Source: Pseudocercospora fijiensis CIRAD86
Taxonomy: Eukaryota; Ascomycota; Dothideomycetes; Mycosphaerellales; Mycosphaerellaceae
Reading direction: 5' to 3'
DNA length: 64,000 bases
Assembly: GCF_000340215.1 (NCBI RefSeq)
Contig: NW_006921532.1
Location: forward strand, 8,871,409 to 8,935,408
Below, one piece after another: positions 1 to 64,000 of the stretch. The notes beneath the pieces are model-generated. The model was not told the DNA's origin and did no database searches. It saw only the letters and a program-made list of their open reading frames with translations. Position 1 is the first letter of the stretch. The number at the start of each line of letters is the position of its first letter. The position numbers and the translations under genes are program-made.

Positions 1-1268
1 TAACTAATAGTGTTAAGGCTAACCCTAACCGGATTAAAACAATTACTAAATAGCTAACGCCTACTAGTATTAAGGAGCTTTAATTATTCCTAGGTTTTGC
101 TAACTTCTACCGTCGGTTTATTAAGGGCTATTCGAGGTACGTAATGCTACTAACTAAACTTACTAAAACTAAGGCCAACCCGACTAGAGAGTTTAAATAG
201 ACTAATAGAGTATAAGCCGCTTTTAACGGTTTAAAGCAACGCTTTACTAAAGTCCCCCTACTATACTATTTCGTACTAAGCAAACTAATCCGTATTAAGA
301 CTAACGCTTTATAGTTCGCTATATCGGCTATAATGTCTTAGCAGTTAGATAGTAACTACTACTAGTACCTAATTGCCTTCTTCTCGCGAAAAATAATCGA
401 TATAGAGCGCCGCTACGAGACCTACGAGCAAGAGCTCTTAGCAATCGTAGAAGCCTTTAAGTACTAGCGCTATTATCTTAATAGTGCTTAGTACCCTATT
501 TAGGTCTATACAGACTATAACAACCTCCGTAGAATTATAAAGGTTACTAGGGTTATAGGTCGATAGGCTAGATAGGCCGTCTACTTCGCCGGATTCGATT
601 TTAATATATTATATCGGCTAGGCGTAAGCAACCCTGCTAATAGCCTATCGAGGCGGCCTAATTACGATAGCGAGACTTAGTACATTAATTTATTGTTTCT
701 AACCCTATAGTATAAGATTGCTATAGCCCGTATTATTAATAAGCAAGCGTAGGATAAGCGGACTTCCGGACCCCGCGGCGGTAACAAATACTATAGCGGA
801 GTTGTTGTTCTTCTAGTATATATTAGAAAGGACGTAGATCGCTCGAGCTATAATAACTCGATTAAAGATATTGCTATCTATAGCGATAGTACTATAGAAG
901 AGGTTGCAGTAGTTCCGGCTGCTAGTGCTATTAGATATATATAATACGTACCTCGTTCGATAGTACGGGTACTATTAAATAACCTTGCAAACGGGGATAG
1001 TTAATCGTTTATAGATAAGCTATTGCGTACTTAGTAGAGAGACGCCTTTGCTATTAAACGTATTAATAGGCTTGTAAGTAGGCGAGCGACTCGATCTAGT
1101 AAGAGTAATAATAATTAGTCGATCGACGATAAGGGTTACTTAAAGTTTAAAGGCAGATACTATATCCCCGCTAAATAATCGATTAGATAAGAGCTTTTAA
1201 AGAGGCACTATAATAGTAAGCTCGCTAGTTACTATAGTATAGAGAGGTTATACGAGCTGCTATCGCGT
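1..1268 (+). mobile_element. Gypsy A2 (outer Ty3/Gypsy element), RT end and RNase H segment
   Basis: This is the left visible part of the outermost LTR retrotransposon; its 5' portion lies outside the window. Read in one frame with stops taken as Q or W, it encodes the RT thumb/connection (a 'FLGFANFYRRFIKGYS'-like stretch near 90-140), then an RNase H domain ('FAISAIM', 'YETYEQELLAIVEAFK', 'VYTDYNNL') and the integrase N-terminal linker. It aligns base for base with 31861-33135 of Gypsy A1, differing mostly by C/T and G/A changes expected of RIP. Its continuation is at 13115, after the insertion of Gypsy B. The coding sequence is dead through many TAG codons. Confidence 0.9.
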
Positions 1269-1273
1269 ATATA

Positions 1274-1619
1274 TATTACGGTTACTCGCGACAGATCGTT
1301 AAGTAACTTCTTATTACGTACAAGCCGAGGCTTCTTTAGAGAGGCTAATATAAGCGGGAGGTAGAGACAGAATAATTGGTATAAAGGTAATTCCAATTAG
1401 TAAGTAGATAATATAAGTTGAACGCCTCGAGCTATAAGGGCATTCCGGCGTTCCTAAATATAAAGGAGATATCTTGTCTATAGTCGTAAGCGACGTAAGC
1501 GACGCTGTCGCTCTCGACCGCTCCTATCGCTCCTAGTAAGATAGAGCGATAGCTTAGCCTACTAGTCTTAGCGTCGCTCTAAGATTATATAAGGACTCTA
1601 ACTAATTAGATCCGTAATA
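1274..1619 (-). repeat. LTR of Gypsy B (3' LTR with respect to gag-pol)
   Basis: 346 bp, nearly identical to 12764-13109. Its termini read TATTACGG and CCGTAATA where the other copy has TGTTACGG and CCGTAACA. That is the RIP product (TG to TA, CA to TA) of canonical TG...CA ends. Confidence 0.95.
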
Positions 1620-1679
1620 CTATCCCCCTTCTTAAGCGGAATAGTCCCTTATTCCGGGACTTTCTAATTCCAACTTCTT

Positions 1680-2270
1680 TATTATACTAAAGTTATCTAA
1701 GGATTTGTCTTCTCGCTAGCGTAAGGAAAATATCGTAAATAATATCCTCGCCGACTGCCTCGAAATACCGATCCGCTACTTTTATTACGAATAGGCCGGT
1801 AAACCCTACAAAGTCGATCTTCGTTCCGGTCGCTACTCCGAGTACGCCCTATACGGCTAGTCCTGTAATATACAAGTTACTCGTATAGAGTATAAAAAAA
1901 TCCGGAAGGCGCGCCTAAAGATAGCTAAAGATCTCGAAGCGGCCGAAGAGGAGAAGGACCTCCTTACGCGGAAGCTTTTCGAGTATCGCGTAAAGGTCCG
2001 TCGCTTACGCAAGTCGCTGCGTATAAAGGAGGATCGGGAGATATAAGCTCTTAAGGTAGAGGAAGCCTCTATTTAATAGGCGGAGGAGCTCGAAAGAGAG
2101 CTAGGCTCTTCGCCTATAGAGCCGATAATATTCTCGTTGCCTACTAACGAGCCATTTCCCCTAGATAGCCGATTATAGATATCGCCTTATAACTAGAGTC
2201 GTCTAGATAGGACATCCTAGCCTATCTCTAAAATCCCTAGTAGGAGTGCCGAGAGTCTAGTGTCCTAAAG
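1680..2270 (+). pseudogene. Opposite-strand ORF of Gypsy B with Zn2Cys6-like spacing
   Basis: This ORF lies between the LTR and the integrase end and reads opposite to gag-pol. Several in-frame TAG/TAA codons are explained by RIP. Near 1787-1865 the residues written as Tyr (TAC/TAT) and one surviving Cys fall in the pattern C-x2-C-x6-C-x8-C-x2-C-x6-C if TAY is taken as RIP-mutated TGY. That is the spacing of fungal binuclear zinc-cluster domains. An alternating Lys/Glu/Arg stretch follows (about 1880-2100) that could form a coiled coil. Seen: the frame and spacing. Inferred: the cysteines and any DNA- or RNA-binding role. I know of no firm functional assignment for such extra Gypsy ORFs. Confidence 0.55.
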
Positions 2271-2308
2271 GTATATATTTTTAATATTTCCTATCTATTT
2301 TTTCTTCT

Positions 2309-2475
2309 AGCTAGTTGGTCTAGTAGTATAATTCTTAGCTATAAAAGATATAGTTGCTAGGTACGCTATTAGAGTCCCCGCTCCTCGAGCTACACTGCCC
2401 TAGGTCGTTAAGAACTCTAAGGCGCTATAATCGATAGGGTCTAAGAGGTCGTAGGTTTAATTCCTATACTAGTTA
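2309..2475 (+). tRNA. tRNA-Pro-like gene with 95-nt insert, RIP-mutated, inside Gypsy B
   Basis: The parts follow tRNA order exactly: 7-bp acceptor stem (2309-2315 with 2468-2474, one G-U), two linker bases, and a D arm TGGTCTAGTAGTAT very close to eukaryotic tRNA-Pro. A 5-bp anticodon stem follows (cttag 2334-2338 with ctaag 2441-2445), then a 5-nt variable loop, a 5-bp T stem (2451-2455 with 2463-2467) and B box GGTTTAATTCC, which is GGTTCAATTCC before RIP. A T-rich run with T6 (2476-2485) resembles a Pol III terminator. The loop read as CT + AGGGT gives anticodon AGG with 2341-2435 as insert. If the intron sits at the canonical 37/38 site, the anticodon would be ATA instead. Identity is therefore tentative and the gene is probably inactive. 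Confidence 0.6.
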
Positions 2476-2559
2476 TTTCTTTTTTGTCCGGTTTTGATAT
2501 TTTTTAATTATCTACTAATAGTTCTATAGGTTTTCTTTTAGTTCCTAAGTGTTTTCTAA

Positions 2560-2903
2560 ATGTAGGTATCCTTTCTATTTAATAAGGTATTTCTAACCTT
2601 ACTAATCTAGGATTTCCTCGACTTTAAACTTATTTTCTTCCTTAGGTTAGAAGTGAAATGTTTCTTAATACGGTGTTTCGGCGTCTGTAGGTTCTAGTAT
2701 AGAGATATAGAATACTAGGTGGATTTTCGCGTCGTCCGGTAGTTTAAGTCGGTAATTAACTAGTCCTTTAGGCTTATTAATCAAAAATAGCCCGACTTTA
2801 ACGTAGTCTAGTTTCTTAGTCGATCTCCGGGTTTTTAGATTCTTTGTTAGGAGGTAGACCTTATCCCCCTTTTTTAGCTAAGGTGCTATTTTTCGTTTAG
2901 CAT
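2560..2903 (-). pseudogene. Gypsy B integrase C-terminal part (downstream of the LINE)
   Basis: Read on the minus strand this gives 'KKGDKVYLLTKNLKTRR', 'LDYVKVGLFLI' and 'HLVFYISILEP'. These are typical of the C-terminal integrase/GPY-type module of fungal Ty3/Gypsy elements. It continues the frame interrupted at 7857 by the LINE. In-frame TAG codons come from RIP. Confidence 0.8.
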
Positions 2904-2918
2904 TATATAGTCTTGTAA
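2904..2918. repeat. Left 15-bp target-site duplication of the LINE
   Basis: TATATAGTCTTGTAA occurs here and again at 7842-7856, flanking the LINE exactly. Confidence 0.9.
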
Positions 2919-2993
2919 CGCTATTACACACACGCTATTATATACACGCTATAGATAGAGAAGTTATATACTAGAGACTAAAAATGGCAGCGA

Positions 2994-4240
2994 ACAATTA
3001 GAGACGAAGGGAAGACAGTTAAGAAGGAAGGGAGGACGAATAGAAAGCACTATATACTAGGGCAGAGGAGGTGCTAAAGGCGGAGGATGGAAGAACCCCT
3101 AAGAGGGCATATAGGATAATAATCTTAGAACTCCTTAGAGGACTGAAAGCAATCTACAACTAGGCAAGCTACGTAATTACAAAGGTAGCTAATACAGTCG
3201 CAGCAAAGATTACGAAGAAACAACAGGAGACAAGCCTAAACTACCGCACCTAGGCAGCAGTAGCTAGTTAGGAGGCGCTAAAACCCCCGAAGACAGTAGT
3301 TAGAGTCTATATTACGGACCTATAGGAGCAAAAGGAAATCTAAGGACTTATAGGGAAAGAGATTGTAAAAAGAATTACAGTTAAAGAGGTAATTAGGGCT
3401 AGGAACGAAGGTAATAGAGTAATCAAGCTGTTTATAGTATAAGAGCAGGACAAAAAGAAGCTAGAAACATAAAAAGAATAGACAACTAAGATAGGGAAAA
3501 CAGTAAAGGTCTCTTAACAACAGTTTATAATTATAGCCTACAGCATAACAAGAAGCTTTAAGGAAGAACGGGATGTTAAGAGCCTATAGAGACAAAACTA
3601 AGCTATATACCTAGGCCTGAAGATTACAAAAGTAGCATAGATTAAAAGGAAAGTCGAAGAGACTAAGAAGCAGTCTTCCCTAATTATCTAGGTAGGGAGT
3701 ACAGAGCAAGCTAATATAGTACTAGACTAGGGGTTGTTCTAGGACTTTAAAAGATTGGAAACAGAGATACACAGAAGCAACTATAGGATAATGCAGTGCT
3801 TCAAATGTTAATACTATAGACACTTAGCAGCTAAGTATATAAAGACAACTAACACTTGCTCCTATTATATAGGGGATTACTAGGTTAAAGAATGCAAAGC
3901 ATACAAGGGAGAAGCAAGATATATATGCTATACTAAAAGACACCCCTCTTAGGCGAAGGAATGCCTAGTAAGAATACAGGTAGCTAGGAAGGCAAAGGAA
4001 GCTAGAATCAATACACTAAAAAGATACACAATAAGCTAGGGCAGCTAAGTGCAGAAGCAACCTAGCTAAGTACTACAAAAGAGGTCTAGATAAGATAATA
4101 GGTTTACATTTAGGGCCTTACTAGCATAAGAGAGTTACTAGTAACTAGGGAGACTAAGATACCTTAATATTATAGGAAAGGAAGTAGGGTAGACAAAGCT
4201 TAGTTAAATATTAGTCTAAAGTAAGGGAAGACTAAAGGAA
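2994..4240 (+). pseudogene. LINE ORF1 (gag-like, zinc knuckles)
   Basis: ATG at 2994 opens a frame that stays readable ('MAANN*RRRED') with RIP stops. Near 3790-3985 there are three knuckle-like clusters: 'MQCFKC.YYRHLAAK', 'CSYYIGDY.VKEC' and 'YICYTKRHPS.AKEC'. Some cysteines and histidines have become tyrosine, as RIP predicts. ORF1 proteins of LINEs bind element RNA as ribonucleoprotein. The 3' limit is approximate. Confidence 0.7.
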
Positions 4241-4269
4241 AACTTATAGGGAAATGATATAGATAAAAC

Positions 4270-7200
4270 CTAATAAATATTGCAACATTACTGAATATTA
4301 TATAGTACAATATTAATAAGAGTAAAGACAAGGTGCAGAGGAGCTTTCTTTAAGCACTAAACCTAAAAGAACATTACATTATTGCAATCTAAGAGCCCTA
4401 GCTCAACCTATACATAAAGAGACTAGCAACAGTTAAAGACCTAAGATACTACCCAATTATCTACAACTAGGGAGCCCTAAGGACATACATCTATATTAGT
4501 AAGGAGATAGATATAGAAACCTAGCAGGCTATACTATAGGAGGATAGGGACCTAATATTAGTTTAAGTAGAGATATCCTAAGGTACACTCTAAGTCTACT
4601 ATATATACAACCTACTACTAGACTTAAGAAGCAGTACCTAACTGAAAACCCTAGAAAGACTACCTAGAGTTATCTAGGGGAATACCTACTAAATCCTACT
4701 TAGGGATTTCAACCTCTACTACCCCCTCTAGGGCTTAGACTTTACCCTAGCTTGCTACTTCCTAGTAGGAAGGCTAATTGATATATTAGAGAGGGAAGGA
4801 ATAGAAATTGTTACCCTAAAGGGACTAATTACTTAGGAGGCAAGAGGAAGCAGCAGCACACTAGACCTATACTTTACATTATATTAGATTAGGAATAGGA
4901 TTACAAGATATAGGGTTAACTAGGAACTAGAAGAATTATTAGACTACTTCCCGGTATAGATTAAGCTAGATGTCTAAGCCAATTAGGAAAGGGAACTAGA
5001 GGAGAAGCTTAACTAGAAAGGTACTAAATAGGGCAGGATTAGGGAGGAACTAGAAAGGGACCTAAAACTAGAGGAACTCTTAATAAAGCACCTACTAAGG
5101 CTAGAGGACATTAACAAGGCAGTAGAAGAACTAATAGGAATCCTAAAATAGGTAGCTAGAAAGCGTACCCTAGCAAAGAAACATTCACTATACTAGCAAC
5201 TATACTAGACTAGCAAGCACATAAGGAAGGTTAAAGCAGCAAGGAAGGCTAGGAGGTAGTAGACATAAACCTATACCTAGGAAGTATAGGACAACTATAA
5301 TAAAGCCTACTAGGAAAAGAAGATCTAGATTAAGAAAGATAAGATGCAAGAATAGAGATCTATAATAGGAATAATTACAAAGAAACTAGAGGAGATATAG
5401 AGGATAGCTAAATAGGTAAGGAGGCCTAAATAGGAAAAGAATATACTACTACAATTCCTAGACATTATAGACTAATAAGGACAAATGCAGACTATAATAG
5501 AAGGGAAAGCAAGAGCCTTAGGCTAATACTTCTTCTATAGAAAAGTATAAGCAGACCTATTAGATATAAAGGAGGAAGAACAAGAGACTCTACTACTAGG
5601 CATACTAAGAGACACCTAAGTTAAACCCGAAACTATCGAAAGGATCCTAAAGAAAATTCTAGGCAATAAGGTACTAGGAGAAGACAAGATCTATAACAAA
5701 CTCCTAAAAGCATACAGGAAGGGGCTAGCCCTAGCACTAGCTAATATCTTTTTATAAAGCCTAGCACTAGGACACTACCTAAGACTATTTAGGAAGTCCC
5801 TAACAGTAGTGCTAAGGAAGCCCTAGAAGGAAGACTATATATAGCTTAAGGCCTACAGACTAATAGCCCTACTCAATATAATAAGTAAGGTGCTAGAAAA
5901 AATTGTCGCTAAAAGGCTAATAACCTTTGCCGAGGAAAGGAACATCCTTCCTAAAGGCTAGATAAGAGGAAGAAAGAAGAGGTTAACACTAACAGCTATA
6001 GAACTAATTATAGAACAGATTAAGTATATCTAGCACTATAGTTAAAACTAGGTAGCAACCCTCCTCTCCCTTAACATCTTAGGAGCCTTTAATAATGTCT
6101 CCTATAAAAGACTCCTATATATACTCAAATAGAAAGCTATACTAGACTAGATAGTCTAATTTATCTAGTCCTTTCTATAGGAAAGATCGATACAGCTTAT
6201 TCTAGGCAAATTCAAATTAGACCTAATGCTAACTAAAAAGGGAATCCCCTAAGGATTAACACTCTCCCTAATCCTCTTCCTTATCTTTATAGCAGACCTA
6301 CTCCTACTCCTAGAATTAAAAAACATATTAGTATTAGGGTTTGTAGATAGCACAAACATCCTAGCCTAGTCTAAGACAATAGAAACCAACTATAAGATCC
6401 TAGAAGAGAAGCACTAGAAGTATAAAAAATAGGCAAAGAGGTATAGAGCAAAATTCGCCCTAGAAAAGTACTAGCTTATCCACTTTAGCAAGGCTAAATC
6501 AACCTATAATATAAAGCAATCAATCACTATCTAAGGCTTTAAAACCCAACTATTAGCAGAGCTTAGGGTACTAGGGATCTAGCTAGATCCAAAACTGAAT
6601 TAGGGACTATAAGTAAAGAAGGCAAAGCAGAGGGCAGATGCTAATATACAATCTATCAATAGGCTTATAGCCTCTATATAGGGGGCTATATTCGAGAAAG
6701 CTAAAGTTATATACAAAGCAATTGTCAAGCTAGCAATGCTATATAGAGTATAGATATAGACAGCCTAGGAGAAAACACTAAAGAGGATTAAGTAACTAGT
6801 TAGCAGGTCCTAAACCTAAAGCCTAAAGAAAATCCTAGGAGCATATAAAACTATACTAACAAGGGTAGTAGAAATGGAATTAGGGATCCTACTAGTTAAA
6901 CAATACTTTAAGGGACTAAGACACCAATATATAGCAAAGACAATAGAATACCTAGTCTAACAGACTATCTAAAAGGCACTAGACAAGATAAAAGCCTAGT
7001 ATATTAGGACTAGGAGGCGGGACAGACTACAAATAACTCCCTAGAAAGCTAAAGACCTAGAGCAATATAGAGTCTTAACAAGAGAAATACTAGAGAAAGA
7101 GCTTTAGGGACTAAATATAAGGCTAAAGGAAGACAAGCTAAAGGGAGAGAAACAAAGCCTAGTAGAATCAATTGCTAGGCACCTATAGGAGCAGGAATAG

Positions 7201-7700
7201 AACAAAACACAAGTTAGACTAGGAACCCTAAAGGCACTAATCAAATTTAGTCAAAACAACTACTAGCTCTATAAGGACCTAAATAGGGCCGAGGCAAGCC
7301 TAGCTATCTAAATCAGATCTAAACACATTAGACTTAGATCTTACCTATTTAGAAGAAACGTCCTAGGAATTGAAAGCAGAGCGTACTAATATAGCTACTA
7401 ATCTTAGAACCCTAAGTATATACTGCTAGTCTGCCCTTAATAGTTAGAAGGCAGAAGTAATTAGAGACTAAAAGCAATAAAAAGGGAATATAATAAGCTA
7501 ATCTAGAGTAAAGAAGACCTAAAGAGGATAGTGAAGTAGATTATCAAATAGGGATTTATACAACAATTCGTACTAGTAAGGGAAACTAAGGAGTAGATAA
7601 GAAGGAGGGAAGAAGAGGGGGAAAGAAGGGTAGGGCAGTAGGCAAGGTAGTTAGAGGGTAATAACTATAACACTAGTACATCCTAGAGGAAGGAAAATAA
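4270..7700 (+). pseudogene. LINE ORF2: endonuclease + reverse transcriptase
   Basis: The N-terminal third (about 4370-4980) resembles an exonuclease/endonuclease/phosphatase domain ('LRDFNLYYPL', 'SSSTLDLYFTL'). The RT follows at about 5690-6600: 'DKIYNKLLKAY', 'LAKALANIF'-type, 'YRLIALLNIISKVLEKI', 'GIPQGLTLSLILF' and 'FVDSTNIL', the last being a damaged F-A-D-D block. A cysteine/histidine-type motif sits near 7330-7440. The frame is continuous with dozens of TAG codons. The enzyme would perform target-primed reverse transcription; this copy cannot be translated. Confidence 0.85.
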
Positions 7701-7856
7701 GGAAACGAGGAAGATTAGCACTTGTAAATAGGATAGGAGGGAGGTTTTTACCAACTAAGTTGGTTTCCTACCTAAAACAATACATAGAAACAGACCTGCA
7801 TAGGCCGAAAGGCACTACAACAGGCAAAAGAAATATCTATCTATATAGTCTTGTAA

Positions 7857-10800
7857 TCTTTTGTTAAGACTCGGCAATTGCCCTTTGCAATTCTTTATAT
7901 ACCTACTTTAAGTCTTCTAAAGCGACTATCGCTTTATCCGCGTATAGATACTGTAAATACTGTTCCCCGAACAGCTACGGATGTTTCCTAAAATTAGCGA
8001 AGAATAGTGTCTCTTTCGTAGTCTTAGATTGTTAGTTGTTTAGTGCAAGTTATGCTATAGGCAATAGCGATGCCTAATTGTTTTGTGCGTAATTGACGTA
8101 GTGCCGTAAGTATACCTCTAAGGCCTAATTCTTAACTTCCGTTTAGCCGTCTATCTATAGATAGTATACCGTTAATAGCTTGTACTTAATTCTAAGTGTC
8201 GCTATAAGCGTCTTCTAGTAGTTTGACGTAAAGAGCTTGTCTCTGTCCGTAATATAGGTCTTTAGAAATCCGTAGTATCGTATAAGTCTATCTAGTACGA
8301 GGTATCCGAGTTGCTCTACCGTACTTGCTTCGTTAGTAGGAATGAAGTGTACATATTTCGTAAGCCTATCGACTATAACAAGTATTATGTCGTAGCTATG
8401 TCCTATAACCGGATCCTTAGACTTCGGTAGTTTCGTAATAAAGTCTATTGTAACTTCGTCCTATAGTTTATCTAGTAGCGTCCTAAATTAGATATATCTA
8501 TACCTAGCGTGTCTATTAGCCTTGTTACGCTAACATTATAGACATTTCTTAATATATTCTAGAACTCGTTATCGTATGTATAGGAATCCGAAGCTTCGCT
8601 TAACTAGTTCTATTGTTTTTAGAACTCTAGGGTATCCAATTTCTAGTCCGTCGTAGTATTGTCGTATATACTCTGTAACTCGTTCCTTAGGTACTTAGTA
8701 TTTCCTATATTCGATTAGGAACTGTTCTTCTATGTCCTAAAGAACTTGTATAATATAGTTGAATTCTTTTGTGTTAGTACTAAGGCTTCCGTCTTGGTTT
8801 GCTTTTAATATCTGCTACTGTACTAGTTCGTAACCCTCTATATAGTCGCTATAGCGGCTTAGTACGTCGGCTCGTCCGTTCTTGCGTCCTAGGGTATAGC
8901 GGATTTCGAACTTGTACTGTCCTAGTAGCTCCGACTAGCGGGCCTATCTTCGGGTTAGTACTTTAGTCGTAGTAAAGTAAGTTAGATTCTTATAATTAGA
9001 AAGAATCGTAAGACTTAGTGCTCCTTCCGCGTATACTCGCTAGTATTGTAGTAATGCAACTATTGTAAGTAGCTCCTTATTATAGATGTCGTAGTTCTAT
9101 TCCGCGGATAATATCTTTCTCGAGTAATAGGCTACCGGGTATCGTTTCCCGTTATGCTCCTATATAAGGTATGCTCCTATAGCCCTATCCGACGCGTCTA
9201 TTTCTATCTAGACCGCCTTATTTCTATCGAATAATCGTAGCGTTGGCGTAGAAACGCATTGCTTCTTTAGCTGCCTAAACGCTTCGTCTTCCTTCGTGCT
9301 CTAGTTCTATTTCTTGTCTTTCTTTATAAGCTCCGTAAGGGGTACCGCTATCTTAGAGTAGCCCTCGATGAATTTTCTGTTATAGTTAGCTAATCCTAGG
9401 AATGATTGTACGTCTTTGACGCATGTAGGCGTTAGCTATTCCTATATTAACTTGGTTTTTTCCAGATCGATCCTAATTCCTATAGTACTAATAATAAATC
9501 CTAGGAACTTAACTTCCTTCTTATAGAATTCGCATTTCTTAGGTATAGTCTTAAATCCTACTTAAGTAAATCGTTCAAAGACGTCCTATACTATTCGTAT
9601 ATAGTCCGCGAGAGCTCCCTTAGTATAGACTAAGATGTCGTCTGTATATACGATAACGTATATATCTAGAAGGTCTCGGAGGACTTCGTTTACAAGGTCT
9701 TAACATAACGCTAAGGCATTTATAAGTCCTATAGGCATAACTAAGAATTCGTAAAGCCTATATCTTGTTCGGAATGCTGTTATCTATCCGTATCTAGCTG
9801 CTATACGTATTGCGTAAAACGCATCGCGTAGGTTAATCTTCGTATACTAGTCTAATCTAGTTAATCGGTCTTGCATTTCTTCGATGTTCGGTAGTAGGTA
9901 CCGATTCTTAATTATAATATCGTTAAGTCGTCTGAAATCGACTACTAGCCGTCCTTCGTCTAATCCGGCTTTTAGAACGAACATTACTAGTAAGGCTACC
10001 GAGGATGTCGACTTCCGTATCTAGCCTTTTTCTAATTTCTCTTTTAGCTACTTGTCTAGGGTTTTAAGCTCTTTCTTAGATATTGCGTATAAGGGTCCCT
10101 ATAGAGACTCTTTCCTAGGCTATAAGTGTATCTTATAATCCTATAGTTAGTGTTTAGGTAAGGCTGCCTTGCCTCTCTCCTCTTTAAAGAGTCGCTTCTA
10201 CTTACTATACTCTTTAGGAATGTCTAGGTCCGAGATTCTAGTTTTATTCTTCGATAGCGTATAACTTCTATCCTTCCCGTAATTATTATTATAACCCTCC
10301 TAACCTAACGGTAGTGTCGATCCGGGTTGAATACGGTTCTCCGTAATTCCTATCGACGTAAACGTCTTACGAGTCGCTCTGCGTTTGTTAATCTTATCTG
10401 CCTACGAACGCTACTACTATATAGGTTAAATGCCGATTATATAGTCGCATTCCTTAAATATAAGTACTCCTCTTCTCTAGTCTACGACTAGGTTATGCTT
10501 TCTTAACTAAGGTATGCCTAATACAATATTATAACTAGCTATATTAGTAATATCTAAGACAATCTCCTCGTAGTACTATTAGATAGCTAGTAGTAACGGT
10601 ATCGTTTCTCGTTCTATACTAGGTAGCGGTAACTTATCTACTGCTATAAGTTTATACGCTCCTTCTCTTCTACTTCGGGTTGCGATCCCTCGGCTTTTAA
10701 CGAATAATTCGGAGGCAAAGTTCCCGCTCGCTCCGGAATCTATTAATGCACTCGTCGGGTGCCCGTTAACGATAACTTTTGTACGGAAGACTGCTATTAA

Positions 10801-11300
10801 TACTTAAGCGCTTTCGGTATTAAGGAACTCTCTTAGAACGCTCTAATCTAGAGAGTTGGTCCGTTTCCCGACTAATTAGTAGCCTAACGTTGTTCTAACT
10901 AGTTACGGATCCGTAGTCCTGCCGTTCGTGCTTCTTCGGTATATAATTTTTCCTCGAGGGTATCGTTATATATATCCCGTCCCTACGCTACTATAGCCTT
11001 TCGGTATTGCTGATTTAATCGCTAGACCGTCTAACGTATATCTTAAGTAATAATCGTCCTTTCGTCGGGTAGGACGTATCCGTAGGGCGTAATTATACTT
11101 CCTATCGGTACTCGCTCCGTAATAAAGTTATAGTACGTATAGTCTATAGGTATCTAGGGGTAATTCTAGAATTTTGCTTATAAGCTTATCTAGAAATAAT
11201 TAAATTAGATAGGATCGACCTTCTGTTATCCGTTAACCTTTAGAAACATTTCCTCGTATTTGCGTACTAGATATAAGGCGATTGTTCGCGCTGCTATAGG
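7857..11300 (-). pseudogene. Gypsy B pol: protease, RT, RNase H, integrase
   Basis: On the minus strand, in order: a retropepsin motif 'ALIDSGASGNFAS' near 10711-10750; RT with 'GRLVVDFRRLNDI' and the intact catalytic block 'VYTDDILVYTKG' near 9615-9650; RNase H 'VQIEIDASDRAIGAYLI' near 9190-9240; integrase zinc finger and DDE core ('CLQCQRNKANRH', 'DFITKLPKSKDPVIGHSYD', 'YITDRDKLFTS') at 8230-8590. The frame then stops at the LINE insertion point and resumes at 2903. All domains are canonical Ty3/Gypsy. Stops are TAG/TAA from CAG, CAA and TGG. Confidence 0.9.
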
Positions 11301-12760
11301 TGTATCTATTATAAACGTAAGGATCGTATCGTCGTTAATCCCGAATTCGTCTTTACTTTCTTTATTCGTAGTTTCTTCCTCGGTATCTAGACTTCCTTCT
11401 AAATCTTCTTGCTATTCCTCCTCTTACTAAGGGGACTCCGGTACTTCTAAGATAGCTCCTAACTCCTCCCCGGGAGGGAATAAAGCTTCCGGATCTCGGT
11501 TTTCTTTATCGTCGGTATCTAAGCAAGATTTATTAATCGTTTCTTCTTCTAACTAGGATTTCGCATCTTCTCGTACGAGTCGCCTAATCTAAGGGAAGAA
11601 TCCTACTTCTATTTTAGCAGAATAATGAATTTAGTATTAGTCGTCGTAACAGAATCTCTAGTAAAGGGTTCTATATATAGGTTCTTATCGTCGTGCTATT
11701 ATATAGATTTGTCGTAGCTCTTTCTTTACGACCTCTACGTAGGTCCTTAGCGCGTTATTAATAGAGTATAGCTCTACTACTATTCGGTAGCCTTCTCTGC
11801 CCGAGTCCTTTCGTTATATTATATTAAACTGTTCACGTCGCACTATATTCTTACCGCGGCAGTTCTGTACTATATAGCCTTCCTTGCTATACGTATAGCA
11901 AGTTAATCTTCCTACTTTCTTAGGCGAACTCTTGCCTTTTCTTCCTTTAATTGCTCGACCCTTCTAGGTAGCGTCTAGCTCTATTAGTTGCGTACCGTAG
12001 TAGTTGTTCCCCTTTAGTTTATCGTAGGTACTATAGTTTCGTCTATTATCGTATCTAGGAGTATAACCGGCCTTTCTAGAAGTCTTAGAATCGTAGCGTC
12101 GTTCTAAAGCTCGTTCGTAGAGCCTATCGTCGAGATCGATCGTAACCTTAACTAATGTTCCTATATTATCTATTTTTCTACTATCGCGTATAAGCTCGTT
12201 TTTAACGTTATCCTTAAGACCTCGCCGATACATTGTTATAAGAGCTTCGTCGTCCTAATCCGTAAGTTAGGCGTATTCCTAAAATTTAGCGGCGTAATCG
12301 GTATATAACCCCTTCTAAGTTAAGTGTTAGATAACCCTAACTGCGGTAGTAACTTCGTTAGAAGATCTAAAGACCTTCTTTATCGTACGCTTAAGATTTT
12401 CGTAGCTTGCGAAGATTCTATCCGAATTGTCGGTCCCGTTGCTATCTAGATAGGTCCTAAGAAATGGTTTAACCTAATACTAAGCCCTGCCTCGTATAAA
12501 CGTCGTTACGAAGACTAGCTTTAAGTTATCTTAAACCTAGTTAAATATAAAATACATATCTATCTAGCTAACCTAGGTATCGAACTTGTCTTAGTCGCCG
12601 TAATAAAAGTCTAGCTTTCCGATCTTAAGAGAATCGTTTCCGGTATAGGTTCCTAGTATATTGCTAGTACTAGAGGTAGTACGTCGAGTACTGCCTGTCT
12701 CGCTAGGGGCGGGAGTTCCCCTTCCGACTTATAATAAGGCACTTATCCTAAGGGCGTTTA
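11300..12760 (-). pseudogene. Gypsy B gag
   Basis: The minus-strand frame just inside the right LTR includes a stop-free stretch (11964-12233) rich in Arg/Tyr ('GLKDNVKNELIRDS', 'TLVKVTIDLDDRLYERA'). This is characteristic of the retrotransposon gag capsid end. A basic segment and a damaged zinc knuckle near 11830-11910 follow ('CYTYSKEGYIVQNCRG', expected C-x2-C-x4-H-x4-C before RIP). An acidic linker then leads into the protease. It is RIP-inactivated. Confidence 0.75.
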
Positions 12761-12763
12761 AAG

Positions 12764-13109
12764 TGTTACGGTTACTCGCGACAGATCGTTAAGTAACTTC
12801 TTATTACGTACAAGCCGAGGCTTCTTTAGAGAGGCTAATACAAGCGGGAGGCAGAGACAGAATAATTAGTACAAAGGTAATTCCAATTAGTAAGTAGGTA
12901 ATATAAGTTAAACGCCTCGAGCTATAAGGGCATTCCGGCGTTCCTAAATACAAAGGAGATATCTTGTCTATAGTCGTAAGCGACGTAAGCGACGCTATCG
13001 CTCTCGACCGCTCCTATCGCTCCTAGTAAGATAGAGCGACAGCTTAGCCTACTAGTCTTAGCGTCGCTCTAAGATTATATAAGGACTCTAACTAATCAGA
13101 TCCGTAACA
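12764..13109 (-). repeat. LTR of Gypsy B (5' LTR with respect to gag-pol)
   Basis: 346 bp with 8-bp perfect inverted ends TGTTACGG...CCGTAACA. It matches 1274-1619 and is followed by TSD ATATA. Confidence 0.95.
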
Positions 13110-13114
13110 ATATA

Positions 13115-13438
13115 CTACTAGCTAAATAGTAAGCGGTATATAAAAGAATATATATAGACCTGCGTAGTATACTAGCGTATTAAAGTACTAAAGTACCTGC
13201 TATTTAGCGAGTTGTCTTTACTTCCTATTTCTAGGAAGCTATTCGCAGAACTTATAATAGATTTTATTATAGGCCTTCCTCCTACTAAGCGTAGGGGTAG
13301 TAAGGATGTGTATAATACTATCTTTGTTATAGTAGATCGATTTACTAAAGGCGCTCGATATATCCCGGCGCGGAAAGATTAGACTACTATTAATATAGTA
13401 GAAGCGCTATAGAATAATATCTTCTATACCTATTAGGG
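13115..13438 (+). mobile_element. Gypsy A2, integrase N-terminal segment
   Basis: This continues the outer element after Gypsy B. Its 'FAELIIDFIIGLPPTKRRGSKDVY'-type integrase frame aligns with 33145-33470 of Gypsy A1. It is cut at 13434-13438 (TAGGG) by insertion of Gypsy A1 and resumes at 35863. Confidence 0.9.
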
Positions 13439-13635
13439 TGTTAGGGCTAAAGAGGCTATACGTAATTAGTATGTAACTAGGCCAAGTAAAGCTAGGGTCT
13501 TAGTGCCTTAGGCAGGGCTTAGCGCTTAGTAATAGGCTAACTTGCCTACCTTCCTCCCTCTCCTCCTAGCTCCTTATCGAATACTACCTATACCTACTAC
13601 TACCCTATCTACCTACTAATATAACCCTTCTTATA
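13439..13635 (+). repeat. 5' LTR of Gypsy A1
   Basis: 197 bp, begins TGTTAGGGC and ends CTTCTTATA (ACA before RIP). It matches 35666-35862 and 38099-38296. Confidence 0.95.
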
Positions 13636-13849
13636 TAGTATTCGATCTACCCTTTAAGGGCAGCAGCTAGATAGTCCTTATTTCAAGCTTTTAGCGGTAT
13701 AGCTACGAAAATCGTCGATCTAACTATATTACGCCCGAAGAACGGGACCTATACGTACTATTCTATCGAAACAACCGTACTAATTATTAAGCAAGGCCTT
13801 CTATACGGCCTATTCTACCAAGTCAATCGTACTAGACTAATATCTACTA

Positions 13850-14740
13850 ATTCCGCTATATCCGTATCTTAGGGGCTAATAATATATTATTAGTGTCGCC
13901 CCTTATAATAGCTAGTTTATTACGAAACAATAACCGTACTGCCGCTAGCAGCGCTAGCAACGACAACGCTAGTAGTACAGTGCCTACTAAAGTGTCTACT
14001 AAAGTATCTGCTAAAGTACCTCCTACTAAAGAGCCTACCGGAGAGCCTACTAAAGAACCTGTAATTCTAGGTAACGACCTAGAATTGTCTGTCGACGACA
14101 TCCTTAACAATATTATTAACCGTCGATATAGCTAACTAGCCTTTAGCCCTCAACTATTAGGGAGACTTTAAGAAGCTACTTAAAACAGGCTTACTGCCCT
14201 ACGTTAAGAATAATAGCTAAAGGATAATCTCCTCGAGCTCCGTCGCCTTTAGGAAGCCCTAACAACTAAACTAATAGCGGGACCTTCTTTACTACCTATC
14301 TAAAAGAAGGACGCTAAACTTAAGGACTATACTGTGTTTAATAGCTCTAGTCGAAAGTAGTACAACGACTATATTCGTAACTATAAACTCAACTAGCGCA
14401 ATGCACTAAGAGCGCTACTAGACGACTATTCCTTAGTCGTACACGCTATACAGTACATTAATAGCGACCTAAAGCGCATATAGGATAACTATTTCGACTC
14501 CCTCGACGACTAGACCGCTATTTAGTAGCAGACCTATAAAACTATTATGCTAGATACCCTTAGAAACCCTATACTAAGGCAACAATATGCTTAGGACCTA
14601 TATCTTCGAGCTAAATAGAAGACTAATTAATCGGCTCGCTTATTTAAGGCCTATTTAAAAACTCTTAAAAACGACCTTCCGCCTAAGACTAATTCTATAT
14701 AGATCTTAGAGATACGCCTAAAGCTTAGATAGGAGCTTAT
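13850..14740 (+). pseudogene. Gypsy A1 gag, N-terminal part
   Basis: A stop-free piece (13893-14135) encodes a low-complexity Thr/Lys/Pro stretch ('TKVSTKVSAKVPPTKEP', 'TKEPVILGNDLELSV'). A gag-like frame with TAG stops follows ('YTVFNSSSRK*YNDYIRNYKLN', 'LLDDYSLVVHAIQYI'). It is interrupted at 14736-14740 by the Copia TSD CTTAT and continues at 30012. The start codon is not resolved. Confidence 0.7.
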
Positions 14741-14867
14741 ACTTAGAGTGTGTGTCTAGGTGTTAGGGTCTATTACGTGCCTAATGCCTAAGGCTGCAAC
14801 TGCTGCACTTTATCTTCGGACTTCTAGATAGATTAGTCCTTCTTCTAATACATTAGTTACATTAAGT
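14741..14867 (+). repeat. 5' LTR of the Copia element
   Basis: 127 bp, differing from 29880-30006 by very few bases. The sequence just after it (tggttataagcc) looks like a primer-binding site. Confidence 0.9.
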
Positions 14868-15399
14868 GGTTATAAGCCCCCTGCGTTTCTAACGCATTCT
14901 ATACGTATTCTAATAGTTACTCCGATAGCTGCGTAGACAGCGCTCGTTACTAAAAATTGCGCCGATACTAATATCGTCGCCGCTGCCGCCGCCCTCGAGT
15001 ATTCTAGTAGGTGCTAGACTCGAGTCGGTCACTATTAGTGTTAGCTATCCGCTATACCGGTTCCTAACAATAGTGTTAGCTGTCCGCTACACTAGAATAT
15101 AGGTACGCCTATCGGCCGCCTCTTAAGACTACATTATCGCCGTCGCTGTCCGCAATAGCTCCCCCTACAACCTCTAGCGCTTGTATAAGCAACATCCCTA
15201 AGCTAAAGAATAAGGAGAATTACCTATTATAGTCGTACGCCGCTAAAGGCGCCCTTAAAGGTATGTCGGTCTGGCGCTATATATAAGGCACCCGCTAGCG
15301 ACCCCTTTCTAAGGCCTCTAGTAAGTCTTCTAAGGAGTTTAAAGACCGCTAAGATAAATAGGACTCTAAAGATTAAATAGCGCGTACCTAGATCTTTGC

Positions 15400-18300
15400 T
15401 AATTGTGTTAGTAGTATTTAACAATTACTGCTTAGTCTGTCTATATCCTAGGAAGTGTAGGACTTCCTTAAGAAGAAATACACTAGTAAAGGTAGGTCTA
15501 CTAAATTCATGCTCTACTAGGAATATATCACCCTTCGGTATAATAGCAAGGACATTAAGAAGTTCTATAATAAGTACAAGAAGAAGCTTGGTGCCTTAAA
15601 GGATACTAAATTGGCTATTAGCTAATACTAGGCTGTCTATATATTTATTATATAGATCTCTCTATTCTACGAGGCTTTCGTATAGATACGCCGAGAGCAG
15701 ATGCGCGCCTCCGAATACACTATTAACGATAACACACTTAATAACATTATTAGCGCGTTACTTAATAAGAATGTAGCTTAATTGAACTAGGCCTAATATA
15801 ATAGCTTCTTTAGACTTCAGCGCCTACTATAGCAGTAAGGTAGCAATAGCAACAATAATAGCGGTCGAGGTAACTCGAACCGTAGCGGTCGTAGTAGCCG
15901 CGGAAATAGCAACAATAGTCGTAGTCGTAGTAGAAACAGCTAGAATGGTTAGAATCGCGAGAAGTGCTTATACTACTAAGGCGCTTACCTATCCGATCGG
16001 TGCTATACTAAATACCCTTACCTAAAGGAAGAAGACCGTCTTCGTCGCGAGAAGTAGAAGGCTAAGAAGAAGCAATAACAGGCGTTAACTACTTAGCAGC
16101 AATAGCAACCGCTATCTAGTTAGAATAGTGCTTAGGGGCTATATACGGCTAATGCTACCCCGGGGGTGTTATTAGACCTAAGCTACAATTACGCCTTTAC
16201 AGCTACGGTTACTATAAGCGACCTAGTGTCTACGGCTCTTACTGCTAGTACTCGTACTACTAATTAGGTTGTCGACTTAGGTACTAGTATATATATAGTT
16301 AACGACCCTTTATTGCTTATTAAATATAAAGGCTGTTACATTCCTATTCGGTTTAGTAGCAATACGAAGTACGCTACGATAGTCGGAATGGCTTAGACTA
16401 AGGTAGTCAATAAGCGTAGTATAAGCAATATAAAGTTGTCTAATATACTGTATATACCTAGTCTAGTAGCCAACCTTCTATCTACTAAGAAGCTTGCCGA
16501 CAAGGGTTGTTTCTACCGAAATAATAAGCGTATCCTATTTACGATAGTAGAGGGCAATGAGGTTACTGTCGCTTAGATATACCGTAAGAATAGTCTTCCC
16601 TACCTCTATATACCAACCTCTAGTCTAGATAGTGAAGTAGTTGCCCTTCTATCGAAGAAGGGGGTGCCTATAGGCACTATAGATAAGTAGTATCTACGAT
16701 ATAGCTATATCTATTACCGCAAGCTATTACGAATGGAAGCTGAGGGTTAGATCGTTATTACTAGTGCTAAGAAGGACTTCCGCAACTGCATTGCCTGTCG
16801 TATAGCTATGTTATACAAGGAGTACAATCGGCTACTACGCGTACGACTATCTACGATCTATTATATTGTCTATGTAGATGTAGTTACTATTACTAACCCT
16901 AGTCTGTTATAGGAGCGCTATTTCACACTGTTTATATACGCTAAGTTAGGCTATCGACACGAATATGCTAGTACGCTTAAGTTAGGGGCTATAGTAGCTA
17001 TTAAGGACTATCGTATACATGTCCGTATATAGACTAGCTATTCGATCCCAATCTACCGCCTCGATAGAGAGGGTGAATACGGCGGAAATTAGCTATTAAG
17101 CTAGGCTCGTAATTAGGGCATTGTACTATAGGTTATAGCTCCTTATTCTTCTACTTAGAATAGCCTTACTAAGGTTAGCAATTACATCGTATATACGACT
17201 ACGAGAAAGATAATGCTGTACGCTAACCTTCCGAAGTCTCTATAGCTATATGCTATTGCCTCCGCTATACAGGTCCTTAATATTACGCTAACCGCTAACG
17301 GAGGAAGCCTATATACTATTGTAGCTAAGGAGCTCAATTAGTTACGAATATAGCTACGCCTGCAGTACCTTCGAGCTTATAGCTGTACTATAGTTGCCTA
17401 CGATTACAGTATAACTCGCGGAAAGAAGATAGACAGTAGAGGCCTAGTTAGCAAGCTAGTTAGCTACGCTAAGGGCTCTATAGACTCCGGAAAATACATA
17501 ATTTACCTGCCTAATTAGTACAAGGTTATTGCTTCTAAGGACGTCTAGTTTATTAAGTTAGGGGGTAATCTTGACCTCCTGCTTCCGGATAGCATAAAGC
17601 TATATACTAATACTAACGACTTGTCTAAGAACGAGTTTGTTACCCTTAAGTCTATTATGCCGGCTTTGTTCAATTCTATAAGCAACGAGGCTCCGTCGCC
17701 TACCGAGGCTGCTAGTATAGTCTAGCGGCTTCTAGCTTAGCAAGAAGAATAGCCTACACAAGGACCTGCATAGGAAATGGCTAATAAGGTCGCTAATCCG
17801 TTGCCAATCGATAACAACCTTCTAGACGTTTAACTACTAGCTTTAAGTAATAAAGATAGCTTCTAATTAGCTAAGGAAGATTAAGCTCTGCCCTTTAATC
17901 TAAATGCGAAGAAGGGTAAGCCTAGCTAGTTGCTAGAGTTTAAGCGACCTAATACGGCAGGCGCTCGTTCTACCCGTGCAACCCGTAGTAATAAGTTAGC
18001 TCGTAAACTGTTGCGTAGCTATCTAGCTAATTGTAGTATTAAGCGGTCGACTCGACGTATAATAGCTAATATACCGATAGCCTATATAAAGGGCTTTATA
18101 GCTTCCTGCTATATTACTAAACAGCCTAATAAGCCTAAGGACACTATTCCTATTCCGAAGAGCTATAAGGACGCGACTTAGTCGCTATACTAGCTATAAT
18201 AGAAGGAGGCCTATAAGGCTAAATATAAGTTACTAATCGACAACTATATATAGGTCTATATATCTCGGTTAGAGGTGCTAGAAGGTCGCAAGGTTGTCCG

Positions 18301-18867
18301 TAGCCGATAGGTGTTTACTATTAAGCGTGACGCTAATAGCAAGGTGAGCCGGTTTAAGGCTCGATAGGTCGTCCGTAGTTTTATATAGGTTGAAGGACAG
18401 GACTATAATAAGACCTATGCGGCTATAGCTAAGCTGTCTACGCTACGAGCGCTGTTTGCACTAATCGCTTATTACGACCTAGAGGCTAAGCAGTACGATA
18501 TTCTAACGGCCTTCCTTAATGCGCTTATCGGTAATAAGTATAAGATCTACGTCGAATAGCTATACGGTTTTAAGGACTGTAGTAGAAAGGGTATAGTTTG
18601 CCTATTGCTAAAGGTACTATATAGTCTAAAACAGTCGCTAATACTGTAGTACGAAGAGCTTCGAAAGTACCTAAAGAGCCTAGACTTTGTACTAATAATA
18701 GCTGATGTGTGTATGTTTAAACACGTTGTTAGCGGCTCTATTATTGTTATCTATATCGACGATATAATTATTATCGCCTATACTCTGTTAGTACTAGAGG
18801 TAGTAGCTTAGTTACTAAAGGACCGTTTTAGTATACGAGAGCTAGGCGACCTATACTACTATCTTAG
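15400..18867 (+). pseudogene. Copia gag-pol (gag, protease, integrase, RT)
   Basis: A single frame with RIP stops. The gag part has a Ser/Asn/Arg-rich tail (15835-15950) and a zinc knuckle 'KCLYY*GAYLSDRCY' near 15962-16003. Protease comes next ('VVDLGTSIYIVND', near 16270), then a GAG-pre-integrase/integrase region ('FRNCIACRIAMLYKEY', near 16770-16840). RT follows at about 18340-18860 with 'SRFKARQVVRSFIQVEGQDY', 'TYAAIAKLSTLRALFALI' and an intact catalytic 'VIYIDDIIII'. The frame ends inside 'YYYLS' where the hAT element inserted. Confidence 0.9.
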
Positions 18868-19080
18868 TAGACCCCGTAGTAGTTCGGGTTAGTTTAGTTT
18901 GGTTTGCTAAGCCGAAACTCTGGTTTGGTTTGGGTTGGTTTGCTAAGCAACTATATAAGTAGCTAGTTCGAACTATATAATTTATCGGTTTTTAAGAAGT
19001 GTACGAATGTATACGTAGCTTTAAGCAAGCCCTTTGTAAGACTTAGCAGTGTAGCCGGCAGCGTAGCCGGCATTTTTAGT
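18868..19080. repeat. Left terminal and subterminal repeats of the hAT element
   Basis: The inverted terminal repeat is followed by several copies of tggtttgctaagc-like and ggtttggtttgg-like motifs. A gtagccggcagc cluster follows at about 19053-19073. The same arrangement, reverse-complemented, forms the right end of the nested MITE. Confidence 0.85.
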
Positions 19081-19299
19081 CCTTAGTACTTATAGAATTT
19101 TCGAATCCTACTTAGGCTACGTAGTTATATAAAGGTACTTATATAACCTCAAATCTATAGACAATTAGCTAAGGGCACTAACCAATCAAAAGCATACATA
19201 TATATATACAAGGCATTATAGTTTAGTTCGGAAACTGCACTCCTTAGGTATGAATTTCATCCTTTCGTTTACGGTTCAATTCCCTAACTGCTTAGTAGA

Positions 19300-19836
19300 A
19301 TGTCTTTATCTAGATCTAGGCAGAACTCATCGATTTCCCTAGAAGTCCTCCTCCTTAAGAAGTTTATGCACTTTCCTACCGAACTATTCGATAATATTAA
19401 GTACTAGGATAGCTCCTCCCTCGGTATCGGTATAGTATATAAAAGAGCTATAAGGCAGCTCTATAGAACGTTCTACTAGTCACTCGCTATACTAAGGCCG
19501 AATGCTAGTTCGTTCCTTAGAACTCTTAGTTATTTAGGAGATATAAAGGGTAGGGCAGGTAGTGACTTCGTATTATATAAAGAGGTAGAGGCTGCTATAG
19601 AAGAGGCCTTCAACCTATAGAAGATAGTAAAAGATATAGAGGTAGCTGCAGGTCTAGGTACCTAGTTGAATTTTTAGTAGGTAGAGTATAAGGATATTTA
19701 GAGGGAGTATTAGGTAGAGTTGCGAAGGCAGGTATATAATATGCTCTAGAAAACAGGGATAGTGCCTATAACTATAACTATTAGGCTCTTTAACCTTCCT
19801 TATTTTTCCCTGTTTTCTTTTTATAAAAATCTAAAC
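19300..19836 (+). pseudogene. Unrecognised hAT cargo ORF (plus strand)
   Basis: A frame of about 178 codons starts at ATG 19300 ('MSLSRSRQNSSISLEVLL', 'FPTELFDNIKY', 'VEAAIEEAFNLQKIVKDI') and carries eight or more TAG codons that RIP explains. It has the helical, charged character of a real protein ('VELRRQVYNMLQKTGI'), but I do not recognise a family. It is the only cargo ORF I see on the strand opposite to the transposase, and it lies just inside the left end. The 3' limit is the first TAA in frame and could itself be a RIP product. Confidence 0.45.
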
Positions 19837-20133
19837 TAATACAAATCAACCGGAATGTCTATCTTCTTTTAGTTCTTTAAAAAACCTAGCAGCGTAGCTA
19901 GTAGCGTAGCCGGCAGCGTAGCCGGCAGCGTAGCCGGCCTTTTTACTCCTTAGTACTAACGGGATTTTAGGAGACTTCTATTCCGTACGGCTAATAAAGC
20001 ATACTATACTATATATATATGCTTAGAGAGTATTTAGAGCGCGGTATATAGCGCCGTATAATAGCGGCTTATTTCGCATATAGAAAAGCTTACAGATAAC
20101 ACTACGAACATCCTTTCTACTAGAACATCTATC

Positions 20134-20836
20134 CTACCTAGCACCGTCTCGAATATAGATATTCTAGCCTTTTAGAATCTAATCGAGTGCTTTAAAATCC
20201 TTGTCTATAATCGTTATACGCTTCGCGTAGATAGCTATAAGGTTGACCGCTAAAATAGTATTAGTATAGTCCGAAAAGAGGTAGAAGAGAAACATATATT
20301 CGAAGATACGAACTAGGTAGGCTTCTATAGCCTCTTAAAGGGCGCCTATCGCGGAGGCTTAGAAGCGAAGGTCCGTTCTATAATCCTAGGCAATTTCGCG
20401 AACAAGTCGTTAGAAAGGAGTTTTACGGATTAGGAGCTAAGAACTCTTCTAATACTACCGAATCTTACGGAGGGCTACGGCTAAAGAAGGATTAGTAAAA
20501 AGATAGTAAGAATGCCGGCTACGCTGCCGGCTACGCTGCCGGCTACGCTGCCGGCTATAAATAGGACTTACTTCCTAGGCGCTATCGACGCTTCGTACGA
20601 TTACTACTAGTAGTAGAAGCGCTAGTTGTCGTCTTACGTAGAGCCTTACCCGCCGTTGTCTTACGCGGAGCCTTACTCGCGACGCCCTTTCTAGCACCGG
20701 AGCTAGCGGCAGCAGTAGCAGCCCTCTTGCGTTAATATACTATACTCGTTCTACTATTTCCGGTCTTATTGCGACCCGTAGAAGCACTAGGTCCCTTCTT
20801 ACAAAGCGTCGTAACTTAGTTAAGTAGACTCGCTAT
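20134..20836 (-). pseudogene. Histone H3-like gene B of the hAT element, two introns, RIP-mutated
   Basis: Exons are 20572-20836, 20298-20480 and 20134-20249, together 564 nt or 187 residues. Intron 1 (20481-20571) keeps GTAAGT and CTAAT...TTTAG; removing it writes G-T-V-A-L-R-K-I-R across the junction, the hallmark H3 sequence. Intron 2 (20250-20297) begins ATATGT, a RIP product of GTATGT after T, and ends TTTTAG. The protein has an H3-like tail ('SKAPRKTTAGKALRKTT'), then 'LLIRKTPF.RLVREIA', 'DYRTDLRF.ASAIGAL.EA' and 'AIYAKRITI'. Loop 1 has canonical H3 length, not the longer CENP-A form. The start is taken at ATA (ATG before RIP) and is uncertain. Internal TAG/TAA codons make it a pseudogene now. 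Confidence 0.88.
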
Positions 20837-21339
20837 TATAAAAGTCGTCGAATTAAGGAAAAAAGTGCGTTACGAAGGTATACAAAGGCGCGCGCGGAGC
20901 GAGGGTATTACGGAGGTAGTAGATATAGAGCGTAGAGGTATAGGTATCGATACGAAGGTTAAATATAGCGGTAATGTCGCGGTGTCGCTAGGCAATAGAG
21001 TAAGCTTCGCGCAAGCCTACATTATAGTAACGTTAGAGCAAGGAAAGAAGGTAGGCACGGCTAAAAAAGGCAGGTACGGCTAAAAAAGGCAGGTACGGGA
21101 GACTTTGAAATATAGCCGGCATATATAGCCGGTATAGTAATAGGCGAAAGCCTCCTTTTAATAAATAGCCGGCGTAATAATAGTATCTTACTATAGTATA
21201 GATATTCTTTAGTAATGCCTTTACTAGCTATAGTAATCTTATAAATAACCTAGGCCTATTGCTAGTAAATATAAGAAATATCAGGTAGGCTATACTAAAC
21301 AAGCTAGTTATTTAGTAGGAAAAGGCCTACTACCGTCTC

Positions 21340-22050
21340 TATATGCCGGCTACGAGTGCCGGCTATCGCTCTAAATTCAACTCCGCCCTATCTCGGAGGC
21401 TAAGGTACCGAGCGGAAACCCTATAGCTTATATTTACTCGGTTGTCGCGGAGCGCTTATAGGTGAGGTATTAGAAAAGAGTATAAAAAGTACGAGAAGAG
21501 TATCCTAAGATATAGGTCGTAAGTAAATAAGAGTAGTACGCCTAGTTATTTATATAGTACGTTACTCTATACGACTAAGAGCCTATATTATCTTATGCTT
21601 CGCTTATAAGACCTCGACTCTACTAGTATACTATCGATCTCTTCCTCGGTCGCTAATACGCTGTCTTAATTCTTCTTCGAGTTGCCGGACTTAGTACGCA
21701 TCTATAGCTATATAATAGCGCTACGCATTATAGAGAATTTCTCGTTAAAGTTTCTCTCTCGTAGGCTTACTATCTGCCTCGTAGTATAGAGGATCAAAGT
21801 ACTAATGCTAAAGAATCTCCTTATAGTTAGGATACTAGGGCTCCTTAGGACCTTTGTGTTTTAGGTCTAAATAGAGACGTATTATAAACGTTCTATCGCC
21901 CTTTCGCTTACTACCCGCTAGGTCGCGATATACGAAGAAACTAATCTGAATATAGCTCGTCTCTATAATAGCCGGGTAAATATAGAGCGCTAGGTTTCTA
22001 CTTCGTACCTTAGATTTAGGGACGGCGCGGAGATAAAATCAGAAATATAG
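21340..22050 (-). pseudogene. Unrecognised hAT cargo gene between the two H3-like genes
   Basis: The minus-strand frame from about 22030 to 21340 contains 'IQISFFVYRDLAGSKRKGD', 'RTFIIRLYLDLKHKGPKEP' and 'DPLYYEADSKPTRERNF', with scattered TAG/TAA codons consistent with RIP. A GCCGGC-rich stretch at 22050-22080 lies upstream and may be an intron or the spacer to the H3-like gene A. I do not recognise the family. Length about 230 codons; start and exon structure are unresolved. Confidence 0.4.
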
Positions 22051-22128
22051 CCGGCACCTATAGCCGGCAAAAGGATACGAAAATAGGCCTCCTCCTAGGT
22101 TAATCTAACGACTAAATACAATTTCCAA

Positions 22129-22722
22129 CTAATCCGCTATAAACCGACGCCGAATTTTAGCTAGAAGCTGCATATCTTTATTTTAAAGAGTAACCCGCTT
22201 CGTATAGATAGCAAGGAGGTTTAAAAGCTTAAGCTCGGTTACGAGAAATGCCTCCGTAGCTTCCTAAAGAGCACCAATCGCCTTAGCCGTAAATCGTATA
22301 CTAGACCGAAAATCTAATGTAATTTCTCGGACGAGTCGCTAGAAGAGAGTCTTAGGGATTAAAAGCTCGGTCCCTCTTTTGTTTTAGAAAAGCCGGATCT
22401 AGCGAAGGGCAATAGTACCTAGTTTAAAGCGCTACTTCTTTGTCGTCGAGTCCTACCTTATTCCCTTTCTTTTAATAGAAAGATAACTTTTCTTCGCGAT
22501 AGTCTTCGTCCGCCTACTCTTTTTAGCCTTCTCCTATCTACCTATAGCCTTCTTGTTTTTCGGTACTGTTTTCCGAGGAACCCCCTTCCTTCGTATATAC
22601 TACGGAGAGCCTTACTCTTCCGATATCTCGTTCTCGCTACGGTCTCCCTATACTTAGCTTGCTTTACCCTTACCCTTTAGCCTCTAAAGATATTTATCTA
22701 CGCGTTTAGGCGACGAGGGCAT
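22129..22722 (-). pseudogene. Histone H3-like gene A of the hAT element, intronless, RIP-mutated
   Basis: From ATG (22720-22722) to TAG (22129-22131) there is one frame of 197 codons with about 13 internal TAG/TAA codons, all explained by CAG, CAA or TGG to TAG/TAA. The first 100 residues are a lysine/arginine-rich tail longer than that of H3 ('KKAIGR', 'KAKKSRRTKTIAKKS'). The histone fold follows: 'RFKLGTIALR.IRLF', 'GTELLIPKTLF.RLVREI', 'LDFRSSIRFTAKAIGAL', 'EATEAFLV' and 'AIYTKRVTL.NKDMQLLAKI'. This matches H3 helices alphaN, alpha1, alpha2 and alpha3 in order. It differs strongly from gene B, so it is not a simple recent duplicate. A normal H3 is about 136 residues. Confidence 0.87.
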
Positions 22723-23084
22723 ATCGGTAGGACCTAGAAAATTAATAAGCATATAATCGTAAGGAGACATTAATGCTTCTTACCTTCTAGAACAAATAGT
22801 CTTCTATTAAACCGCCTTATTAGGTTATCGTTAGATTCGAATAAAGGATAGTAGCTTAAGGAAGGGGAGGTAGCCGGCTTAGGAAGGCCCGAAGAGCCGA
22901 ATCCTTAAGGTATATTTATCTTTAAGAATATAGGGAAAGGGAAGAAGGAGAGGAAGAGCGAATAGAGAATTAGAAATAGTCCGTAGGTAAGCGGGGTTAG
23001 TTGCTATAGCAACTAGTCTGTTTAGGTCCTAGGAATTCGAAATACATTTCGGATATATACCGGCTATATACGCCGGCTATATTA

Positions 23085-26000
23085 CCTTATACGTAAACGC
23101 TTCGTCTCCTTAAAGCTGCTCTAAGCCTATATACGTTTCCGCTTCTCGATCCGGTATCGCCTTCTACCTCCGCCCTCCTCCTCTTCGTTATCGCTAATTA
23201 GGGTTTCGCTTAGACTAAATTTCCTATTCTCTTCGCGCTCCTAGGTTTCTTCGATCTCAAGGTTTTCTAATTCCTCGATTAACTCCTTTAATATAATCTT
23301 TAGTAACCTACCTTAGCGATTCTAGTAGAGGAGATAGTATCGGAATACTATAATAGATTCGAAGGTAGTAGGCGAGTATGTTCGATTAAAGCGGCCCTAG
23401 TAATAAGCGATACTAAAAGACCTCTTATAGCCTATGCCTACGCTCGGGATAGCGAGGACGTCCCGAGCGACCGACGCTATCGTTAGAAACTTAGGCTCTA
23501 ACCGCTACTATATAGCGAGAATATCGTCTCCGAATTCGTCTAGAAGACCGGTAAGATCTAGAGATTATTAGCCCTCTTTCCGAGCCTACGGGTTTATACT
23601 TACTCGCGCGCCGATAGAGATCGAACTCTTCTTTATTTACTTTAGTAGTTGCTTCCTCTTCTGCCTCTACTTCCTGCCTACGAAATAGGTATAATGTCGG
23701 AGCCTTCTAAACCTTCTTTTTCTTTATAGGAGCTGCATTTAGACTAGTTTCTTTCCGACGCTTATAGAACATCTTTTCTAGAATAGTCTAGTAATGCTTC
23801 GGCTATACCTCGTCCGCCTTCTATTCCGGCCTCTACTAGTATATATCCTTTTCTACCGGGTTAAGCAAGCACGCAACGCTATAGATATCCCCGAACGAGT
23901 TAAAGGTAGCACTATAATATTTATGCAACTTAGTATAGGAGGTGTCTATAGCTTTCGTTATAGCTACTTTCTAGAGAACGCTCTTCTTAGCTAGCTTAGC
24001 TGCGGTTTCCTCGAGCTCGTTAAAGAGCTAGTTATAGTACGTAAAGACAAGGTAGATCGTCGGTCCTTAGGTTCTTCTAATCGTAGCAGTAACCTTCGCG
24101 TAATGCTTACTAATATCGACGAGATACTCTACTTAGCGCTATTCGGCGGCGGTAAGGCCGAGCTACTTAATACCCTCGGAACTCTAATAGATCTCGAGAG
24201 CGGTACGTAAAGTATATCCCCTTATAACTATATAGAAAGTCGAATCGAACTGGGTCTTAACGTCTTAGGTAAAACAGAGTAGGCGCTAAGGAGGCCGCTT
24301 TTGCTATCGCTTATTCTATGCGATATTCTAGGTATCGGTTTTAGGGCGCTCGATTAGGTTCTTTTAAATAGCCTCGAATCGGTTATATCTCTATAAGCTC
24401 GAGTTCGTATATATTGCTAGACGACGAAGCTAGAGAAAAAGAGTTAGAACTATACTAGGTTGCCGGCTATAGGTGCCGGCTACGGACAAAAGTTATACCT
24501 TATATAAAACGAGAGCGAGGCTCTCTACCTTATCCCGTCTTATTGCTATAATAAGTTTCTCGACTTTCGACTTTACTTTATCCTTATCTAGGATCTTCTA
24601 TTGGTCGTCGTTTAATAGTGCAATTTTAAGCGTCTTAAAGAGGGCTCGGATCGCGATTTAAACTATATAAGCGAGGCAGGGAAACTTCTATAGGGATACA
24701 ACTAGCAACGACGTCGGCTCCGATTTAATAGGGCTAGGGCTATTAATAGGCTCCTCTTTATCGTTATTATCGTGCGTATTATCGTACGTATCCGGAATCG
24801 TAGCGAGCTTAACATTCGGAAGATTAAGCTAGATTGTAGACCTTGTAATCTCCTCTACGTACTCGACCCTATCGATACAATTAGTAATTTTAAAGATATA
24901 TACGAGTGAATTGTATATACAACGCCTTATACAATGTTCGATTATTACTAGCGTTGTCCGTAGTAATCGAGATTAGTTTCGTTATTACGCTAACCCTATC
25001 TATTACCGTATAGACAAGCTTCGCTATATCCTTACTAGTATAGGAACCTAGAATTTTAGGGAATCCGATTATAAGTTCCTAGAGTTTCTAATCCGAATTA
25101 ATAAAGTATAGTATAATCGAGAGGAAGGAGGCTCTTATAGTCCGGCTTAACTAGCTATCGATAGTAATAGCTACTCGGCGAGTATTACGGAGGATCTCCC
25201 GAATGTCGTCTAACGTAGCCTCTTTATTCTTTTCGAATATAATACGCTAGGTTATCGCGCCGAGAAATAGGGGAGGTAGACCCCGTAGTAGTTCGGTTTC
25301 CGAACTACTAAACGTATATAGTTTGGTTTCTTAGCGGTACCCCTCCGGTTTGGTTCCGGTTTAGTTTTTTGCCCCGCTAGTCTAAGCTAGTTTCCGAGGA
25401 AACTACGACGATATACGACGACCTCGGAACGAGTCCGGCACGCGACGGGGGCCCTATATTGTATACGCTATACGATTGCATCCGTATTTCGGGCTGTTTA
25501 GACGTGTTTTGGGATGGGTTTTTGTCCGTAGCCGGCACGTAGCCGGCAAACCGGTCCGTGCACCGGTTTCTTAGCAAACCAAACTAAACCAAACTAGAAT
25601 TTCGGCTTAGCAAACTAAACCAACCTAACCCGAACTACTGCGGGGTCTAGGGGGAGGGTAGTTTATAAGATATAGGTATATCTTCTATATAGACTCCCTT
25701 TCGTAGAAGTCTTCCGGAAGACCGTTTGTAGCTAGCATTTCGTTTACTAGTTGCTTAAAGTCTTCGGGGGAGAAATTGGTAGCCTTCAATCCTAGAGCTT
25801 CCTTAAGCGTAGCCTATAATAATTAGCTAGATCTCTACGGTTGATTTAGGTAGCCGGAATCTATAGCCGGCAGCTGTAGCCGGCAGCTATAGCCGGTATT
25901 TTAGAAGACATACCTCTTTCTAGAACGCTATATCTATATTAACTCTCCTCTCTCCTTAAGATTCCCGATACCGTTTAGAATAGAGATAGTTCGTAGGCGA

Positions 26001-26570
26001 TAAGTTCCTATCCCCTAGTTTCGGGTGTTTTAAGATTAAACCGTAGAAGTTGCAGACAATTACTAGTTAACCTTTAAGTCGAGAAGTCGTATAACGGTGT
26101 AATGCCCCCTCTATAAAGAACTTCTAGAATGTGTCCGTTCGCTCCTTACTCCCCTATCGTATCGAGTACTTCCGGAGTTTATACTCCTTCGAACGTAAGT
26201 ATAAAGGGAACTATATCTTATAGACCTATTAATTGAACTGCTCTATATACTCGGGTTTCTAAAGATACGCCTAGCTAGCCTTTTCGAAGATTTCCGAGTT
26301 AATACTCGATGTTCTTATATCTCCGAACAACCTTCTACTTAGACTCCGTAAAGGTAAGGACTAGGTAGTAGTACCCTATAATAAATTCCTACTACTAGGA
26401 TTCGGAGAGGATAAATCTAGCCCTAATCGTAGTCTAGGACTCGATAGGCTCGAAGGTAAGTATGCGACCTCCTCTCGACGTTGTCGCAATCTCGCTCGTA
26501 TACTAGACTGTTTCGACTATCGTCTCGTTATTACCCTTCCTAGTATAGCGCCTAGTATATATACAATGTC
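23085..26570 (-). pseudogene. hAT transposase, multi-exon, interrupted by a MITE
   Basis: ATG at about 26570 follows a TATAAAAG box. A long N-terminal region comes first, then intron 25835-25913 (GTATGT...TAG, GCCGGC-rich), and 'ALGLKATNFSPEDFKQLVNE'. The MITE sits next; removing it with one TSD restores the frame 'NYPPPFLGAIT'. The core follows: 'RRVAITIDS.LSRTIRASF', 'TTDNASNNRTL' and 'KFPCLAYIVQIAIRALF'. Intron 24430-24498 and the C-terminal hAT dimerisation block come last ('DDILAISQRLEPKFLTIA', 'ARDVLAIPSVGIG'). hAT transposases cut and paste DNA with an RNase H fold. Many TAG codons inactivate it. The N-terminal zinc finger (BED) was not recognised. Confidence 0.85.
25277..25649. mobile_element. 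373-bp hAT MITE nested in the transposase
   Basis: It has the same TAGACCCCG...CGGGGTCTA ends as the large hAT. Its left end matches the reverse complement of the large element's right end, and its right end that of the left end. It is therefore a deletion derivative in opposite orientation. The flanks are AGGGGAGG and GGGGGAGG; the single mismatch is a TG-to-TA RIP change. The middle is less RIP-altered and GC-richer (about 25380-25560), without a convincing gene. Confidence 0.92.
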
Positions 26571-26689
26571 GGTCGGCATGTTTTAAGGTTTCGTACGGTA
26601 AGGTAAGGACTTAGGAGTAGTAGATATATACTAGTAGCTATAGAGAAACACCCTTTCTTTTATAGCATCGTATCGTTAGGAACAGCTAG

Positions 26690-26815
26690 GCAGTAAATAG
26701 CTAGCTACCTTTTTTTTTTGTTTCCTAGCTACCTAACTACTAGATTTTTTTTCCTAGCTACCCTAGCTAGCCTAACTACTAGAATTTCTTTCCTAGCTAC
26801 CCTAACTACCTGAAT
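26690..26815. repeat. Tandem CCTAGCTACCCTAACTAC repeats
   Basis: About four imperfect copies of a 30-40 bp unit (cctagctacc-taactac-tagaatt plus a T run) lie between the transposase start and the end of the right-hand cargo gene. They may be the intergenic spacer or promoter region of the transposase. Confidence 0.75.
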
Positions 26816-28230
26816 TTTGCCTTCTATACGGCGGCTCTCTCCTACTAACGGAACCGAGCTACTATACCTAACGAATCCAAGCTCGTTTTTAGTCTCAATC
26901 TATCCTCTTTCGGTATAAGACACTCGATAAGCAAATGCTTAGGCCGAGTCTAACTACGAAACCTAAGACTAACTAACAGCTCTATTAACTAATCCTAATC
27001 CTCGAACTCCTTCCGCTTCTTAGTAAAGACCTTAAAGAGCGCTCGAGCTTCTTCGGGTACCTGCGGAGTAGTCGAGATAAAGCCGTATCGCTAAAATAGG
27101 TAATCCTTCGGAGGCTTATATAGAGATTTAGAGAATTCTAACGCTAACCTATCCTACTAGTAGCTTAGATTCCGGATATAAGCCCTCTCTGCCTTAGTAA
27201 AGATTTTATATAGTAGTAGCACTCTGCCTTCGAGAAACGCTTTCTATTTAACTGTTAGTATCTGCCGGCTACGAACGCCGGCTATATATGCCGAGTATAG
27301 AATAATTACCTGTACCCCTTCCTCCTATAGTAACACTTCTGCCGTCCCTAGATACCTAGCCCCGATCGCATTAATCGCAAGCTACTTTGCCTTTATAGAC
27401 GTAAAGGCTTCGCTCTAATACTAATAAAGAAACTTCTACTCTATATCGAGGATATAAAGACGACTAGTCTCGATTCTAATCCTTGCTAGCTTTTCGTAGT
27501 AGCTTTAACTATGATTTTCTAGATTAATAGGACTTATACCTTAGCCCTTTACTAGTATCTCGTCTCTTTAACTGTGCTCGATCTACTCCTAGCGCTTATC
27601 GTCTATAGCGTTAGGCCCTAAGACTGCACCTATTACTAGATCGACGTATAGTATCTCCTCGCTTTTTTCAGTTCCTTTATTCGTAGTATTAAGCTCTATC
27701 GCGGCATCCTAAACTCTAGTATTATTGTTCTCGGCTATCTAAACATCTCCGTTACTATCGGTCGTATCGATAGAGATAGCGGCTATAGGTCTAAATGCTA
27801 TTAGTTAACGTATTAAAGAAAAATATGCCGGCTATAGCTGCCGGCTACGGCTGCCGGCTATAGCTACTAGCTACGGCCGCTAGCTAGATTAACTTACGCT
27901 ACTAGAACTTTACGCTCGAAAACTAGCCGCAATTCTTTCCTCCTCTTAGCCTTCTCTTAGGTTGTCTTCTTATTCTAACCTTCACTTTTTTCTATAGGCG
28001 CTAGCTATCGATAGAATGCCTTATTCCGCGCCTTTCTTCTCTTATCCTTAGCTCTTTTATCCTTATCTATCTTATCCTTTCTCTCGCGGTCTCGTACGAA
28101 ATTCTTCTTCGTAGAGTACTCCTCTTTAGTCTTGCGCTTTTTAGTTAGACGCTTAGGTAAAACAAACTCGCGGTCTTTAGTTCTATCTTCTATTTAGCGC
28201 GCGGCGCGCTTCTCTCTTACTATTGTAAGG
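26815..28230 (-). pseudogene. Unrecognised hAT cargo gene with three exons
   Basis: Two introns are clear: 27791-27897 (GTAAGT...TTAACTAAT...TTTAG) and 27244-27309 (GTAATT...ATACTAACAG...ATAG). Both join the frame correctly ('VLVA' to 'PIAAISIDTTD', and 'EEGVQ' to 'KAFLEGR'). Both contain GTAGCCGGC repeats. The protein is about 400 residues. Its N-terminus is very basic ('PKRLTKKRKTKEEYSTKK', 'RDRERKDKIDKDKRAKDK'), suggesting nuclear location or nucleic-acid binding. The rest is mixed charged/helical ('YYEKLARIRIETSRLYILD'). I do not recognise a domain. It is RIP-inactivated and its start is unresolved. Confidence 0.55.
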
Positions 28231-28339
28231 GAAAGGGGCGGGGGCGCAGCGTATAGTAGTTATTATCGGTATAGATGTAGAGGAAGAAGTTAAAAGTATA
28301 AGAATATCGCGAAGCCCTAATTGTTGCCGCCTACGTAAC

Positions 28340-28660
28340 GTTATATAGGTAAGCTTTCGCAACTACGGCAACTACGCCCCGGCAATAGCAACTACGCCCT
28401 AGTAACGGCAACTACGCCCTAGCAACGGCAACTACGCCCTAGCAACGGTAATAAAGCGTAGTAAATACAACCTAGTAACTATTATAGCCGGCAATCGTAG
28501 CCGGCAGTCGAATAAGAGTGTCCTTATAGCAAAACTACGCCCTAGCAACGGCAACTACGCCCTAGTAACGGCAACTACGCCCTAGCAATAGCAAAAGAGC
28601 GTAGTAAATGTAATAGAGTTACTATTATAGCCGGCAATCGTAGCCGGCAGTCGAATAAGA
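28340..28660. repeat. Subterminal minisatellite at the right end of the hAT
   Basis: There are two arrays of a roughly 20-bp unit (ggcaactacgccctagcaac), at about 28345-28450 and 28535-28600. Each is followed by the same 55-bp block containing gccggcaatcgtagccggc. The whole is a duplicated module of about 150 bp. Subterminal repeats are typical transposase-binding regions in hAT elements; binding here is inferred. Confidence 0.85.
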
Positions 28661-28821
28661 GTGTCCTTATAGTAAAACTAATACAGTCTCTAGTTCAAAC
28701 TAGGAATCTATATAGTTCGAAAAAACCAAACCGGAACTAGGGAGCTAGTTCGCCGCTAAGAAACCAAACTATATACGTTTAGTAGTTCGGAAACCGAACT
28801 ACTACGGGGTCTATATCTTAG

Positions 28822-29730
28822 TATGCGGATTATTCGTAACCGCGATTAGCGTACTATTTACGTCGTTTAAGATACCTATTTGAATAGGCTTAGTAAGAAG
28901 TATAGTATATAGGGCCGAGTAGCTCCTACTATACTAATAGCACCTCGATACGTTAAGACATCGATTTAGCGTGCATATAAGGGCTATACTGCTAGCGCTG
29001 CCTTTAAGACTTAGTATTAAGAAGGTGTTAGTAAGGCGCTGTAGCTAGCTATAATTATACGACCTAATGCTTGCTATACTATAGGCCTATTATTACGATT
29101 TATCTCTAACCCGACCGAGGAATACTATGCCGCGCTTCTTTAGCTAATTGAGTACCTAGTTAGTACTCTAAGCCGTAGCATGCGCTTCTAAGGCACACAG
29201 AACGATAAGCTAAACTTTGCTAGTTACTGTAACGCCTTATAGGCTAACGATCTAGTTACCCGCCGCTCTATAGGTAGCTTCTACTTTACTATTGTAGGCG
29301 GACCTCTGTTATATAAGTCCGGCCGCTAGACGCTTGTTATACTATCGTTAATAGAAGCTGAGTATGTTTAACTTACTATAGGGGCTAAGGAAGTAGTTGC
29401 CTTAGCTCGTTTATTAAAGGAAATTAGCTATAAGGGCTATATTCTTCTAGTTACGCTCTACGAGGACAATTAGTCCGCTATTGCTATTACTAAGTCGACT
29501 AGCATTAATAGCCGCATAAAGCATATAGATGCTCGTATCTACTATATTCGAGAGAAGATTGCTAATAGTACTATTGTCGTCTAATAGGTTAGCATATATA
29601 ATTAGATAGCCGATAGCTTTACTAAGCCGCTTAACAAGGTTAAGCACGGCCGCTTTATTAAACAACTGAACCTAGTAGATTGTAAGGCCGCTATTAAGAA
29701 TGCTGCAAAGCCAGCTATTAAGTACTAAAG
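28822..29730 (+). pseudogene. Copia pol, end of RT and RNase H (after the hAT)
   Basis: This continues the RT frame after the hAT TSD. Canonical Copia RNase H blocks follow: 'SLIEAEYV.LTIGAKEVVALARLL', 'N.SAIAITKSTSINSRIKHID', 'IREKIANSTIVV' and 'IADSFTKPLNKVKHGRF'. Stops are RIP-type. A non-coding 3' segment with a polypurine tract precedes the LTR at 29880. Confidence 0.9.
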
Positions 29731-29879
29731 GGCCCTTGTTTGCTTTATATAGATATGAGAATAGTCTAGTTTATTTACCTGTTTTGTTTGATTACCTAAT
29801 ACCCTCCTATTTGCTTTGCTAACTAAATGGCTAATAGGTTTGTTTTATTCTATAGCGATATGCACGTGCTAAGGGGGTA

Positions 29880-30006
29880 ACTTAGAGTGTGTGTCTAGGT
29901 GTTAGGGTCTATTACGTGCCTAATGCCTAAGGCTGCAACTGCTACACTTTATCTTCGGACTTCTAGATAGATTAGTCCTTCTTCTAATACATTAGTTACA
30001 TTAAGT
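29880..30006 (+). repeat. 3' LTR of the Copia element
   Basis: 127 bp, nearly identical to 14741-14867 and followed by TSD CTTAT (30007-30011). Confidence 0.92.
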
Positions 30007-30011
30007 CTTAT

Positions 30012-30530
30012 TCTCGAATTGGACCGCCGCCGTGTATTTAAACAGGCTAACCTAATACGTATTCAATTTATAGTCGAGGTAGAAACAGCTAAACGAGCTG
30101 TCTAGCTTTAATAACGACTAGAATCGAGGATCCGGCTAGCTAGTACTAACCGCGGCAATCGTAGTAGCTACGGAGGAAACTAAGGTTCCTACTAAGATAA
30201 TAATGCTAATAGTAGGAATAGTAACAACGACCGTAGAAGGGGCCGTAGCTAGCGACTATATAGAGGAGGCTATAATAGAGGCCGTAGAAGGGGCTCGTAT
30301 CCCTATAATACTAACCGCTCTACTAATAATAACAACAGCTACGGTAGTCTACTAACCGGATTGAAGTACTTTAATTGTAATAGTACTAGCTATCTACTAG
30401 GCTAATGCGACAAACCTAAGGACTAGGCCTAAATTAACCGTACTTCCGCTAAGTATAGGAAACACCTTTTAGCCGCTAATGCTACCCTAGTCGGCTCTTT
30501 TAATTAGTCGAAAAAAGAGTAAGCGCCGTA
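30012..30530 (+). pseudogene. Gypsy A1 gag, C-terminal part with zinc knuckle
   Basis: The gag frame resumes after Copia ('LILELDRRRVFKQANLIRIQ'). It passes through an Arg/Gly/Asn-rich RNA-binding tail (30130-30350) and ends with a knuckle 'KYFNCNSTSYLLG.CDKPKD' near 30363-30425 (C-x2-C-x4-H-x4-C before RIP). Confidence 0.75.
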
Positions 30531-30539
30531 CTAACTATT

Positions 30540-33500
30540 AGCCTTGTACGGCGTAAGACTATCGATATTGTACTAGCTATTATATGCACCTATCTCGTAT
30601 CGGACTCGTATAGCACTAGTTATAAAACTAAGGTTATGCTAGATCTAGGAAATTCAGTTAGTGCCCTTATTAGCTATCGCCTAGCTAAGCAATTAGACCT
30701 TCGACAACTGCCTAGGACTAACCTACTAACCCTTGCTTGGTTTAATAACGCTCGGCACTTGACCTATAGGGCCTACTATGTCCCTATAGTCCTAAAGGAC
30801 GACCTCGGAAATGAACGCCTACTAGACTTTACTACCTACGTAGTAGATATAGACAACCTATATAGGGGAGCTACTATTGTTACTAGCAACCCTGTTCTTA
30901 AGCACTATGCTATAGTTATAGACTTAGGCAGTTAATAATAGCGATTTAGAATCGCTAAGAGAGAGGATATTAAACATATCGATATTAGCGAGTGTCCTAA
31001 TAATATTAGGGTCCTGTTTATTAGCAACCTAATACCCGCCTTAGCTAATCCGATAGCTAATCTTCTCGGTAGAGATAACGATAAACCTATACCCCCTAAT
31101 AGTATAGACCCTAATTAGCTCTCTCGTATACTAGTGCCTATTCGAGAAACCTATATTAATGTATTTAAATACTACTTAGCGTCGACATTGCCTATATTTA
31201 AAGAGACGGACTATAAGATTAACATTACAGAGGGCAAAGAGGTTCCTTTTAGCCCCCTCTACAACCTTAGTGAGCGAGAGCTTACTATATTACGTAAGTA
31301 CCTAGAGGAAAACCTAGCTAATAGCCGCATTCGGTATAGTAACAGCCCTGCTAGTGCACTAATCCTATTTGTTCTAAAGAAGGATAGTAGCCTACGGTTA
31401 TACGTTAATTACCGTAGACTTAATACTATTACTATTAAAGACCGCTGTCTACTTCCGCTTATTAATAAGACCCTCGATCGCCTTTCTAGGGCCTACTTCT
31501 ATACTATACTAGACATTAAGGATGTATACTATTGTATCCGCATTCGTAAGGGCGACGAATAGAAGACGGCCTTCCGCACTCGCTATAGCTATTTCGAGTA
31601 CTTAGTTATACTATTTAGGCTAGCTAATGCCCCTATAACATTCTAGTCCTATATTAATCGGGCCCTTTCGGGCCTATTAGACTATCTCTATATAGTTTAC
31701 CTAGATAACATCCTAGTTTATATACATTTACCTAATATTGCAGAATATTAGGCCGTAGTACGTAAGGTCCTCGACCGCCTACGAGCCTATAGACTATATT
31801 ATAAGCCTTCTAAATGCACCTTCGCTACTAAGGAGGTAGCCTTCCTTAGTTTTATCGTATTAACTAGTAGTATTAAGGCTAAACCTAATCGGATTAAAAC
31901 AATTACTAAATAGCCTATTCCTACGTCTATTAAGGAGCTTTAATCGTTCCTCGGCTTCGCTAATTTCTACCGCCGTTTTATTAAGGGCTATTCGAGGCAT
32001 ATAATGCTATTAACTAAGCTCACTAAGACTAAGGCAAACCCTTCTAGAGAGTTTAGGTAGACTAGTAAAATATAAGCCGCTTTTAACGGTCTAAAGAAGC
32101 GATTTACTAAAGTCCCCTTATTGTACTATTTCGTACTAGGCAAGCAGATCCAAATTGAGACTAACGCTTTACAGTTCGCTATATTAGCTATTATATTACA
32201 ACAGGCTAATAATACCTACTAGCACCTAATTGCCTTCTTTTTACGAAAAATAATCGATATAGAACGTCGACACGAGACCTACGAGTAAGAGCTCTTAGCA
32301 ATCGTAGAAGCCTTTAAGCATTAGCGCTACTATCTCGATAGTGCTTAGCATACAATTTAGGTCTATACGGACTATAACAACCTCCGTAGCATTACTAAGG
32401 TTACTAGGGTTACAGGTCGATAGGCTAAATAGGCCGTCTACCTCGCCGGGTTCGATTTTAATATACTATATCGGCTAGGCGTAAGTAACCCTACTAATAG
32501 CCTATCGAGGCGACCTAATTACGACAGCGAGACTTAGTATATCAATTTATTGTTTCTAACCCTGCAGCATAAGATTGCTATAGCCCGTATTGTTAATAAG
32601 CAAGCGTAGGATAAGCGGACTTCCGGACTCCGCGGCGGCAACAAATACTATAGCGGAGTTGTCGTTCTTCTAGTATACGTTAAAAGAAAGGACGTAGATC
32701 GCTCGAGCTATAATAACTCGATTAAAGACATTGCTATCTATAGTAATAGCCTATATAGCAATAGTACTATAAAAGAGGTTGTAGTAGTTCTAGCTGCTAG
32801 TACTATTAGATATATATAATACGTACCTCGTTCGATAGCACGGGTACTATTAAATAACCTTGCAAATAGGGATAGTTAATCGTTTATAGATAAGCTATTA
32901 CGTGCTTAGTAGAGGGACGCCTTTGCTGTCGAGCGTATTAATAGGCTTGTAAGTAGACGGGCGACTCGATCTAGCAAGAGTAATAACAATTAGTCGATCG
33001 ACGATAAGGGTTACTTAAAGTTCAAGGGCAGATACTATATCCCCGCTAAACAATCGATTAGACAAGAGCTTTTAAAGAGGCACTATAATAGTAAACTCGC
33101 TAGTTACTATAGTATAGAGAGGTCGTACGAGTTACTATCGCGCATATACTACTAGCTAAATAGTAAGCGGCATATAAAGGAGTATATGCAGACCTATATA
33201 GTATACTAGCGAGTTAAAGCACCAAAGCACTTACTATTTAGCGAGTTGTCTTTACTTCCTATTCCTAGGAAGCCATTTGCTAAGCTTATAATAGACTTTA
33301 TTATAGGCCTTCCGCCTACTAAGCGTAGGGGCAGTAAGGATGTGTATAATGCTATCCTAGTTGTCGTAGACCGGTTAACTAAGAGCGCTCGTTATATCCC
33401 TGCTCGAAAGGATTAGACTACTATTAATATAGCTAAAGCCCTATAGAACAATATCTTCTATAGCTATTAGGGGACCCCTAAGGGGATAGTCTCCGATAGG

Positions 33501-34430
33501 GGCTCGACATTTATATCGCACTACTAGAGCGAATTATGCCTATAGCTAAGACTAAAGCATCGGCTATTAACAGCCTTCTATCTATAGACTAACGGTCAAA
33601 CAGAGAGGCAAAATGCTACGCTACAGCAGTACCTACGTAGCTACATTAATAAGGACCCTAATAGATAGGTTAACCTTCTATAACTAGCCGAATTCGTATA
33701 TAACAATAGTATACATTTATTAACTAAGGTCTTACCCTATATAGCTATAATAGGCTAAAACGCTGCTATACTATAAGACCCCCTATCGCTCGAGGCCGAG
33801 CGTAAGGAAAGGGAAGCGCGTTAAGTACTAGAGACACTAGCGGTAATAGAACGTGTCTAGAAGATACGAGAAATCTATACTAAAATAGCTAAGAAGCTAA
33901 TAAGGGCTTAAGAGTACTAAAAGACCTATTACGACAAGCATTATATGCTAATAACCTTTAGACAAGGCGATATAGTTATACTAAGCACTAAGAACCTCTA
34001 TATCCGCAAACACCTATTACCTAACGGCAAAACACGCCCTAAACTAGCACTACGGTTTATTAGCCTATTTCGCATCCGAGAACCGAAGGGTAATAGCTAG
34101 GCCTACTAGTTATATCTTCTACCTTATTATACTATCTATAACACCTTCTATATCTCCCTCCTTAAACTATACTACTAGCGCGAAGGCGATAAAGCGCCTA
34201 CTAAGTTAGAAGAAGTCTTAGCTAATAGTAAAGAACTGTAGTCTATAGAACGTATCCTAAAGTATCGGACTAGGAAAGGCAAGAAGGAGTACCTGTTAAG
34301 ATAGTAAGGCTATTTACCTAAATAGGACTTGTAGGAAGCTAAAGGTTCCTTTAAGGACATAACCGAGTTGTTAGATAAGTATTGGACTAGCGTAAAGAAC
34401 AAGAAGAAGGCTAAAAGCTTACAATGTTAC
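30540..34430 (+). pseudogene. Gypsy A1 pol: protease, RT, RNase H, integrase
   Basis: The protease lies at 30636-30935, where a stop-free piece begins 'MLDLGNSVSALIS', close to L-D-x-G-A-S. The RT starts in the stop-free piece 31134-31562 ('LYVNYRRLNTITIKDRCLLP', 'FYTILDIKDVYYCIRIRKGD'). Its catalytic block near 31700 reads 'VYLDNILVYI', the second Asp having become Asn through GAC to AAC after T. RNase H (31900-32560) and integrase (32990-34250) follow, the latter with 'GIVSDRGSTFIS' near 33485-33520. This is the more complete of the two family-A copies and includes the empty site for Gypsy B at 33140. Confidence 0.9.
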
Positions 34431-34439
34431 TATTAAGGC

Positions 34440-35665
34440 CTAGGGTTAATGCTACCCCTAGGGTGCTATTAGCTAACTAATTAGAGACAAGCAATTGTTA
34501 GCAACAAAGGACAATAAGACTATACTACTATAGAATCTACCTCTTTACTAGCGCACCCTATAAGACCCTTCTCTTAGCGCCCCCTTTTATTTCTTTATTC
34601 TGTCGAGGCCCTAAGGCCTAAGCGATCGATAAGGGCGATATACGCGCGCGCGTACGAATAACGGTAATAAAGATAATAGCGTCGCGCTATAAGCTAGCGA
34701 AGGACGGCGCAGCCGGCGCGGCTATATTAGTAATAGTATTGCAGAGTATATTGCTATTTAAGAGAGGAAGGATATAGCTATATTAGTAACGGTGTTACCG
34801 AGTTATTGTTAGTTAAAGAAGGAAATTAGAAGAAGGTAAAGTTAGCGCTAAGACGACTAGCGCTACTATTATTAATATTACTTATTATTGTCGCTACGCC
34901 TATAGAGACAACCTTACCTATACTACGAGCCTAAGGCACTAAGGGGTTAATCAAAACTTTAAGGCTAAGTTAAAACTTTAAGCCGCTTAAAAGATTGAGC
35001 GACTAATAGACTAACTAAGGGCAAAAACTATAGAGCTAAGTTAGCTAGGGTCGATCTTGCGGACAATAGGTTACTCCTCGATCTTTCCGACTCTTTAAGC
35101 GAGGCAAACCTTAACTATTGCACTTATAGTAGCCTTTACCTATAGAAACTAGACAACTGTGTTTTTTAAAAAAATAAGATAAGATTAATAATTAAAGGCT
35201 GCTAAACCTAACTAATTAGGGCTAGCGAAACTACGAACAATAATAGTCCTCGTAATAATAAAAACAATTCCTCGGAAACGGACAAACCCTCGGAGCGGAC
35301 ATTTCTAGGTCTTTTAGAGTAGACGTAAAGAACTCGGACAACCTTACTTAGAACGGGGGCAGTACTACAATACCCTATATACCTACCTATTACAGTAGGG
35401 AAGATGCGCTCGTATTGTAATTAGTTGCTAGCCTTTAATTTATATAGCTATATAATACCTCATTATTACTATAGCAGTAGTAATAGCGCAGTTAGAAGTT
35501 AGACATTGTATTAGAAGGTAAGGTTTGACATAGTTACATAATTAGGTAGTTAAGTATTTAATTTAGCGCGGGCTAAGCAGCTTATTAAACTTGCTAAGTT
35601 AGCGGCAATAGAGGTCGTAGAACATAGATAGGCTACGAGGGCGCGGCCTTTAGAAAAGAAGCGTA
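34440..35665 (+). other. Gypsy A1 3' region between pol and LTR
   Basis: About 1.2 kb follows the integrase before the LTR, unusually long. It includes a CG alternating run (gcgcgcgcg near 34645). A short plus-strand readable stretch near 35010-35150 ('LTKGKNYRAKLARVDLADNR', 'LLLDLSDSLSEANL') may be the remnant of an accessory ORF. It is repeated in A2 at 36850-38098. I see no known domain. Confidence 0.6.
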
Positions 35666-35862
35666 TATTAGGGCTAAAGAGGCTACACGTAATTAGCATA
35701 TAACTAGGCTAAGTGAAGCTAGGGTCTTAGTGCCTTAGGCAGGGCTTAGCGCTTAGTAATAGGCTAACTTGCCTGCCTTCCTCCCTCTCCTCCTAGCTCC
35801 TTATCGAATACTACCTGTACCTACTACTACCCTATCTACCTACTAATATAACCCTTCTTATA
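35666..35862 (+). repeat. 3' LTR of Gypsy A1
   Basis: 197 bp, begins TATTAGGGC (TGTTAGGGC before RIP) and ends CTTCTTATA, followed by TSD TAGGG. Confidence 0.95.
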
Positions 35863-38098
35863 TAGGGGACCTCTAAGGGGATAGTATCTAATCGTAGATC
35901 GATACTAACATCGTACTATTAGAGCGAAATATGCCTATAGCTAAGACTAAAGCATCGGCTATTAATAGCCTTCTATCTATAGACTAACGGTCAAATAGAG
36001 AGGCAGAATGCTACCCTATAGCAGTACCTACGCAGTTATATTAACGAGAACCCTAACGACTAGGTCAACCTCCTATAGCCTATAGAATTCGTATATAACA
36101 ATAGTATACACTTATCTACTAAGGTTTTACTATATATAGCTATAATAGGCTAGAACGCCGCCTTACTATAAGATCTATTTACCTCGCTCGAGGCCGAGCG
36201 TAAGGAAAGGGAAGCGCGTTAAGTACTAACACCTAAGACACTAGCGGCTATTAAGAGGGTTTAAAAGATGCGGGAAATTTACGCTAAGTTAGCTAACAAA
36301 CTAGCAAAGGCCTAGGCATATTAGAAGGCCTACTATAACAAACACTATACGCTAATAACCTTTAAGCAAGGCGATATAGTTATACTAAGCACTAAGAACC
36401 TCCGTATCCGCAAACACCTATTACCTAATAGCAAAACAAGGCCTAAGCTCGCACTAAGATATATTAGCCTATTCCGCATTCGAGAAGTTAAGGGCTCTTC
36501 CGTATAGGCCTGTTAGTTATAGCTTCTACCTTATTATACTATCTATAATACCTTCTATATATCCCTCCTTAAACTATACTATTAGCGCGAAGGCGATAAA
36601 GCGCCTACTAAGTTAGAAGAAGTCTTAGCCGATAGTAAAGAGCTATAGTTTATAGAGCGTATGCTAGAGTATCGGACTAGGAAGGGCAAGAAGGAGTACC
36701 TATTAAGATAGTAGGGCTATTTACTAGAATAGGACTCGTAGGAAGCTAAAGATTCTTTTAAAGATATAACTAAGTTATTAGATAAGTATTAGACTAGTGT
36801 AAAGAATAAGAAGAAGGCTAAGGGCCTATAATATCGCCTAGGAATAATACTACCCCCGGGGTGCTATTAAGCTAACTAATTAGAGGCACGCAATTGTTAG
36901 TAAGGATAAAACTATACTACTATAGTAAACGCGTACCGAGTGTTAACGAGCGCGCTATAACTATTAACTAATCGCCTGCTCCTTTAAGGAATCTACCTCT
37001 TTACTAGCGTAACCTATAAAACCCTTCTCTTAGCGCCCTCTCTTATTCTATATCCTACTAGGGCCCTAAGGCCTAGTCGGTCGGCGATAGCGGCGCGCGC
37101 GCGTATAGATAGTAACGATAATAATAATAACGGCGTTGCGCCTATACTAAAGGGCGGCACGGCCGGCGCGGCTATATTAGTAATAGTATTATAGAGTGTG
37201 TTACTAGTTAAAGCGTTACTAGTCGAAGGAAATTAGAAGTAAGGTAAAGTTAGCGCTAAGACGACTAGCGCCGCTATTATTAATACTACTTGCTATTATC
37301 GCTACGCCTGCTAAGACAACCTTACTTATACTACGGCCTAAGGATAGGAGCGTACTATACTAGTTAGGTTAAAAGGATAGCTATATTAAAGGTTTAATTA
37401 AAACTTTAAGGCTAAGTTAAAACATTAAGGCTTAAAGGATAGAGTAGTTTAATAGACTAACTAACTAAGGGCAAAACTATAGAGCTAAGCTAGCTAGGGT
37501 CGATCTTGCGAATAATAGGTTACTCCTCGATCTTTCCGATCCTTTAAGCGAGGCGAACCTTAACTATTATACTTATAATAGCCTTTACTTATAGAAACTA
37601 GACGAGCTGTGTTTTTTCTAAAAAGATAAGATAAGATTAATAATTAAAGGCTGCTAAATCTAACTAATTAGGGCTAGCGAAACTACGAACAATAATAGCC
37701 CTCGTAATAATAAGAACAACTCTCGGAGCGGACATTTCTAGGTCTTTTAAGAGTAGACGCAAAGAACTTAGTACGATATTACTTAGAACGGAGGTAGTGC
37801 TGCAATACCTCGTACGTCTACCTATTATAGTAGGGAAGACGCGCTCGTATTATAATTAGTCGATAGTCCTTAATTCTCGTAGTTATATATTACTTTATCG
37901 TATATAAGGATAGCGCAGTTAGAGTTAAACATTGTATTATATTAGAGGTAAGGTTTGATATAGTTACATAATCGGTAGTTATACGTTTAATTTAGCGCGG
38001 ACTAAGCGGCTTATTAGACCTACTAAGTTAGTAGTAATAGAGGTTAAGATTAGAATAAAGACTAGCTACGAGGGCGTAGCCTTTAGAAGGGAAGCGTA
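35863..38098 (+). mobile_element. Gypsy A2, integrase C-terminal half and 3' region
   Basis: This resumes the outer element at GGGGACC, exactly where A1 interrupted it. The integrase frame aligns with 33472-34430, and the 3' non-coding part (36850-38098) with 34440-35665. Compared with A1 it has about 57 extra bases near 36930-36990 (ccgagtgttaacgagcgcgc). RIP stops occur throughout. Confidence 0.9.
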
Positions 38099-38296
38099 TA
38101 TTAGGACTAAAGAGGTTATACGTAATTGGCATATAACCGGGCTCGAGTAAAGCTAGGGTCTTAATACCTTAGGCAGGGCTTAGCGCTTAGTAGTAGGCTA
38201 ACTTGCCTACTTTCCTCCCTCTTTTTCTAGCTTCTTATCGAATACTACTTATACCTACTACTACTCTATCTACCTGCTAACATAACCCTTCTTATA
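38099..38296 (+). repeat. 3' LTR of Gypsy A2
   Basis: 198 bp, same family as 13439-13635, and it marks the right edge of the transposon nest. The base sequence after it (TAGAA) would be the TSD, but the left partner is outside the window. Confidence 0.9.
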
Positions 38297-38947
38297 TAGA
38301 AATAGCCTCTAGATAAGGTCTAGTTTAGCTTTATTATAACTCCTTATTTATAGGCCTATACTATATAATTATAAGGCTTTAAATTACTAGTAGCTCGAAA
38401 TTAGACCTCTTAGCGGTCTATATATAGCCTGTAAACAACTATAGAAACTACTATAGAAGTGGTCAAGCGGCCTTACAAACCTAGCCGCCGTGGCGGCGCG
38501 ATCGACACCCTGTTTAGGTTGATATACTTATATCTCGCCGCCTCACACGGTCACACCATTCGACATCAGCAAAAACAGAACCAAAAGTTGTGTAGTCAAA
38601 TGCCACACATGACATGCCCTGCCCTGCCCTTTCCTCCACCATCTCCCACCTTCTGGAAGCACAGGTCCTATGCTTCCGGAACATTGTACACTGTATCCTC
38701 TGACTGGCACATCGCTGTATGCCATCCATGCAGCTCGCTTAGCCCGCAGCCGCAGCCGCAGCCACCATCGTCCGGCGATCTCTAGATTGCAGTAGTGTTC
38801 TACTGTCGAGCGGCTGGCCGCCTGTGTAAACTTTGTAGTGAGCGCGGCGGCATCGACTTCACCTCCCTTTCCAAGTGCCAGTGGGCATCACATGCGATAC
38901 GCCCGACGGGAACATGATCTGGACACTAGAAGACGAACGAGAACGAT
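38297..38947. other. Junction of RIP-altered flank and normal DNA, upstream of the ankyrin gene
   Basis: The first 160 bases (to about 38460) are still depleted of CA/TG although they lie outside the LTR, so RIP appears to have spread into the flank or a further relic is present. From 38460 on the base composition is normal. A CAGCCG-type short repeat occurs at 38742-38762. I see no gene; the part from 38600 is probably the promoter/5' UTR of the next gene. Confidence 0.6.
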
Positions 38948-41900
38948 ATGTCCAAGCGAGATGTCAGCCTTCACAGTCATGACAGCAAACATGACAGGCC
39001 TGAGCCAAGGCTACTCCGCGCAGTCGAAGCGAACGACATTCTCAAGATCAGACATGTCATCGAAGAAGCTCAAGGCCAGCGTCAGCTGAGTCGCAATCTG
39101 CTATCCATCGGCTTAATCAGGGCCTGCGACAAGGACTTCGCCGATGTGGCCTCATTCCTCCTCTCCAAGGGCGCCGATCCAAATTATGCGAGTGGCAATA
39201 AACCTCCCGCTCTTCTCAGGGCCGCGGAGTACGGTCTCGCTCGAATCACTGAGACGCTCCTTGATCATGGTGCCGACATTGAAGCAAGAGAGAAGAAACG
39301 GCGAACGTCTCTGATGACCGCGGCCTGGAAAGGTCATTTAGACATAGTCAAGCTTCTCCTTGCTCGCGGAGCATCCTTAGAGACCGTCGACATCAGAGGT
39401 CGCAATGTGCTTCATAATCTTGCCGCTGACAAAGGCGACAAGAAGACCTCTGGGAAGCCTACGAACAGGCCAAGACGGAAGTGGAGTATCGACATCGTAC
39501 ATTACATTCTTGGAGCAGGGATCAATCCGGATGAAGTGGACGCCCTGGGGAGGACAGCACTTCATTGGGCCGCAGTGACAGACAATGAGGAAATGATGAA
39601 GCTTCTCCTGACGGTCCGATTTCGAGGAGAATCGCCCCAAGCTCGTTGCAACGCTAGGGATAGCAGGATGAAGACTGCACTTCATTTGGCTGCGTCGCAC
39701 AATCGTTGTCACTTGCTACAGGTACTTCTTGCTCATAAGGCGGATGTGCATGCTCGGTCGGATGGAGGCTGGACAGCTCTTCATAATGCTTGTCAGTCTG
39801 GCCCCTGGTCTATGGTCAAAGCTCTTATCGATGCTGCGTGCGATGAGGAGGAAAGGGCAAGCTTGATCAATTGCGAGCTGCTCAATGGCAGAACGCCGCT
39901 TCATGTCGCAGCAGAGTTTGGTAACCAAGAAGCTGCCGAATGCCTTCTGGAGCAACCATTGCTGAAACGTGGTGTCAAGGATCGCTTCGGAACCACACCT
40001 TTACTTATGGCTGCACAACACGGGAAGACTCATATTGCTGAGATGCTCGCTCCATGGAACCACATCATTGATCTATCCGAGGACGAAAAGGACGCCGCAA
40101 AGCAGTTTATGGCCACCATTGTCGATTTTGGTGATTTTCGAAACGAAAACCGAGTCACGCGGCGTTCAGTGTACGAGCTTCTGTATGCGAGAGACGTCAA
40201 GGATGCCACGAAGCATTTGATTTCGACTGTCCCCAAGAACGTGAAGTCGACCAAGTTCCGCTGGATCCACCTACCTGCGAACAACATTGCATGGAGTGAG
40301 ACCTTACTCACGAAACGCTTTCTAGAGGAGGGTGCTACTGATATTGAAGGCTACAAAGCGCTGGAGTCATCGTTTAGCCATCAGCACCGTGGTCAAAAGC
40401 ATCACAGCCGCTTCATGAGACCTATGTGTCAAGTTGTGCAGCGCACAACACCGGAAGGCGACGAATCTGGAACGCCTGCTGTTATTGTCGAAGAAGCAGA
40501 CAAGTTGTCTGCTTTACCAGGGAATTCGACCAAAGGCAAGCAGAACGAGAAACATACGAAGGCTCCGGCACAGACGAGTGATGCTCAGGCGAGCGCTGGA
40601 GCGGACACTACCGCGGCCAAGAAGCATAAGTCGGGCAGACCACCAGCTCGACAAGATACCACAGAGACTAACTCGACACTGGCGACCTCAGAAGCTTCTA
40701 TGGAGCCCAAGCAGATCAAACGCCAGGAGACGTCGTCTACATTGGGCTCGAGTGGTGCTAAGCGTGGTAGTAAGAACTCAGCAAATCGGTCGAAGAAAGA
40801 TCCCTCACGCCAGCAGTCACGCGGCCTTAGTCTTGAGAAAAGTCCGTCTCGGAAAGGAGTAAACAGCGCGTGTAACGTCTTCATGTTCATGCCTTACCTG
40901 CATTTCGAGACAGATCGTCGTCGCCAGGAGATGCAGCGAGCTGTTGAGAATGCCGAAAGGCTCCTTGCGCGCCAAGCTGTCTCCGTGTTCGCTGATGAGG
41001 TACTTATTCGAGCACATCTTACGAAAAGCAGCTCGTTTCTCCACGTACGTCGCACTCTGGATCAATTCTTCTATCACAACATCGACACCCACAGCAGAGA
41101 CTGCGATCAAGTGGTGTACAGATTCCAGAAGAAGAATAAGAAAGACGAGGATGTAGATCCCAAAATCTTCATGGTCGACCAGCTATGGATGTGGATCCTA
41201 GGCAAGGATCTAGTAGTCACCAGCTTCCCTCAACGATGGCGTCAGCCTCGAAACGATCCTCTCAATGTGCTGGAAGGCATTATCGAAGACATCAATTCGA
41301 AGACAAGAGAGCCTGTGCAAAATGTGTATGAGCTGGCCATTTCCATCGCTGGCCGCTGCTACGGAACCTTTGACCGACATCGCAAAGGTGACGATGACTT
41401 CCAATTCCTCGACATGTTCGAAGCTTCCATTGGTGCTGCCATGGATAACGAAGCGAGCCTTTTTCAAGACTTTAGCAAAGCGTCTCGACAAGCCTCCGAA
41501 TGGCTTCACAGCCACAAGAAGCCCAACAAGTTCGCCCAGCACCTTGAACGAGAATCCAAAGCGTGCGAGCACGCTGCCAAAAAGCACCCAGGAAAGGGAG
41601 GAGATCTCGAACTGCACCTTGATGAGAGCGATCGGGAACCACAATTCGTCGACAAGCTGCTCGACGTAGGATCCGAGACCGACCTTCTCGCAGAAATCAA
41701 AGACATCCGCGACGAACTCGACATCATCCGGATGGTTCTCAACCACCAACAACACCTCCTCCCCGACCTTCAACGCGCAATCACCAACATCTACAAAGAC
41801 GAGCGCTCCTACGCACAAGAGAAAAAAGTGCACAAAATCTTCGGCGAACAAGAAAAAATCATCGCAAACCCCCTCAAAGACATCGACCGCATGGACAAAC

Positions 41901-42598
41901 AAGCAGAACGCATCTACGGCAGCATCCGCGACCTCCTCGATCTCAAACAAAAACACGCCAACGCCTTCGAAGCGCGCTTCGCCCGCGACCAAGCCGCCGG
42001 AACCCAACGCCAAGGCCAAACAATCATGGTCTTCACCATCGTCACCATAATCTTCCTCCCCCTATCCTTCATCTCCTCCTTCTTCGCCATCAACGTCGAC
42101 GAATTCCCCCACCCCTACGGTCCGAACACGTCGCAATCCCTGCATTTATCTTATGCATCCGCCTACATTTTCGGCATAGGTTTGGCCATCAGTCTACCCT
42201 GTGTCGCTGCGGCGTTGAGTGTCGATCAAATCAATCGTTTCGCTGCTGCGATTAAGCATCGGGTTCATGCGAGATGGTTGAAGATGAAAGCCAAGTGGTA
42301 TCCGGAGGCAGTGCAGCATGAACTGGAGGCTTTGAGTATTGAGAATTCGTTGAGTGTGGCGAGGAGTTTGAGGAGGAGTATGGATGTGAATGGGAACGAG
42401 AATTCTGGGAATTTGAATCTGAATGGAAATGGACATGCGAAGAAGTTTGTGAGTCCTGTGAGGAGGAGTGTGGATTCGACACGGGATGATAGGGAGAATG
42501 GGCTGGGGTACAGAGGTTATGCGTATCGCAGACCTTCGAGGGTTCAAGAATTGGACCTGGAGCGCGGAAGAAGGAATGCGAGGACGGATACACTATAG
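38948..42598 (+). CDS. Ankyrin-repeat protein with C-terminal CorA-like membrane domain
   Basis: Single exon, 1216 residues. Residues about 25-380 are ankyrin repeats ('GKTPLH..A' type: 'RTALHWAAVTDNEEMMKLLL', 'KTALHLAASHNRCHLLQVLL', 'RTPLHVAAEFGNQEAAECLL'). About 510-640 is low-complexity, Lys/Ser/Thr-rich. From about 660 a CorA-like region leads into a long coiled stretch and two membrane segments near 1024-1046 and 1071-1092. CorA-family Mg2+ channels carry G-M-N after the first segment; here the position reads A-I-N ('FFAINVDEF'), so ion conduction is doubtful. Ankyrin-CorA fusions are common in filamentous fungi and largely uncharacterised. The start at 38948 is the first ATG of the frame. 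No RIP is seen. Likely membrane-located, role unknown. Confidence 0.9.
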   Translation: MSKRDVSLHSHDSKHDRPEPRLLRAVEANDILKIRHVIEEAQGQRQLSRNLLSIGLIRACDKDFADVASFLLSKGADPNYASGNKPPALLRAAEYGLARITETLLDHGADIEAREKKRRTSLMTAAWKGHLDIVKLLLARGASLETVDIRGRNVLHNLAADKGDKKTSGKPTNRPRRKWSIDIVHYILGAGINPDEVDALGRTALHWAAVTDNEEMMKLLLTVRFRGESPQARCNARDSRMKTALHLAASHNRCHLLQVLLAHKADVHARSDGGWTALHNACQSGPWSMVKALIDAACDEEERASLINCELLNGRTPLHVAAEFGNQEAAECLLEQPLLKRGVKDRFGTTPLLMAAQHGKTHIAEMLAPWNHIIDLSEDEKDAAKQFMATIVDFGDFRNENRVTRRSVYELLYARDVKDATKHLISTVPKNVKSTKFRWIHLPANNIAWSETLLTKRFLEEGATDIEGYKALESSFSHQHRGQKHHSRFMRPMCQVVQRTTPEGDESGTPAVIVEEADKLSALPGNSTKGKQNEKHTKAPAQTSDAQASAGADTTAAKKHKSGRPPARQDTTETNSTLATSEASMEPKQIKRQETSSTLGSSGAKRGSKNSANRSKKDPSRQQSRGLSLEKSPSRKGVNSACNVFMFMPYLHFETDRRRQEMQRAVENAERLLARQAVSVFADEVLIRAHLTKSSSFLHVRRTLDQFFYHNIDTHSRDCDQVVYRFQKKNKKDEDVDPKIFMVDQLWMWILGKDLVVTSFPQRWRQPRNDPLNVLEGIIEDINSKTREPVQNVYELAISIAGRCYGTFDRHRKGDDDFQFLDMFEASIGAAMDNEASLFQDFSKASRQASEWLHSHKKPNKFAQHLERESKACEHAAKKHPGKGGDLELHLDESDREPQFVDKLLDVGSETDLLAEIKDIRDELDIIRMVLNHQQHLLPDLQRAITNIYKDERSYAQEKKVHKIFGEQEKIIANPLKDIDRMDKQAERIYGSIRDLLDLKQKHANAFEARFARDQAAGTQRQGQTIMVFTIVTIIFLPLSFISSFFAINVDEFPHPYGPNTSQSLHLSYASAYIFGIGLAISLPCVAAALSVDQINRFAAAIKHRVHARWLKMKAKWYPEAVQHELEALSIENSLSVARSLRRSMDVNGNENSGNLNLNGNGHAKKFVSPVRRSVDSTRDDRENGLGYRGYAYRRPSRVQELDLERGRRNARTDTL

Positions 42599-42852
42599 CC
42601 CTCCATCTCTTTGATTGAAGAGAAGATGTCGTATTTGGATGTGAATCGTCTTGATCAGAGTGTCTTCTTCGTTGCGCTGTCTAACCGACTGCGGCATTGC
42701 TGTATCTGTCGCGCTCAGTAGTGAGAACCCATGTCCTCGACATAATAGTACACTCAACCGGATCGCGCCATGCTCAGATCTGGCGTCCCAAACTCCTTAC
42801 TCCTTCCATGGGTATGCTGTTCGTTACTCCTCCAAAATCATTATGCTCGTAA

Positions 42853-43940
42853 TTAATCGCTTCTCAACATGCTCTCTACCAACTCGCCAAGCGGGCCGTA
42901 CCATTCGCCCTTCTTGTTGCCCTTCTCATCAGCCAGACCAAACTCTTCCACGAACAAGACGTAGTGCTTGAAGCCGGTGTTGAGATGTGCTTCTAGGCCG
43001 AGACCACGGACCACACCGTAGTGGTGACAGTAGATGTGTGCGTATATCCGGTACAGTCTCTTGAAGATGGTGCGAATGGTGGACTGGAAGTTGGCGGGGA
43101 ATGCGACGCCCGGGTGTGTTGGAAACACCGAGGGATTGGAGAGATGATTCGAGGTCCAGCTCAGGAGGTGAGAGATGTAGGAGGGAGCCGGAAGGCGTGT
43201 TGGCTTTGGAAACGCTGGAGGGTCGTGCCAGAGGTACTCGAATTCATCGGTAGCTTTCATCTCTGGGCATGACTGTGGTGAGCAGAATTCGGTGATGGCG
43301 CCGTAGAGTAAGTTGATCTGGTTGTAGAAGTCGACCACTGTGAAGGTCAGCTACAACTCTCGTTCCGCCTGACTTGTTCTCACATACCGTTCACAGCAAG
43401 CCACTCATCTCTGTCCTCGCCCTCTGGCAGCTGGACTACTTTGCGTAGACTACCGCTGCCCAGCGTAGCTTCGGCGAACTGCTTCAGCTGCCAGCTATTG
43501 GTGCCTTTGGCGCGCTTCGTAGGCTGAAATGCCTGGGTCTGCCGCGATCGAGCATTGCTGTTGCTGCGAGTCAGAAGATCAGCCTTGTTCAAGATGTCCT
43601 GGATGCCGAAGCCCAGTCCTCGCTGTTGCTGTCGCCCGCGATGCGTCTCATGGTGTCTGTATTCGTGCCTGACTGGGACAGGGATCTGCGACTTGGATGG
43701 TGGACTCGCGCCCTCAAACACGTTCTGGATATGTCTCTGGAGTGGCGATTGATATGTCGCCTTGGGACTTTCCGGATACGGCAGATGCGTGTAGGACTCC
43801 GAGTTGGCGAGGACGTTGCATTGCAGGGCCGGCAGTGGCTTGGGCGATTGCATGTAGGGCTGCGGTGGGGAGTGCGAGGGCTGCTTGTGGTGGTGGGGCT
43901 GGGGCTGGTGGACGAACATTGTGTTGATGAACGAGGTCAT
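42853..43940 (-). CDS. mob1: MOB kinase activator, Mob1-type (mitotic exit/septation network)
   Basis: Exons are 43388-43940 and 42853-43337, with a 50-bp intron (GTATGTG...CACAG). The join gives '[19 protein letters not shown]', which is diagnostic for Mob1. The total is 345 residues. The start is taken at the M of 'MTSFINTMF', which resembles Mob1 N-termini, rather than 81 bases upstream. A Pro/His/Gln-rich N-terminal extension of about 150 residues precedes the conserved domain. Zinc ligands are visible: '[10 protein letters not shown]' and '[10 protein letters not shown]'/'[14 protein letters not shown]'. Mob1 binds and activates NDR/LATS kinases (Dbf2/Sid2-type) at the spindle pole and septum. 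It is convergent with the ankyrin gene. Confidence 0.93.
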
Positions 43941-44880
43941 CTTGGCCGTGTCGCGCGATCTCGACTTGTCGGTCCCGCGATTGCTCAGGTAATGAGTGTA
44001 GTGCCGTCCACTACATTCCACGCGGTCAGCGGGGTGAGTGGTGTATGTTCGGGATTGTCACCACGAACCAGACTACCTCCTAGATCGCGTAATAGTGCCC
44101 TTAGCTGGAGACCGTCGACGGCGGTACTTTTTGAAAGTTGTCCTGCTAGTACTGAACGAGCGCAGATGATATTCTAGCCTCACAGCGCGAGAGGAAAGAA
44201 GTGCTATCTTTTGGGAGTCTCGAATCTGGACTTGCTCAGGGATGTGAAACGTCACTGACCATCCTCCTTGCCAAGACTCAACACAAGCGTCTCACAGGGC
44301 AACCACTTGCAGCACATTCGATACACAACAATAATAATTCAAGACATCTAACATACTGCATGATGGCCATGTGCACATGCTTGCAGACCAGACCATGCTA
44401 TCCGTCATCGCGAGCAAAGGGTGGCACCTCTCCTTGTAACAAAGTGAGCTGGAGATCTACCGAAAGTCAAACGTGAAATGTGGCAGAGGTGGATATGAGA
44501 CTATGATGAGACTGGTAGCCTCTATTTTCGACTTTTGTGCCGCCAGCCAAAAGGCGGCATTCGCTGACAAGTATCATTGATCTAAATATCAAAGGTACGA
44601 TGGCGACCATGTCGTTGCTCTGCGCCATTTTCGGCTCTTAGGATGTAGTCGTACAGCTCCAGAACTGTGCCGTTCTCGTGATGATCTTTTTAAGAAACAA
44701 GTGCTCGCCGCCCAATGCATACATAATGAAAGGCTTCCAGTCCGAGGGTGCCGATGTTTAGAATCAGTCGTCCGATATTCATAGGTCGTTGGCCTCGCTC
44801 ATATCGAGTGTCGGTGCGACAGGGTCGATTTGGTACATCCGGTGTGCGCTGCGTTGGCTCAAGATGGCAGTTTCGCAGTA
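43941..44880. other. Intergenic region between mob1 and the Nudix gene
   Basis: No convincing gene. Base composition is normal. It should contain the mob1 promoter (minus strand) and the 3' UTR of the Nudix gene. Short ORFs here lack codon structure or homology that I can recognise. Confidence 0.6.
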
Positions 44881-45462
44881 CTACCGCTTGATACTGCTTC
44901 GCTCCAGCGCCTCCAGGAGCTCCGGACGATCTTGTAGCAGGTCTCTGGCTGTGCGGAAGGTCATCCACTGCCGATCTCGCTTGTGTGCCTCGGGCCAGTT
45001 CTCGCGTGTGACGGTTACAATGACCTCGTAGAATTTGTACAATGCCTTTGGCGCTAGAGCGCCATACTTGGCAATTGATGCTGCGCTTCTCTTCTCCTCG
45101 ATATTGCCAAGATCTTTTTGAATGCGACACTCGATACCTGCTTCCTCCCAGGCTTCGCGACAGGCGGCTTCTTGAGCGGTGGCCTCGTCGGTCTCCCAGC
45201 CGCCTTTGGGGAGCACCCAACCTTTACGGCTGGAGCTCTGGATGAGCATGACATAGGTACGGTCAGCGTTGAGTGGCACGACGCCGGCTACGAGACGCTC
45301 GCCATTGGGACCATATCTGCAAGCACGTGACTCAGTAAAAGTTCGACTTCACATGAAAGAGCAATTTTTGTGAATCGCAATTGGTCTTGAGCCGACTCAC
45401 CGCTGCTTGTCCCGGCCTTGTCTGGAGGTCATTGACCTCTCTCCGGCCTGCTGTTGCGCCAT
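44881..45462 (-). CDS. Nudix hydrolase, diphosphoinositol-polyphosphate type
   Basis: Exons are 45401-45462 and 44881-45316, with an 84-bp intron (GTGAGT...TTGCAG). The protein is 165 residues. The first exon encodes 'MAQQQAGERSMTSRQG', and the join gives 'RYGPNGERLVAGVVPL'. The Nudix box is complete: 'GGWETDEATAQEAACREA' followed by W-E-E-A-G, fitting G-x5-E-x7-R-E-U-x-E-E-x-G-U. The preceding 'KGWVLPKGG' is typical of the DIPP/Aps1 group, which hydrolyses diphosphoinositol polyphosphates and diadenosine polyphosphates. The substrate is inferred from the family. The short size fits the family. Confidence 0.9.
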
Positions 45463-46066
45463 TGCGGACGACAGCGAAAGGTCTAGTCCACGAAAGATGG
45501 TAAAAGTGGGACGGAGGGACGGAGCAAAGGGTATGCTATCGACGCGTGGCGAGCTTGGGGCGGTGATTTGAGGCGGTCACACGACGCTCGTATGCGGTAT
45601 ACCAGCAAGGCTGGTCGAAGGGAGTGGATGGGCCGCCAAGCGCACAGCGAGAGTAATCAAAGAAGGCGATGGACAGAATCCTCATACCCGCTTGCGCCGG
45701 GTCTGCGGACGGGAGATGGGCCTTGGTAGGCGTGAAGAGCCTCGCGTGGTCGTCTGCATCGTGAATGTAGGAGGGTGAAGAATGAGGGTCGGGCAGTTAT
45801 TATAGTGGTTCGCAGCACGTGCCCTGCCCGTCGCAAGGCAAGGCGATTTCCGCCGTGTGCACTACTACCGTATTTGAGCGCGAGCGCCGGACGAGAACGA
45901 TGGGCGTGGGCGTGGGCATTATTGTCTAGCTCGGAACTAGATGGAATGGCTAGTTCCTTGCGAAGCCTATATGCGGCGGCGGCACAGCGAACGAGCGTGC
46001 GGTGAGCCTGTCATCTTTGGTTGAGAAGAGGATGAGGGCGCACGCAAAAGGTGGACGGCCGCGCTA
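45463..46066. other. Nudix promoter region, no gene
   Basis: GC-rich single-copy DNA up to the transposon boundary, with GTGGGC repeats near 45901-45918. A small inverted repeat GGAACTAG/CTAGTTCC lies at 45933-45957. I recognise no gene. Confidence 0.6.
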
Positions 46067-49000
46067 TCCGGGGTTGCGTCAGCCCACTTCACCCCTCGCC
46101 TGCGCTCGGGGGATTAAGCTATACGCAAAATCGGGATTTGTTAGTAGGCTACACGCAAAACTCGATTAAACGTACATTATAACGCACATATAATAGGAAG
46201 CTAAGTATAAGTGCGATTATAGTTAAGAAGCAGTAGATTTCCGGCATATTAACGACTAAATTGCGACGGTATATAGTTACGTATATAGTCAAAATGGACC
46301 TATACTCGGCCTCCGCGCATACCTCGTATTAACTATATAGTTAATTACCTTATAAGTCGGCCTATATGTCTATTATATAATTGCTATCTCTTCTTGTTAG
46401 CTAAATAGCTAACTACTATATCTACTATCTACCTCTTTAAGCTTAATAGGGTTGCTCTTACTACTAGCAATTACAATAGCGCCTCTATAACGGTTAGACT
46501 TCTTCGGAGCTTCGTAGAAATAGCGCTTACTTTATATAGACTCGTAGCGGTAGCGAGGAGGTACTAAATAAGGCTAAATTACAGTATATACTATATCTTC
46601 GTTAAGTAGCGCCTCGTCTTGTTATAGCTAGTCCAATCGTATATTAGGCTCTTACGCGAATAGGCTATTCAGTCGTCGCCTTAGCTTAACGGTCTATACT
46701 AGAATATCGCCTTCTTCGTAGTTATAAGTGCGAGTCGGTAGTTCTAGTGTCCTTATCGGACTCTACGTATATACTATATCGCCGCTCTCGGTAGAGTAAG
46801 TAGAGCGCCTATAGAAGTAGATGTCCTTAGTATATAGATCGCTAGTCTTCTTTAATATAAGGTTGTTATTTAAAGCGAGAAGTCGCTTATCGAAGACTCG
46901 TCGTAGCGGCTTATCGATAGCCTACAATTTAACGTCTATCTACTTAGTCTTGCTATTGTTATTAAATACGACTCGGAATACCTTACTATACTTAAGTCGA
47001 TAGGTACGTACCTTGTTATATACACTCTATGCCTCTTAGAGCATCTTCCGGCGGTCGTTATTAGCTAGGTCCTTATCTTATTATATAAGTTATAACCGCA
47101 ATTTATCTGCCTCGATAGCACCTGCTCTTATAAGCCGATTAGGTTGCTCCTTCTAGCGCTTCTTTATACGCTTAACTAGACTCGTAGACTAGTATTTGCG
47201 CTTGTATTCCTCGCCTTTGCAAATAGCGGCGCTAACTAATATCTCGTAGGCTCTTTTAGCGTCCTTTATAGGCGACGAGGAAAAGGGGTTAAATGTTAAT
47301 AATAGGTCGATACCTTCCGGAGCTAGTTTTAGATAATAACGTCGGAAGCTCTTGCGAGCTTGTATAGCCTTACGAGACGCTCTAATCTTCCGAGGGCTCG
47401 TTATCGTAGTAAGAAGCTAGTCTAGCAACTCGGGAGTAGGTGTCCGCCGCGGTAGTAGTAGTAACGATAGCATGCCCTAAGCAATTACGTTTTCAAGGTC
47501 CTATAAATAAGAGCGATTATTAGCGAGATGCTAGCTATTAGGATCGACAATAGTAGGCTCTGCTAAACGCTCTTGCTTAACCGACGCTAAGTGCTCCTGC
47601 TAAGCGGCCTCCGCTATTACTAGAGATTCCTCGTATTAAGCTTCTTCCTATTAGAGCTTACTCTCGATTGCTTGCTAGTTCTAGTTATAGTTAGTAGCCC
47701 TATACTAATCTCGAATATACTTGCAAGGGACCTCCCTATCTACTAGGAATATACCTGTCTTGCGAAACGCCGCCCTTATATTATACCTTATAAAAGTCTT
47801 TACCCGGATAGCTAAGAGCGCCTATATAAACTTAGATATACTAAATTCACTAACACTACGATATATAGCTTCTAAGACCGCTTGCCTATGCCTCAACTTG
47901 TATACCTAGAATAGTATAACGTTAAGAGGTTGTATAAAGTGCGAAGTGTATAGTTATAGGCTCTATAATTGAATCTTATAGCGCTTTATAAAGGCAGCGA
48001 ATTCTTTAAAGCAGTAGGAGCCGTAATTGTCGCATAATAGCACCCTCTACTTATTCGGATTATTAGGTCTCGTCTTCCGTTTAAACTAGCGGATATAGTA
48101 TATAGCAGTATCGTCTGTTATATAGCTAGAGTCGTTAATAGTAATTAGGAAGTTATCTTTGCCTATTATTGTTAGTAGGTAACGTTGTTCTTGCCTAAGG
48201 TAATAGCAATAGACTAACCTTCTTTAGGGACCTAACGCTTTTGAACTATTACTACTTTAATAATTAACTAATAGTCTATTGCCTTACTATAGGTATTAAC
48301 GCTCTCGACGATAGTAATATATATCCGGTTGCTATTATACTCGGTCTACGCGCGCCGCTTCGTATCTATTATAACGACGTACTCGTTGCTACTAATACCG
48401 ACTCGAAATCCGGTCTCGTCGAAATTCTATATATTCCGCGGCTTTACATTTAGTCGCTTTAGCATTGCCTTAAACCTATTAAACTAGCTCCTTATAGTAG
48501 AAGGGTCGTACGCCTCCTTACGCTGCACTTTAATAGATTTAGACTTAACCTTGCTAAGTCTATAGCGACTAAGAAAGCGGTCCGCCTAATCTACGCTAAA
48601 TAGTACGATTGTATCCTTCGGCACCCCTTCTAGTAGTATACTAACTATTATTTCTATCGCTATAATAGCGACTAACGCTACTAGTAAGAATATACCTATC
48701 TCGTCCCTTTTTCGACAATAATCCGCTAGCGCTAGTTCCTAAGATCTATCTAGCTTAGTATTTATTACGTTACGCGATATTAGCGATCTACGACCTCTTA
48801 ACCGCTAGTAAATACGATAATATAGGTCCGCTGCCTTCTTACTCTTATAAAGCGCTCGAAGGCTAACTTTTAACAATTTGGCCTCTAATTCGCGGTACTT
48901 CGAAACCACTCGATTTACTACCCTCTCCGCCCTCTCTGTCTCTATTAATCGCTCGGCGCGCACCCTCTTAACAACCTTTCCGACCTTCTTACGCCCTATA

Positions 49001-49327
49001 CCGATAAACAGATACTATATATATACTAGAAGAAAGAGAATACGAAGAATACGCGTTTAGAATAAGGTGGACGCGCCTGCTAAGGAGGCTAAGGAGATTA
49101 TATAAGAAATAGCGGTAGCGAGGTCTATAGTTACTATATACTTAGATAACCTCGCTAATATAATATTTAGACTAGCGGTTCGATACTTCATATACCTAGA
49201 TATCTATATAGGACTAGAAGGTGCGACTATATCGAGTTTTACGTATAGCCTACTAACAAATCGCGATTTTGCGTATAGCTCAAACCCCCGCGACCGCGGG
49301 GTGAAGTGTGACTGACGAAACCCCGGA
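46067..49327 (-). mobile_element. Pogo/Fot1-like DNA transposon (Tc1/mariner superfamily)
   Basis: 3261 bp bounded by TA (46065-46066 and 49328-49329). Imperfect terminal inverted repeats of roughly 100 bp start TCCGGGGTT and contain an AGCTATACGCAAAATCG block. One transposase reads on the minus strand. The interior is strongly RIP-mutated, but the outer 50-60 bases at each end are not, and the two inverted repeats have diverged. Confidence 0.9.
46400..49050 (-). pseudogene. Pogo/Fot1-like DDE transposase
   Basis: The minus-strand frame has RIP stops. The DDE core includes 'NFDETGFRVGISSNEYVV' near 48400-48450 and 'LLCDNYGSYCFKEFAAFIK' near 48010-48060, followed by 'LYTSHFIQPLNVILFQVYK' (T-S-H-x2-Q-P-L-D before RIP). 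An extended charged C-terminal part ends near 46400 ('AIVIASSKSNPIKLKEVD'). Family members bind DNA through an N-terminal CENPB-type helix-turn-helix, presumably 48600-49050 here; I did not resolve it. Continuity of the whole frame was checked only in parts. Confidence 0.8.
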
Positions 49328-49590
49328 TATCACCAGCCCAGCAGATCGCCCGGCGAGCTCTCGTGCGTTTTGCTACAGTATTCTAGACCTCACTGCATGT
49401 ACAACGGCACCGCTGACCCATGCCACCTGGGCCACCCTGAGCGCGACCCTGAGCGCGACCCTGAGCTCACCGCGCTTGCGCGCCACGCTGCCGACATAAA
49501 ATAATCCCACTCTCCCGCTCGACATCTGCGCCGGCGGCAGCTCCATCCAACCTAGCGCCTGCAACTCCTGTGTGTCCTGCAGAGGGCAGC

Positions 49591-51462
49591 ATGAGCTCCC
49601 CAGGCCCAGCGCGGTCTCTTTTGACACCAATAGGTAAGCTGTTCTCGGCCTCGTGTTCGCGCGCACGCCTTGGATATGTCAGTCTGCGCACTGCACATCC
49701 CAGAGCTCTCCAGCTGAGCTCCAATGCTACCGCTGTGCACCATACCACCAACACTGTCCACGTCACAGTCGACTTCCACAGTATCGAGGCTAAGGATCGT
49801 GTTGGCTAGGATACCAGAGTGGTGATTGCGGATACTGCAAAGCAGAGCATTCAAGTCAGCGAACTCCCGACTCTCGTGCGTTTCCGATCGCCCTTGACGC
49901 AGACCGCCCCTTCCCACGTCTCTCTTTCGTAATACATCTCATCATACACCTGCATTCTGTCGGATCTTTTGCAAGTCATGGCTCAAGGAACGACGAATCG
50001 TCGGGCTAGCACCCTTCTGACCTGCAGCTCGCAGGCGCATCGTACTATGCCCGAACGAAGAGACTGAGTCCTGAGCACTACCAGCAGCTGATGGACCGAG
50101 GATGGAGACGATCTGGCAGCCTCCTCTACATTCCGGACGCATCGCGCTCCTGCTGTCCGCACTACACGATCAGGTATGACCAGTATTGTGATACTGCATC
50201 TGCCTTGCCCTACTGACTGACTAGATTGCTGGCGTCAGAATTTAAGCCTTCTCGTGACCAGCGGCAGGCATTAAATCGATGGAATCGCTATGTGACTGGC
50301 GAAAAGTACCTCGAGGAATCAAGCAAGAATTTCCCGAAGACCAAAGAGTATGTATCCCAAGAAGTCTAGGAAACGCGTGGACTGAATGATACCAGGGAGA
50401 AGAAGCGGCAGAATGAGGGATTTGATCTTATCTCATCAGTCCATGAAGCCGAGTCGCCCAACCTCAAACCGGGCATTGATCCAGATCATCAATTAGAGGT
50501 ATCGCTCGAGCCTGACAAGTTCACGGAAGAAAAGTTCGAACTGTTTGACAACTATCAACGGCACGTGCATCACGACGGTGACGACGACATCAGCCGTTCT
50601 GGCTTCAAGCGCTTTCTTTGTGACTCGCCCATTGTCCGGCGCGTAGATGCCGATGGCAAGAGACTGGGCAGCTATCACCAGTGCTATAGACTAAATGGTC
50701 GGCTGGTAGCAATGGCTGTGCTTGATCTCTTGCCTCATGCCGTAAGTGGCGTGTACTTCCTCTATCACAGCGACTTCGCAAAATGGTCGTTCGGAAAACT
50801 TTCTGCGCTGAGAGAAGCAGCTCTTGCGCTTGAAGACGGCTACAATTACTACTACATGGGCTACTACATTCACTGCTGTAGGAAGATGCGGTACAAAGGA
50901 GATTACAAGCCACAGCACGTACTCGATCTCAACAACATGCAATGGCAGCCATTAAACGACGAGCTTCGGCATCTGATGGAGACAAGAAAGTGGGCTAGCG
51001 TGTCCAAGGAGCGGGAAAGACAATCACTGTTGCGAGCTGCAGATTCTGGCAACTCGGATGCAGATGTTCAGGAACAGATGCCGAATCGAGCATTAGCTGA
51101 AGCCATGGACGACGTGCTTTACCCGACACCACTAGAAGCGATGCACTCTGGTCTCTCGCTCCTTCAATTAGGTATGCCAGGTGTGATGACCTTGGAAACT
51201 TTACAGCAGGCCGTAGATCTTGATAATATGAAGATCTTTCTCAAGAATGCCGGAGTTCACCCAACACAGGTACGTCGTCTTCTAGCTGAGCATCCTGCTG
51301 CCAGCCGCATGAATGTTCTCGCTGACTATCGGCTCACAGAACATCGTCTCCTGGGACACGGGATCACCGCTGGACAAGACCACGCTCAAAGGCCTGTTCG
51401 CAGAATTTGCCGCTGCTGTGGGGCCAGTCATCGCCCGGGATGCTATTGTCGACTTCAGCTGA
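49591..51462 (+). CDS. ate1: Arginyl-tRNA--protein transferase (N-degron pathway)
   Basis: Six exons: 49591-49633, 49810-49854, 50035-50173, 50225-50347, 50396-51269 and 51340-51462; together 448 residues. All joins keep frame and rebuild conserved ATE1 sequence: 'LTPIGYQSGDCGYCKAEHSS', 'ASYYARTKRLSPEHYQ', 'MDRGWRRSG' and 'SCCPHYTIR'. The C-terminal part has 'GSYHQCYRLNGRLVAMAVLD' and 'LPHAVSGVYFLYHSDF'. ATE1 moves arginine from Arg-tRNA to N-terminal Asp/Glu (or oxidised Cys) so that the N-degron ubiquitin ligase can target the protein. The C-G-Y-C and C-C cysteines belong to the N-terminal metal/Fe-S-binding motif. Intron 2 starts GTCAGC, a weaker donor, so that junction is the least certain. 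Confidence 0.92.
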
Positions 51463-53660
51463 CGAAGGATGATGCTGAGCGTGGGTGTCCAAAGCCTGGT
51501 TGCGGCGTTCGTTGGTTGCCGACTCGCCACACGGAACTTCGTCATGCATCTGCAGGGCTTATGGAAATAGTTACCTGTCGCGCGCCTGCTGGGCGTCCGA
51601 TGCTACCCACAATCAGCCATATTCCGGAGAGGCCGTTGACATTATCCCGCCCACGCTGCAGGGAGACAGCGGCCTCACACGGCTAGCCTGAGCGTCTTGG
51701 TCATTCTATTCAATATCGACTCACAGAATGAAGAATGTTACGGGATCCAGGTGGTCGCCGTCTTTCATGGTTCACCTCCGCGGACGCGTGCGCGGGAAGT
51801 CGCGATGCCAAGACTCAGCAGGAAGTGCAACCGCACCACCTACCCAACCAATCCTCTTCTGTCAAGACAGCAGGCATCTCTCGCCTGTCAATCTCCTTAT
51901 TTCCTGTCATGATGTCCAGCGCATGAGACCATATACGTACTCTGAAAACCTTATGGCATTAAAAGGACACACGCTTCATGAGAACGAAGGGCACGCGCAA
52001 GTGAGCAAAAGGGACAAATCAATCTCTCCAAGGCCGACCGAGACATCACTGGCTTAATTGCAGCACCAAATTACTCTCTGGTAGAGACCCAAGGTGCAGA
52101 ACACGAAAGCATCGCACCAGCTCCCAGCTGAGACATACCCGTGGACGCCGTCATGCTGTAGTACACGCACGTTCGAAATGCTGGTGGAAATTGCTATGCA
52201 TCATTATGAACTCTCCCAACAATCCCGCCTATTATGCCCGGCAATTAACTCCGATCGCTATGTTCAACAAATATATTCACGCTACCGATGCTGCCATTGC
52301 GATCGAACAGGGTCGTAGTAGCGGCCGACAGTCTCCCTTTCTGAGCTGGCCTCTGATTGCTCCCCTGGGCTGTTCTCAGTGTCCGTTGGTGTCGCACTGC
52401 CTTCCCCCGATGGCACGCCTCTCGATGCTGCGCCCTGGGGCGCTTTCCGATTTCTGTTGTTTCTCGTATCTCTGTATCGAAAAGCATGCCACAAAAGCCA
52501 TCTTACAATCCAGTTTTCTTCTTCCAGACCATCTGTGTCTCGGCCTAGATCATACACTGCCTTCGTGTTTGGACTGGCCTGCCGATAAATGTTCAGGATC
52601 TCACTGTGCATAGCTGTTTCCTTTATCGATCCACTAATCCTTGTCAGTATGGACGCAGCGTGCTTGTGGCAAAAGCCAGACGCACGAATCACTTGCATCT
52701 TGCTCAATCAAACGCTTCCTTCCCTCGACCGCTTCCCTCTAAGGTCCCGTCAAAAGGTATCTCAACCAGTTCAGAGTGGAGACGCACCTTCATAGCAGCA
52801 TACAGATCCCTATGCTCGGCGTCATCTTCGCTGAAATTAAGCCGTTGGAAGAATCTAGCTTTGCTTTCCGATTGTGCTAATGGGCAAAGCGTGGGAGGAG
52901 CCATTATGATGATTGCAGCATGACTCGGTGATTACGTTCATGAGATATGAGACATATAGATATATCCTGCTCAGCACTGGCACTGATGCAACTTGCAGCG
53001 TGGAAATACCACTTGACAACAACCAGGCCGGTCGTCATTGCCGTCATGGCTCCTGTATGAGACCCGGCTTCCCTTGCATTTGGGCTTGATGAATGGCCTT
53101 CGAAGCTGACACCGAGATCGCAATTCATCAAAAAGCACCGGAGAGCGGCCATCATGGGCGATCAATGCTCAATCGACGATGCACTCCGAGCGGATGTTTC
53201 TCTGAAGCTCAACCCTATCCTGGGAACCGAACCTTGCACACACCATGCGGCTTAGCTCTGGCGCCAACAGGCAATGGGCAGGTCTCCACACTGTCCACAG
53301 AACACGAGCTCTTGCAGGCCATGACGAAGGACGAGGTCGCCGTCTCTGCAAGCACTTCAAATGAGGAGTGAAGAGGAACATAAAGAGTCTAGATCGCGTC
53401 ACCAACCTTGCGACTTTCGCCCACGTTTCACAACAGCTGCACGCGTGCAGAGGTGGAGGAGGAATCGATCAACTCAATCACACGACCCAGATCCAGATCC
53501 AGATCCAGAGCAGCCTCCGCGATGTGCGCCGTCATCAGCGCCGTCAGACATGTGGAGAGAAGAGAAGAGCCGAAAGGCGTGTCCACACGCGTTGCGCCAG
53601 TGGTTGTGAGAGTGTGGGCGGGCACAGCTCCTGTCTCTAACTTCACGACTCTAAGCGACA
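51463..53660. other. Gene-poor region
   Basis: 2.2 kb of normal-composition DNA without RIP. Apart from one weak ORF (52282-52707, listed separately) I see no gene. A GATCCA tandem repeat (about 4 units) occurs at 53490-53510. RNA-only transcription units cannot be excluded. Confidence 0.5.
52282..52707 (-). CDS. Possible hypothetical gene or exon
   Basis: An open frame of 141 codons contains a protein-like stretch ('MHSEILNIYRQASPNTKAV', 'DLGRDTDGLEEENWIVRWLL') followed by a polar, Ser/Glu-rich tail. A GTAAGA within the Trp-rich part and ACAACAG downstream could delimit an intron. Another open frame on the same strand (52704-52904) might be an upstream exon. I recognise no family and the exon structure is unresolved. 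Confidence 0.25.
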   Translation of the reverse strand: MSKMQVIRASGFCHKHAASILTRISGSIKETAMHSEILNIYRQASPNTKAVYDLGRDTDGLEEENWIVRWLLWHAFRYRDTRNNRNRKAPQGAASRGVPSGEGSATPTDTENSPGEQSEASSERETVGRYYDPVRSQWQHR

Positions 53661-53787
53661 TAAGGGACCTTCAGAAGCCACCAATTTCGCGCAGTCGGGG
53701 AACAAGGTGGATGCGAAGGTTAGTACCGCATCCTTCGACCGCCGGTTTGAACAGGGGTGAATTATCAACTCGTAGACCTTGGACCGT

Positions 53788-53813
53788 GCTTTTGAACGCG
53801 CGCGTTCAAAAGC
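53788..53813. repeat. 26-bp perfect palindrome in the Harbinger subterminal region
   Basis: GCTTTTGAACGCG followed directly by its reverse complement CGCGTTCAAAAGC. It sits at the border between unmutated terminal sequence and RIP-mutated interior, and could be a transposase or accessory-protein binding site. Confidence 0.85.
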
Positions 53814-54579
53814 ATATAAGACACTATATTTACGACTCGTAGGGGTAGTAATCCTGCCTTAGCTAGGAGAAGTTAGGTGTTAGAAGAATATAGAAGGTAG
53901 CTTAAACCCTATCCGGCTTAGCTTATTAAAGGCAAATTAGCTCCTACGATAGCGAGGTAGAAAGTAGCTATTAGATCTTCGAGATAGTAGTGCGAGAGGG
54001 CACTAACTTATATATATAAAGGTCTAGGTGTGTAGCCGTTATTGTAATTAGCAATAGGGGCTACTAGGGGGCCGCTAAAGGGCTACTAGATAGAACCTAA
54101 ATTCGAGGATTAATTGCAGAATTTATAGTATGTCGTCTATAGGATAAGAGCTACCTATAGAAGCAGGAGAGGTCTTTAATTGTTAGTATAACTACCCTTG
54201 TTCTCGATTATAGCTACTATAGACCCTCCCTCTTATCCCTCTTATATTATCGACCTAGGCTCCGGCTCTTCTATACTAGCCTTTGCTACTCTAGTCTATC
54301 TACTACTATAGGCACCGCCTATACCTATTCGAGCGGCTCTTTAAAGTAACCCTCTTTATATAGATGTCTCTTTAATATAGCTATATTTAGTTAGAAGTCT
54401 ATTATCTCTAATCTAGTCGGTTGTTAAGCGGCTACTATATAGTCGCTCTATATCTATAGCAAGCTTATTAACTAATTCAAGCTATAATAGCGATAGCGAG
54501 AGCAGTATAGCTACTAACTAGATACCAAATTTAACTCTACCGAGGCCGGTTATTTAAAGAGATATAGACACCTCTTTAA

Positions 54580-56080
54580 CGGCTTACCTCGAGCGGCAGC
54601 GGCAATAATAGGAACAACAATAGGCTATAGTCTAATAGCCTATACTAGATTTAAGCGACTCTTAGCCTTCTACTGCTACTAAAGACTCTTAGTACAACTT
54701 TAACCTACTAGAAGGCGTAGAAGACGACTATAATCGAGTTAATAGCGATAGCCGTATATCGGACGATTTTACCTTACTAATTATTAAGCACTTCGAGGCT
54801 AATGCTAGCTATTATATAGAAGGTCGGATCCGAGATATAGTTAAGCGCTGTTAGAAGTAGTATAACGACTATAAGCCTACTAGACAGCGTACTATTAAGG
54901 GTATAGATACACTTATTCGTAGGTAGATTGCAAAGCGAGTTATCGAGTGTAGAGCGCTATTAACGGCCTCCGGTATAGTTGCTAAGGACTCCGAGTTCAA
55001 ACAGATACTTAATCGCTTTAAGGACACTATATTGCTAAATAATAAGAAGCTCCGCGAGAAGCTTCTTACGCCTAATAAACTACGTAGTTATAAGACACTA
55101 GCTTAGCAAGTCTAAGACAATATGCTCCGTATTATATCGTAGCGAGTCTAAGAACTAGTAGCGTTTATAAGTCTATCGATACCGAGTCTAGTTATAGCTC
55201 TATTAACGCTAGCACCAAATCCGGCTCTTTCTAATCCCCCTTCGACGCTATATATAACGCGCCGCCGCTTAGATATCGATAGTAAGAAGCAGCTAAATAA
55301 GGAGCAGTTATTAAGTCGAGTATTAGAGCCATTTCGAGAAGCTATTACTACGTTAGCAAATCAACTAAGAGCTAACTATTATTCCGAGGCAACAAATAAC
55401 TACTATCTAATCCGCCGAATAGACGATATCGACAGCCGCTCTAAGAAGCGTATAAAGCTAATGTACGCGTCTACGGTACGTTAATTTAATAAGCTAAGAG
55501 CCCTTCTTATTAGACGTGTTAGACACGTTCCTCTTATTCCTTCGCAGTTATCGTAGGTTACCGACTTTAGCCTTAACGAGAACCTCGTTACTAACGTTAT
55601 AACGCCGATAGGACATAGTAACGACGGCTACGATAGCGATGGAACTGTCTCGTAGTTGTTAGAAGCGTTAGATATTGGAAATTAATAGCCGCTAGTATAT
55701 AGATATTCGCGTAATCGAGGTATTAGACTTAAGCGAAGAGGACTAAATCGGGTATATCGTATATAGTATTCCGAGTGCTCGTTAGTTCCGGAATTAGTAA
55801 GAAACTTAGTAAGAGGCGAATTCTCTAGTATAGTTGTTACTACCTTCGATACTATTAGTTATAATACTATAGTTCTATTAGTTACTAATAGTGAATTTCG
55901 AAGACTTCTAGAAATTTCTATATCCCTTACTATTCTCTGCCTTTGTATCTTGCTAAGATACTAAGAAGCAAGGTATATAGCTCTCGCTATAGTAAAACAG
56001 CTATCCGAAGCTCTTCCGTATCTAATCCGAGTATTAATAAGAGGATAGGGAAGAGTTAGATATTATCTCCTTACTAATCT
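54580..56080 (+). pseudogene. Harbinger second ORF (probable DNA-binding accessory protein)
   Basis: A plus-strand frame of about 500 codons with RIP stops; readable parts include 'SRISDDFTLLIIKHFEANAS', 'NRFKDTILLNNKKLREKLL' and 'IRRIDDIDSRSKKRIKLMYA'. Harbinger elements usually pair the transposase with a Myb/SANT-like protein that carries it to the nucleus and DNA. That role is inferred from position; I cannot see a clear Myb triple-Trp motif, and tryptophans would be lost to RIP. Confidence 0.5.
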
Positions 56081-56109
56081 ATCGCTATTCTTTACTATTC
56101 TTTATTACT

Positions 56110-57240
56110 ATTATTAATAACTACTTCCCCTATGTCTTCTATATTACTTCCAACCTCTAATCTATTACTAGAAGGGTTTGCACGCATTAGATCCGGCATT
56201 TCTATACCTACTAGCGGCATAGGTAGCAGCTTAGCACCTAAGTAATCTCTAATGTCCGGACACCTTAAACCGTAGTGCGTAGCGACCTTGTTTCTACGAT
56301 AGCAAGACAGGCAATTAGTGAGTAATACTGCTACTAAATAGTAGGACCCTATCGGTATTAAACTAGTCCGCAGCCCCTTCTTATACTCGAAGAATAGCTA
56401 GTTGTTAGTTACCTTACTAAACCCCTATTCGACCGACTGTCGTAGAGCCGACTATTCCTTCGCAACCTGCGCCTATATAGGGTTACGATAGCCGCCTCTC
56501 TTCGACTTCTACGATTTAATAATGCTATTAACCTGTCTATATACCGAGTTACTAAAGAGAAAGAGCTTGTCTTCGATAGGGTCGTTATTAAACAACTTAT
56601 GCTATACCTAGTTAATATTAGACTCGCGGACTAGTCGACTATCGCCGTAAGAGCTAGAATAAGGGCTATTAATAAGCAGTATTCTATCTAGCAGCTATAT
56701 ACCTTAGAATTTAAGGCTATAGAAGTGCTTATAGCTATTATAGAATACCCTCTAGTTGCGACTAGGTCTCGCAATCTTCCTTATAGTACTATCTATATAT
56801 CCGAAGACACTAGACACTCTAACTAATAGATACAGCGACTCCGCTAGGCTCCGGAGATATTGCTTACTAAGCCGCCTCTTATTAAAGAATAAGAACGACT
56901 TCTACCTTAGCGCTAGGCTATATACTACCGTATTAAATATATAACTTAATATAGTAGCTAAATAGCTAAACTTCTTATCTATATCCTTCTAGAAGCCTAG
57001 ACTAGATAGCCGCTTATAGACAATACAAAGCACCGTTATAGGTAGCAATTTAAGGCTAACTAGTAACACGATTGAACTAATATCTAATAGGTCTACTAAC
57101 TCTATTAATTTAGGCCTTATAAAGCGGAAGTTACCCTTAATATTAGCCTCCGGATAACTAAGAAGGTCGAAGCGCTGTTTATTATATATTCTTGCTAGTT
57201 TAAATAGTCGGTTACGCCTTAACTAGCGGTGCTACTATTT
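56110..57240 (-). pseudogene. Harbinger DDE transposase
   Basis: The minus-strand frame, in order: 'FRFIRPKLIELVDLLDI' and 'LCIVYKRLSSLGF'; the first catalytic block 'SSVFGYIDSTIRKIARPSRN' near 56760-56830; 'RVFYNSYKHFYSLKF.GIQL'; 'RESNIN'; 'LRQSVEQGFSKVTNN.LFFEYKKGL'; and 'PIGSYYLVAVLLTNCLSCYR'. These match fungal DDE_Tnp_4 (PIF/Harbinger) transposases. The copy is dead through TAG stops and Gly-to-Ser-type RIP changes. Confidence 0.85.
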
Positions 57241-57498
57241 ACGTATAGATTTACCCTTCCTCTACGCCTACTAGTTCTTATTACTACTGTCTTCCTCGAG
57301 GTATTTACTCGTAATAGTAACGACCGTTGCAGTAGCTGTAGTAACTATAATCGCTCTAGTTTCTATAGTTTAGTATACTACACTGTCTATAGGTCTATAG
57401 CTGAGGTTTATACCCCTAGAAGGTCTAGAACAGGGGCTCCTTACTACACTAAACCGCTTTCAATCACATGCCAATTAGCCTCTTCTAAAGGTCCGTAA

Positions 57499-58760
57499 AA
57501 AGCGCCACATTAATCCTTCACCTAACGGTCACGAGCTAGCGCTTATTTGGAAGCCGGTGGCCAGGTTGACCATTTCTGAAGGTCCCTATAGAGCCAAACG
57601 TCGCTTCACGATGCAAAGTCCGCCGGTATTTTTCGTGGCGGTTTCCGGAATGGTAGATGCTGCGTCCCCGGCGACCACCTATGACGCATTTGCTGTGCTC
57701 TGAAAGCACCTGCAGCAAGCACAACGGTGCCTTGAGATCTGCATAATGAGGCATTTCCTCTCCTGGCTTTGCCGCTGGATGAGGCTGTCGCATCATTGAG
57801 AAGGCATCCATCGATGATGGAGGGAGCAGACAACATGGATGCGCTGGCTAAGTCAGGATCACTACAGTGCAAGCCCAAGGCCCACACACACGGCGATGCA
57901 TCGCCCTGACGTCTTCCATCCATTGCCAGGACTCCCACCACCCGGATTGATCGTCTGCGAATCGCAGCGACATGGACGGATCGCGCTCCGAGAATATGCC
58001 AATCGACGCGACCAGCCACAACGAAAGAGCATCTGGACCATCTCTTGCTAAACGTTTAATCAGGCCATATAATACTTGTCGCAAGTGACTGTTTCTGTCT
58101 TGCGAGGACTTACTCCTTCAATGGCGCCATTACTTTGAGAAAACCCAAGCCTGTTTCCTATTCTTATTCTATACTGCTGCCAACAGTATTCACCATAGCT
58201 TCAGGCTGACGTGACAAGCGTGTCTCAGACAGCAACGAGATGAAATGGTCCGCATCATACATGGTGCAGATTAGTAAGGACTTCGATTCAATTTCCATCT
58301 CGAGAGGTTTAAAAAGCATTCATCACAACACTTGCATTGCTGATTGCTCTGTGACTCTGTCGGAAGGTCATCGGCAGTTGCTCCCCAGCTCAACTGCCGT
58401 GGCTGAGCCTCACGTGACCGTTTGGACCTTCGGCACTTGGAAAGATGCAGATCCCATCGCGAAGTGCTATTCTAGATGTCGTCACGCACGAAGATCGCAT
58501 GTCAATGCGGTTGGATTGGCGACCGGAATCTACGGCAGCAGTGTTGGCCCTAGAAATAATTCGCATAACTTAGCCAGCGTGTCCATCTGCCGTTCAGCGA
58601 AGGCATGATGCCGTCTGTCGCGAACGTGGCTGCTCACGCTGCAGAGCGGCAATTGGTGCGCACTATGTCTTTGACGCTGCTATATAGGTAAGTGCCCATT
58701 GCGTCTCCCTCTAGGAAACTGGCTCCCCTTTTCCCAGCAGCAGATCCCCTACACGTTATC
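57499..58760. other. Intergenic region upstream of the P450 gene
   Basis: 1.26 kb of normal-composition DNA. No recognisable gene on either strand; the short ORFs present look like chance frames. The last few hundred bases should hold the P450 promoter. Confidence 0.55.
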
Positions 58761-60401
58761 ATGCTCGCAGGTGAACTGTTGAAGGCTCTCATTAACTACT
58801 GGCATATCGTACTGGTGGCCCTTCTTGCCGCCCATCTTGCCAGCAACAAGTACTACAAAGGACTCAATAAGTACCCGGGCCCTCGATTAGCAGCTTTCAC
58901 CAACTGGTGGCGATACTTCGATGTACTGTCCAGGAAGGCGGAACGGACCCATCTCGATCTGCATCGAAAACACGGTGACATAGTGCGACTTGGCCCGAAT
59001 GTTCTGTCCTTTGCGGATCCACGAGCGATCAAGATCATCTATGGACTGAATAAAGGCTTCACAAAAAGTGACTTCTGTAAGCTCGACCTCATCCTCAGCA
59101 ATCCGCGTTCGTCGCCATACTGACCCCTACATGCAGACATTGTACAACAAGCAGTTGCCAAAGGCGAACGATTGCAATCACTTTTCAGCACGAAAGACGA
59201 AGACTACCATGCGAAATATCGGAGATGTGTCAGCAACGCTTTCTCCATGTCTTCCCTCGTTGGTTACGAACCTTTGGTCGACAGCGCTCTGAACGCTTTC
59301 ATCGAGCAGACACGCCGGCGTTACTGTGACACGGGACGAAGCTGCAAATTCTCAAGGTGGCTTCAATTCTTCGCTTTCGACGTCATCGGAGAGCTCACCT
59401 GGAGCAAGCAACTGGGATTCGTGCAGCGTGACGAAGACGTCGAAGGCATTGTGAAATTTGTGGCAGACTTCCTCAAATATGCTGCGCCGGTCGGACAGAT
59501 GCCCTTTTTGGACCTCATATGGGAGAAGAATCCGCTGAGGCTGAAGCTGCAGCAGCTGGGATTCATCAAGACCGAATTTCCAGTATCCCGCTTCGCACTC
59601 GCTCAGAATGCAACTCGAGCCGCAGAGATCGAGAAGATCAAACAAGGAGCAGCTCTCGATGATCGCTCAGGCAAAGGCATCGATTTCTTGATGAGGTTCA
59701 CCCAAGCCCAACACGACCATCCCGAGTTCATGACAGACAAGCAAGTCCTCGCATCTTGCAACAGCATGATCTTCGCCGGCTCCGAAACAACATCCATCAG
59801 TCTCAGCAGTGTCTTCTACCACCTCATCAAACACCCTCGCGTCTACCAGAAGCTCATGTCGGAACTGGACGACGCCGCCGTCAACGGCACCATCACAGAG
59901 AAAAACTACGGCAAAGTCTCCTGGTCCGAAGCCCAAAAACTCCCCTATCTCGACGCCGTCATCCAAGAATCTTTCCGCATGCATCCCGCCCCAGGCCTCA
60001 TCCTCGAACGCGTCGTCCCACCCCAAGGCATGGACATTCTCGGAGAGCGAATCCCCGGTGGTACCATTGTCGGCTGCAACGCGTGGGTGCTCCATCGGCG
60101 ACCCGAAATTTTTGGACCCGACGTCGATGTCTTCAGGCCGGAACGCTGGTTGGAGGCCAGGCCGGAGCAATTGAGGGAAATGAAGGCCACCATGTTCCAA
60201 TTCGGCGCGGGCGCGAGGACTTGTATTGGGAAAAATATCAGTTTGTTGGAGATTTATAAGCTGGTTCCGACGTTTTTGAGGAATTTCGAGGTCGAGATGG
60301 CGGGAGAGGAGGATGCGGAGTGGAAGACTTGTAATGCTTGGTTCATTACGCAGGACTTTGATACGAAGTTCCGACCGAGGAGGATTGCGCAGAGTGCGTA
60401 G
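58761..60401 (+). CDS. Cytochrome P450 monooxygenase
   Basis: Exons are 58761-59076 and 59137-60401, with a 60-bp intron (GTAAGC...ATGCAG). The join gives 'KSDFYIVQQAVAKGERL'. The protein is 526 residues with an N-terminal membrane anchor ('WHIVLVALLAAHLAS') and the hinge 'KYPGPRLAAFTNWW'. P450 landmarks in order: I-helix 'MIFAGSETTS', K-helix E-S-F-R ('VIQESFRMHP'), 'FRPERW', and heme loop 'FQFGAGARTCIG' with the cysteine ligand. It resembles fungal group-I P450s of the pisatin-demethylase kind, but the substrate cannot be told. It is probably ER-bound and dependent on the general P450 reductase. No other biosynthetic genes are adjacent. An earlier ATG at 58692 is in frame but precedes the natural anchor start. 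Confidence 0.92.
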
Positions 60402-60541
60402 GGGAGGGGGGGTGGGGGGGTTGGCGCTATGTACATTCGAAGTGTTTATATACAGATAGATGGAGAAGATATTTCATAACAGGCTGTGCCTGGAAGAACT
60501 GGATGAAGCGTATCCACGAACCCTCCTCTACAACGCACGCG

Positions 60542-62566
60542 TCAAGTATGTTCCGGAGGCGTCAGCAGCTGTTTCGCACGACGTCGATATCGACATTTCG
60601 CGCTATCACACAAGCACTCCTTGTCGAGATTTTTCCAATATGTGTCGGAATAATCCACCGTGATCTCCTCGCCGGCTTCGATGCCTTTGCTCACCAGCAC
60701 GATCCTCTGCGTACCCAGCCAAATGAACCTCTCGAACTGGCTGTTGGGCTGGCAAGAATGGTTGACAAAGCGGGTGTAGTTGCCTTGCTTTCCTTGCCAA
60801 ATCTGGTATGCTGCTCGATCGGTCTGCCCGACCATGACGTCGAGGTTGGCAACGCCGCTTGTGATTTGACCGACGAACTCGCCTATCGCCGTCCCTCTTT
60901 CGAAGGAACAGCAGGCGAGAAGTCCATTGTTCTTGCCGGTGGGTGTTCGATACACTTGTACTGGCATGAAGCCGGCTTTTGCGCTTCCGTAGAGATTGGA
61001 GAAGCAAGCGCATACATTATGTCTGGGATCGTCTGACTGGCGTTCCGAACAGATTGTGCATTGATACGCCGCTGGATCGTTCAAAGGGGTGACTGTTCTT
61101 GGATCGAAGAGACCCCATGCTTCCTCATCAATGGCCGATTCGTCCAGGTGAGTATAGCTGAAGTTTCGATCCCATTGATGGTACGTCGTTGCCAAGGGTA
61201 ATGCTTCGTCTCCAGGGCCGCACACAACCCAATCGTGAGGATGGCCGGTGTATCTGCGCTCGGTCGGGGCGCCGACTATGGCCAGCAGACTCCTCCATCG
61301 CGGGTGTAAGCAATCAGCAGCGACCTCGAATCTATGTCGCAGCGCCCTCAATTGCTGAAAGGTATCTTCTGTGAACGAGACTCGGTATTTGCAGAATCGA
61401 TACAAACCCATCCCGGCGAAGACAAGTGCAGCCCAGCCGCCAGCGCTTCTGATGTCATGATAGCCTCTCCAGATGGCCATTTTGTTCCTCAGCTCCTTTT
61501 CGGTCCAGCTGAAGTCTACACATGCTTCGGAAATTGCCGTCTTCTTGGCTTTTTCCTTGGTCATGCTCAGGCCTAGCTCTGCTGCGCGTTCATCGAAGGC
61601 TTGCACCCAGTGTGCCTGTACAATGACTTCTAGTGAGCGACAGGTGCGGCTCGTCTGACTGATTTTTCGAGCCAACACGTTCATGCGCCCAAATTTGCTC
61701 TGTGCGACCGAGTCATGACGACTGGTCAGCTCCGTATTGCTCGCGTGTTCCATGAGGAGCTTCGGCTGGCCACTCGACTCTATCGCTTGCCATTGCTCAA
61801 TGACTTCGGCCGGATCCAACCTGACACCTGAGAATATGCTCTCCCAGACGCCTCCAACAAATTTATCCAGACTTGAAGGCTGGAGATTCGGGTTGTCAGG
61901 AAGACGTTTCTTTCGCTGAGGGAACACTCGCACGTTCTCGCTTTCAAGTCTTCTTGACACGGCAGTAGAAGGATCATGAACATGTTCTCCCGCGGATCCT
62001 GGGCGTCCAATGCGGAGACCTCCAGTCGCGCGTCGCTTGGCTGGTCTCTCGTCGTCGTCAGAGAACGCTGGAGAGGTCGAAGGAGGAAGCCTCGGCCTGA
62101 AATGTCGTGCGGGTGAAGCAGGCGCACTCTGCCCGGTCCGAGCGTGCACGGAGAGAGGCGGGAGCTGGACGGGATCACTTGTGTCGTCGTGCAGATGCGG
62201 CGATGGAATGCTCAGCGGCGTTGCAACATCCGAGATATCGAGGGAGGCGATCTTCAGTGGCCTATTGGCGCATCCAGGCTGACCGCTCAAGAGGCTGCAT
62301 TCCAGTTGCAGCGGTCCAGCGCCAAACTCGTGATCGGCCAACAGTTGTCGGAGAACAGCAGGTAATTCCTCGCTGATACGAGAAGACAGGTCCCGGGCCA
62401 AGTCATGGACATCCGGTGTTGTGGTCACGTTGCCAGCCATTCTGATCACGTACGAAGGCCGAAAGGCGAGTGAAGAGGCATTGTCTGGTCGTTGCGTTGG
62501 AAAGGCCCGGCGCTGCTGTGATGGCTGGGCGCGCGCGTTCCTCCGTGAGGAGAGATGGAGGTGCAC
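60542..62566 (-). CDS. SET-domain protein (probable lysine methyltransferase)
   Basis: Single open frame of 674 residues; M43 (62440, 'MAGNVTTTPD') is an equally likely start. The N-terminal half is Pro/Arg/Ser-rich and unrecognised. A cysteine-containing segment ('CTICSERQSDDPRHNVCAC') precedes the SET domain in the last 150 residues: 'GTAIGEFVGQI', 'NYTRFVNHSCQPNSQ' (the N-H-S-C AdoMet-binding knot), 'GEEITVDYSDTYW', and a post-SET 'ECLCDSAKC'. Such proteins methylate lysines, mostly in histones, but the target site cannot be assigned. The 3' end lies 140 bases from the P450 stop, so the two genes are convergent. Confidence 0.85.
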   Translation of the reverse strand: MHLHLSSRRNARAQPSQQRRAFPTQRPDNASSLAFRPSYVIRMAGNVTTTPDVHDLARDLSSRISEELPAVLRQLLADHEFGAGPLQLECSLLSGQPGCANRPLKIASLDISDVATPLSIPSPHLHDDTSDPVQLPPLSVHARTGQSAPASPARHFRPRLPPSTSPAFSDDDERPAKRRATGGLRIGRPGSAGEHVHDPSTAVSRRLESENVRVFPQRKKRLPDNPNLQPSSLDKFVGGVWESIFSGVRLDPAEVIEQWQAIESSGQPKLLMEHASNTELTSRHDSVAQSKFGRMNVLARKISQTSRTCRSLEVIVQAHWVQAFDERAAELGLSMTKEKAKKTAISEACVDFSWTEKELRNKMAIWRGYHDIRSAGGWAALVFAGMGLYRFCKYRVSFTEDTFQQLRALRHRFEVAADCLHPRWRSLLAIVGAPTERRYTGHPHDWVVCGPGDEALPLATTYHQWDRNFSYTHLDESAIDEEAWGLFDPRTVTPLNDPAAYQCTICSERQSDDPRHNVCACFSNLYGSAKAGFMPVQVYRTPTGKNNGLLACCSFERGTAIGEFVGQITSGVANLDVMVGQTDRAAYQIWQGKQGNYTRFVNHSCQPNSQFERFIWLGTQRIVLVSKGIEAGEEITVDYSDTYWKNLDKECLCDSAKCRYRRRAKQLLTPPEHT

Positions 62567-64000
62567 TGCTCGAGGTGGTCGAGCTTACGCCATAGAACAA
62601 ACCTAGAACTAATAGTCTAGTTCTAGGCCTTGGCGCTGCCGAGGAAACGCCGGTTCCCGTGCGGAACACCTGGCAGCATCACTGTTGCCAACTCCGATTA
62701 CAACAACAACAACAACTCCTTCTCACGCACGGCATGGCATGGCATGGCGTGTTCCAGATCAACCACATTATCATATGCGAAAGGCCCATCAGCGCAACTC
62801 CCGGTCTTCGACGCGCAGTCTATGACTTATTGTGCTCCTATCTGCCAAAAAAAGAAAAATACAAGTCTAGGGCCTGGTTTGGAGCCAATTCACACCCGCG
62901 CTGTGTCAACTGTGACGCTCCAGGCCAGTCGACGATACCGCAATCGCAGCCTCAGTCGAGACGATCGAGCGCTGACTCTCCCTCAAGCAATAGTAGCATT
63001 GACTTTCAGCCCATTTGGTCCCATTGCACACTGGATACACGCCACCTGGGCGTCTGTATAGAAGAGCTTCGTCACACCAGCGCTCCAATGTTCTGCTGCG
63101 GGCACACGTAGAATGGAGTGGAAGGCCAAGTTTTACCGACATTTTGACATGTGCCTAGACCGGGACGTAGCGCACGCATGAGCGTGCTCGAGCACACCGG
63201 CCGAGAAGAATGTTCATTTGAGCGCCCTGCATCGTGCCGTAACGCCGACGACACCCGCCCACAGATAAAACCACCCCGAAGATGCTAGGCCCACCGAGCT
63301 GCTGCCGAAAAAGTTGTTCTACTGTTTGGATTAAGACTCCCTGTAGAGTCCAGACTCCAGAACAGTCGTTGATTTCCGCATGCAAGCGTACGACAAGACC
63401 GCGTCTTAGCACGATTCATGAGCCATAAATGCTGTGTTCGCTGGCCGACGCAATTTGACGAAATAGGATCCGACTCTGACCATTGACGGGCACTGCAATT
63501 ACACCCTCTCGTCCACCTGCTCTACCAATGACAGCTGTTCGACCATCCCTTGCTTCCAAATCGGGCCTTGCCGCAGGCTCGGACCGCCACTGAATATGCT
63601 CTAGGCCACCAAGTTGGGAACGCTGCTGGTCGTACTCAGACTAATAATACCAAGCCTCGAAGCGCGTGCCTGAAAGCTGCGAATGCTCTCAGAGCCGAAT
63701 GCCTTATCGAATGACTCTCGCTCGATCTAGCCTGCTGCAGCGGCACAGTCGTGTACAAGGAATCCAAGACGTGCGTGTGGTCGCATTTTCAGCTTGCGCA
63801 ACATGGCGAGATTGTTTTATTGCCAGTGCTTTGCCGTAATATTCAGCTCCAATCTGACCAGTCATTTCCTGCCCTACCAAACATTTTCAACTCGTCTGCA
63901 TCAGTCAGAACAAGTTCCGATGAGCTATACCTCCCCAAGTTTCGAACCGTTCGAGGATTGGCAGGCTTGGACCTCGTCCCAGGGAATCTGCACGAACAAC
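62567..64000. other. Right end of window, no convincing gene
   Basis: It contains a 10-bp inverted repeat CCTAGAACTA/TAGTTCTAGG (62602-62627) just upstream of the SET gene. It also has a CAA repeat near 62700-62715 and a GGCAT repeat near 62732-62750. Short ORFs on both strands have no recognisable domain. The region is not RIP-mutated. Confidence 0.5.

What the first reader, a model, noticed from the sequence alone, without database searches (positions are those of the whole stretch)
20134..22722. Two histone H3-like genes carried inside a hAT DNA transposon
Seen: two minus-strand genes with the full H3 fold order (G-T-V/I-A-L-R, R-L-V-R-E-I, R-F..A-I-G-A-L.E-A, K-R-[IV]-T) lie between hAT ends with a perfect 8-bp TSD. 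They sit on the same strand as, and downstream of, the hAT transposase. They differ greatly from each other: gene A has a long basic tail and no introns, gene B a shorter H3-like tail and two introns. Known: H3 sets nucleosome identity, and cargo histones are not a standard part of hAT elements. Inference: an autonomous hAT lineage may have captured and diversified H3 variants, perhaps to make its own chromatin or counter silencing. I know of no description of this.
Basis: partly seen in the sequence, partly recalled or inferred. Interest (0 to 1): 0.92.

Follow-up and report, generated by a model that had tools for sequence, protein, structure and literature searches.

The report
Dead jumping gene carrying histone genes
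A jumping gene in a leaf-spot fungus carries two altered copies of the DNA-packing protein histone H3, crippled by the fungus's own defence; this was published in 2019, but one copy seems to hold introns that the earlier study took for an insertion.

Summary
The window lies in a Pseudocercospora genome, most likely P. fijiensis. A 9,946-bp hAT element (18868-28813) with 20-bp inverted ends and a perfect 8-bp duplication carries two minus-strand histone H3-like genes downstream of its transposase, both broken by RIP. This is not new: Dhillon et al. 2019 (PMC6710886) described it in P. fijiensis (9.5-9.9 kb, 20-bp TIR, 8-bp TSD, one or two H3-like copies per element, 784 copies, RIP-inactivated). 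A hAT with an H3-like gene was reported in Pyrenophora tritici-repentis in 2013 (PMC3538342).

The second is exactly 48 bp, the length of the paper's '16-aa insertion', so its intronless-transcript origin does not fit this gene. Against one diverged subfamily, 5 of 5 indels in the H3 coding sequence are multiples of three, versus 3 of 23 in non-coding DNA; against a second, 5 of 5 versus 6 of 19. This suggests a coding phase during diversification. Substitution tests between subfamilies support it for the downstream gene only, in 2 of 3 pairs. No function is shown.

The parts
18868..28813 (-). hAT element, RIP-inactivated, genes on the minus strand
   Evidence: 20-bp terminal inverted repeats, TSD TATCTTAG at 18860-18867 and 28814-28821; 8 of 20 fetched copies are complete (9.56-9.94 kb) with identical 8-bp TSDs
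18860..18867 (.). target-site duplication, left copy
   Evidence: TATCTTAG
28814..28821 (.). target-site duplication, right copy
   Evidence: TATCTTAG
23300..26300 (-). hAT transposase remnant (limits approximate)
   Evidence: window 25219-24947 is 35% identical over 94 aa (E 6e-8) to an open piece of a hAT frame elsewhere in the genome (L040); L042 gives E 7e-7 in the same place; L039 and L041 give nothing below E 0.3. Pfam DUF659 and Dimer_Tnp_hAT searches do not list this copy
22129..22722 (-). H3-like gene A: long basic tail, no intron, 13 in-frame TAA/TAG stops in this copy
20572..20800 (-). H3-like gene B exon 1: H3-like tail with a KAPRK-type repeat (start uncertain)
   Evidence: a naturally open copy of this exon (L027) finds only H3-type chains (H3, Cse4, H3/CENP-A chimeras) among the 60 rows shown of 85, best E only 0.034
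20481..20571 (-). gene B probable intron 1 (91 bp, contains a GCCGGC minisatellite)
   Evidence: GTAAGT donor in 20 of 20 aligned copies, one identical branch/acceptor string in 20 of 20, lengths 55/79/91/103; 69 bp with the same donor and a slightly different acceptor string in L044
20298..20480 (-). gene B exon 2 (first part of the histone fold)
   Evidence: 183 bp in all 20 aligned copies
20250..20297 (-). gene B probable intron 2 (48 bp = the '16-aa insertion' of Dhillon et al. 2019)
   Evidence: acceptor TAG 20 of 20, CTAAT branch-like string 20 of 20, canonical GT donor in 4 of 20 copies; shuffle null 0.00115 with a RIP-tolerant donor
20134..20249 (-). gene B exon 3 (loop 2 and last helix)
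   Evidence: the aligned 120 bp are the same length in all 20 copies
25277..25649 (.). nested 373-bp element with the same ends, inside the transposase
   Evidence: TSD AGGGGAGG / GGGGGAGG, 7 of 8; at most 2% covered in the 20 fetched copies

Best explanation
This is one RIP-killed copy of a high-copy hAT transposon family of Pseudocercospora that carries two H3-like genes downstream of its transposase: the family described by Dhillon et al. 2019. Shown: TIRs, 8-bp TSD, many near-identical copies, both H3-like genes in every two-ended copy sampled, and RIP-type stops in every copy sampled. Inferred from knowledge of hAT elements: the transposase bound the short ends and moved the 9.6-9.9 kb unit by cut-and-paste, taking the H3 genes along; RIP then mutated CpA to TpA in the repeats. 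Inferred here: gene B descends from an intron-bearing H3 gene, or gained introns, and was spliced; both genes kept their reading frame while the subfamilies diverged, so they were probably coding for part of the element's history.
For: Structure and TSD; 8 of 20 fetched copies complete with identical 8-bp TSDs; 11 of 11 two-ended copies with both genes. RIP signature over 1-38 kb: TA o/e 1.43-1.80, CA o/e 0.14-0.67. In-frame stops: 18 of 18 aligned gene A copies (8-13 each) and 20 of 20 aligned gene B copies (8-10 each), with 0 TGA. Match to the published element in size, TIR, TSD, two H3-like copies, 16-aa difference and the original H3 on scaffold/contig 6. Genus: a SET-domain protein of the window is 92% identical to P. 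fuligena and 87% to P. musae. Introns. Frame-keeping indels: 5 of 5 against 3 of 23 non-coding (F3, Fisher p 0.0006) and 5 of 5 against 6 of 19 (F44, p 0.011). Gene A against gene B: synonymous transversions exceed replacement ones in 9 of 9 pairs (p 0.0024 or less).
Against: Pfam DUF659 and Dimer_Tnp_hAT searches do not list this copy's transposase and pieces of it match no hAT family; hAT kinship rests on TIR, TSD and a match to 2 of 4 hAT frames. Between subfamilies the transversion test finds no purifying selection in gene A (3 of 3 pairs), in gene B's tail or in the transposase used as positive control; in gene B's core it is seen in 2 of 3 pairs, which share the F3 branch. The one indel in the transposase stretch is 1 bp, and L034 has a net 2-bp loss in gene B exon 1. 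The spacer used as indel control aligns poorly and holds foreign DNA in F3. Intron 2 is a multiple of 3, has no stop in this copy, and 16 of 20 copies lack a canonical donor. The introns show fewer transversions than the exons (F3: 1 of 90 and 0 of 48 against 59 of 529; F44: 3 of 69 and 0 of 48 against 33 of 499), odd for introns. The A-B and host comparisons include time before capture. Species is not proven beyond genus.
Confidence: 0.92

Rival explanations
1. Passive transcript capture (Dhillon et al. 2019): a host H3 mRNA or retrocopy was captured once, was never useful, and was killed by RIP; the second copy simply gained 16 amino acids.
For: Gene A is intronless. All sampled copies are dead. 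Transversion tests between subfamilies are flat for gene A and the transposase. Authors' own analysis.
Against: Gene B: GTAAGT donor and CTAAT/TAG acceptor string in 20 of 20 aligned copies; intron 1 is 1 mod 3 in the window type and F3 but 0 mod 3 in L044, and splicing gives GTVALR in all three. It lies 3 nt from host H3 intron 2, in the same phase. Coding indels are multiples of 3 in 5 of 5.
Confidence: 0.25
2. Working cargo: the H3 variants served the element, for example by altering nucleosomes on its own DNA or by opposing silencing.
For: Both genes in all 11 two-ended copies; frame-keeping indels; purifying signal in gene B's core against F3 (tv S 13.0/54.0, N 12.0/187.0, p 0.0006); a hAT in Pyrenophora also carries an H3-like gene with ESTs.
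Against: No expression or binding data. Gene A, gene B's tail and the transposase lack the substitution signal between subfamilies. Selection before capture cannot be fully separated from selection after it.
Confidence: 0.25
3. CenH3 origin: one or both genes derive from the host centromeric histone.
For: Gene B's tail has a TAAASSG stretch like the start of the CenH3-like gene on C5.
Against: Core identity to host H3 exceeds that to the CenH3-like gene (A_W 48/88 against 44/90; B_W 55/83 against 46/86), and there is no CenH3-type loop-1 insertion. The CenH3-like gene's intron lies elsewhere.
Confidence: 0.05
4. Two unrelated insertions: the H3 DNA is a separate nested element that happens to lie inside one hAT copy.
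For: Nesting does occur here (373-bp element at 25277-25649).
Against: The same arrangement recurs in 11 of 11 two-ended copies at different sites.
Confidence: 0.01

Closest known systems
H3-carrying hAT family of Pseudocercospora fijiensis (Dhillon et al. 2019, PMC6710886)
   Same: Length 9.5-9.9 kb, 20-bp TIR, 8-bp TSD, one or two H3-like copies per element, RIP, 16-aa length difference, original H3 on scaffold 6
   Different: The paper calls both copies intronless; here gene B has two probable introns and the 16-aa difference equals intron 2. The paper's copy counts were not reproduced here, and its consensus sequence was not compared.
hAT element with H3L of Pyrenophora tritici-repentis (Manning et al. 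2013, PMC3538342)
   Same: hAT transposase, extra ORFs and a diverged H3-like gene inside TIRs
   Different: 5.6 kb, one H3-like gene, nearly identical and mostly intact copies with ESTs; the 2019 authors found no DNA similarity between it and the hAT elements of their six genomes
Canonical histone H3 of the host (L001)
   Same: Fold order, GTVALR, RLVREI and AKR motifs; gene B's tail resembles the H3 tail
   Different: Core identity only 55% (A) and 66% (B) in the window copy; tails changed; stops

Membership tests
hAT superfamily | 8-bp target-site duplication | tested here: met
   TATCTTAG in the window, and 8 of 20 fetched copies with identical 8-bp TSDs
hAT superfamily | short terminal inverted repeats | tested here: met
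   20-bp TIRs
hAT superfamily | hAT transposase (DUF659, dimerisation domain) | tested here: inconclusive
   Pfam searches of the genome do not list this copy; pieces give no hAT family; matches to 2 of 4 hAT frames, best E 6e-8 over 94 aa
P. fijiensis H3-hAT family of Dhillon et al. | 9.5-9.9 kb, 20-bp TIR, 8-bp TSD | tested here: met
   window copy 9,946 bp including a 373-bp nested element; eight others 9.56-9.94 kb
P. fijiensis H3-hAT family of Dhillon et al. | two H3-like copies differing by 16 aa | tested here: met
   48 extra bp between FE and NLIAIYAKR in gene B, absent in gene A
P. fijiensis H3-hAT family of Dhillon et al. | sequence identity to the published consensus | not testable with these tools
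Histone H3 family | Pfam core histone domain over the cut-off | tested here: met
   74.5 bits (A) and 56.1 bits (B) against 26.4, with stops as X
Histone H3 family | incorporation into nucleosomes | not testable with these tools
   no expression or protein data
CenH3/CENP-A | longer loop 1 in the histone fold (recalled as a mark of CenH3; seen in this genome's CenH3-like gene) | tested here: not met
   alignment of the cores with the CenH3-like gene
Transduplication (host gene carried by a DNA transposon) | host-type gene between the TIRs in many copies | tested here: met
   11 of 11 two-ended copies

The most novel reading that the evidence does not exclude
The H3 genes were not dead passengers caught once as an mRNA. 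They were long-resident, spliced, protein-coding genes of the hAT lineage, kept in frame while the element split into subfamilies, with gene B evolving a variable-length repeat of an H3 KAPRK-type tail motif. A transposon would then have carried its own H3 variants, possibly to change the chromatin on its DNA.
Probability: 0.3. Interest if true: 0.75.

Novelty: already known. Interest (0 to 1): 0.35.

Why it matters
The element and its H3 cargo are in print, so the finding itself is not new. The re-annotation matters modestly: if gene B is spliced, the published single capture of an H3 transcript does not explain it, and whether the element used the histones becomes testable in relatives with intact copies. 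A transposon-encoded histone variant under selection would bear on how transposons escape silencing.

Tried and rejected
Transversion test for purifying selection between subfamilies: not significant for gene A in 3 of 3 pairs, for gene B's tail or for the transposase control, so it is no general proof. The first gene B core result (S 13, N 14, p 0.002) used a slightly longer core than the one quoted (S 13.0, N 12.0, p 0.0006). Against host H3, synonymous transversions exceed replacement ones at p below 0.05 in 5 of 6 pairs, but that includes time on the host branch.

Tree of 9 cores: gene A and gene B each form one group; with midpoint rooting, few rows and RIP noise it does not say whether they are sisters, so I draw nothing from it on origin.

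Pfam, NCBIfam and PDB searches with transposase pieces gave no hAT family; the PDB rows were unrelated chains at E 0.01 or worse.

CenH3 origin was considered because of the tail of gene B and rejected on core identity and loop 1. An unrelated nested insertion was rejected on recurrence.

Paper searches for 'transposon-encoded histone' and similar phrases returned 0 papers. That the intron reading is not in print rests and on the parts of PMC6710886 that I read (abstract, background, results, discussion, methods), not on its figures or supplements. PMC4981457 was asked for, which failed; I saw it only as a listing. PMC8616336 was seen as passages and is not used.

Rows dropped: the gene B alignment left out L032 and L035 (no match) and L044 (tail too different for the script); the gene A alignment left out L021, L032, L033, L035 and L038 (no match). 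L045 was read but put in neither alignment.

Full report
What is there. The window is part of a 73.9-Mb fungal genome in 30 contigs. Bases 1-38,000 carry a strong RIP-like signature (TpA o/e 1.43-1.80, CpA o/e 0.14-0.67 in 2-kb steps); the blocks at about 40-46, 50-54 and 58-64 kb do not, and 46-50 and 54-58 kb again do. An element with ends TAGACCCCGTAGTAGTTCGG spans 18868-28813 (9,946 bp) between two copies of TATCTTAG. It interrupts what I read as a Copia-type pol (my reading; not tested against a profile). A 373-bp element with the same ends lies inside it at 25277-25649 (TSD 7 of 8).

Host. A SET-domain protein of the window is 92% identical to one of Pseudocercospora fuligena and 87% to one of P. 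musae.

Copies. The left end gave 504 candidates, of which 40 were scored; I fetched 10 kb at 20 places, all from those 40. Eight have the right end and an identical 8-bp TSD, at 9.56-9.94 kb. Three more (L023, L027, L030) have a right end without a TSD in register. Nine have no right end within the fetch. The gene B stretch is present in 18 of 20 and the gene A stretch in 15 of 20; the five copies without gene A cover only 6-28% of the element. All 11 two-ended copies carry both genes. So no intact copy lacking the genes was seen, but this is a sample of 20.

Gene A (22722-22129, minus) has a long basic tail, no intron, and 13 in-frame stops in this copy. Gene B (about 20800-20134, minus) has an H3-like tail and a histone core split by two probable introns. 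With stops as X, Pfam Histone scores 74.5 bits (A) and 56.1 bits (B) against a cut-off of 26.4. In every aligned copy both are broken: 18 of 18 for A (8-13 stops) and 20 of 20 for B (8-10 stops), with no TGA, as RIP would give. Genome-wide, PF00125 gave 772 candidates; 150 were scored, and by my reading 148 of these have stops. Nine of the 148 were compared with the window and all nine match this element's DNA: L002-L008, L044 and L045. The 2 without stops are the host H3 and a CenH3-like gene.

Introns in gene B. Intron 1 (20571-20481) begins GTAAGT in 20 of 20 aligned copies and ends with one identical CTAAT-containing branch/acceptor string in 20 of 20. Its length is 91, 79, 103 or 55 bp in those copies (all 1 mod 3). 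In the subfamily member L044, which that alignment left out, it is 69 bp (0 mod 3), with the same donor and a slightly different acceptor string. Splicing gives GTVALR in all three types. Host H3 intron 2 splits the glycine of PGTVALR in phase 1; gene B's intron 1 splits the next codon in phase 1, 3 nt away (my reading). Intron 2 (20297-20250) is 48 bp, with TAG acceptor in 20 of 20, CTAAT in 20 of 20 and a canonical GT donor in 4 of 20; the other 16 are altered in the way RIP alters bases. Shuffles of the inserted stretch meet these criteria, with a RIP-tolerant donor, in 0.115% of 20,000 trials. Its removal restores the register of H3 loop 2. I rate intron 1 at 0.95 and intron 2 at 0.8; neither is shown by RNA.

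Comparison with print. Dhillon et al. 2019 (abstract, background, results, discussion and methods read) report in P. fijiensis 784 H3-like copies in 471 hAT repeats, full length 9.5-9.9 kb, 20-bp TIR, 8-bp TSD, RIP in all, and a 16-aa insertion in the second copy. They conclude that an H3 transcript or retrocopy was captured because introns are absent. That is this element. The 16-aa insertion equals intron 2, so the argument from absent introns fails for gene B, though it may hold for gene A. Manning et al. 2013 (first part of section 20, plus passages) describe an H3-like gene in a Pyrenophora hAT with ESTs. A 2026 paper on Pseudocercospora repeats cites the 784 copies (passages only).

Were the genes coding inside the element? 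Two diverged subfamilies, F3 (L003 joined to L043) and F44 (L044), one copy each, were compared with the window copy. Indels in coding sequence are multiples of 3 in 5 of 5 against 3 of 23 in non-coding DNA (F3), and in 5 of 5 against 6 of 19 (F44). The two comparisons share the window copy, the spacer aligns poorly, and the single indel in the transposase stretch (1 bp) is in neither group. Transversions, which RIP does not make, show fewer replacement changes in gene B's core for window/F3 (S 13.0/54.0, N 12.0/187.0, p 0.0006) and F3/F44 (p 0.017), but not for window/F44 (p 0.3). Gene A shows nothing in 3 of 3 pairs, nor do gene B's tail or the transposase. Gene A against gene B shows a synonymous excess in 9 of 9 pairs, but that split may be older than the element. 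The evidence is suggestive, not firm.

Tail. In 4 of 20 copies exon 1 is 27 bp longer, adding one KAPRKTTAG-type unit. L034 instead has a net 2-bp loss there. A naturally open copy of the exon (L027) finds only H3-type chains among the 60 PDB rows shown of 85, best E 0.034, so the match is weak one by one. By eye the tail keeps the equivalents of H3 K9, K14, K18, K23 and K27 but not K4 or S10 (my reading).

Mechanism. Shown: mobile unit, cargo, amplification, RIP death. Inferred from hAT biology: cut-and-paste by the transposase acting on the short ends. Inferred here: splicing and a coding phase. Unknown: function.

Verdict. Already known as a system; the intron re-annotation and the frame-keeping indels are additions. 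Interest 0.35.

Noticed in passing
25277-25649: A 373-bp element with the same ends and a 7-of-8 TSD is nested in the transposase; not seen in the 20 fetched copies.
   Followed up: partly
19046-19072, 19895-19947, 20505-20557, 21109-21136, 22048-22070, 24460-24482, 25850-25902, 27822-27874, 28483-28507: A 12-13-bp GCCGGC-type minisatellite recurs along the element, including inside intron 1 of gene B, where its copy number varies between copies.
   Followed up: partly
20250-20297 and 20481-20571: Both introns of gene B differ less by transversion from F3 (0 of 48, 1 of 90) than the flanking exons do (59 of 529); weaker against F44 (0 of 48, 3 of 69 against 33 of 499); unexplained.
   Followed up: no
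20572-20800; L023, L025, L027, L037: Exon 1 of gene B has one extra 27-bp unit in 4 of 20 copies, lengthening the H3-tail-like repeat.
   Followed up: partly
window 4001-6000: CpG o/e falls to 0.09 with strong AT skew, unlike most of the RIPed surroundings.
   Followed up: no
L027 and L030, left ends: A short extra stretch separates the apparent target duplication from the left TIR in both copies.
   Followed up: no
L046 (G000:C5:606200-607000): A CenH3-like host gene without stops in its exons, with an intron inside the RLVRE region.
   Followed up: partly
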